Positions 1 through 38,560 of a stretch of 38,560 nucleotides of DNA are shown piece after piece. A model generated the notes under the pieces. It saw only the letters and a program-made list of their open reading frames with translations, ran no database searches and was not told the origin of the DNA. A program made the position numbers and the translations under genes. The stretch covers positions 1 to 38,560 of the forward strand of contig JAFZFQ010000048.1 in assembly GCA_017555825.1 (NCBI GenBank). Reading direction: 5' to 3'. The DNA comes from Bacteroidaceae bacterium. GTDB lineage: Bacteria; Bacteroidota; Bacteroidia; Bacteroidales; Barnesiellaceae_A. Each line of letters opens with the position of its first letter. Within the stretch, counting starts at the first letter, position 1.

Positions 1-623
1 ACTTTACCAGCATACTTCCTTTTTAGAGAGTGTAATGCAAGCAGGTTATTACCTTTTATGATGAGATTGTCATCTATAGATATACTATCAACTTCGTGTT
101 TACCATTTAAATCATAACGTTTGAAGTTTGTCAGCACCTTTGGTTCCGTCAAGCGGTTGATTTCGTCTGGAGCTAGAATCTCATTCCAAAACACCTCATT
201 GCGTTTTGTATCCTCTTTTGTCTGTCCACCTTCGAGTACGCAATCTTTGTATGGCCACGAAAGAACAACCTCGCGACTCTCTGAAAGAAAATCGCCATCT
301 TCGTTGGTTAAGCCAACTTTGTTTTTGAACGAAGTATAGCTATCGGGCAAGAATCGTTTGTTCATCACAAACTTTTGAAACTTAACCTTATCAAATACCA
401 AAACACCGTCAACCTCTGTAAAGAAATTGCGTTTCAATCCATCATGTGAAAGTAACTTTGCAATTAACTCAGGACGTAGTGCAAGAGCTGCTTCTACTAT
501 AGAATTTTTCAAAAGAACTCCATCTTCTGTGCAATAAGCACTTTCCATGCGAAGAAGTAGCTCCAATTCGGTAAACAAATTCTGTCTTGTATAACCCAAA
601 GATGCGTGTGAGATGCGTGCCAT
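1..623 (-). CDS. Type III restriction-modification DNA methyltransferase (Mod), N-terminal part
   Basis: This reading frame is open on the minus strand from an ATG at 623 to the window edge (207 residues). It is the N-terminal part of an adenine-specific DNA methyltransferase of type III restriction-modification systems, which modifies the recognition site and works with a Res helicase-nuclease. The N-terminus (MARISHASLGYTRQNLFTEL) and the stretch near the edge (IIKGNNLLALHSLKRKYAGK) match this family: the GNNLLALHSL segment normally lies just before the catalytic DPPY motif, which would fall outside the window. The frame stays open upstream to a stop at 699-701, so the start is not certain, but 623 is the first ATG. 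Whether the gene is intact, and whether a res gene follows, cannot be seen. A poor CAAAnnTA match at 918-925 could be a distant promoter on this strand. Confidence 0.82.
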   Translation of the reverse strand, partial: MARISHASLGYTRQNLFTELELLLRMESAYCTEDGVLLKNSIVEAALALRPELIAKLLSHDGLKRNFFTEVDGVLVFDKVKFQKFVMNKRFLPDSYTSFKNKVGLTNEDGDFLSESREVVLSWPYKDCVLEGGQTKEDTKRNEVFWNEILAPDEINRLTEPKVLTNFKRYDLNGKHEVDSISIDDNLIIKGNNLLALHSLKRKYAGK

Positions 624-744
624 AAGATTTAAGTTTAATAATCTTACTCCTATCCACTTGCAAAAAGAAAAGGCGTTGAACTGTTCTTTTGCATATACTC
701 ATCTCGTGGCTCGGCAAAGCCCAATGTAATATATAAGCACGAAC

Positions 745-772
745 AGTTCACGCCCTATAATGGACGTGAACT
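745..772. repeat. Perfect 8-bp inverted repeat upstream of the methyltransferase gene
   Basis: AGTTCACG at 745-752 and CGTGAACT at 765-772 are perfect inverted copies separated by 12 bp (CCCTATAATGGA). The element lies about 120 bp upstream of the methyltransferase start. It could be an operator for a dimeric regulator, a leader hairpin or a recombinase site. There is no following T-run, so a terminator is unlikely. Confidence 0.5.
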
Positions 773-856
773 CTCTCGCTACTTATTCCTTTTACATTTA
801 TGAAATTTTGCCGATTTCGAGATGACGGAATAAAAGCAAAAAGCTCCTTATAATAT

Positions 857-1017
857 GTCTATTTTTTTAAAATATAATATTTTTCAGTCTATATTAGTCA
901 CTCCTTATTTTATGATACAAAACTAATAAATTCTTCTCTTACACAACATATGAAACACTCTAAAATCACCCCATAGACCTTTATGTGTCTATTTATAACT
1001 ACTAAAGTCTATTAGGG
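857..1017. repeat. Gene-free AT-rich stretch with scattered GTCTATT motifs
   Basis: The 405 bases between the methyltransferase start (623) and the next gene (ends 1029) hold no convincing coding frame. The right half repeats one short motif: GTCTATT at 857, GTCTATATTAG at 887, ATAGAC at 973-978 facing GTCTATT at 987-993, and GTCTATTAG at 1007-1015. The same motif, inverted and in tandem, sits on the other side of the neighbouring gene at 1591-1620. A separate weak inverted pair (TTATTCC 783-789, GGAATAA 827-833) is also present. Confidence 0.5.
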
Positions 1018-1028
1018 TAACTATAAAG

Positions 1029-1583
1029 TCATTTCTTATTATTTCGATACTCAAGTCTTTTTCGGGTCATTTTTTCACTAAATCCACCATCCTGTTCAAA
1101 CTTAGTTGCCAAACTCTGTAATTGCTTATACAGCAAATAGTCGGCTTGTTTAATGAGTACAATTACCATATTAGCTATGGTTTCGGGTGGTCGCGATTCA
1201 ATAAGTCGCATAAAATATTCTGCATCATTATGCTCTCTTCCCAACCGACGCATTGCCTCAACCTCTCGGGATGCTTCTTCCCATACCCTATGGTTTCGAG
1301 TGTGCAAATAATCTTCATAATCTAAAAGCAACTCACGAAGACTTGCCTTAGCAACATTCACAAGATGTATTTCTGTCTTACTTGATGTCACAGAAGCGGC
1401 ACAACCTTCAACTATATTCTGCTTTCCACTTCGAGCTGCTTGAATCATTTGATCTATTGTTCTATCTCCTTTTTGTAAGTATTTATGACAAAAGTAGTAA
1501 GTTATACGATAAATCACATCACTCTTTTGGTAAGTCAAAAGATTTTTATACCCCCAATTATTGGGCACTAAGGACTTCGTCAT
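1029..1583 (-). CDS. Four-helix-bundle (S23-type) suffix-domain protein
   Basis: This is a 184-residue protein of the four-helix-bundle family related to the proteins encoded in 23S rRNA intervening sequences and to Avd of diversity-generating retroelements. The segment QMIQAARSGKQNIVEGCAAS followed by SKTEIHLVNVAKASLRELL is typical, and the length and C-terminal part fit the 'four helix bundle suffix domain' subfamily. Family members are small helical, probably nucleic-acid-associated proteins; their cellular role is not established. The ATG at 1583 lies directly after a tandem repeat (1591-1620), and the stop lies just inside an inverted copy of the repeat motif (1007-1015). There is no reverse transcriptase, variable repeat or rRNA nearby, so this is a stand-alone copy. 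It has no operon partner: prfC ends 53 bp upstream on the same strand. Confidence 0.85.
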   Translation of the reverse strand: MTKSLVPNNWGYKNLLTYQKSDVIYRITYYFCHKYLQKGDRTIDQMIQAARSGKQNIVEGCAASVTSSKTEIHLVNVAKASLRELLLDYEDYLHTRNHRVWEEASREVEAMRRLGREHNDAEYFMRLIESRPPETIANMVIVLIKQADYLLYKQLQSLATKFEQDGGFSEKMTRKRLEYRNNKK

Positions 1584-1590
1584 ATTCTAC

Positions 1591-1620
1591 TTTAATAGGC
1601 TTTAATAGACCTTAATAGTC
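1591..1620. repeat. Three tandem 10-bp repeats (TTTAATAGGC type)
   Basis: TTTAATAGGC (1591-1600), TTTAATAGAC (1601-1610) and CTTAATAGTC (1611-1620) form a 10-bp-period tandem array immediately upstream of the four-helix-bundle gene. The middle copy contains TAATAGAC, the exact reverse complement of GTCTATTA at 1007-1014 beyond the other end of that gene. The repeats therefore bracket the gene in inverted orientation. Confidence 0.7.
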
Positions 1621-1635
1621 TCAACATAAACTATT

Positions 1636-3216
1636 TTAGAATTCGCTTGTAAAGTGGAATCGTATCTTGGGGAAGTCGGTTTGTGCCATTTGTAGCACAT
1701 ATCCGCTATCGGCCATAAAGACATCGCGACCTTCCTTGTCTACGCACATATATTGCGACTTGCGACGCTTGAAGTTGTCGAGTGCCTCGGGATCGTCACT
1801 CTCTATCCAACAAGCCTTGTACATACTCAACGGCTCCCAACGACATTGTGCACCATACTCATGCAAGAGGCGATACTCAATTACCTCAAACTGCAACTGA
1901 CCCACAGTACCGATAATCTTGCGACCATTGAACTGGTTGGTAAAGAGCTGTGCCACACCCTCGTCCATGAGCTGGTCTATACCCTTTTGCAACTGCTTGG
2001 CCTTCATGGGGTCGTTGTTCTCGATATACTTAAACATCTCGGGCGAGAACGAGGGTAAACCCTTGAAGTGCAGCTCTTCGCCCTCGGTGAGTGTATCGCC
2101 AATCTTGAAGCTACCTGTATCCGGCAGACCGATAATATCGCCGGGGAAAGCATCGTCTACCACCGACTTCTTTTGTGCCATGAAGGCGGTAGGACTGCTG
2201 AAGCGCATCATCTTGCCACTGCGCACATGCTTGTAGTTGGCATTACGCTCAAACTTACCCGAGCATATCTTCACAAAGGCAATACAACTGCGGTGGTTGG
2301 GGTCCATATTGGCGTGTATCTTGAACACAAAACCGGTGAATTTCTCCTCTTCGGGCTTCACCTCACGCTCCAAGGCTTGTATCGACTTGGGTGTAGGTGC
2401 TATCTTCACAAAACAGTCGAGCAACTCTTTGACACCAAACATATTTAGTGCCGAGCCAAAGAATACGGGTGCCAACTGACCCGACAAGTAGTCCTCAACC
2501 TCAAACTCGGGGTATACACCATCGAGCAACTCCAAGTCGGTGCGCAACTTATCGGCCTCACGAGTGCCTATATAGCCGTCGAGTTCGCCGCTGTTTACAT
2601 CGCTCAGCTCTATACGCTCGGTCACGACCTGTTTGTTGGGGGTAAAGAGGTTGAGATTTTTCTCATACATATTATATACACCCTTGAAGGTCTCGCCTAT
2701 ACCTATAGGCCACGAAAGCGGGCGAACCGATATTTTCAACTCACTCTCCAGCTCGTCGAGAATATCGAAGGCATCGCGACCCTCACGGTCGAGCTTATTG
2801 ACAAATACAATAACCGGAGTGTTGCGCATGCGACACACTTCCATGAGTTTGCGTGTCTGTTGCTCCACACCCTTTGCCACGTCTACCACAATAATTACGC
2901 TATCTACAGCAGTGAGGGTACGATAAGTATCTTCGGCAAAGTCTTGGTGACCGGGAGTATCGAGGATGTTTATCTTATAGTCGCCATAGTTAAATCCCAT
3001 GACCGATGTAGCAACCGATATACCACGTTGCTTTTCTATCTCCATCCAGTCGCTGGTGGCGGTTTTCTTTATCTTGTTTGACTTTACGGCACCGGCAATG
3101 TGTATAGCACCACCAAAAAGCAACAACTTCTCGGTGAGGGTGGTTTTACCGGCATCGGGGTGACTGATAATGGCAAATGTGCGTCGTTTTGCAATTTCGT
3201 CGGTAAGTGTACTCAT
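1636..3216 (-). CDS. prfC: Peptide chain release factor 3
   Basis: RF3 is a translational GTPase that releases RF1/RF2 from the ribosome after peptide release. The 526-residue length is close to that of the E. coli protein (529). The G-domain motifs are intact: SHPDAGKT at residues 18-25 (P-loop), the switch region RGISV near 64-68, DTPGH at 86-90 and NKLD at 140-143. Domain II and the RF3-type C-terminal domain ([12 protein letters not shown]) follow. It starts 30 bp after the DUF4924 gene on the same strand, so the two are probably co-transcribed from the divergent promoter region at 3821-3849. Confidence 0.96.
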
Positions 3217-3246
3217 AATTTGTATGTGTCGTAAATAGATGTGTTA

Positions 3247-3792
3247 TTACAATTCCAATTCGCCCGCTTTGTCAAGACGATATTTCTCGGCAAGTGTTGT
3301 GATAAAGGCAGTGATGTCTTTCAGCGCCTTCATGGTGTCGGCACTCACCTCGCGCTGTTGCAGGCGGAGCATCAATATGCCATAAAGCGCATTGAAGCAA
3401 GTCTCTACCTCGCCCACTTGTGCTCCTTGCGACTTGGCACGCAACTCTACGATATAGGGCAACGCCTTGTAGAAAGCCGCTGTATAGAAGGGCTCGCGAG
3501 GCGACTTGAGCAAGCGCAAGTGTAGGTCGGTGAGGTCTATGATGACGTTTTTGTTGAGTTGCAAGTGTCCGTGCTCGGCAACACCCTCACTACGCATCAT
3601 ATCGATAAGGCTCTCGTACCACTCATATAAGGCTGTACGTTGCTCATCACTTATGCCGGTATATGCATCGACAATCTCGGTGCGTATGCGGTCGAGGTCG
3701 AGCTTGTAGGCTCGTATAATATCCTCTATCTGCCACATGTAGAGCAGATATTCGGCTATATTCTCTTTTTTCTTGGCGCTTGCTGTAAACAT
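3247..3792 (-). CDS. DUF4924 family protein
   Basis: This 181-residue, mostly helical protein has no signal peptide or membrane segment. The N-terminal stretch (ENIAEYLLYMWQIEDIIRAY) and overall pattern match the Bacteroidota-restricted DUF4924 family, whose function is unknown. It is the first gene of a probable two-gene operon with prfC (30-bp gap). A -7 box, TACCTTTG on the minus strand (3828 to 3821), lies about 30 bp before its ATG. Confidence 0.75.
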   Translation of the reverse strand: MFTASAKKKENIAEYLLYMWQIEDIIRAYKLDLDRIRTEIVDAYTGISDEQRTALYEWYESLIDMMRSEGVAEHGHLQLNKNVIIDLTDLHLRLLKSPREPFYTAAFYKALPYIVELRAKSQGAQVGEVETCFNALYGILMLRLQQREVSADTMKALKDITAFITTLAEKYRLDKAGELEL

Positions 3793-3820
3793 AAAACTTT
3801 ATCCTCAGAAAATTTGGATG

Positions 3821-3849
3821 CAAAGGTAATATAAATTTTCTTACCTTTG
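3821..3849. promoter_or_regulatory. Divergent -7 promoter boxes forming an inverted repeat
   Basis: CAAAGGTAA (3821-3829) and TTACCTTTG (3841-3849) are exact inverted copies. Each contains TACCTTTG, a perfect match to the Bacteroidota -7 box TAnnTTTG, one reading left into the DUF4924-prfC operon and one right into the chromate-transporter genes. The positions (about 25-30 bp before each start) suit promoters. No good TTTG -33 element is seen at the expected distance on either side. Confidence 0.5.
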
Positions 3850-3874
3850 CGCACGGTTTGTCATATAAGAGACG

Positions 3875-4429
3875 ATGAAAAACTTATATCTACAACTTTT
3901 TACGACATTTGTAAAAATCGGAGCCTTCACCTTCGGTGGCGGATGGGCTATGATACCCATTATAGAGCGCGAGGTGGTCGATAGACACAAATGGATAAGT
4001 CGTGAAGATTTTCTCGACCAACTTGCCATTACACAATCATTGCCGGGCATACTTGCCGTCAATGTAGCAGTGCTTGTTGGCAATAAGATGCGTGGTGTCA
4101 AGGGTAGCTTGGTTGCTGCATTGGGCACAATTCTGCCATCGTTTGTCATGATACTGCTCATAGCCATCTTTTTTACCCGCATATACAACAACCCCACAGT
4201 TGTGAGCATCTTCAAAGGCATACGCCCTGCTGTGGTGGCTCTGATAGTTGTACCGGTACTTAGCACGGCCAAGAGTGCCCACATCAATCGTTTCACCGTC
4301 ATCATTCCGCTGGCTGTGGCACTTGCCATATACTCGGGCGGTGTATCACCCATCATCTGCATTGTGCTGGGTGCGCTGGGTGGCTATCTCTACTATTGCT
4401 TCACCAAGAAGAAAGGGGGCGCACAATGA
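3875..4429 (+). CDS. Chromate transporter family protein, first half-size subunit
   Basis: This 184-residue membrane protein belongs to the short-chain chromate ion transporter (CHR) family. It opens with the diagnostic pattern TFVKIGAFTFGGGWAMIPII near residues 10-30, followed by the QLAITQSLPGILAVNVAVLVG segment and several hydrophobic helices. Short-chain CHR proteins are encoded as adjacent pairs that together equal one long ChrA. Its TGA overlaps the start of the second subunit (ATGATG at 4426), implying translational coupling. Chromate efflux is the family name, but the physiological substrate in gut or anaerobic Bacteroidales is not known. Confidence 0.88.
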   Translation: MKNLYLQLFTTFVKIGAFTFGGGWAMIPIIEREVVDRHKWISREDFLDQLAITQSLPGILAVNVAVLVGNKMRGVKGSLVAALGTILPSFVMILLIAIFFTRIYNNPTVVSIFKGIRPAVVALIVVPVLSTAKSAHINRFTVIIPLAVALAIYSGGVSPIICIVLGALGGYLYYCFTKKKGGAQ

Positions 4430-4974
4430 TGGTATACCTCTCACTCTTTCTCACATACCTCAAGATAGGCCTCTTTGGCTTTGGCGGAGGCTATGCCATG
4501 CTATCGCTCATACAGCACGAGACTGTCGATGTGGTACATTGGGGATGCACTACCCCCTGGCTCACACAAGCACAATTTACCGACATCGTTGCCATATCGC
4601 AAATGACTCCCGGCCCCATCGGTATCAACAGTGCCACCTACATAGGCTACACCGTCACAGGTAGCGTGTGGGGCTCTATTGTAGCTACATTGGCAGTATG
4701 CCTACCATCGTTCCTATTGGTGCTCATGGTGAGTCGATTTATACTGAAAAACAAAGAAAATCCCATAATAAAGAGTATATTCAAGGGCTTGCGACCTGTT
4801 GCTGTGGGTCTCATCGCCTCGGCGGCTCTCTTGCTCATGAACGAGCAGAACTTCCCCGACCTCACCTACAGCATTGCCATTGCCGTAGCGTCGTTTGTAC
4901 TCACCTATTATGCCAAGTTACACCCCATTATTGTCATCATTCTTGCCGGCCTGGCAGGTTATCTAATATACTGA
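4426..4974 (+). CDS. Chromate transporter family protein, second half-size subunit
   Basis: This 182-residue partner of the preceding subunit shows the CHR signature YLKIGLFGFGGGYAMLSLI and the segment FTDIVAISQMTPGPIGINSA. The rest is hydrophobic, about five to six membrane helices. I place the start at the ATG at 4426, overlapping the upstream stop by four bases; an in-frame TTG 30 bases earlier is less likely. A second ATG follows at once (4429). folC starts two bases after the stop codon, so the three genes form a tight operon. Confidence 0.88.
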   Translation: MMVYLSLFLTYLKIGLFGFGGGYAMLSLIQHETVDVVHWGCTTPWLTQAQFTDIVAISQMTPGPIGINSATYIGYTVTGSVWGSIVATLAVCLPSFLLVLMVSRFILKNKENPIIKSIFKGLRPVAVGLIASAALLLMNEQNFPDLTYSIAIAVASFVLTYYAKLHPIIVIILAGLAGYLIY

Positions 4975-4975
4975 T

Positions 4976-6265
4976 ATGAAAAGTTACGAAGCACTTATCG
5001 AGGATTTATATAATCGTTTTCCCGCCTTTCAACAAGTAGGCTCGGGCGCATACAAACCCGGATTGGACAATGCCGAGGCATTGGACGCACACTTTGGACA
5101 TCCACACCGCACGTTCCGCACTATACATGTGGGCGGAACAAATGGTAAGGGCTCTACCTCGCACACCCTGGCATCGATATTGCAAAAGAGCAATTATCGT
5201 GTAGGTCTCTATACCTCGCCCCACTTGGTCGACTTTCGCGAGCGTATACGCATCAATGGCGAGATGATTCCTCGCCAGGAGGTTGAGCGTTTCCTTTTGG
5301 AGCACAGCGACGAGGCTTTTGCCTTCCGCCCCTCATTCTTTGAGCTCACCACCTTCATGGCATTTAAATACTTTGCCGCACAGAAAGTCGATGTTGCCAT
5401 TATCGAGGTGGGATTGGGAGGCCGATTGGATACAACCAATGTCATCACCCCCGACCTCAGCATTATCACCAATATAAGCCTCGACCACGTAGCACTGTTG
5501 GGTCACGACCACCCCACCATTGCACTCGAGAAGGCCGGTATCATCAAGCCCGGCATTCCGGCTGTGATAGGCGAAGCCGAGGGCGAAGTGCGCAATGTAT
5601 TCCAACAACGCGCCAACGAGGTGGATGCTCCCATCTTCTTTGCACAAGAGAGCAATTGCATGACAAGCGCTACCCCCCTGCGTGGCGGATGGCAATATAC
5701 AGGTACAATGGTAGGCGACCTTTGGGGCGAATTGGGCGGACTGTGCCAAGAAAAAAATGCAGCTACCATACTCACCGCCGTGGCACAACTGCGCAAGATA
5801 GGATATAATATACCCGACGAAGCTATACGCGAAGGATTTGCACACGTAACCTCGCTATCGGGCTTGCAAGGTCGCTGGCAGAAACTATCCGACAGCCCTC
5901 TCACCATTTGCGACACCGGTCACAACATTGGCGGTATGCAATACATCGCACAACAACTTGCCAACACACCCTGTCGCAACATGCGCATAGTGTTGGGTAT
6001 GGTCAACGACAAAGACATTTCGGGCGTGCTATCTCTCTTGCCTCGCAATGCACACTACTACTTCACTCAAGCATCGGTTGCACGTGCGCTATCGGCACAA
6101 GAAGTTGCCAATATAGCAACACAATTTGGCCTGCAGGGCAAGTGCTACGACAATGTAGCAGCAGCCTATACTGCAGCAAAAGAAGAGGCTTGCGAAGACG
6201 ATTTGATTTTTATCGGAGGTAGTACATTCGTAGTTGCCGACCTCCTCGGTCAACAAGCACAATAA
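4976..6265 (+). CDS. folC: Bifunctional folylpolyglutamate synthase/dihydrofolate synthase
   Basis: FolC adds glutamate to dihydropteroate or folates using ATP, in cytosolic folate metabolism. The 429-residue length is usual. The Mur-ligase-type P-loop GTNGKGS lies at residues 54-60, followed by the family patterns YTSPHLVDFRERIRING and FFELTTFMAFKYF, GLGGRLDTTN near 145-155, and LDHVALLG. The C-terminal domain carries CDTGHNIGG and LGMVNDKD. The gene sits one base after the second chromate-transporter subunit and converges on the merR-type gene, whose stop codon is only 7 bases away. No separate promoter is evident. Confidence 0.95.
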   Translation: MKSYEALIEDLYNRFPAFQQVGSGAYKPGLDNAEALDAHFGHPHRTFRTIHVGGTNGKGSTSHTLASILQKSNYRVGLYTSPHLVDFRERIRINGEMIPRQEVERFLLEHSDEAFAFRPSFFELTTFMAFKYFAAQKVDVAIIEVGLGGRLDTTNVITPDLSIITNISLDHVALLGHDHPTIALEKAGIIKPGIPAVIGEAEGEVRNVFQQRANEVDAPIFFAQESNCMTSATPLRGGWQYTGTMVGDLWGELGGLCQEKNAATILTAVAQLRKIGYNIPDEAIREGFAHVTSLSGLQGRWQKLSDSPLTICDTGHNIGGMQYIAQQLANTPCRNMRIVLGMVNDKDISGVLSLLPRNAHYYFTQASVARALSAQEVANIATQFGLQGKCYDNVAAAYTAAKEEACEDDLIFIGGSTFVVADLLGQQAQ

Positions 6266-6272
6266 CAACAGA

Positions 6273-6635
6273 TTATCGAGCATTTATCACGCGGTCGAGC
6301 TCATCAATCATACCTTGTAGCTCGCCGCGTATGGCTTCGAGGCGTTGTATAGCCTCTTGCTTGCTCACTTCGGTACCACGACGGCGACGCAACAAGCGCT
6401 TTACGCCATCGATGGTGTGACCCTCATCCTTGACCAAGCGATATACCAATCGTAGCTCTTCGATGTCGTTGGCCGAATATTTGCGCGTACCACCCTGGCT
6501 CTTGCGCGGGCTCACGGTAGGCAACTCTTTCTCCCAATAGCGCAACGTCGATGCCGGAATGCCCAGCATGCTCGACACTTCACTTATCGAGTAATACATT
6601 TTCTTGGCCGGTACATTATTTTCACTCATACGCAA
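6273..6635 (-). CDS. MerR family transcriptional regulator
   Basis: This 120-residue DNA-binding protein has a MerR-type winged helix: YYSISEVSSMLGIPASTLRYWEKELP at about residues 14-39, then GGTRKYSANDIEELRLVYRL. A short helical C-terminus (dimerisation coiled coil) follows. No effector-binding cysteines are visible, so it is not a typical metal sensor. It lies 9 bp after the M23 peptidase gene on the same strand and is probably co-transcribed with it. The target is unknown. Confidence 0.88.
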   Translation of the reverse strand: MRMSENNVPAKKMYYSISEVSSMLGIPASTLRYWEKELPTVSPRKSQGGTRKYSANDIEELRLVYRLVKDEGHTIDGVKRLLRRRRGTEVSKQEAIQRLEAIRGELQGMIDELDRVINAR

Positions 6636-6644
6636 TCGCTTTGA

Positions 6645-7598
6645 TTATTGGTTCGACACCTCTTGTATCATGCGGTCATACTCCTCGGGGGTGAGGTCGA
6701 GGAAGAAGTAATTGATGGGGTCTATATTCTGTCCGCGATAGATTATCTCATAGTGTAGGTGTGCACCGGTACTCTTTCCCGAACTGCCCACTTGTCCTAT
6801 CTGTTGTCCGCGTGTCACACTTTGTCCTTTCTTCACATCAATCTTGTGCAAGTGGGCATAGAGTGTTATATATCCAAATCCATGATCGAGCTCTACGACA
6901 CGGCCATAACCCTGCTTCCATCCCGTAAACCTCACAACAGCATTACCCGCGGCATACACAGGCACTCCCCTATTGGCACTGAGGTCCATACCATTATGGA
7001 ATGTACGACGACCACTGATGGGGTCCATACGCCAGCCGAACATAGAGGCTATGCGCTTTACATCTTTTTCCCTTACCGGCTGTATAGCAGGCACATGTTT
7101 GAGATGCTCTTCTTGTTGATGAGCAAGGTCGACCAAGTCGTTGAACGAATGGTCTTGCACATAGAGATTACGCGAGAGCTTGTCTACCTGACGTGTCACA
7201 GTAGCCACCAATCGGCCATTCGACATATTCATCAACTCGGCATACCGAGCCGCATTGTCGATACCCGCATCGCGCACCTTACGACCTATGGGGTCGGCTT
7301 GCATTACAACACGATAGAGATTGTCGTCGCGTTGCTCTATATCTTCGAGCACAGTGAGAGCATCGTCTACCTTGCGCGACAAGATATTATACTTGGCTTG
7401 CAACAGCTCGTTTTCGAGACGCAGATACTCGTCGTGAGGCGAACCAAAGAAAAAGTAGACTACCGAGATAAGAATTGCACCCAAAAGAAAGCTACCAAAC
7501 AGCACCCATAAAAAAAATGGCCAACCACGACGACTACCCTTCACCGGCTCGTAGCTATTGGTCTCACTATTAAATATATAATACTGTTTCTTGCTCAT
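6645..7598 (-). CDS. Membrane-anchored M23 family metallopeptidase
   Basis: This 317-residue protein is predicted to cut peptidoglycan peptide cross-bridges or to act as a LytM-type activator in the periplasm. The N-terminus is cytosolic and charged, followed by one membrane helix at about residues 27-51, a coiled-coil region at about 55-170, and a C-terminal M23 domain at about 185-300. The zinc ligands and catalytic residues appear intact: H201 and D205 (FHNGMDLS) and H280-x-H282 (GAHLHYE). A good Bacteroidota promoter lies upstream (7715 to 7685). It is divergent from alaS and followed closely by the MerR gene. Confidence 0.92.
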   Translation of the reverse strand: MSKKQYYIFNSETNSYEPVKGSRRGWPFFLWVLFGSFLLGAILISVVYFFFGSPHDEYLRLENELLQAKYNILSRKVDDALTVLEDIEQRDDNLYRVVMQADPIGRKVRDAGIDNAARYAELMNMSNGRLVATVTRQVDKLSRNLYVQDHSFNDLVDLAHQQEEHLKHVPAIQPVREKDVKRIASMFGWRMDPISGRRTFHNGMDLSANRGVPVYAAGNAVVRFTGWKQGYGRVVELDHGFGYITLYAHLHKIDVKKGQSVTRGQQIGQVGSSGKSTGAHLHYEIIYRGQNIDPINYFFLDLTPEEYDRMIQEVSNQ

Positions 7599-7684
7599 TG
7601 GTTGTTGCTTTTACCCGCAGTATTGCACATATAAAAATAAAAAAAACGCTATGCACGCAATACTTTTTTACCGGTATATAGGTG

Positions 7685-7715
7685 CAAAATTAATATTTTG
7701 GGTTATTTTTGCAAA
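7685..7715 (-). promoter_or_regulatory. Promoter of the M23-merR operon
   Basis: Read on the minus strand, TTTG (7715-7712) is followed after 19 bp by TAATTTTG (7692-7685), matching the Bacteroidota primary sigma-factor consensus TTTG-N19-21-TAnnTTTG. Transcription would begin near 7677, leaving a leader of roughly 80 bases before the M23 start at 7598. Confidence 0.7.
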
Positions 7716-7808
7716 CTGTTTTCAAGAATATTAATTGTATCGCACGATAATTAGCGATTTTGACAGGTAAGAAAAGTAAGAAAATAAATAATAAATTGAA
7801 CAAAAGAT

Positions 7809-10433
7809 ATGCTTACAGCAAAAGAAATCAGAGAATCCTTTAAGGAATTTTTCCGCTCAAAAGAGCACCAAATTGTTCCTTCGGCTCCTATGGTAATCAA
7901 AGACGACCCCACGTTGATGTTTACCAACGCCGGTATGAACCAATTCAAAGATATTATCTTGGGCAACGTGCCCATCAAGTACCCCCGTGTAGCCGACTCG
8001 CAAAAGTGTCTGCGCGTGAGTGGTAAGCACAACGACTTGGAAGAGGTAGGTCACGACACCTACCACCACACTATGTTCGAGATGTTGGGCAACTGGTCGT
8101 TTGGCGACTACTTCAAGAAAGAGGCTATCGACTGGGCTTGGGAGTATCTTATCGACGTCTTGAAACTCGACCCCAAACGCATCTATGCTACCGTTTTCGA
8201 AGGCTACGAGCCCGAGGGTCTTGAGCGCGATAACGAAGCTGCCGGCTACTGGGAGAAACACCTCCCCGCCGACCACATCATCAACGGCAATCGCAAAGAC
8301 AACTTCTGGGAAATGGGTGATACAGGACCCTGTGGCCCCTGCTCTGAGATTCACATCGACTTGCGTAGCGACGAGGAGCGTGCTGCTATCGACGGTCGCG
8401 AGCTTGTAAACCAAAGCAACCCCCAAGTAATCGAGATATGGAACCTCGTGTTTATGCAATACAACCGCAAGGCCGACGGCTCATTGGAGGGTCTTCCCGC
8501 CAAGGTTATCGACACAGGTATGGGCTTTGAACGTCTTTGCATGGCTTTGCAAGGCAAGACATCAAACTACGACACCGACGTGTTCCAACCCATCATCAAC
8601 GTTATTGGCCAAATGTGTGGCAAGAAATATGGCGACAATGCACAAGACGACGTTGCCATGCGTGTTATTGCCGACCACATCCGCACCATAGCATTCTCTA
8701 TCACCGATGGTCAGCTCCCCTCTAACGCCAAGGCCGGTTATGTAATACGTCGCATCTTGCGTCGTGCTGTGCGTTATGGCTACACTTTCTTGGGCCAACG
8801 CCAAGCCTTCATGTATCGCCTCATCGATGTTCTCATCGACACCATGGGCGATGCCTACCCCGAGTTGGCTGCTCAACGCGACCTCGTTGCCAAGGTTATC
8901 AAAGAGGAGGAAGATGCCTTCTTGCGCACACTCGAGACAGGTATCCGCTTGCTCGACAAGGTAATGGCCGATACTCGTGCCGCTGGCAAGAACGTAATCA
9001 ACGGTAAAGACGCCTTTACACTCTACGACACCTACGGTTTCCCCCTCGACCTCACCGAGCTCATTCTCAAAGAGCACGACATGAGTGCCAATATCGAGGA
9101 GTTTAACGCTGAGATGCAACAACAAAAAGATCGCGCCCGCAACGCCGCCGCCATCGAGGCCGGCGACTGGGTAACTCTCCGCGAGGGCGAGCCCGAGTTT
9201 GTAGGCTACGACTTCGACGAGTGCGATGCCGAAATCTTGCGCTACCGCAAGGTGAAACAAAAAAATCAAGAATTCTACCAAATAGTGCTCGACCGCACAC
9301 CTTTCTACGCCGAAATGGGTGGACAAGTGGGAGACTGCGGTACACTCACCAATGGCGACGAGGTAATTGCTATCGAAAACACCAAGCGTGAGAACAACTT
9401 GGCTATCCACATCAGCAAGACATTGCCCCAAGATGTTACAGCCACATTCCGCGCCACCATCAACAAAGAGGCTCGCATGGCCACATCATGCAACCACTCG
9501 GCTACTCACCTCTTGCACGAGGCTTTGCGCAAAGTTCTCGGCTCACACGTCGAGCAAAAGGGTTCGTTTGTGTCGCCCGACTCATTGCGCTTTGACTTCT
9601 CGCACTTCCAAAAGGTTACCGACGAGGAGTTGCGCCAAGTAGAGCGCATAGCCAACGCCAAGGTGCGCATGGCAATGCCCCTCGACGAGCGTCGCAACAT
9701 GCCCATCGCCGACGCACGCGCTATGGGTGCTATGGCACTCTTTGGCGAGAAGTATGGCGACGAGGTACGCGTTGTACGCTTCGGCTCATCGGTAGAGTTG
9801 TGTGGTGGTACACACGTTGCCAACACAGGTAACATCGGTATGATACGCATCATCAGCGAGAGCTCTATTGCCGCCGGTATCCGTCGCATCGAGGCCGTAA
9901 CAGGTAGCAAGGTAGAAGATATGATGAACGAGCTCGAAGGCGCTATGAAACACATCAAGTCGCTCTTCAACAACGCAGCCAACATCATCCAAACCATCGA
10001 GAAGTCACTCAACGAGAGCAGCGAGCTCCGTCAACAAGTAGACCTCTTTACCAAGGAGCGCACTCTCTCTATCAAAGAGGCATTGGTTAAGGGTGCCAAG
10101 GAAGAAAACGGCATCAAGCTCATTGCCTACACAGGCCCCATGCTCCCCGAGGTTGCCAAGGATATCGCCTTCATGTTGCGTGGCGAAATCACCGAGCGCA
10201 TGGCATTCATTGCTGCTACATACAAAGAGGGCGAGAACAAACCCTTGCTCACTGTTATGCTCAGCGATGACCTTGTAGCTGCCGGCAAGAACGCATCGCA
10301 AATCGTTCGCGAGTCGGCTCGCCTCATCCAAGGCGGTGGCGGTGGCCAACCCTACTTCGCCCAAGCCGGTGGTAAAGACGCATCGAAACTCGCCGATGCA
10401 CTCGACAAAATGCACGAAATGGTTATAGCATAA
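7809..10433 (+). CDS. alaS: Alanyl-tRNA synthetase
   Basis: This cytosolic enzyme charges tRNA-Ala and edits mischarged Ser/Gly. The 874-residue length matches the family. The N-terminal class II catalytic domain shows [15 protein letters not shown] (residues about 38-52) and the motif with [20 protein letters not shown]. The editing domain has the metal-binding [11 protein letters not shown] near residue 562 and CGGTH near residue 664. The C-terminal DHHA1 domain with [14 protein letters not shown] follows. The gene is monocistronic: it is followed at once by a strong hairpin (10454-10492). It is divergent from the M23-merR operon with a 210-base gap; a TATTTTTG box at 7704-7711 reads toward it but lacks a -33 partner. 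Its third-position C/G bias is strong, as expected for a highly expressed gene. Confidence 0.97.
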
Positions 10434-10453
10434 ACAAGAGACAACTCTTATAC

Positions 10454-10492
10454 ACAACAACAGCCATCGGCAACACCGATGGCTGTTGTTGT
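10454..10492 (+). terminator. Terminator after alaS
   Basis: A perfect 17-bp stem (10454-10470 pairing with 10476-10492) with loop CAACA begins 20 bases after the alaS stop. No long T-run follows, so it may act as a stem-only or bidirectional terminator. Confidence 0.7.
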
Positions 10493-10600
10493 ATAATACC
10501 CCTCCATTAGAAGAGAAGCCGTGACAATAGTATTATGAAATTTTAGAACACAACAGCATAAGCGACATCCTAACACATCTTATTATTAACTACACAATAA

Positions 10601-10633
10601 AAAAGCGATGGCGCACCATGCGGCACGCCATCG
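10601..10633 (-). terminator. Terminator of the phosphohexomutase gene
   Basis: Read on the minus strand, CGATGGCG (10633-10626) pairs with CGCCATCG (10613-10606) across a 12-base loop and is followed by GC and then a run of Ts (10604-10601, continuing as TTATTG). It lies 25 bases after the stop of the minus-strand gene ending at 10658. The remaining gap between alaS and this gene (about 10493-10600) shows nothing recognisable. Confidence 0.75.
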
Positions 10634-10657
10634 TTGCTATTGAGTCGTTAAATTCTA

Positions 10658-12406
10658 TCAGATACCCAAGTCTTTCTTGAAGGCTTCGATCTTCTCATCG
10701 GCAAGGCGGTTGGCATTGTCATAGTCGGCATACGACTCCATGTTGATACCACGCACTTCGATGTAGAATTTGATTTTGGGCTCGGTTCCCGAGGGACGCA
10801 CCGAAATCTTATCGCCGGCAGCGGTGAAGTATTGCAATACGTTCGATGAGCAGGGCATATCAAGCTTGGTTACATTACCCTCAGCGTCGGTGGCTGTGAG
10901 AGCTTGATAATCTTTTATCATGATAACGGGCGAGCCGGCAAGTGTCTTAACAGGGTTCTCGCGGAACGACTTCATCATGGCTTGTATCTCCTCGGCGCCT
11001 TGTTTACCCTTGCGCACTACCGATATACCTTTCTCCTTCGAGAAGCCATACTTGATGTAGATGTCTTGTATCATTTGATACATAGTCATGCCACGATCCT
11101 TGGCCCATGCAGCAATCTCTGCCATCAACGACATAGCCGATACGGCATCTTTGTCGCGCACAAAGTCTTGTGCCAAGAAACCATAGCTCTCCTCGCCACC
11201 ACCGATGTAGCGCTCTTTACCCTCAAGGTCGCGAATGATAGCCGCAATCCACTTGAAGCCTGTGTAGCAGTCATACATCTTTATATTATTGCGGTCGGCA
11301 ATAGTCTTGATGGTCTCGGTAGTAACGATAGTCTTCACGATAAACTCATTGCCCTTGATAAGGCCACGCTCTTGGTAGGTGGTCATGATGTAGTTGAGCA
11401 TGAGCATCACGATTTGGTTACCATTTACGAGCACCCACTCACCCTTGTCGTTCTTCACAGCGATACCTATACGGTCGGCATCGGGGTCGCTGGCCATCAC
11501 GAGCTCGGCATTGGTCTCGATGGCACGTTTCACAGCCATGTCGAGTGCTGCGGGCTCCTCGGGGTTGGGCGATACTACTGTGGGGAAGTCGCCACTTACC
11601 ACATCTTGCTCGGGCACGTGTATGATATTGGTGAAGCCAAAGTTGGCCAACGATGCGGGTATCATCTTCACACCTGTACCGTGAATGGGTGTATACACGA
11701 TGGGTATATCGTGGTGCTTGGCAATAATATCGGGGCAAAGCGAGAGTGTCTTGATGCGATCGAGATAAATCTTGTCAATCTCCTCACCAATTATCTCTAT
11801 CAACTCGGCATTGCGCTCAAACTTGATATCGGTTACCGATGCAATCTTGTTCACCTCGTCGATAATACCTGTATCGTGGGGGGCAATAACTTGTGCACCG
11901 TCACTCCAATAGGCTTTGTAGCCGTTATACTCCTTGGGGTTGTGCGATGCTGTGAGGTTGATACCGGCTTGACAACCGAGCTCACGTATTGCAAACGACA
12001 CCTCGGGTGTGGGACGCAATGACTCAAAGAGATATACTTTGATACCGTTGGCCGAGAAGATGTCGGCCGAAATCTCGGCAAACTTGCGGCTGTTGTTGCG
12101 ACAGTCGTGACCGATAGCTACCGAGATAAGGGGCATATCGGCAAAGTTCTTCTTCAAGTAGTTGGCCAAACCTTGTGTAGCCGAGCCCACTGTATATATG
12201 TTCATGCGATTGGTACCTGCACCCATGATACCACGCAAACCACCTGTTCCAAACTCAAGGTCACGATAGAAACTCTCTATCAACTCTGTCTTGTCGGGGT
12301 TGTTGAGCATCGCTTGCACAGCATCGCGAGTCTCTTGGTCATAACCCTCGCCAAGCCACACTTGCGCACGGGCGGTTACTTCTTTCAATAATGCTTCGTT
12401 TTCCAT
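10658..12406 (-). CDS. Phosphoglucomutase/phosphomannomutase family enzyme
   Basis: This enzyme interconverts hexose 1- and 6-phosphates, feeding glycogen, nucleotide-sugar and envelope polysaccharide synthesis in the cytosol. The 582-residue length fits the large phosphohexomutase subfamily. The catalytic phosphoserine loop is TASHNP with S154. The magnesium loop is DPDADR (D307, D309, D311), the sugar-specificity loop is GGGEESYG (402-409), and the phosphate-binding loop RPSGTEPK lies near residue 555. Whether glucose, mannose or both are used cannot be decided from sequence alone. The gene lies 76 bases downstream of the C69 dipeptidase gene on the same strand; the gap contains a 9-bp inverted repeat. 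Confidence 0.93.
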   Translation of the reverse strand: MENEALLKEVTARAQVWLGEGYDQETRDAVQAMLNNPDKTELIESFYRDLEFGTGGLRGIMGAGTNRMNIYTVGSATQGLANYLKKNFADMPLISVAIGHDCRNNSRKFAEISADIFSANGIKVYLFESLRPTPEVSFAIRELGCQAGINLTASHNPKEYNGYKAYWSDGAQVIAPHDTGIIDEVNKIASVTDIKFERNAELIEIIGEEIDKIYLDRIKTLSLCPDIIAKHHDIPIVYTPIHGTGVKMIPASLANFGFTNIIHVPEQDVVSGDFPTVVSPNPEEPAALDMAVKRAIETNAELVMASDPDADRIGIAVKNDKGEWVLVNGNQIVMLMLNYIMTTYQERGLIKGNEFIVKTIVTTETIKTIADRNNIKMYDCYTGFKWIAAIIRDLEGKERYIGGGEESYGFLAQDFVRDKDAVSAMSLMAEIAAWAKDRGMTMYQMIQDIYIKYGFSKEKGISVVRKGKQGAEEIQAMMKSFRENPVKTLAGSPVIMIKDYQALTATDAEGNVTKLDMPCSSNVLQYFTAAGDKISVRPSGTEPKIKFYIEVRGINMESYADYDNANRLADEKIEAFKKDLGI

Positions 12407-12431
12407 AATTCTATTTTGTATTTGTCTATAT

Positions 12432-12466
12432 TTTCTATTGATAAAACAACTCTATCGCAATAGAAA
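12432..12466. repeat. 9-bp inverted repeat in the leader of the phosphohexomutase gene
   Basis: TTTCTATTG (12432-12440) and CAATAGAAA (12458-12466) are perfect inverted copies 17 bases apart, 26 bases upstream of the phosphohexomutase start (12406, minus strand). It could be an operator for a dimeric regulator or a weak hairpin ending the upstream C69 gene transcript; the stem is AT-rich. Confidence 0.35.
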
Positions 12467-12482
12467 TAGTTTATTACTACTC

Positions 12483-14132
12483 TTATTTTACCTCTTTCAA
12501 CAAGAGACGGTCGCCTGTTTGGCGCACAATCCACTCATAGTACTCTTGCGAGTAGCCGGGGAATTGAATCTTGTCGGGTAAGCCATACTCGTTGGTCACA
12601 AACGAGCCATCGGGATTTTGGCTCTTAACATTACCGTCGAGGAACTTCACCATGAGGAACTCGCCAAGTTCTTTCCAGGCAGTAGTGCTATACTCGGCAG
12701 CCTGACAGCTATATGTAGTGAGCATCTCGCGAGTAGCCTCTTCGTTCACGTTATACAACGCAACGGCCAACTCGTCGATAGTTTGCACCTCGGTCTCAAA
12801 TTGGTCTTCGAGGTCGGTTTGCACCTTGCGAATGTCGCCTATCATGGGGTTGTAGCGGTTGTAGGCCATGTTGGCTACCCAGTTGTGTACCCAGAATGCC
12901 GATGTCCATGAGAAGTTGTACATATCGCCATTGTCGGGGCTGAAACAGTTGGGCACATTGTTAATGCTGCAATACATGGGCACATATACGGCTGTATTGG
13001 CATCATCGACACCAAACCACAAGATACCACTGATGGCCTCGGGCAGATTGGGACGTATTTGTGCCACCAAGGTAAAGGCTGTTTGTTGAGTAGCAATTGC
13101 ACGCTCATTGAGATATTGCTTGCCATTTACCTCAAAGTACATGGGGCGATAACGATAGGGCGAGCCGAAGGGACCTGCACCTACATCGGTGTGCATGTCA
13201 TAGGGAGTACCATCATAGTGGTCGCGCATAGCATCTTTCATATCGTCGAGCGTGAGCTTGCGGTCGGGGCGCACATAGAGAGGCATCACCTCACCACCTT
13301 CATTTTCGAGATATTTGAGGTACTTGCCCATCTTGCTGTTGAAGCGGTTGAAGAAGCTCCACACACGAGCATCGCAGCCACGCAATGCACCGTAGTCGAG
13401 GGGTGCATAGGCCGATGAAAAGCTGAAGTTTTTGTCTTTGCCCTTGTAGTAACCCATTTCACGAGCAAATGAGATAACATCATCTGAGTAGATACAGTTA
13501 TCTTTGTCGTTGAGGGGGAATGTGTGGATGCGAGCTTGGTTGGCGTGACCCGAAATACAATCGTCGGGAATGCGCACTGCTACCCACACAGCACCTTTAC
13601 GACCGGGACCCTTACCTATCAATTCGAGTACCCAAGCCTCGTTTTTGTCGGCAATAGAAAACGACTCGCCACTGCTGTAGTAGCCATACTCGGCAACGAG
13701 GTCGGTCATCACCTTGATAGCCTCGCGAGCTGTGCGAGCACGCTCAAGGCCCAATTGTATAAGTGTACCATAGTCGATTACACCTTCGGGATTTTCCAAC
13801 TCAGGACGTCCACCCCAAGTAGACTCGGTAATAGCCAAGGCATGCTCGTTCATATTACCTATTACTGCATAGGTGTGGGGCACTTGGGGTATAGAACCGA
13901 GGGGCTTACCCGAGTCCCAATCAATAATTTCGCGTACAGCACCCTCTTCCCAGTCGGCTGCGGGAGACGAGGTGAGCGAGCCATAAAGGCCATGAGAGTC
14001 GGCCGAGTAGGTAATCATTACGCTACCATCTACCGTTGCATTGCGACCGGCTATAAGACCGGTACATGCCATTGCCGCGACAGGTGCCAAGAGGGCTGCG
14101 GCAAGAATCGATGAAAATCTTTTCATAATCAT
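12483..14132 (-). CDS. Secreted C69 family dipeptidase
   Basis: This is an N-terminal-nucleophile hydrolase of peptidase family C69 (PepD/dipeptidase A type), 549 residues, expected to release dipeptides in the periplasm or outside. The signal peptide spans residues 1-22 (MKRFSSILAAALLAPVAAMA after an alternative start at Met3). C23 follows directly (CTGLIAGRNAT), so signal cleavage would expose the catalytic cysteine as the new N-terminus, as the mechanism needs. Family patterns include DGSVMITYSADSH, ITESTWGGR and GNMNEHALAI. The gene begins 23 bases after the secreted M23 peptidase gene, so both are probably in one transcript and may cooperate in breakdown of wall peptides or dietary peptides (inference). 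Confidence 0.92.
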   Translation of the reverse strand: MIMKRFSSILAAALLAPVAAMACTGLIAGRNATVDGSVMITYSADSHGLYGSLTSSPAADWEEGAVREIIDWDSGKPLGSIPQVPHTYAVIGNMNEHALAITESTWGGRPELENPEGVIDYGTLIQLGLERARTAREAIKVMTDLVAEYGYYSSGESFSIADKNEAWVLELIGKGPGRKGAVWVAVRIPDDCISGHANQARIHTFPLNDKDNCIYSDDVISFAREMGYYKGKDKNFSFSSAYAPLDYGALRGCDARVWSFFNRFNSKMGKYLKYLENEGGEVMPLYVRPDRKLTLDDMKDAMRDHYDGTPYDMHTDVGAGPFGSPYRYRPMYFEVNGKQYLNERAIATQQTAFTLVAQIRPNLPEAISGILWFGVDDANTAVYVPMYCSINNVPNCFSPDNGDMYNFSWTSAFWVHNWVANMAYNRYNPMIGDIRKVQTDLEDQFETEVQTIDELAVALYNVNEEATREMLTTYSCQAAEYSTTAWKELGEFLMVKFLDGNVKSQNPDGSFVTNEYGLPDKIQFPGYSQEYYEWIVRQTGDRLLLKEVK

Positions 14133-14155
14133 GTCTGTGTTTTTCTTTATTTATA

Positions 14156-15856
14156 TTAAATTTTTATTGTATACTCTTTACGAGTCTCATTACCGCAATT
14201 ATCGGTAACAGAGACTGTTATATTATGCACTCTTCCTTTAACAAGGGGCATATCGGCTACACGACTCGACAGGCGCGAGCGCTTGGCATCGTACTCAAAG
14301 AGGCTGTATGCGCCATCTACCTCCACTCGATAGGTGTGCACGCCACTACCCTTGTCGCTTATCTTGAAGTCGACCACACCATTGGCCACCCACGATTCGG
14401 GCTTCAGGGCTACAACCTCGGGCGATGTAAGGTCGGCAACCACGGCATATTGGCCCAAGTTGCGCACACGTGCCACATACCAACCCGCCTCATAGCGACC
14501 TATCACCTCCGACTTCTTGCCGTTGTAGCTATACTCCAGGTAATACTTCTCGTCGGGAAGTGTGTCGCATGTTATCTTCACAGCCAACTCACACCACTTG
14601 TGCAAGGGCACATGGGCATTGTGCAACTTGTGTACCGATGAGTATTGCGCCACACTTGCCTTGCTACTGTGCTCGAAATAGATGTCGTCATACAGCGCAC
14701 CGGCCGGGAGGTATATATTCATTTCGTCGGTTGCATATTCGTTATCATGTCGGTGGTCAAAGAACACACCTGCGGGCTCTTGTGGCGCAAAGGTCGTAGG
14801 CTTGCCTTGAATGACAAATTGCACCTTCGACTTGTTACCATAGAAGTCACACAACTCCATTCGGCAACGATAGGCACGCTCCTGGTCGATAACAAAAGTG
14901 CCATCGCCGGGCATCTCGCCATAAATGGTTGTCAATCCATTGCCGGGCAACACGGCTGTACGCATAATGGTCGAACCCTTGTTACTACGCAACTCTTTAT
15001 AATCAATATAAGAGTTGATATAACGGGTCTCGGCAAATGTTATGCTATCAATCTGCGACTCATATAGCAGCGAGTCATCTACCCAGCAACGCACTTGTCG
15101 CACACCATATATGTTGTTGGTGTCGCTCATGCGGTCGTAGGCCTTGATACCCAACGACACCCTACCCCACGCCTCAAAGTCGGTAGCAGTCTTGTAGCTA
15201 TTATTGGATACTCGTTCGGGTTGCAATACTTTCTTGGGCACATCGACACCGGCGGGCGCAGCATCGTGCATATAGAGCGCAACCAAACGAGGCTCGGGAG
15301 CAACACCATCTTTGATGAGGTGACTATACCAGATGAGCGGGTCGATGGGCGACTCCGACTCGGTGTGACGTATCTCAAAGTGTAAGTGAGGGCCTCCAGA
15401 CGAGCCACTATTGCCACTCTTGGCAATATACATACCTCGTGTCACAGGCAACACATCGGGAGTCAACAGCGTGTCGATAGCATAACTCTCACGCTCATAC
15501 TGCACACGTTTCACCACAGCGGCTATCTCTCCTACAAAATCGTCGAGGTGGGCATACACCGAGGTATAGCCCGAGGGGTGTGTAATATACAACGCCTTGC
15601 CATATCCCCAGGGCGACACCGCAACGCGCGACACATAGCCTTCGTCTACGGCATAGACCTTGTAGCCCACGGCTCCGCGTGTCTTAAAATCAAGTCCCGA
15701 ATGAAAATGGTTGGCTCGCAGTTCACCAAAGTTGGCACTCAACAACAAGTCGATACCCAACGGTGCAACAAACGAAGGAGTCGCTTGTTGTGCGTAGATA
15801 AGAATGGCCGAGACCAACATGAGGTATATCAAAACAACTTTTTTCATCATGGGCAT
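14156..15856 (-). CDS. Secreted M23 family metallopeptidase, multidomain
   Basis: This 566-residue protein has a signal peptide (residues about 1-22, cut near IYA/QQ) and an M23 peptidase domain near the N-terminus. The zinc-site motifs are intact: H52-S-G-L-D56 and H157-L-H159 in SGGPHLHFEIRH. The remaining 380 residues are beta-rich without a recognised domain; the last 90 look like an immunoglobulin-like fold (VDFKISDKGSGVHTYRVEVD). It is probably a periplasmic or surface peptidoglycan endopeptidase. Start choice is open: Met codons lie at 15856, 15850 and 15847, and the MKK at 15847 gives the neatest signal peptide. It is the first gene of a minus-strand run leading into the C69 dipeptidase. 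The 245-base gap before the tRNA contains a CAAATTTA box (15866-15873) very close to the start and otherwise only the tRNA promoter. Confidence 0.9.
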   Translation of the reverse strand: MPMMKKVVLIYLMLVSAILIYAQQATPSFVAPLGIDLLLSANFGELRANHFHSGLDFKTRGAVGYKVYAVDEGYVSRVAVSPWGYGKALYITHPSGYTSVYAHLDDFVGEIAAVVKRVQYERESYAIDTLLTPDVLPVTRGMYIAKSGNSGSSGGPHLHFEIRHTESESPIDPLIWYSHLIKDGVAPEPRLVALYMHDAAPAGVDVPKKVLQPERVSNNSYKTATDFEAWGRVSLGIKAYDRMSDTNNIYGVRQVRCWVDDSLLYESQIDSITFAETRYINSYIDYKELRSNKGSTIMRTAVLPGNGLTTIYGEMPGDGTFVIDQERAYRCRMELCDFYGNKSKVQFVIQGKPTTFAPQEPAGVFFDHRHDNEYATDEMNIYLPAGALYDDIYFEHSSKASVAQYSSVHKLHNAHVPLHKWCELAVKITCDTLPDEKYYLEYSYNGKKSEVIGRYEAGWYVARVRNLGQYAVVADLTSPEVVALKPESWVANGVVDFKISDKGSGVHTYRVEVDGAYSLFEYDAKRSRLSSRVADMPLVKGRVHNITVSVTDNCGNETRKEYTIKI

Positions 15857-16028
15857 AATAGGTTACAAATTTAATAAAAAGAATACAATCCTACCACCTT
15901 TCAACTCAAAAACTATATATTAAATACACACGCACGCGCACGAAACATCACAACCATCTCTGTACAAAGCACATAAACACAACAATGAAGAGCACCATTA
16001 TTTTTTTCTAAAATTTTTCACCAAAACA

Positions 16029-16060
16029 TTTGCACAATTCAACAATACACACTACCTTTG
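16029..16060 (+). promoter_or_regulatory. Promoter of tRNA-Asp
   Basis: TTTG (16029-16032), a 20-bp spacer and TACCTTTG (16053-16060) match the Bacteroidota consensus exactly. Transcription would begin near 16067, about 35 bases before the mature tRNA. This is the best promoter match in the window and supports the Bacteroidota assignment. Confidence 0.82.
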
Positions 16061-16101
16061 CAACCGCAAAGCAAAAGAGCTATGCTTTAAGTTTTGACAT
16101 T

Positions 16102-16175
16102 GGTGCGTTAGTTCAGTTGGTTAGAATACATGCCTGTCACGCATGGGGTCACGGGTTCGAGTCCCGTACGCACCG
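16102..16175 (+). tRNA. tRNA-Asp (anticodon GTC)
   Basis: A complete cloverleaf is present: acceptor stem GGTGCGT (16102-16108) pairs with ACGCACC (16168-16174), with discriminator G at 16175. The anticodon stem CATGC/GCATG encloses loop CTGTCAC with anticodon GTC at 16136-16138. The T arm is ACGGG-TTCGAGT-CCCGT. CCA is not encoded. It is flanked by its own promoter and terminator. Confidence 0.97.
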
Positions 16176-16184
16176 CAAAAGAAG

Positions 16185-16214
16185 CCTTTCAGTACTACAC
16201 TGAGAGGTTTTTTT
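16185..16214 (+). terminator. Terminator of tRNA-Asp
   Basis: CCTTTCAG (16185-16192) pairs with CTGAGAGG (16200-16207, one G-T pair) and is followed by seven Ts (16208-16214), an intrinsic terminator 9 bases after the tRNA. Confidence 0.85.
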
Positions 16215-16244
16215 GTAAATATACCTTATCACTCATACGCAATT

Positions 16245-17210
16245 ATGGAGAAACTTCGCGCATTTGTTGCCCCCTTCAACAAGATACTTTTTTTGGTGTG
16301 CATGCACATCACCCTCTTGCCCTTTATCACTCCGACCATAGCCCTTTTTATGGGTCTCGCATACGCTTTGATACTTACCAATCCCATCCCGAAGATGGCC
16401 AAAAAGACCTCTAAATACCTCTTGCAAGTAGCAGTTGTATGTTTAGGTTTCGGCATGAACTTGCACACATCATTGGCATCGGGCAAGGAGGGTATGATAT
16501 TTACCATCGTATCGGTTACTGCGGTAATGCTCATAGGCTTTATAGTGGGAAAACTCCTCAAGGTCGACAGCAAGATTTCCTACCTCTTGTCATCGGGTAC
16601 AGCCATTTGTGGCGGTAGCGCCATTGCAGCAGTTGCCCCCATAGTCAAGGCCAACGATAACCAAATGTCGGTTGCATTGGGCACAGTATTCATCCTCAAC
16701 GCTATAGCTCTCTTTATTTTCCCGCCTATAGGTCATTGGTTGGGCATGACACAAGAGCAGTTTGGCGAGTGGGCTGCCATTGCCATACACGACACAAGTT
16801 CGGTTGTAGGAGCCGGCGAGGCATACGACCGCGCATACTTCCCCGACAGCGAAGGCATTGCACTGCAAATAGCCACACTCATCAAGTGCACCCGCGCATT
16901 GTGGATTATACCTTTGGCCCTTATCACCACACTCATTTTCCGCGAGAAAAACAGCAAAATCAGCATTCCCTGGTTTATACTCTTCTTTATATTGGCCATG
17001 ATTGCCAATACCTATATCGCCATACCACAAAACATCACATCGAGCATTGTGTGGTTTGCCAAGAAGGGCATGTGCATGACTCTCTTCCTCATTGGTAGCG
17101 GCCTGTCGCTCGACACACTTCGTGCCGTAGGCATCAAGCCCCTCATCCAAGGAGTGTTGTTGTGGATTACAATTGCACTGTTGAGTCTTGCCACTATTAT
17201 GTGGCTATAA
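16245..17210 (+). CDS. YeiH/UPF0324 family putative sulfate exporter
   Basis: This 321-residue inner-membrane protein has about nine to ten hydrophobic helices. It belongs to the UPF0324 (YeiH) family, annotated as putative sulfate exporters. Family patterns seen are LLQVAVVCLGFGMNL, the SSGTAICGGSAIAAVAPIV segment, IAIHDTSSVVGAGEAY and GMCMTLFLIGSGLS. I start it at the ATG at 16245: the frame is open further upstream, but that would run through the tRNA and its terminator. It converges on a LysR gene with only 13 bases between stops. In enterobacteria a LysR-type gene (yeiE) lies next to yeiH, so the pairing may be functional, although here the two are convergent. Confidence 0.88.
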   Translation: MEKLRAFVAPFNKILFLVCMHITLLPFITPTIALFMGLAYALILTNPIPKMAKKTSKYLLQVAVVCLGFGMNLHTSLASGKEGMIFTIVSVTAVMLIGFIVGKLLKVDSKISYLLSSGTAICGGSAIAAVAPIVKANDNQMSVALGTVFILNAIALFIFPPIGHWLGMTQEQFGEWAAIAIHDTSSVVGAGEAYDRAYFPDSEGIALQIATLIKCTRALWIIPLALITTLIFREKNSKISIPWFILFFILAMIANTYIAIPQNITSSIVWFAKKGMCMTLFLIGSGLSLDTLRAVGIKPLIQGVLLWITIALLSLATIMWL

Positions 17211-17223
17211 GAGAGGTTATGAC

Positions 17224-18126
17224 TCAATATTCGCCACGTGCAAGCCACTCTTGCACATAGTCAATAAAGTCTTTCACCACATCTTTTGTCGCACTCATCG
17301 TGCGCACAAAAGCACATTGACGAATAGTAGATACACCCTCTATCTCTATTACTTTGTACTCGCCGGCACGCAGGTCACGCACAAAGGCTCGCTCCGACAC
17401 AAAGGCCAGGCTATCGGCATGAACAATATAGCGTTTCATCGCCTCATCACTACCGAGCCTCATCACAACATTGAGCGTAGCAAGGGGTATCTGACGTGTA
17501 GCAAAAAGCTGCTCAACGCATCGGTTTACATCGGCTCCTTCATAGCCCAGCACAAGGGGCATTGTGGCAAGTTGGTCGAGTGTCACCACATCGAGCGAAG
17601 CCCAACGGCCTCGCATAGGCGCCACCAAGAGTAGCTCATCCTGCACAATGGGGGTATATCGCAATGTAGATCTGCGTGTCACACACTCAACCAATCCCAA
17701 GTCTACACGCCCTTCGGCAACAGCCTCTTCTATCTCTTGGCTATTACCCTCTACAAGCGAGAGCTTTATCTGCTTGAACTTGGTTGCAAACGAGGCCATA
17801 CAAGCAGGCAACACATATTGTGCCATTACCGGTGTTGCACCCAATCGCAACTCTCCGGCATGGTGTCGGTCGAGCAGTCGCATATCGAAGTCGAGAGCTC
17901 TATAACACTCCGATATTTGAGTAGCATGCAGCAACAACAATTCGCCCGCCTCGGTTATCTCTATCGAGGTTGCATAGCGGTTAAAGAGCTGTACACCAAG
18001 CTCCTGCTCCAGTTCTTGTATGTGTCTACTCACAGCGGGTTGCGTTATGTGCAACTCCTGCGCAGCCTTGGTAAAACTCAGGTTATGCGCCACACTGCAA
18101 AATACCTTCAGACGAAAACTATACAT
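17224..18126 (-). CDS. LysR family transcriptional regulator
   Basis: This 300-residue protein has an N-terminal winged helix-turn-helix (residues about 3-60; SFTKAAQELHITQPAVSRHI at 17-36) and a C-terminal type 2 periplasmic-binding-like effector domain (GELRLGATPVMAQYVLP onward). The length is standard. It is the last gene of a gldB-aroE-lysR run (15-bp gap after aroE) and converges on the YeiH-family permease, a plausible but unproven target. The effector is unknown. Confidence 0.92.
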   Translation of the reverse strand: MYSFRLKVFCSVAHNLSFTKAAQELHITQPAVSRHIQELEQELGVQLFNRYATSIEITEAGELLLLHATQISECYRALDFDMRLLDRHHAGELRLGATPVMAQYVLPACMASFATKFKQIKLSLVEGNSQEIEEAVAEGRVDLGLVECVTRRSTLRYTPIVQDELLLVAPMRGRWASLDVVTLDQLATMPLVLGYEGADVNRCVEQLFATRQIPLATLNVVMRLGSDEAMKRYIVHADSLAFVSERAFVRDLRAGEYKVIEIEGVSTIRQCAFVRTMSATKDVVKDFIDYVQEWLARGEY

Positions 18127-18141
18127 ATCTGCTTCCTCTTG

Positions 18142-18885
18142 TTATTTATTCCATATCTCCCAGGCAGCATCGGCTTGGGCATAAAGCATCTTCAATCCAT
18201 TACACACCGTTGCGCCATACTCGGTCGACCGACGCATAAAGAGCGTACTCTCGGGGTTGTATACCACATCGTAGCACAAGTGTTGCGCAGTAAGGGTCTC
18301 GTATGGTATGGGCGGGCAATCATCTATATGCGGATACATACCCAACGGGGTTGTATTGACAATAACTGTATATTGCGCCATCACATCGGGTGTGAGTGCA
18401 TCATACCCCAACTCACCTTGACGTGGTGTACGCGACACACACGTTACGGCAATCGACAAGTCTTTGAGCACTGCACATACAGCCTTCGAAGCACCTCCTG
18501 TGCCTAACACCAGCGCATGTTTATGATGTGGCTGTAACAGAGGGATTAGCGTATTGCGAAACCCTACATAATCACTATTATACCCCACCATTCGCACACA
18601 ATCATTATCACGTTCTACGCGTATGACATTGACCGCTCCTATCGCACGAGCCACTTCGTCAATATCATCGAGCAGAGGCATTACAGCCTGCTTATAGGGT
18701 ATGGTAACATTGAGCCCCTCAAGATTGGTATCACTCTCGACAATCGAGCGCAATTGAGACAAGTCGGCCAACTCATAGTTTTCGTACACCGCATCGAGCC
18801 CCCAACGTGCAAATCGCTCGTTGTGATAACCTCTCGAAAAAGAGTGTTGTAGCGGGTAGCCGAGTAGACCAAACTTACGACTCAT
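18142..18885 (-). CDS. aroE: Shikimate dehydrogenase
   Basis: AroE reduces 3-dehydroshikimate to shikimate with NADPH in aromatic amino-acid and chorismate synthesis. The 247-residue length is slightly short but complete. The substrate-binding site is visible as SFSRGYHN (residues 15-22), catalytic K65 in NVTIPYK, and D105 in GYNSDYVGF. The nucleotide-binding loop is GTGGASKAV (128-136), and the C-terminal motif NGLKMLYAQADAAWEIW is typical. It lies 10 bp after the gldB-like gene and 15 bp before the LysR gene, on one probable transcript. Confidence 0.95.
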   Translation of the reverse strand: MSRKFGLLGYPLQHSFSRGYHNERFARWGLDAVYENYELADLSQLRSIVESDTNLEGLNVTIPYKQAVMPLLDDIDEVARAIGAVNVIRVERDNDCVRMVGYNSDYVGFRNTLIPLLQPHHKHALVLGTGGASKAVCAVLKDLSIAVTCVSRTPRQGELGYDALTPDVMAQYTVIVNTTPLGMYPHIDDCPPIPYETLTAQHLCYDVVYNPESTLFMRRSTEYGATVCNGLKMLYAQADAAWEIWNK

Positions 18886-18895
18886 ACCTCACACT

Positions 18896-19894
18896 TTATC
18901 GGGCGTTGTAGTACGACTTTTGAAACATATCCATGTAAGGAGTCCTATCGTTTACCAACTCCTCGACACTCACATGCTCCTCTTCCATGTAGCGTTGCAC
19001 GATGCGCCAACCTACCCATCTACCCACTCTTGCAGGCGAGTCTTGTGTGAGTGTGGCTGTGAACGGTCCGGGATAGATATACTTGTTGATTGTCATGCGG
19101 TCGTGTGTAAAGAGGTGACATTGCTCTACAATCTTGTTCCATATCTCCTCTTCATATTGCATGCACCAAGCCTCTTGCTCGGGTGTGTAGCGCAACACGG
19201 TAGTTACCGTTGCATCGTCGAGCACACCGGCCAACACATGCGCAACTATACCCTCATATACCATCACTTCGAGCAGATTGCCCTTGGGTGCCGGTATCAT
19301 ATTGCGCACCATCACCTCGCCCACATCGGGTAGCAAGCACTCGCAACTGTGCAGTGGCATTTCATAGATTTTATAACGCGTTTCATACAACTCATAATCG
19401 GCACCCAAATAACAATCGAGCGACACCGATATAAGCGAGTCTACCGCCACCACAGGTATCTTCAAGCCCGATATATGCGATTGGAAAATATAATCTTTGC
19501 CATCGGGAAAGAGTTTTTTGTAACGCGCCAACATCTGGGCCAGCGACGCCTCTATATCGCTCATATCGGAGTACATGCATTGTGTATCTTCATACAATTT
19601 CTTCACATTCGATATTTCCATGTATCGAGTCAGGCTCTCATAGAAATAGGGAGCTCCAAGAAATCGCATCAAATGCAGGTTATAGATAGTCCAGAAATCG
19701 CCCGCTTGCTCTTCCAAGGCTTGACGCTGCAACGAGTCGGGCTCGTTGACATAGTTATAGACAAGCGAGTCGAATCGTGTCACGTGCACAGGCTCTGCCC
19801 TACCGACCTTGACATGATGATAATCCGACACGCCACACGATGCCAGCAACAACACAGCCAACACAAAGGCCGATACAATATGCTTTACATTCAT
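18896..19894 (-). CDS. GldB-like lipoprotein
   Basis: This 332-residue lipoprotein has the lipobox LLLASC with acylated C20, so it should be membrane-anchored in the periplasm. The body matches the GldB family named from gliding Flavobacteria, including the C-terminal patterns TINKYIYPGPFTATLTQDSP and ARVGRWVGWRIVQRYMEE. GldB is widespread in non-gliding Bacteroidales, where its role is not clear; its presence alone does not show motility. It heads a gldB-aroE-lysR transcript, and a promoter candidate lies about 70 bases upstream (19995 to 19965). Confidence 0.85.
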   Translation of the reverse strand: MNVKHIVSAFVLAVLLLASCGVSDYHHVKVGRAEPVHVTRFDSLVYNYVNEPDSLQRQALEEQAGDFWTIYNLHLMRFLGAPYFYESLTRYMEISNVKKLYEDTQCMYSDMSDIEASLAQMLARYKKLFPDGKDYIFQSHISGLKIPVVAVDSLISVSLDCYLGADYELYETRYKIYEMPLHSCECLLPDVGEVMVRNMIPAPKGNLLEVMVYEGIVAHVLAGVLDDATVTTVLRYTPEQEAWCMQYEEEIWNKIVEQCHLFTHDRMTINKYIYPGPFTATLTQDSPARVGRWVGWRIVQRYMEEEHVSVEELVNDRTPYMDMFQKSYYNAR

Positions 19895-19964
19895 ACTTTT
19901 GATTACTTACTGATTTTCAAAACTTTTAACCATACAGTACAGCACACAAAAAGCCATACTATTG

Positions 19965-19995
19965 CAAAGATAGGCATTTTTTTATCAACAACAAT
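19965..19995 (-). promoter_or_regulatory. Candidate promoter of the gldB-aroE-lysR run
   Basis: On the minus strand, ATTG (19995-19992) precedes TATCTTTG (19972-19965) by 19 bp. The -7 box is a perfect TAnnTTTG match; the -33 box has one mismatch. The predicted leader is about 60 bases. Confidence 0.5.
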
Positions 19996-20128
19996 AGTTT
20001 CAAAACAAAGAGATAGAAATACCTCGACACAGTAGCGTCACAACGCCATTTATAGCCATTTTCAGATTTTTTAGTACAACGACCCTTTTTCGGTCTCCCA
20101 AAAGCAATGTCTATAGACATTTTTTTGT

Positions 20129-20136
20129 ATTTTTGC
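20129..20136 (+). promoter_or_regulatory. Candidate -7 box for the amidase gene
   Basis: TATTTTTG fits TAnnTTTG and lies 30 bases before the amidase ATG at 20167. No TTTG stands at the right distance upstream, so this rests on the -7 box alone. The rest of the 272-base divergent gap shows nothing else clear. Confidence 0.35.
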
Positions 20137-20166
20137 ACGAAATTTATTTCTAAGAAATAACTACAA

Positions 20167-21384
20167 ATGTCAAGCATCAAAGCCATCACAACAGCAATAT
20201 CGACTATAGGCAAGCTCACCGTGCTTATAGCCCTGCTGTTGCTATCGCCCATGGCTGTGGCACAACAAGCGCAAGACAACAAGTTTGTGGTTATTCTCGA
20301 TGCCGGTCATGGTGGCAACGATGCCGGCGCAATAGGTATCAAGGGCAAGGAAAAAAACATCAACCTCAACGTTGTACTCAAGGTTGGTAAACTCATCGAA
20401 GCCAACATGCCCGACGTCACTGTCAAGTACACCCGCAAGAAAGACGTATTTGTAGGATTGAAAGAGCGCACCGAATTTGCCCACAAAAACAATGGCAACC
20501 TATTTATCTCGGTACACGCCAACTCTATCTCCAAGAAAAACAAAAACCGCAAGACAATCAAAGGCGCTTCGACCTACGTACTGGGTACCGCCAAGAATGC
20601 CAAGAACCTGGAGATAGCACAACGCGAGAACTCGGTAATCATGCTCGAAGACGACTACAACAGCAAGTACGAAGGCTTCGACCCCTCGTCGCCCGAGTCA
20701 TACATCATTTTCGAGACAATGCAAACAGCATTTCTCGATCAAAGCATTTCGTTTGCCGCGCTGGTACAAAACCAGATGGTGAACGTAGCCAGCCGCACCG
20801 ACCGAGGTGTGCGTCAAAACGGATTCTACGTCCTCGCCTACACAGGTATGCCCTCGGTTCTTGTCGAGCTCGACTTTATATGCAACCCCACACAAGAGTC
20901 GTACATGCTCTCTGAGAAAGGTCAAGACGAAATGGCACAAGCCATTTACAACGCTTTTGTTACCTACAAAGCCAGCTACGACGGCAAGAGCGATGCCATT
21001 GCCGCCATGCAACAAGCTCAAGCCAAAGCTGCCGACTACGACGAAGATAGACACATCGAAGAGGAGGCCGGCGACAACAATACAACCACCGAGTGCAACG
21101 AAAACAAACAAAGCACCGAAACCGACAACAGCGCAACCACAACCCAAGCCGGCGAACGCATCTACAAAGTACAGTTCATGGCATTGCCCAAGAAACTCGG
21201 CACCAAGAGCAAAGAGTACAAAGGTCTCACACCGGTCGAGGTTTACTACGACAAAGGATACTACAAATATACCTATGGCTCATCACGCACACGAGAAGGC
21301 ATTGAAGACGAGTTCCGCCAAGCTCGCAAGCTATTCAAAGACGCCTTTATCATCGTAATGCAAGATGGCAAGAGAGTTGAATAA
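20167..21384 (+). CDS. Secreted N-acetylmuramoyl-L-alanine amidase
   Basis: This is an Amidase_3-type zinc enzyme (405 residues) that removes stem peptides from murein in the periplasm, as in daughter-cell separation. The signal peptide spans residues 1-33 (VLIALLLLSPMAVAQ). The zinc-site residues are H48 in LDAGHGGNDAG, E62 and H117 in SVHANS, and the catalytic Glu lies in VLVELDFICN. After the catalytic domain comes a low-complexity linker rich in N, T, E and Q (residues about 285-330). A C-terminal domain of about 70 residues (YKVQFMALPKKL onward) resembles a SPOR-like murein-binding fold. It precedes the MCE gene by 72 bases on the same strand. Confidence 0.93.
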   Translation: MSSIKAITTAISTIGKLTVLIALLLLSPMAVAQQAQDNKFVVILDAGHGGNDAGAIGIKGKEKNINLNVVLKVGKLIEANMPDVTVKYTRKKDVFVGLKERTEFAHKNNGNLFISVHANSISKKNKNRKTIKGASTYVLGTAKNAKNLEIAQRENSVIMLEDDYNSKYEGFDPSSPESYIIFETMQTAFLDQSISFAALVQNQMVNVASRTDRGVRQNGFYVLAYTGMPSVLVELDFICNPTQESYMLSEKGQDEMAQAIYNAFVTYKASYDGKSDAIAAMQQAQAKAADYDEDRHIEEEAGDNNTTTECNENKQSTETDNSATTTQAGERIYKVQFMALPKKLGTKSKEYKGLTPVEVYYDKGYYKYTYGSSRTREGIEDEFRQARKLFKDAFIIVMQDGKRVE

Positions 21385-21456
21385 TACATATAAATATAAA
21401 GGGAATTAACAGAACATACGGCTCACAAAGCCGAACAATTAAAAAGCTATAAGATT

Positions 21457-22338
21457 ATGAGAAAGTTTTTCACCAAAGAAGTAAAAATCGGTATTTCGGC
21501 AATTGTATGCCTTGTTTTGATGTTTATCGTCATTAATTTTCTCAAGGGCATCGATGTTACAAAACCAGCCAACTACTATACCATAAAATTTAACAACGTG
21601 AGCGACGTGATGGTATCTACCCCCGTCACTGTCAATGGTTATAAAGTTGGTGTTGTACACGAAATGCAATATGACTACGAGTCGAACAATGGCGCATTGG
21701 TTATGATCAACCTCGACAAAGAGTTGCGCATACCCCGCGATAGCAAAATCTCTATCAGCAAGACCCTCATGGGCAACGCCAGCATCAACATCGACCTCAA
21801 CCCCTACGTGAGCGAGTACTACGAGTCGGGCGACGTTATCGAAGGTTCGGCAGGCAACGACCTCATGAGTAGCCTTGGAGGTATGATGCCCCAAATTACA
21901 GAAATTGTTGCCAAGGTAGACAGCGTATTGGGTGGCGTAAACGCTCTTGTAAACGACCCCGCACTGCTTGCTGCCATACAACGCCTCGACGGCATCACTG
22001 CCAACTTGCACAACATGACAAGCGAGCTCGACAAGACCATGCAAAACGACTTACCCCAAATCGTTGAGAATGTAACTACTATAACCAACAACGTAGACAC
22101 ACTCACCAATACACTCAACGCATTGCCCATCGAGGCTACTTTGGCACAAGTTACTACCCTGCTCAACAACGTAGAGCAAGCCACCGCGCAACTCAACCAA
22201 ACCGACAACACTGCAGGTCTCTTACTCAACGACCAAGAGCTCTACAACCGATTGAACAATACTGTGGCAAGTCTCGATTCGCTCCTCACAGATATTCGTC
22301 TCAACCCCAAAAAATATATCAACGTCAAAGTATTTTGA
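21457..22338 (+). CDS. MCE/MlaD family protein
   Basis: This 293-residue protein has one N-terminal membrane helix (about residues 11-29), then an MCE domain (about 38-115: VSDVMVSTPVTVNGYKVGVV, IPRDSKISIS) and a long helical C-terminal region (about 135-285) predicted to form a coiled coil. MCE proteins form hexameric rings that shuttle phospholipids between the inner and outer membranes, with an MlaE/MlaF ABC permease. No permease or ATPase gene is adjacent. The neighbour upstream is the amidase, a pairing I believe is common in Bacteroidota. A small hairpin (CGGC...GCCG, 21419-21433) lies just before the start. Confidence 0.88.
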   Translation: MRKFFTKEVKIGISAIVCLVLMFIVINFLKGIDVTKPANYYTIKFNNVSDVMVSTPVTVNGYKVGVVHEMQYDYESNNGALVMINLDKELRIPRDSKISISKTLMGNASINIDLNPYVSEYYESGDVIEGSAGNDLMSSLGGMMPQITEIVAKVDSVLGGVNALVNDPALLAAIQRLDGITANLHNMTSELDKTMQNDLPQIVENVTTITNNVDTLTNTLNALPIEATLAQVTTLLNNVEQATAQLNQTDNTAGLLLNDQELYNRLNNTVASLDSLLTDIRLNPKKYINVKVF

Positions 22339-22450
22339 TAAATAAAATAAGAGTTTTTATTATTTAGAAAGTGTCTAAATAAAATCGGGGAAACAAAAAG
22401 TATTTACCACCTCATTTTAGACCACTCTCACGATACTTTTAGGAAACTTT

Positions 22451-22477
22451 GGGGCAGTTTTAAGAAGAAACTGCCCC
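22451..22477 (+). terminator. Terminator after the MCE gene
   Basis: GGGGCAGTTT (22451-22460) pairs perfectly with AAACTGCCCC (22468-22477) around a 7-base loop, 112 bases after the MCE stop and followed by a short T-containing stretch. Upstream of it an imperfect inverted repeat (AGTGTCTAAAT 22370-22380 and ATTTTAGACCACT 22414-22426) is of unknown meaning. Confidence 0.65.
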
Positions 22478-22521
22478 ACTCGTTTTCCAACTAATATACT
22501 ATTTTTCAACAGATTGCACAT

Positions 22522-22537
22522 TTTACACCTGTGTAAA
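22522..22537. promoter_or_regulatory. Palindrome in the dnaA upstream region
   Basis: TTTACAC-CT-GTGTAAA is a perfect 7-bp inverted repeat about 170 bases before dnaA. Each arm resembles the TNCACA core of a DnaA box (TTATCCACA), and TTGTCCGCA at 22542-22550 differs from it at two positions. It may be an autoregulatory DnaA site or another operator. The remainder of the 366-base gap is AT-rich (especially 22590-22690), with no coding frame and no clear promoter. Confidence 0.4.
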
Positions 22538-22704
22538 CTGGTTGTCCGCAAGGCTATATTGTAAGTTGTTGTAGGTTAGCGTCTTGTAACGAAACGAAAA
22601 AAGCAAATTTTTCGGCATTTGATTTTCAAAAAAAAATGTTTGAATTTTGTATGCTGAAAAGTAAGCGCAATTAAAAAAGTAAACATAAAGCTACATATTA
22701 TATA

Positions 22705-24108
22705 ATGAGTTTGGAACATGTCGCATTATGGGATAAGTGCCTCAGCATTATCAAAGACAATGTTGATGAGGTAGCGTACGAAAAATGGTTCGTACCTATC
22801 AAGTCACACTCTTACGATAACAATGTGCTGGTACTTCACGTCCCCTCTGATTTCTTCCGAGAGTATATCGAGGAGCACTACATTGAATTATTAAAGACTG
22901 TACTCGTGCGCGTGTACGGCAATAAAATTCAAAAGTTGTTGTACAAAGTTACTGTTGTAGAAAATCCTGCAACAACAGTCAACATATTGTCTCCCGAGAA
23001 ATCTATCCCGGTAGCTCGCAACATGCGTCAAGGTCTCCCCGTAGAACCCACCAATCCGTTCCAAGCTCAAGAATACGACGACCTCGCATCGCAGCTCAAC
23101 CCCTACTACACTTTCAACAACTACTACTCAAGCAACAGCAATAAAGTAGCACGTATTACAGGCGAGGCAGTAGCAGCCTCTCCCGGCAACAACCCATTCA
23201 ACCCCATGTTCATCTATGGCGAGTCGGGTGTGGGCAAGACTCACCTCGTGCAAGCCATCGGTGCCAAGATCAAGGAGCAAAATCCTCGTTCGCGCGTGTT
23301 GTATCTCTCGGCCAACTTATTCCAACAACAATACACCACTGCCGTGCGCAACAACCAAGTGAACGACTTCATCAACTTCTACCAAAGTATCGATGTATTG
23401 CTCATGGACGACATCCAGGAGTTTGCCGGCAAGACTCAGACACAAAACACATTCTTCCACATATTCAACCACTTGCACCTCAACAACAAGCAGCTCGTAC
23501 TCACCTGCGACCGTCCTCCTGTAGAGCTCGAAGGCATTGTACCCCGTCTGCTCACTCGTTTCAAATGGGGCTTGCAGACCGAGGTTGAACGTCCCGACTT
23601 CTCTTTGCGTCGCGACATCCTTCACAACAAGATCGAGCGCGATGGTCTCACCATCTCCGACGATATTGTTGACTACATTGCTCGCAACGTTACCGACAAC
23701 GTGCGCGACCTCGAAGGCACTATCGTATCGCTCATGGCTCACGCTATGGCTTTCAATCACGATGTTACCCTCGACCTCGCCGAGCAAGTTGTGGCTCGCA
23801 GTGTGAAGATGGTCAAGAAACAAATCACTATCGACACCGTGCGCAACGCTGTGTGCTCATACTACAACATGAAGCCCGAGACTCTTGTCACACGCTCGCG
23901 CAAACGCGAGATTGTGGTAGCTCGCCAAGTTGCCATGTACCTCACCAAGAAGCACACTACCATGGCATTGGCCGGCATCGGTTCGCTCTTGGGTCGATAC
24001 GACCACGCTACTGTATTGCACGCATGCAAGACTATCGAGGGTCAAATGCAAGTAGACAAAGAGTTGCAAAAATCGCTCGATGAGATTGAAAAACTACTCG
24101 TTGCATAA
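22705..24108 (+). CDS. dnaA: Chromosomal replication initiator protein DnaA
   Basis: DnaA is the AAA+ ATPase that binds DnaA boxes and opens the replication origin. The 467 residues contain domain I (about 1-80: LWDKCLSIIKDNVDEVAYEKWFVPI), a variable linker (about 90-150) and the AAA+ domain. Walker A is GESGVGKT at 172-179 and Walker B is LLMDDIQ near 232-238. The C-terminal DNA-binding domain has the DnaA signature around RYDHATVLHACKT (431-443). It stands alone, without the dnaN-recF-gyrB cluster seen in many other phyla, and ends in a clear terminator. Whether oriC is nearby is not shown by the sequence. Confidence 0.97.
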   Translation: MSLEHVALWDKCLSIIKDNVDEVAYEKWFVPIKSHSYDNNVLVLHVPSDFFREYIEEHYIELLKTVLVRVYGNKIQKLLYKVTVVENPATTVNILSPEKSIPVARNMRQGLPVEPTNPFQAQEYDDLASQLNPYYTFNNYYSSNSNKVARITGEAVAASPGNNPFNPMFIYGESGVGKTHLVQAIGAKIKEQNPRSRVLYLSANLFQQQYTTAVRNNQVNDFINFYQSIDVLLMDDIQEFAGKTQTQNTFFHIFNHLHLNNKQLVLTCDRPPVELEGIVPRLLTRFKWGLQTEVERPDFSLRRDILHNKIERDGLTISDDIVDYIARNVTDNVRDLEGTIVSLMAHAMAFNHDVTLDLAEQVVARSVKMVKKQITIDTVRNAVCSYYNMKPETLVTRSRKREIVVARQVAMYLTKKHTTMALAGIGSLLGRYDHATVLHACKTIEGQMQVDKELQKSLDEIEKLLVA

Positions 24109-24132
24109 TCGACAACACGATATAACCCACAA

Positions 24133-24171
24133 GCGGATGCATTCACACAGCAGAATGTATCCGCATTTTTT
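24133..24171 (+). terminator. Terminator after dnaA
   Basis: GCGGATGCATTC (24133-24144) pairs with GAATGTATCCGC (24153-24164, one G-T pair) and is followed by A and six Ts. It is a textbook intrinsic terminator 24 bases after the dnaA stop. Confidence 0.88.
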
Positions 24172-24190
24172 ATAAAATTACCACAATCTC

Positions 24191-24222
24191 CTTGCACTAC
24201 AGCCTTTTCGATAGTACATTTG
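24191..24222 (+). promoter_or_regulatory. Promoter of the radical SAM operon
   Basis: CTTG (24191-24194), a 20-bp spacer and TACATTTG (24215-24222) fit the Bacteroidota consensus with one mismatch in the -33 box. The predicted start near 24229 supports the radical SAM ATG at 24255 rather than an earlier in-frame TTG at 24192. Confidence 0.6.
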
Positions 24223-24254
24223 CACCGATAACTAACATCAATAAAGGCACACAC

Positions 24255-25097
24255 ATGACATCCTCAACCGGCACACATACAGCACCCATCATGGGCATTA
24301 GCCGCCACCGTCTTTCGTCCGATGGTCGAGGCGTCACCACCCTCGTGGGCCTACATGGCTGTCCGCTTCATTGCCACTATTGCCTCAACGACAAGTGCCA
24401 CGAGCCCGCAGGCATAAGGCACATGATGTCGGCACAAAAGCTTTACGATACAGTGTGTTGCGACAATATATACTTCTGCGCCACAGGCGGAGGCATCACC
24501 TTTGGTGGTGGCGAACCGGCATTGCACAGCGACTTTATAGAGGAGTTTGCCCACCTCAACAAGCAAGGCTGGAACATCACATTAGAGACCTCGCTCAACG
24601 TTCCTGCTCACCACATAGCACAGCTACTACCGGTTGTCGACGACTATATCATCGACATCAAGAGCCTCAACCCTACTATATACCGCACATACACAGGAGT
24701 ATCTATCGAACCACTCTTGAGCAACCTCACCCACCTCATAGAGCAAGGCAAAGCACCACACATCACCGTGCGCACACCCCTCATACCGGGCTACAACACC
24801 ACACAAGATGTAGAGGAGAGCACCGAAAAGCTGAGAGCGATGGGTATCACCCGCATCGACAACTTCACCTACCATACCCATCCTACACAGCGCACCAAGC
24901 CCGACGGCAAACAAGGCAAGAGCACTTGCAACGTACTCAAGAAGATACGCACCATCATTGCCGATGCCAACCACATTGCCTACACACCCACTCCCTGCAC
25001 GCACTCCTCGTGTACAACGGGCAACTGCCCCATGTGCGAGCAAGAATTGGCATGGCTCACCAACCGGATTGCAACATTACAAAACCCCATATTATAA
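24255..25097 (+). CDS. Radical SAM protein, glycyl-radical-enzyme-activase-like
   Basis: This 280-residue radical SAM enzyme has the cluster-binding motif C36-PLH-C40-HY-C43, followed by the SAM-contacting GGGEP motif at 84-88 (TGGGITFGGGEPALHSDF). Its pattern resembles pyruvate formate-lyase activating enzymes and their uncharacterised relatives (DDYIIDIKSLNPTIYRTYTG, VRTPLIPGYNTT). The C-terminus carries four extra cysteines (C248, C253, C258, C261), a likely site for zinc or a second iron-sulfur cluster. No glycyl-radical enzyme is encoded nearby, so activase function is not supported by context. It is followed after 18 bp by a small unknown gene and then a TonB-dependent receptor. The start at 24255 is chosen from the promoter position. 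Confidence 0.82.
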   Translation: MTSSTGTHTAPIMGISRHRLSSDGRGVTTLVGLHGCPLHCHYCLNDKCHEPAGIRHMMSAQKLYDTVCCDNIYFCATGGGITFGGGEPALHSDFIEEFAHLNKQGWNITLETSLNVPAHHIAQLLPVVDDYIIDIKSLNPTIYRTYTGVSIEPLLSNLTHLIEQGKAPHITVRTPLIPGYNTTQDVEESTEKLRAMGITRIDNFTYHTHPTQRTKPDGKQGKSTCNVLKKIRTIIADANHIAYTPTPCTHSSCTTGNCPMCEQELAWLTNRIATLQNPIL

Positions 25098-25115
25098 CCT
25101 CTTAAACAACCCACT

Positions 25116-25340
25116 ATGTTGATAGACGACCTTGACAAACTCATGAACGAAATGGGCGCAAAGCAACAAGGCATGCGCCACATCGACCCTTCAATACACC
25201 ACACTACAGGCCTTATACCCGAGTGCGACGATACACCCACCACACCCATCGAGCCCTGTACAGGACTCATCAACGAGTTCAACGCATTGGTGGGCGACAT
25301 TTCTATACCCGAAGACAACGACACCGAACAACAGCAGTAA
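25116..25340 (+). CDS. Small acidic protein of unknown function between radical SAM and receptor genes
   Basis: This 74-residue protein (MLIDDLDKLMNEMG...) is not recognised. It has no signal peptide or membrane segment and is acidic, rich in D, E and T, with two cysteines. There is a weak internal echo: TTGLIPEC and PCTGLINEF. Spacing argues that it is real: it starts 18 bp after the radical SAM stop and ends three bases before the receptor start, so translation is probably coupled. Possible roles include a modified peptide substrate or a partner of the radical SAM protein; neither is shown by the sequence. Confidence 0.6.
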   Translation: MLIDDLDKLMNEMGAKQQGMRHIDPSIHHTTGLIPECDDTPTTPIEPCTGLINEFNALVGDISIPEDNDTEQQQ

Positions 25341-25343
25341 TAT

Positions 25344-27338
25344 ATGAAACGCCTATTCCTCAGCCTCTACTTTGTCTCCACCCTATTGCTATCGCTCGCC
25401 GGTATCACCGTCGAGAGCGATACCATAGCGCACACCCTCGACGAAGTGTCGGTTGTGAGTTTCTATAGGGTCAATCTGCGCACAGGCACAACCCTCTCGC
25501 GCGACGATATCACGATACAAAACAAGGGACAAGAACCCTCGTTCATATTGGCCCGCATGCCATCGATTTTTGCCTACAGCGACACAGGCAACGAGTATGG
25601 CTACTCCTACTTCCGCATGCGAGGCATGGATCAGACTCGCATCAACATCACCCTCGACGGCATGCCACTCAACGACGGCGAGGACATGGGGGTATACTTC
25701 TCCAACTTCCCCGACCTGCTATCGAGCATGCACTCTATCAAGGTCGAGAACGGAGCCAGCATTGCCAACAATGGCGCTGCGGGCTATGCCGGCAGTATCA
25801 ACTTTGAATCTATCAACCTCGACCGCGACACCACATCGAGTGCCTACGCCGGTTATGGCAGCTTCAACACTCTCAAGGTGGGAGCCGAGTACAATACCGG
25901 TCGCAAAGGCAACTTTGCCGGACACTTCAAGATCACTCACCAGCAGAGCGATGGCTTCCGCGAGCACGCCTACAACAACGCTCAGTCGGCTTTTGTCAAG
26001 TTGGGATGGTATATCGACAAGCATCACAAGCTCGACCTGCTCAGCTTTGTAGGTCAGTCGCGCAACGGCATGGCTTGGATAGGTAGCACCATAGACGAGC
26101 TACAACAAAACCCAGCCACCAACGGCTGCCAAGAGAGCGAGACCGACCACTACATACAGAATATCAACAAGTTGCAGTATCAAGGTTTCTTGAGCGACAA
26201 CATTACCCTCACAGCAGCAACCTACTACAACTATGCCGACGGCTACTACACATTCGACCTCGACAACTACATGCTCAAGGTATACGACCCGGCATGGCAA
26301 CCCACGGGCGAGATAGACCGCTACGACCAACGTTTCCACTACTTCGGAGGCAACGCAGCGGCCAAGTTCTACCTCAACCCCTTTGAACTCACTGCCGGCA
26401 TCAACGCATCGGCATTCATCCGCCGTCACATAGGCAGCAACAACCTGCAAGAGGCTCTCTTGTGGGACAACACCGGATATAAAAACGACATAAGCACCTT
26501 TATCAAAGGCTCATACACGCACCGACAACTCACCATCGGAGCCAACATCCAATATCGTCACGCTCAATTTGATTATCGTGGCGACACACCCTTCGAACGC
26601 ATCAATTGGGATTTTATCAATTGGTCGGCCAACGCACGCTGGCAGTTTGACAACCGCCACGCCATCTATGCAAGCGCCACACAAACTCACCGCGAGCCCA
26701 CACGTAGCGACATGTTTGGCGGTGACGAAAACTTCCACACACTATACACTACACAGGCCGAGAGTGTTATCGACTACGAGATAGGCTACAATATCACGTT
26801 GAGCAACTTCACCACCAACCTCAACCTCTACTATATGGACTTTGCCAACGAGCTTATTCTCAACGGTGCTATGGGCACAAACGGCCTGCCCATACACGTC
26901 AATGCAGCGCAAAGCTACCGCACAGGTATCGAGCTCTCACTACAATACTACCCCATCACAGGCTTGCGTCTTGCCAACAACACAAGCTACTCTATCAACC
27001 GTGTAGAGCACGATGGCGAAATCCTCACCCATATACTCAGCCCCTCGTGGATTGTCAATCAAGAGATTGGCTATAGTATTGCAGGATTTGACATCGACCT
27101 CACCATGCGCTACCGCAGCGACATGTACTTCGACCTCACCAATCGCTATAGCATTGCGCCATCGCTACGATTTAACGCCTCGGTAGCCTACACCTACCGC
27201 AACATCACAGCCGGCATCAGTGTCAACAACATCTTCAACGAGCGTAGCTACTCCAACGGCATGATGGGTGCTACAGGCCCGCTATACTTCATCGACTCTC
27301 CACGCAACTGCTGGTGCGATGTGAGAGTTAAATTTTAA
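25344..27338 (+). CDS. TonB-dependent outer-membrane receptor
   Basis: This 664-residue receptor imports a ligand across the outer membrane using TonB energy. The signal peptide spans residues about 1-20 (MKRLFLSLYFVSTLLLSLAG). It is followed by a likely TonB box (HTLDEVSVVSF, about 30-40), a plug domain (about 45-150: FRMRGMDQTRINITLDGMPL, then IKVENGASIANNGAAGYAG) and a 22-strand-type barrel ending in VRVKF with terminal Phe. There is no N-terminal carboxypeptidase-like extension and no adjacent SusD gene, so it is not a SusC-type glycan importer. Size and plug resemble metal-chelate or cobalamin receptors, but the ligand cannot be assigned. It is the last gene of the radical SAM operon. 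Confidence 0.92.
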   Translation: MKRLFLSLYFVSTLLLSLAGITVESDTIAHTLDEVSVVSFYRVNLRTGTTLSRDDITIQNKGQEPSFILARMPSIFAYSDTGNEYGYSYFRMRGMDQTRINITLDGMPLNDGEDMGVYFSNFPDLLSSMHSIKVENGASIANNGAAGYAGSINFESINLDRDTTSSAYAGYGSFNTLKVGAEYNTGRKGNFAGHFKITHQQSDGFREHAYNNAQSAFVKLGWYIDKHHKLDLLSFVGQSRNGMAWIGSTIDELQQNPATNGCQESETDHYIQNINKLQYQGFLSDNITLTAATYYNYADGYYTFDLDNYMLKVYDPAWQPTGEIDRYDQRFHYFGGNAAAKFYLNPFELTAGINASAFIRRHIGSNNLQEALLWDNTGYKNDISTFIKGSYTHRQLTIGANIQYRHAQFDYRGDTPFERINWDFINWSANARWQFDNRHAIYASATQTHREPTRSDMFGGDENFHTLYTTQAESVIDYEIGYNITLSNFTTNLNLYYMDFANELILNGAMGTNGLPIHVNAAQSYRTGIELSLQYYPITGLRLANNTSYSINRVEHDGEILTHILSPSWIVNQEIGYSIAGFDIDLTMRYRSDMYFDLTNRYSIAPSLRFNASVAYTYRNITAGISVNNIFNERSYSNGMMGATGPLYFIDSPRNCWCDVRVKF

Positions 27339-27405
27339 CAAAACGAGCGACAAATATTCAACAAAGTTAAAAACACATTAAAAATCAAACATATTGTAAG
27401 GAAGT

Positions 27406-27437
27406 GTTGTGTTTATGAAAAATTATTCATTCATTTG
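27406..27437 (+). promoter_or_regulatory. Candidate promoter of the first small barrel gene
   Basis: GTTG (27406-27409), a 20-bp spacer and TTCATTTG (27430-27437) match the consensus with one mismatch in each box. The predicted transcript would start near 27444, about 30 bases before the ATG at 27476. Confidence 0.45.
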
Positions 27438-27475
27438 CGAAAGACCTTAATTATTCACCATAAACACTTTACACA

Positions 27476-28033
27476 ATGAGGCGAATTCTATCACTTATGC
27501 TCATCGTTACATGTAGCATGGGCATCGCATTGGCACAAGAAACATCGACCAACAACATCGAAAAAACCCACACTGCTCGTCGGGGCTATCGCGGAGCTGT
27601 CGAATTGGCTCCTTTTACGCTCTCAACGTGCGGCCCCACTCTCAACCTTAGCACCACACATGGCTACCAGTTCAGTCACAACTTCTTCCTCGGTGGTGGT
27701 GTGGCCTACTATGCCTACCCATTCAGTTATTATGGCGAAACCGACGTACCCCTCTATATTGCCATCCAGAGCAACATTGGCGAGAATTTGGCTCAATTCA
27801 CCTATGGTGGTCGCTTGGGTATGATACTATACTCCAAGCACGAATATATGAATCAAGAGACATATTTGAATGAGGTTCACGAGGGATTTGGCGGATTGTA
27901 TTTCAACTTCAACATCGGTTTGCGCCTGGGATTTACACCCCAATATGCCATGACAATCAAGCCACAATTTGATATTATATTAGGCAGATTTCCATGCCTC
28001 AACATAGGCATCGGATTTGGCTTCGAGTTCTAA
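27476..28033 (+). CDS. Small outer-membrane beta-barrel-like protein, paralogue A
   Basis: This 185-residue secreted protein has a signal peptide (residues 1-20, LMLIVTCSMGIALAQ). The mature part shares a family pattern with the next three genes: RRGYRG near 35-40, LSTTHGYQFSHNFFLGGG near 58-75, QFTYGGRLG near 106-114, LYFNFNIGLRLGF, and a final GIGFGFEF ending in Phe, as in BAM-inserted barrels. I infer an eight-stranded or similar small outer-membrane barrel; function is unknown. It has its own candidate promoter and is separated from paralogue B by 207 bases. Confidence 0.75.
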   Translation: MRRILSLMLIVTCSMGIALAQETSTNNIEKTHTARRGYRGAVELAPFTLSTCGPTLNLSTTHGYQFSHNFFLGGGVAYYAYPFSYYGETDVPLYIAIQSNIGENLAQFTYGGRLGMILYSKHEYMNQETYLNEVHEGFGGLYFNFNIGLRLGFTPQYAMTIKPQFDIILGRFPCLNIGIGFGFEF

Positions 28034-28157
28034 CACTCTCGCACAGCACCCTATTCAACCAAACAGAGCAATAGGCAACCAATTTATCAAAAGCACAAGA
28101 TAAAAGATTGAAAATTTCACATCAATACAGCAAAACAAAAACTTTTTACAACAAAAG

Positions 28158-28189
28158 TTTGTCGTTTTAAAAATCATTTTGTTTATTTG
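28158..28189 (+). promoter_or_regulatory. Promoter of the three-gene barrel operon
   Basis: TTTG (28158-28161), a 20-bp spacer and TTTATTTG (28182-28189) match the consensus except for one base in the -7 box. The box overlaps an upstream in-frame start candidate (28187), so the real start of the next gene must be the ATG at 28241. Confidence 0.6.
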
Positions 28190-28240
28190 CAACCAATAAA
28201 CAGAATTAAACAGATTTTTTATAACCTAAATCAAACATCA

Positions 28241-28957
28241 ATGAAAAAAATTCTATCAATAGTGCTTTTAATGCTATGTTTTGCCACTATTACCTATGCT
28301 CGTGAAGTTGTAACATTCAAAGACGGCTCGGTTGTCAAAGGCAAGATTTCCGAGTTCGTTCCGGGTGGTAACATCAGCATCATTACCGAAGATGGCAATA
28401 CTCTCGTATTCAGCACCATGGATATAGTAAAGATTGACACCGACCGTGAGAACGGCGATGGCGAGTATCTGTTGCTCTCTTCATACTACGACATGTACCC
28501 CAAGAAAAACCTGGCCAAGAAGGGCTACCGAGGCTTTGCCACTGTCGACCCCGTTGCGCTCACTTCCTATGGCTATTCTTTGGGTCTATACACCACTCAC
28601 GGATACCAATTCGACCACAACATCTTCTTGGGTGGTGGTATAGGTATACTCTACACCTGGCGCGATAGCGGATTGGCAATACCTATATATCTCGAATGCA
28701 AGAACAACGTAGGTAGAGGTTTCTTCCAGTTTACTTGGGGTGGTCGTTTGGGATATGCCATCATCAACGACGACTACAAAGATCGCTACATCGCAAGCTC
28801 AAGATCGATCGACGGCTCTATATACCTCAATGGATATGTAGGTTGTCGCATCCCTATTTCCGAACAATTTGCTATTAACATCACACCTCAAGTCGAGGTT
28901 TATATAGGCGAACCTATCAACCTCAACTTGGGTGTAGGATTGGGATTTGAATTCTAA
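28241..28957 (+). CDS. Small beta-barrel protein with extra N-terminal module, paralogue B
   Basis: This 238-residue secreted protein has a signal peptide (residues 1-20, MKKILSIVLLMLCFATITYA). Next comes a module of about 45 residues (about 21-65: VTFKDGSVVKGKISEFVPGG, ending STMDIVKI), then the barrel region shared with paralogues A, C and D (KKGYRG, YTTHGYQFDHNIFLGGGIG, QFTWGGRLG, final GLGFEF). The module resembles short beta-stranded repeats found in other Bacteroidota surface proteins; its job is unknown. It is the first gene of a tight B-C-D operon; C starts 17 bp after its stop. Confidence 0.75.
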   Translation: MKKILSIVLLMLCFATITYAREVVTFKDGSVVKGKISEFVPGGNISIITEDGNTLVFSTMDIVKIDTDRENGDGEYLLLSSYYDMYPKKNLAKKGYRGFATVDPVALTSYGYSLGLYTTHGYQFDHNIFLGGGIGILYTWRDSGLAIPIYLECKNNVGRGFFQFTWGGRLGYAIINDDYKDRYIASSRSIDGSIYLNGYVGCRIPISEQFAINITPQVEVYIGEPINLNLGVGLGFEF

Positions 28958-28974
28958 TCATAACACACATCATC

Positions 28975-29682
28975 ATGAAAAAGAGTTTATTTGCTTTATT
29001 GTTTATTGTAGGCACTGTATTTTCTTCTTTGGCCTACAGCACAGTCTATCTCAAAAACGGCAGTTCCATCAATGGAGAGATACTCGAATACACACCCGAG
29101 CAAAACATCTCATTGAGAACCGCCGACGGCAGTGTATGGGTATTCAATGCAAGCGAGATAGTAAGAATACAGAACAACCAGACCCCGGCAGTCAACAATA
29201 CCACCTCGCGCTTCACAGCTTCCACAGGCTATCGCGGATTCGTTGACGTCATGTTGCTCAACCTCTCGTGGCAAAATGGACTTGCCTTTAACCTCACCAC
29301 ATCGCATGGTTACCAATTCACCCACCACGCCTATTTAGGCGGTGGTATCGGTGTCGACTTGAGCTACGATACCGGCAAGAATCTCATCATTCCCGTTTTT
29401 ACCGAGTTCCGTGGCAATGTAGGTCAAAATCAACTTCAATTTACCTATGGAGCCCGCTTGGGTGTTGCCTTTGGTACAGGAAACATTTCATACTACGACC
29501 CGATAAGCGAAACATATATCTATGCCTATGAGTCGGGAGCAGGAGTATACACATGTGCCAGCATAGGTCTACGCATAGCCTACAGCCCCAACTTTGCCGT
29601 GAATATCTCACCCGAGGCTTCTTTGACTTTGGGCACGTTTTCCAACATCAGCGCAGGCTTCCGCTTAGGATTTGAATTCTGA
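28975..29682 (+). CDS. Small beta-barrel protein with extra N-terminal module, paralogue C
   Basis: This 235-residue secreted protein has a signal peptide (residues 1-22). It has the same two-part build as paralogue B: an N-terminal module (VYLKNGSSINGEILEYTPEQ, ending NASEIVRI, about 23-67) and the shared barrel region (STGYRGFVD, TTSHGYQFTHHAYLGGGIG, QFTYGARLG, final RLGFEF). B and C share the module closely, which points to duplication of one ancestor. Function is unknown; outer-membrane location is inferred from the terminal Phe and the aromatic pattern. Confidence 0.75.
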   Translation: MKKSLFALLFIVGTVFSSLAYSTVYLKNGSSINGEILEYTPEQNISLRTADGSVWVFNASEIVRIQNNQTPAVNNTTSRFTASTGYRGFVDVMLLNLSWQNGLAFNLTTSHGYQFTHHAYLGGGIGVDLSYDTGKNLIIPVFTEFRGNVGQNQLQFTYGARLGVAFGTGNISYYDPISETYIYAYESGAGVYTCASIGLRIAYSPNFAVNISPEASLTLGTFSNISAGFRLGFEF

Positions 29683-29694
29683 CAATAGACCCGT

Positions 29695-30273
29695 ATGCGA
29701 CACATCATAGCCACCCTACTCATATTTTGCTGCACTACCTTGGCAATGGCTCGCCAAGGCTACAGCCCCGCAACCGAAGCTACACCCCCTACGGGTGAAG
29801 TTATCAACAAGCACATGGCTGCACGTGGCTACCGCGGATTTGTCAATTATACACCGCTCACATTCACATTTGTCAACCAAGGTATCGCCGGCAACATAAG
29901 CACCACACACGGCTACCAGCTCAACCACAACCACTTTGTAGGATTGGGCGCAGGCTTTCACATCAACCTTGGCGACAAAGGCTTGGGCGTGGCAATACCT
30001 GTATATGCCGCATACAAGGGCAACCTTGGACAACAGCTCGCACAGTTCACCTATGGTGCACGCATCGGCGCTGCCTATGCCGACTATGGCAATATAGCCA
30101 ACGAGCCCAGCACACACAGTGGCATCACCACCCTGGCATACTTCAATGCAAGTATAGGTCTACGCCTGGGCATAGCGCGCTATTTTGCCATCAACATCAC
30201 ACCCGAGATCGATGTTTTCACCGGTCAATACAGCATTATAGGCGCGGGCCTGCGATTGGGTATAGAATTTTGA
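29695..30273 (+). CDS. Small outer-membrane beta-barrel-like protein, paralogue D
   Basis: This 192-residue secreted protein has a signal peptide (residues 1-19, MRHIIATLLIFCCTTLAMA). It lacks the module of B and C and resembles A in build: AARGYRGFVNYTPL, ISTTHGYQLNHNHFVGLG, QFTYGARIG, FNASIGLRLGI and a final RLGIEF. It starts 12 bp after paralogue C and is the last gene of the B-C-D operon, which ends at a strong terminator. Function is unknown. Confidence 0.75.
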   Translation: MRHIIATLLIFCCTTLAMARQGYSPATEATPPTGEVINKHMAARGYRGFVNYTPLTFTFVNQGIAGNISTTHGYQLNHNHFVGLGAGFHINLGDKGLGVAIPVYAAYKGNLGQQLAQFTYGARIGAAYADYGNIANEPSTHSGITTLAYFNASIGLRLGIARYFAINITPEIDVFTGQYSIIGAGLRLGIEF

Positions 30274-30293
30274 CACACAATTATTTACAACAC

Positions 30294-30324
30294 AAAAGGG
30301 TTGCACTACGCGACCCTTTTTTTT
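30294..30324 (+). terminator. Terminator of the barrel gene operon
   Basis: AAAAGGGTTGC (30294-30304) pairs with GCGACCCTTTT (30310-30320, one G-T pair) around ACTAC and runs into eight Ts in total. Confidence 0.88.
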
Positions 30325-30398
30325 ATGCAATCACTTTTGGGCACGCACACCACACTATTTTTCTCATCGCATCGCACCACTTTTTCGCATAAAAATCG

Positions 30399-30406
30399 TA
30401 ACTTTG
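30399..30406 (+). promoter_or_regulatory. Candidate -7 box of the tgt-lptG-metG operon
   Basis: TAACTTTG matches TAnnTTTG exactly and lies 20 bases before the tgt ATG (30427). No TTTG is at the expected -33 position, so confidence is limited. Confidence 0.45.
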
Positions 30407-30426
30407 TAGCTTAAAACGACACGAAT

Positions 30427-31557
30427 ATGGATTTTACACTACAATATACAGCCGAGGGAACCAATGCCCGTGCCGGTATCATTAAGACCGACCACGGCGA
30501 GATAATGACTCCTATCTTTATGCCCGTGGGCACAGTAGGTGCTGTCAAGGCAGTACACATGCGCGAGGTGCGCGACGACATCAAGGCTCAAATCATCTTG
30601 GGCAATACCTACCACCTATACCTCCGTCCCGGATTGGAGATACTGCAACGCGCAGGTGGATTGCACAAGTTCAACGGTTGGGAACGCCCCATACTCACCG
30701 ACAGTGGTGGCTTTCAGGTATTCTCACTCTCCGACATACGCAAGCTCACCGAGGAGGGCGCACACTTCCGCTCGCACATCGACGGCTCTAAGCACCTCTT
30801 CACACCCGAGAACAACGTCGATACTCAACGCATCATCGGTGCCGACATCATGATGGCACTCGACGAGTGTACACCCGGCGACGCCGACTATGCCTACGCC
30901 AAGAAATCGTTGGCACTGACACAGCGCTGGCTCATGCGTGGCTGGAAACGCTACAACGAGACCGAGGGGCTATATGGCTACAAGCAAGCCTACTTCCCCA
31001 TCGTACAAGGCTGTGTATATCCCGACTTGCGCCGTGAGGCTGCCAAGTTTGTGGCCGACCTCGGTGCCGATGGCAATGCCATTGGCGGACTTGCCGTAGG
31101 TGAGCCCACCGAAAAGATGTACGAGATGATTGAGGTCGTAAACGACATCCTCCCCAAAGACAAGCCCCGATACCTCATGGGTGTAGGCACACCGGCCAAC
31201 ATTCTCGAAGGTATAGACCGCGGTGTCGATATGTTCGACTGCGTGATGCCCACTCGCAACGGTCGCAATGGTATGATATTCACCTCACGTGGTATCATGA
31301 ACATGCGCAACAAGAAGTGGGCCGACGACTTCTCGCCTCTCGACGAGGAGGGCACATCGTATGTCGACCACGCCTACACAAAGGCCTACGTGCGCCACTT
31401 GTTTGTCGCCGACGAGATATTGGCCATGCAGATTGCCTCTATACACAACCTCGCCTTCTACGTGTGGTTGTCGCAAGAGGCGCGCAAGCACATCATCGAC
31501 GGCACATTCGCATCGTGGAAACGTGAAATGCTCGAACGTGTAACTACCCGCCTGTAA
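30427..31557 (+). CDS. tgt: Queuine/preQ1 tRNA-guanine transglycosylase
   Basis: Tgt swaps guanine 34 of Asp, Asn, His and Tyr tRNAs for a queuosine precursor. The 376-residue TIM-barrel enzyme has the acid residue D92 in LTDSGGFQVFS and the nucleophile D271 in FDCVMPTRNGR. Also seen are ILGNTYHLYLRPG and the substrate loop GGLAVGEP (220-227). The odd point is the zinc site: the usual CxCxxC is replaced around residues 309-314 (EEGTSYVDHAYTKAYVRH), leaving only the histidine H340 (ASIHNL). I recall that other Bacteroidales Tgt proteins may share this, but cannot check. It heads an operon with lptG (10-bp gap). Confidence 0.95.
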   Translation: MDFTLQYTAEGTNARAGIIKTDHGEIMTPIFMPVGTVGAVKAVHMREVRDDIKAQIILGNTYHLYLRPGLEILQRAGGLHKFNGWERPILTDSGGFQVFSLSDIRKLTEEGAHFRSHIDGSKHLFTPENNVDTQRIIGADIMMALDECTPGDADYAYAKKSLALTQRWLMRGWKRYNETEGLYGYKQAYFPIVQGCVYPDLRREAAKFVADLGADGNAIGGLAVGEPTEKMYEMIEVVNDILPKDKPRYLMGVGTPANILEGIDRGVDMFDCVMPTRNGRNGMIFTSRGIMNMRNKKWADDFSPLDEEGTSYVDHAYTKAYVRHLFVADEILAMQIASIHNLAFYVWLSQEARKHIIDGTFASWKREMLERVTTRL

Positions 31558-31567
31558 GCCCCAAGCA

Positions 31568-32653
31568 ATGAAGCTACGAAGTCCGTTCAAAATAATCGAT
31601 TGGTATATCATCAAGAAGTTTCTCGGTTCATACTTCTTCTCGATTATACTCATCCTGGCTATCACGGTCGTGTTCGACACGAACGAGAAGCTCGATGCTT
31701 TTATGAAAGCACCGTTGCGAGCCATCGTATTCGATTATTTTGCCAACTTCCTGCCCTATTTTGCCAACCTCTTCAGCCCGCTCTTTGTCTTTATTGCCGT
31801 TATCTTCTTCACATCCAAGATGGCCGGCAATAGCGAGATTATTGCCATCCTGTCGAGTGGCATGAGCTTCAAGCGACTCTTCATACCCTATATGTTCTCG
31901 GCGGCTGTCATTGCCTCGCTCAACATTGTGCTCAGTTGCTACATCATCCCCCCGTCAAACATCACCCGCATCGAATTTACCAACACATACGTGCGCAACA
32001 AGCGGGTCGATTATGGTAGCAATATACAGTTCAAAGTCGAGCCCAATGTGATTGCCTACATAGCTCGATACGACAACAGCAACAAGATGGGATACCGATT
32101 CTCGTTAGAGGAGTTTGAGGGAAAGACCCTCAAGTCGCGCCTCACAGCACAGACTATCACCTACGACTCGGCCTATCAGTGGCACGTCAACAACTACGTT
32201 ATACGCAACCTCGACGGCATGCGCGAGACCATAACCAAAGGTAGTCGCATGGACACAACTATCAACGTCACACCCTCCGACTTCCTCATTTCGCCCACCG
32301 ACTGCGAGACGATGACTTCGCCACAACTCAAAGAGTACATTGCTCGCCAGCGCGAACGTGGTGTAGGCAACATCAAGAGCTTCGAGATAGAATACCACAA
32401 GCGCTATGCCATGATAGGTGCGGCATTTATCCTCACCGCTATAGGCATGTCGCTTGCATCGCGCAAGACCAAGGGTGGCATGGGCATCAACATAGGCCTC
32501 GGACTCTTGCTCAGCTTCTCTTATATATTCTTCTCTACCATTACATCTACATTTGCCGTGAGTGGTGCCACATCGCCATTTATAGCCATGTGGATACCCA
32601 ACATCATGTATACAATCATCGCTGTCATACTATACCGAACAGCGCCCAAATAA
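31568..32653 (+). CDS. LptF/LptG family permease (YjgP/YjgQ)
   Basis: This 361-residue inner-membrane protein is of the LPS-export permease type. It has membrane helices at about residues 18-38, 60-82 and 103-125, a periplasmic domain (about 130-270), and three C-terminal helices (about 285-357). The N-terminal pattern IIDWYIIKKFLGSYFFSIIL and the segment SGMSFKRLFIPYM are typical of LptG/LptF. It works with the LptB ATPase to lift LPS from the inner membrane. Only one permease gene is here; the partner must be elsewhere. It lies between tgt and metG. Confidence 0.88.
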   Translation: MKLRSPFKIIDWYIIKKFLGSYFFSIILILAITVVFDTNEKLDAFMKAPLRAIVFDYFANFLPYFANLFSPLFVFIAVIFFTSKMAGNSEIIAILSSGMSFKRLFIPYMFSAAVIASLNIVLSCYIIPPSNITRIEFTNTYVRNKRVDYGSNIQFKVEPNVIAYIARYDNSNKMGYRFSLEEFEGKTLKSRLTAQTITYDSAYQWHVNNYVIRNLDGMRETITKGSRMDTTINVTPSDFLISPTDCETMTSPQLKEYIARQRERGVGNIKSFEIEYHKRYAMIGAAFILTAIGMSLASRKTKGGMGINIGLGLLLSFSYIFFSTITSTFAVSGATSPFIAMWIPNIMYTIIAVILYRTAPK

Positions 32654-32685
32654 CCCCATAAAAACGACAAAAACAAAATAAGATT

Positions 32686-34725
32686 ATGGAAAAGAAATTC
32701 AAACGCACACTTGTCACCACTGCACTGCCCTATGCCAACGGCCCCGTGCACATCGGACACTTGGCTGGCGTATACGTTCCGGCCGATATATATGCCCGTT
32801 ACTTGCGCCTCAAAGGCGAAGAGGTACTCATGATTGGTGGCTCTGACGAGCACGGTGTACCCATCACCATCAAGGCTCGCAAAGAGGGTGTTACACCCCA
32901 AGACATCGTAGACCGCTATCACACTATCATCAAAGACTCGTTTGCCGAGTTTGGTATCTCTTTCGACATCTACTCTCGCACATCGAGCAAAATTCACTAC
33001 GAGACTGCATCCGACTTCTTCCGCAAGCTCTACGACAAAGGCGAGTTTATCGAGAAGGTTTCACAACAATACTACGACGAGGAAGCTCAACAATTCCTCG
33101 CCGACCGCTACATCACCGGTACATGCCCCCACTGTCGCAACGAGCGCGCCTATGGCGACCAATGCGAGGCCTGCGGCACTTCGCTCAATGCCACCGACTT
33201 GATCGACCCCAAATCGGCTATCAGTGGTAGCAAGCCCGTCTTGCGCGACACCAAGCACTGGTATCTCCCCCTCGACAAGTGGGAGCCCTACTTGCGTCAA
33301 TGGATTCTTGAGGAGCACAAAGAGTGGCGTCCCAACGTTTACGGACAATGCAAGTCATGGATAGACATGGGTCTCCAACCCCGCGCCGTGAGCCGCGACC
33401 TCGATTGGGGTGTTCCCGTACCCGTCGAAGGTGCCGATGGCAAGGTGCTTTACGTGTGGTTCGATGCTCCCATCGGCTACATTTCAAACACCAAAGAACT
33501 CCTTCCCGAGTCGTGGGAGAAGTGGTGGAAAGACCCCGAGACCAAGATGATACACTTCATCGGCAAGGACAACATCGTATTCCACTGTATCGTATTCCCC
33601 GCCATGCTCAAGGCCGAGGGTAGCTACAACCTGCCCGAGAATGTACCTGCCAACGAGTTCCTCAACCTCGAAGGCGACAAGATCTCTACATCGCGCAACT
33701 GGGCGGTGTGGTTGCACGAATACTTGCGCGACTTCCCCGGTAAGCAAGACGTGTTGCGCTATGTACTCACTGCCAACGCTCCCGAGACCAAAGACAACGA
33801 CTTCACTTGGCGCGACTTCCAAGCTCGCAACAACAACGAACTTGTTGCCATCCTCGGCAACTTCATCAACCGTTCGGTTGTCTTGACATACAAATACTTC
33901 GACGGCAAGGTTCCCGCTGCCGGCGAGCTCACCGACTACGACCGCGAGACACTCGCCGAGTTTGCCAACGTGAAGGCTACTGTCGAAAATCTCCTCGACA
34001 ACTACCGCTTCCGCGATGCTCAAAAAGAGGCCATGAACTTGGCTCGCATCGGTAACAAATACCTCGCCGATACCGAGCCTTGGAAACTTGCCAAGACCGA
34101 TATGGAGCGCGTTGCCACTATCCTCAACCTCGCTTTGCAAATCTCGGCCAACTTGGCTATTGCATTCGAGCCATTCTTGCCCTTCTCGGCTGCCAAGTTG
34201 CGCACTATGTTGGGCATGAACGAGTTCTGCTGGGAGCAATTGGGTCGCACCGATCTCCTTGCCGAGGGCACTCAATTGGCTACTGCCGAGTTGCTCTTCG
34301 AGAAAATCGAGGATGCTACAATCGAGGCTCAATTGCAAAAACTCGAAGACACCAAGAAGGCCAACCAACTCGCCGAGCACAAAGCCAACCCCATACGCGA
34401 GAACATCGAGTTTGACGACTTCATGAAGCTCGACATCCGCGTGGGCAAAGTGCTTGAATGCACCAAAGTTCCCAAAGCCGATAAGTTGCTCCAATTCCGC
34501 ATCGACGACGGTTTGGGCGGTCGCACCATCGTTTCGGGTATTGCCAAGCACTATGCTCCCGAAGACTTGGTAGGCAAGAACGTATGCTTCATTGCCAACC
34601 TCGCACCCCGCAAGTTGCGCGGTATCGAGTCGCAAGGTATGATTCTCAGCGCCGAGGACGCCGACGGTCGCTTGGTAGTAATCACACCCGCCGACGAGGT
34701 AAAACCCGGCTCGGAAGTAAAATAA
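32686..34725 (+). CDS. metG: Methionyl-tRNA synthetase
   Basis: This enzyme charges tRNA-Met. The 679-residue length includes a C-terminal extension. The catalytic HIGH motif is H22-I-G-H25, the zinc-binding knuckle has C147, C150, C160 and C163, and the KMSKS equivalent is KISTS near residues 333-337. The anticodon-binding helical domain follows ([20 protein letters not shown]). A C-terminal tRNA-binding OB fold occupies about residues 575-679 ([16 protein letters not shown]), giving the dimeric type. It follows lptG by 32 bp and ends at a strong hairpin. Confidence 0.97.
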
Positions 34726-34739
34726 TATCAACTCTATAC

Positions 34740-34771
34740 GAGGCTGTGCCAACCCGTCTTGGCACAGCCTC
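34740..34771 (+). terminator. Terminator after metG
   Basis: GAGGCTGTGCCAA (34740-34752) pairs perfectly with TTGGCACAGCCTC (34759-34771) around CCCGTC, 14 bases after the metG stop. Only a weak T-run follows. Confidence 0.75.
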
Positions 34772-34792
34772 TATTTCACATAGCTACAAGTT

Positions 34793-35173
34793 ATGAAACC
34801 CACCCTCTACCTATACAACCTGCGCAACGACAAGGGACAACAAATAGAAATTCTTTGTCTCACAAGCAACATTGCTTGTCGCCACGTCAATGCCAACGAG
34901 TATGGCAAGCGCATAGGCTACATAGCCGAGATTGAAGGTTACACTGCCGAGGAAAAAACCACCGTAACAACTCCCTTTACCGACGAAATGCTCATTTTCA
35001 AGGGTTTTGACCAAGAGTTGTTGAGCGACTTCCTCGCCATGTATCGCGCTGCAGGCATTGCCACAATACCCCTCAAAGCAGGCCTCACCCCTACCAACGT
35101 GGGCTGGAGCTCGGTCGAACTACACGCCGAGTTGCAACAAGAACACCAAGAGTTTCTCAAACAAAAACAATAA
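34793..35173 (+). CDS. DUF3783 family protein
   Basis: This 126-residue cytosolic protein is without signal or membrane segments. The C-terminal half matches DUF3783: EMLIFKGFDQELLSDFLAMY followed by AAGIATIPLKAGLTPTNVGW. Function is unknown. It begins 21 bases after the metG terminator and is followed after 4 bases by a flippase gene, so those two are probably co-transcribed. No promoter is evident in the short gap before it. Confidence 0.8.
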   Translation: MKPTLYLYNLRNDKGQQIEILCLTSNIACRHVNANEYGKRIGYIAEIEGYTAEEKTTVTTPFTDEMLIFKGFDQELLSDFLAMYRAAGIATIPLKAGLTPTNVGWSSVELHAELQQEHQEFLKQKQ

Positions 35174-35177
35174 ACCA

Positions 35178-36620
35178 TTGGAAGAGAAAGAGTTTCGCAA
35201 GAAGACCCGCAGTGCATTTGTGTGGAATATGGTCGATCGCATAGGCTCGCAGCTTATGTCGGTCATCATCGGTATTGCCCTTGCGCGCATGCTGGGCGCT
35301 GCCGAATATGGTATCACAGGCGCATTGGCTATCTTTATTGCTCTCTCTCAAGCCCTCACCGATAGTGGCTTCTCGGCAGCTCTCGTACGCAAACAACACA
35401 TCACCGAGACCGACTACAACACCGTTTTCTACTACAACCTGCTCATATCGGTAGCTCTATACACAGCCGGTTACTTTGCCGCACCTACCATTGCACAGTT
35501 CTTTGGCGAGCCCATTCTCATACCCGTTGCCCGAGTACTCTTCACCGTATTCATTTTCAATGCTCTATGCCTCATACAGAATGCCAAGATGGTCAAGGAG
35601 ATAAACTTCCGTAAGGTAGCTACCATCAACGTCACTGCCATTATACTATCGGGTATCATAGCACTCACAATGGCTATCAAGGGATATGGCGTATGGGCTC
35701 TGGTTGCACAGATTACGATACAGTCGTTTGTCAAGATGATTATGCAATGGGTGTGGGGAGGCTGGAAACCTCGTGCCATATTCTCGTGGCAGTCGTTTCG
35801 CGAGCTATTTGCTTTCAGCTCTAACATCATGCTTGCCAACGTGCTCAACGTGCTCTTCCTCAACATCTACTCGGCCATCATCGGCAGACTCTACACAAGT
35901 CGCGAACTCGGATACTACAGCCAGGCAAATAAGTGGAGCGACATGGGCGTGACTACCCTCTACGGCATCATACTCAACAGCACCTACACCCTATTTAGCG
36001 CCATACAGAACGATCCCGAGCGACTCATACGCAGCTACCGCAAGTCTATGAAGCTCACAGCCTTCATCACATTCCCCGCCCTGCTGGGTCTTTCACTCGC
36101 GGCACGCCCATTTATCCTCATCCTTCTGGGCGACAAGTGGATAGAGTCTATACCCATGTTCTCTCTACTACTCATTGCAGGTATATTCACCGTACTCACC
36201 TCACTCAATGGCAATTTCATCCGCATCGAAGGTAGCTCGGGTTTAGCTCTGCGATTGGAGATATTCAAGGTATCGCTATTTGCCATCGTATTGGCATTTA
36301 CCTGGCACTTGCCCATCATACAACTATTGTGGGGCATGGTACTCACCCGCGCCATTGTATACTTTGTGAGCATTGTAGCCATAGGTCGCCGCATAGGCTA
36401 CACCTGGCAACAACAACTCATTGACGTCATGCCATCGTGCGCCACAGCACTGCTCATGATATGCTTTGCCTACCCCGTGCAATTGTTCATTTCCAACATC
36501 TACCTACTCTTTGCCACACAAATTGCCGTGTGCATCGCTTTCTACTACGCCATCAATCGCTACATACAGAGCGACATTCTCAACGAACTTCTGAGCGCTA
36601 TTAAAAAATCGGGACGATAA
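35178..36620 (+). CDS. Polysaccharide (Wzx-type) flippase, MATE/MVF superfamily
   Basis: This 480-residue inner-membrane protein has about 14 hydrophobic helices and belongs to the lipopolysaccharide/O-antigen translocase group (opening with FRKKTRSAFVWNMVDRIGSQ, then LARMLGAAEYGITGALAIFI). It would flip lipid-linked sugar units to the periplasm. The start is probably the TTG at 35178, four bases after the DUF3783 stop: the frame is open further back only inside the DUF3783 gene, and the first ATG in frame (35229) would cut into the conserved N-terminus. No glycosyltransferase genes are adjacent, so it is not part of a visible capsule cluster. Confidence 0.85.
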   Translation: MEEKEFRKKTRSAFVWNMVDRIGSQLMSVIIGIALARMLGAAEYGITGALAIFIALSQALTDSGFSAALVRKQHITETDYNTVFYYNLLISVALYTAGYFAAPTIAQFFGEPILIPVARVLFTVFIFNALCLIQNAKMVKEINFRKVATINVTAIILSGIIALTMAIKGYGVWALVAQITIQSFVKMIMQWVWGGWKPRAIFSWQSFRELFAFSSNIMLANVLNVLFLNIYSAIIGRLYTSRELGYYSQANKWSDMGVTTLYGIILNSTYTLFSAIQNDPERLIRSYRKSMKLTAFITFPALLGLSLAARPFILILLGDKWIESIPMFSLLLIAGIFTVLTSLNGNFIRIEGSSGLALRLEIFKVSLFAIVLAFTWHLPIIQLLWGMVLTRAIVYFVSIVAIGRRIGYTWQQQLIDVMPSCATALLMICFAYPVQLFISNIYLLFATQIAVCIAFYYAINRYIQSDILNELLSAIKKSGR

Positions 36621-36890
36621 GAACTATATATTACTTTAAAGATACAACAACTCGCAGCTCCTACATTCTCGGTAGAGCCCTCAATGGTAGCAAAAGGCTC
36701 TAACGATACCATCACTTCCTGCCGATTATGTAGTACCGGCCGATGTGCGCAAGGTGCTGCGTTGATAGACTCAACACAATATTCGCCGAAAAAATATTTC
36801 AAAAAAAGCCTTTTTTATTTGAATATTTTCAAGATTTTATCTATTTTTGTCACTATCAACATAAAGCTCTCGTTCAATAAACAAAATTGA
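36621..36890 (+). other. Gap with a possible relic of a chitobiase/hexosaminidase C-terminal-type repeat
   Basis: The 411 bases between the flippase and rpe contain no convincing gene. In the frame immediately after the flippase stop, bases about 36647-36710 read LAAPTFSVEPSMVAKGSN then DTITSC, which resembles the start of a CHB_HEX_C-type surface-protein repeat (APTFS..GTVAKGT..VTISC). The match then fades into low-complexity sequence ending at 36890. It may be a decayed fragment or chance. The rest (36891-36950) shows nothing clear except the rpe promoter beyond it. Confidence 0.25.
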
Positions 36891-36954
36891 TTATTCATGG
36901 TAGTGTGGCTGTCAGTATGTGAATATTGGCAGTCATTTTTTTATTCCAAAACAC

Positions 36955-36985
36955 TATGATTGCTCAACAATATTCCCTACATTTG
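36955..36985 (+). promoter_or_regulatory. Promoter of rpe
   Basis: TATG (36955-36958), a 19-bp spacer and TACATTTG (36978-36985) match the consensus with one mismatch in the -33 box. The predicted leader is about 40 bases. Confidence 0.55.
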
Positions 36986-37031
36986 TAAGCAATAGTAATA
37001 ATCTTAAATACAATTTTAAAATCACAACAAT

Positions 37032-37679
37032 ATGAGCGTAATCGTATCTCCCTCAATTCTTACCGCCGACTTTGGTCGTCTTGCCGACGAGTTGCAATCT
37101 ATGTCGGCATGTGATTGGATACATATCGACGTGATGGATGGCGTATTTGTCCCCAACATCTCTATCGGATTTCCTATCATCAAAGCTGTAAAAGACAATA
37201 CCGACAAGGTGCTCGACGTACACTTGATGATTGTCGACCCCGACCGCTATATCGATCGTTGCAAAGAGTTTGGCGCCGACATTGTTACCGTACACTTCGA
37301 AGCTTGCCGTCACTTGCACCGCACTGTTGCTGCCATCAAAGCAGCCGGTATGAAGGCCGGTGTGTCGCTCAACCCTCACGTTCCTGTGAGTGTTCTCGAA
37401 GAGATTCTTCCCTATGTCGACCTGGTACTCATCATGTCGGTAAACCCTGGTTATGGTGGTCAAGCCTTTATCGAATCGTCGGTAGAAAAAGTGCGCAAGC
37501 TCAAGAAGATGATAGACGATGGTGGCTACAACGTGACAATAGAAATTGATGGTGGCGTAAACGAGCGCACAGGCCGTATGCTCGTAGATGCTGGTGCCGA
37601 CGCGCTTGTAGCCGGCAACTATGTGGTGAGCGCGGCCGACCGCACTGCTGCTATACAGTCGTTGCAAAACTTGAAATAA
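37032..37679 (+). CDS. rpe: Ribulose-phosphate 3-epimerase
   Basis: Rpe interconverts ribulose 5-phosphate and xylulose 5-phosphate in the pentose phosphate pathway. The 215-residue TIM barrel is complete: SPSILTADF (6-14), metal-site residues in HIDVMDGVFVPN (31-42), VHLMI near 64-68, MSVNPGYGGQ near 138-147 and EIDGGVN near 173-179 with the second catalytic Asp. It is monocistronic with its own promoter and a following perfect hairpin. Confidence 0.96.
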   Translation: MSVIVSPSILTADFGRLADELQSMSACDWIHIDVMDGVFVPNISIGFPIIKAVKDNTDKVLDVHLMIVDPDRYIDRCKEFGADIVTVHFEACRHLHRTVAAIKAAGMKAGVSLNPHVPVSVLEEILPYVDLVLIMSVNPGYGGQAFIESSVEKVRKLKKMIDDGGYNVTIEIDGGVNERTGRMLVDAGADALVAGNYVVSAADRTAAIQSLQNLK

Positions 37680-37697
37680 TCTACCTGCACTATACCA

Positions 37698-37735
37698 CAA
37701 AGACTGTGTCAAAATACATTTTGACACAGTCTTTG
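37698..37735 (+). terminator. Terminator after rpe
   Basis: A perfect 18-bp stem (37698-37715 with 37718-37735) closes on a two-base gap, starting 18 bases after the rpe stop. It works in either direction and would separate rpe from the exonuclease gene. Confidence 0.8.
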
Positions 37736-37763
37736 CAGTTTATTAATCATCACACCACACACC

Positions 37764-38315
37764 ATGCAAGGAGTAAATTTTGTTGCTATAGACTTTGAGA
37801 CAGCCACAGCTCGACGCGACTCGATATGCGAGGCGGGAATATGCGTTGTGCGCAATGGCAAGGTTGTAGAGACACGCTCGTGGCTTGTGCAACCACAAGG
37901 AAACCAATACAACTACTACAACATACAGGTACACGGTATCAAGCCACAAGATACAGCACACGCACCTCAGTTTCCCGAGGTGTGGAGCCAAATTTTGCCC
38001 TACATACAAGAGAGTCCCACACTCGTGGCTCATAATGCTGCCTTCGACATGAGTTGCATACGCAGTGCCTTGAGCCTGCACGGCCTCGACACTCCCGCTA
38101 TCACCTACTACTGCACCCTACGTGCCGCCCGTCGCCTCTACGACTTCGAGTGCAACAAACTCGATGCGTTGTGCCACGTGTTCGATATTCCGTGCCTCAA
38201 CCACCACCGCGCCGGCGACGATGCCGAGATGTGCGCTCGCATTTTCTTGCGACAACTCAAAGATGCCGGACACTGCACTCCCGAGCAGATGGACTTCTGC
38301 CAAGGAACGCTGTAA
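37764..38315 (+). CDS. DEDDh 3'-5' exonuclease (DnaQ-like)
   Basis: This 183-residue exonuclease domain is of the DNA polymerase III epsilon type. The catalytic residues are visible: D10 and E12 in AIDFETA, D95 in AHNAAFD, and H148 with D153 in HHRAGDDAEM. It acts alone (no polymerase or BRCT domain attached), so the role could be proofreading-like or in nucleic-acid turnover. It lies 28 bases after the rpe hairpin and ends before a strong hairpin shared with the minus-strand gene. Confidence 0.88.
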   Translation: MQGVNFVAIDFETATARRDSICEAGICVVRNGKVVETRSWLVQPQGNQYNYYNIQVHGIKPQDTAHAPQFPEVWSQILPYIQESPTLVAHNAAFDMSCIRSALSLHGLDTPAITYYCTLRAARRLYDFECNKLDALCHVFDIPCLNHHRAGDDAEMCARIFLRQLKDAGHCTPEQMDFCQGTL

Positions 38316-38336
38316 TGCTTCCCCTATATACACACA

Positions 38337-38367
38337 CGAGGCGATGTTTGTTGCAAACATCGCCTCG
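38337..38367. terminator. Bidirectional terminator between convergent genes
   Basis: CGAGGCGATGTTTG (38337-38350) pairs perfectly with CAAACATCGCCTCG (38354-38367) around TTG. It lies between the exonuclease (plus) and the partial gene (minus) and can serve both. Confidence 0.75.
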
Positions 38368-38389
38368 CGCTATTTATGGGTTTATCGTT

Positions 38390-38560
38390 TTATTTTACAA
38401 GCACTTTGCGCACTTCACTGCCCACCTTCACTATGTACATACCGCGAGGCAACTCAGCAACAACACTACCTTGACACACAAGCACACGTTGAGCATTGAG
38501 AGTATACACCTCTACAGCGACATCGTTGGCTGCCTCTACATGCAGCATGCCCTCTATAGC
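38390..38560 (-). CDS. C-terminal end of a secreted protein with a type IX sorting-type tail
   Basis: The minus strand is open from the window edge to a TAA at 38392-38390 (56 residues). The end reads VEVYTLNAQRVLVCQGSV then AELPRGMYIVKVGSEVRKVL and VK, matching the type A C-terminal sorting domain (Por_Secre_tail) that directs proteins through the type IX secretion system of Bacteroidota. Most of the gene is outside the window, so the cargo is unknown. Confidence 0.78.
   Translation of the reverse strand, partial: AIEGMLHVEAANDVAVEVYTLNAQRVLVCQGSVVAELPRGMYIVKVGSEVRKVLVK

Follow-up and report, generated by a model that had tools for sequence, protein, structure and literature searches.

What does a radical SAM (rSAM) enzyme of the activase type do at a locus that offers it no glycyl-radical enzyme to activate? 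The question is raised by an operon in the window, by which is meant the whole stretch of 38,560 nucleotides analysed here, from a Bacteroidaceae MAG that is 91.6% complete. The enzyme is encoded together with a protein of only 74 residues and a TonB-dependent receptor. Our answer, to which we give a probability of about 0.55, is that the enzyme and the small protein are a diverged, fused form of an apparently undescribed protein-modification system of the Bacteroidales, and that the small protein is what is modified.

The operon and its conservation within the genus

The genes for the rSAM enzyme, the small protein and the receptor lie on one strand, 3' of dnaA, separated by 18 and 3 bp, as a preliminary description had placed them. 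The left edge given there, 24191, is indeed the first TTG of the longest rSAM frame, but the likely start is the ATG at 24255, which gives a protein of 280 aa. This start is preferred on sequence grounds because a promoter (24192-24222), situated between the two candidates, and the hairpin of dnaA (24133-24164) lie upstream of it. The promoter call uses what we take to be the Bacteroidetes consensus. The features are as follows.

24133..24170, + strand: terminator-like hairpin of dnaA, stem 24133-24164, GCGGATGCATTC...GAATGTATCCGC followed by a T-run; read from sequence
24192..24222, + strand: Bacteroidetes-type promoter, TTG-N20-TACATTTG; TAC[AT]TTTG lies 5' of the rSAM gene in 6/6 congeners with the operon
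24255..25097, + strand: radical SAM enzyme, 280 aa, PFL-AE fold, with a fused C-terminal five-Cys domain (PF04055; AF2; VIA-align)
24360..24383, + strand: CPLHCHYC, the CxxxCxxC cluster motif; its three Cys are invariant in 43 relatives
24909..25085, + strand: five-Cys domain (GK..C..LK..R..IA..N.I...C....C....C..CE.E), separable in other Bacteroidales
25116..25340, + strand: acidic soluble protein of 74 aa, the proposed substrate; present exactly in the six rSAM-bearing congeners, under purifying selection, without a TM segment
25287..25313, + strand: LVGDISIPE, the proposed modification site (Gly60); motif enriched in partner tails, L58 and G60 unchanged in all six orthologues
25344..27338, + strand: TonB-dependent receptor (PF00593, PF07715), co-transcribed but not functionally tied; occurs without the rSAM and small genes in G002 and G005

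Nine genomes of the genus, that of the window included, were compared. The rSAM gene is present in six, the other five enzymes being 56-69% identical to that of the window, and the order dnaA, rSAM, small gene, receptor is the same in all six. The promoter and stem-loop recur upstream of rSAM in the other five congeners, and this conserved arrangement, with its promoter element kept throughout, supports the earlier proposal of a single transcript. Presence of the small gene agrees with that of rSAM in 9/9 genomes (Fisher P 0.012), and it was not found in the three that lack the enzyme.

The five orthologues of the small protein, all at the same place, have 61, 61, 50, 55 and 32% identity to it. 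In pairwise comparisons of four of them with the window gene, differences are greatest at third codon positions and NG86 values give a dN of about 0.3-0.5, a dS above 1.2 and a dN/dS of about 0.1-0.3. The frame is therefore translated and under purifying selection, and represents a genuine gene. The invariant core among the six orthologues comprises MLI.D..K...E and L-[VI]-G-[DE]. Cysteine had been put forward as the defining feature of the protein, but both of its Cys vary among the six, and as a key feature they were rejected. Pfam yields no match at E<=1, and no TM or signal segment was found.

The receptor has plug (PF07715) and beta-barrel (PF00593) domains above the Pfam cut-offs and occurs in eight of the nine genomes. 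In G002 and G005 it stands behind TetR-fabG at 76-77% identity, and these genomes have neither rSAM nor small gene. Because these two genomes keep the receptor alone, it is a neighbour by transcription and not an obligate part of the system; the idea that it was a functional component did not hold and was rejected.

Some further observations concern the surroundings. Downstream, at 27476-30273, four genes in tandem encode related small outer-membrane-like proteins with an RGYRG...TTHGYQ pattern and no Pfam match; the copy number and similarity in this array differ between congeners. One congener (G001; L010:9916-14048) has two extra genes after the receptor followed by a second copy of the last ~42 codons of the receptor, arranged as if inserted with a short duplication. 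At 18896-19894 this gut Bacteroidales MAG encodes a GldB-type gliding-motility lipoprotein (PF25594).

An activase-like enzyme with a separable five-Cys domain

The enzyme matches PF04055, and its AF2 model (pLDDT 93.6, pTM 0.90) is closest among solved structures, by VIA-align, to PFL-AE with a bound glycine-containing peptide (3cb8; Z 24.2, 202 residues, 2.5 A, 25% identity); the next family, QueE, reaches Z 17.9. No variation occurs across 43 relatives at the cluster Cys or at the RHR, GGGE and DxK positions. The best NCBIfam matches are activases, all below their curated cut-offs (TIGR02494, 129.5 against 174.35 bits; TIGR02493, 98.9 against 231.75). Pfam gives no SPASM match at E<=1, the C terminus being the five-Cys domain, and the ORFs between dnaA and tgt include no protease or ABC exporter. 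No glycyl-radical enzyme is encoded in the window, as had been remarked before, and the sole Gly_radical match in the whole 91.6% complete MAG is a 792-aa NrdD adjoined by an NrdG-like gene, names that rest on length, neighbourhood and sequence rather than on a family scan. With the PFL-AE fold on one hand and an NrdD that has its own NrdG on the other, the earlier view of an activase-like enzyme lacking a cognate partner of this class is strengthened.

The last ~60 residues of the enzyme (219-275) form two helices separated by a Cys loop and contain five conserved Cys. Elsewhere in the Bacteroidales the enzyme is ~205 aa long and without this domain, which starts a separate neighbouring protein; almost every copy of the domain retains the five Cys. 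It is this separable C-terminal domain, borne elsewhere by TonB-like or lipoprotein-like partners, that reframes the window locus. A search for a known family gave none: no Pfam or NCBIfam model exceeded its cut-off in the partner proteins scanned, and PDB sequence matches were weak (best E 0.19, a ZZ zinc finger). Predicted alone, the domain has no significant fold match (best Foldseek E 5.3, VIA Z 4.0), values that show neither a new nor a known fold.

Enzyme and domain keep close company. Of 393 Bacteroidales genomes, 15 have both and none has just one of the two; four have them fused, and the 11 with separate proteins are 11 independent cases. Among the matches listed, the domain is adjacent (<=100 bp) or fused to the enzyme in 62 of 80 named loci and lies within 2.5 kb in eight more. 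Seven of the remaining ten genomes have the domain elsewhere, and three are MAGs with rSAM in which no domain was detected. The named loci include Bacteroides nordii, B. ihuae, Prevotella disiens, Hoylesella saccharolytica, Palleniella, Duncaniella muris, Heminiphilus and many MAGs. In several genomes a single enzyme is accompanied by three or four domain proteins spread over different contigs, the pattern to be expected if one enzyme served several substrates. A survey of 345 genomes from the phylum turned up the domain in just two, both of them Bacteroidales. At least 553 candidate stretches encode a relative of the enzyme, not all of which need be orthologues. All fused enzymes fall in one group of the tree (support 99/91), which includes that of a Parabacteroides MAG (L081) and is compatible with one fusion event.

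A few loci depart from this pattern. The fused rSAM-five-Cys protein of L081 (7995-8990), a second instance of such a fusion, sits on a long branch; it is extended at the C terminus by ~66 residues and lacks an LxGD motif. The system also appears in records titled Paenibacillus, Bacillota or Lachnospiraceae (L082, L117, L125, L152); the enzymes of L082 and L117 nest among those of Bacteroidales, so these titles are probably wrong. In L030 (genome G240) and L151, the enzyme and a stand-alone five-Cys protein of 88-92 aa are encoded 3' of a ~1250-aa protein, which in L030 has Sel1 and BspA-type LRR repeats (Pfam), a different cassette of the same enzyme.

A glycine motif in the partner tails and in the small protein

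The partner proteins (110-360 aa) are mostly predicted to be membrane-anchored TonB-like proteins or lipoproteins. Their usual layout starts with the five-Cys domain, continues through a membrane or lipobox-like segment and leads into an acidic tail, behind which a TonB_C or CarboxypepD_reg domain is frequently present. From this layout we infer that the domain lies in the cytoplasm and the tail in the periplasm.

L-x-G-[DE]-[VIP] is strongly over-represented in the tails. In 62 dereplicated tails [LMIV]xG[DE] has 75 sites, distributed over 46 of them, against 13.5 expected in shuffles, and a long form has 24 against 0.2, figures to be read with the fact that the motif classes were picked after most of the same tails had been inspected. 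A later tail set, which partly overlaps the first and contains near-duplicates, gave a weaker enrichment (8 sites against 2.7). Roughly one tail in four lacks the motif, as does half of the held-out set. Relative to 662 neighbouring proteins the motif rate in the tails is 8.5-fold higher for the short form and 186-fold for the long form, and no site is present in 13 control TonB linkers without the five-Cys domain. The glycine matters, since A, S, N or T in its place shows no enrichment in the tails. One tail (L152) has three tandem motifs (DELTGDV...P[DE]).

The small protein carries the same kind of motif, L-[VI]-G-[DE]-[IL], in six of six orthologues, even at 32% identity. Its link to the tails is suggestive, not proven, because a single LxG[DE][VIMLP] is no great rarity in sequences of this composition, with a shuffle P of about 0.02-0.07 for each orthologue; the long form in the window protein reaches P 0.004 and is kept in only three of the six. 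Homology between small protein and tails was sought beyond the motif and none was detected. A five-Cys protein at L102:8615-9034, adjoining two kinase-like genes, has a tail with LPGDISLDES and no obvious membrane segment and may be seen as an intermediate towards the soluble small protein of the window.

Proposed mechanism, alternatives and relation to known systems

The system would have three parts: a short PFL-AE-like rSAM enzyme, a five-Cys docking domain and a tail rich in L-x-G-[DE]-[VI]-...-P-[DE]. Most Bacteroidales would carry domain and tail on one protein, with the domain in the cytoplasm and the tail, often closed by a TonB C-terminal domain, in the periplasm. In the genus of the window, enzyme and domain are fused, and the free 74-aa protein would take the place of the tail-like substrate. 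We infer that the domain joins enzyme and substrate, in trans on the substrate elsewhere and in cis on the enzyme here. PFL-AE abstracts hydrogen from the alpha carbon of a glycine in a bound peptide (PMC8124187). An enzyme resembling it and tied to a glycine motif would most simply act on that glycine, and the small protein is probably modified at its motif glycine, Gly60. Like PFL-AE, the enzyme would make a 5'-deoxyadenosyl radical, which would take hydrogen from the alpha carbon of Gly60 (LVGDI); this step would either start a modification of the small protein or leave a persistent glycyl radical. The enzymes of relatives would modify their TonB-like and lipoprotein partners. That the small protein could be a modified product had been raised before and gains from its being a conserved protein beside the enzyme. 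A broader generalization is offered tentatively, at rather less than even odds: throughout the Bacteroidales, an activase-class enzyme recruited by a detachable five-Cys domain may modify LxG[DE][VI] glycines of TonB-like transducers and lipoproteins before export, and the enzyme-domain fusion in this genus may act on a free soluble protein.

The main rival, itself unlikely, is that the five-Cys domain is the target or the cofactor partner, being modified, cluster-loaded or an auxiliary Fe-S or Zn module, and that the LxGD tails are an unrelated sorting or interaction motif. The five Cys vary less than the tail motif does, the domain always accompanies the enzyme in the survey of 393 genomes, and the stand-alone proteins of L030 and L151 lack an LxGD tail. 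Against this, the domain in the genus of the window belongs to the enzyme, which would hence be its own target, and the glycine-specific motif is also found in the small protein, which has no domain. Clearly less probable is a spare-part role, in the manner of YfiD/GrcA, in which a glycyl radical, placed by the rSAM on the LVGDI glycine of the small protein, would be used by another enzyme. The PFL-AE fold, the glycine motif and the NrdD of the genome could be read in this way, but the small protein has no detected similarity to the Gly_radical family (PF01228), NrdD has its own NrdG, and in relatives the motif lies in predicted exported tails, often in two or three copies, and there no known enzyme would make use of a radical. 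The metallophore suggested in the preliminary description, a modified peptide made by the operon and imported by the receptor, is very improbable. Such a product would suit a plausible rSAM modification and the co-transcription with a receptor in six congeners, but the receptor persists without the pair in G002 and G005, the operon lacks an exporter or protease gene, signal and TM segments are missing from the acidic small protein and neither of its Cys is invariant. Least probable of all, and rejected, is the idea that the rSAM simply activates some glycyl-radical enzyme from another part of the genome, since the activase matches all score under their cut-offs (129.5 against 174.35 bits for TIGR02494), the only Gly_radical match is the NrdD beside an NrdG gene, and the one PFL-bearing congener (G008) has its own PflA-like gene and not this rSAM.

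If the reading proposed here is correct, hundreds of Bacteroidales genomes, judged from the at least 553 candidate stretches, would have an unrecognised radical modification of envelope proteins, among them TonB-like ones that would power nutrient uptake. PFL-AE chemistry would then extend from enzyme activation to the tailoring of proteins or peptides, and the system could prove a distinct class if modification of TonB-like proteins were shown. The enzyme-domain fusion offers a compact two-gene unit for testing (843 + 225 bp). A search of the open-access literature found no description of the system, nor one with this gene order, in line with the earlier impression. A BAGEL4 survey of Bacteroidales RiPPs counts many rSAM-only loci, with no mention of this one in the parts consulted (PMC10352776).

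Several known systems share some of these features. PflA (PDB 3C8F/3CB8) has the same CxxxCxxC motif, partial barrel and catalytic core size, but the window enzyme has no detected cognate glycyl-radical enzyme, carries the extra five-Cys domain (fused or on a partner) and falls below the family cut-offs. The spare-part protein YfiD/GrcA is also small, with a conserved glycine, and is associated with a PFL-AE-like enzyme family; here the small protein has no detected Gly_radical domain, and relatives have a repeated motif in tails that are predicted to be exported. Gram-negative TonB energy transducers (PF03544) resemble the many partners that end in a TonB C-terminal domain, but the N-terminal five-Cys domain and LxGD linkers of the partners are seen only with rSAM, the 13 control linkers being free of the motif. 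RiPP systems in general also place a gene of this size, here of 74 aa and found exactly in the six rSAM-bearing congeners, beside a modifying enzyme, but no leader-cleavage or export genes lie between dnaA and tgt. SPASM/Twitch rSAM maturases of RiPPs likewise stand beside a small conserved protein, with a short motif that is repeated in relatives; in the present system a helix-loop-helix domain with five Cys takes the place of SPASM, and the partners, instead of being short precursors, are mostly predicted membrane-anchored TonB-like proteins or lipoproteins of 110-360 aa.
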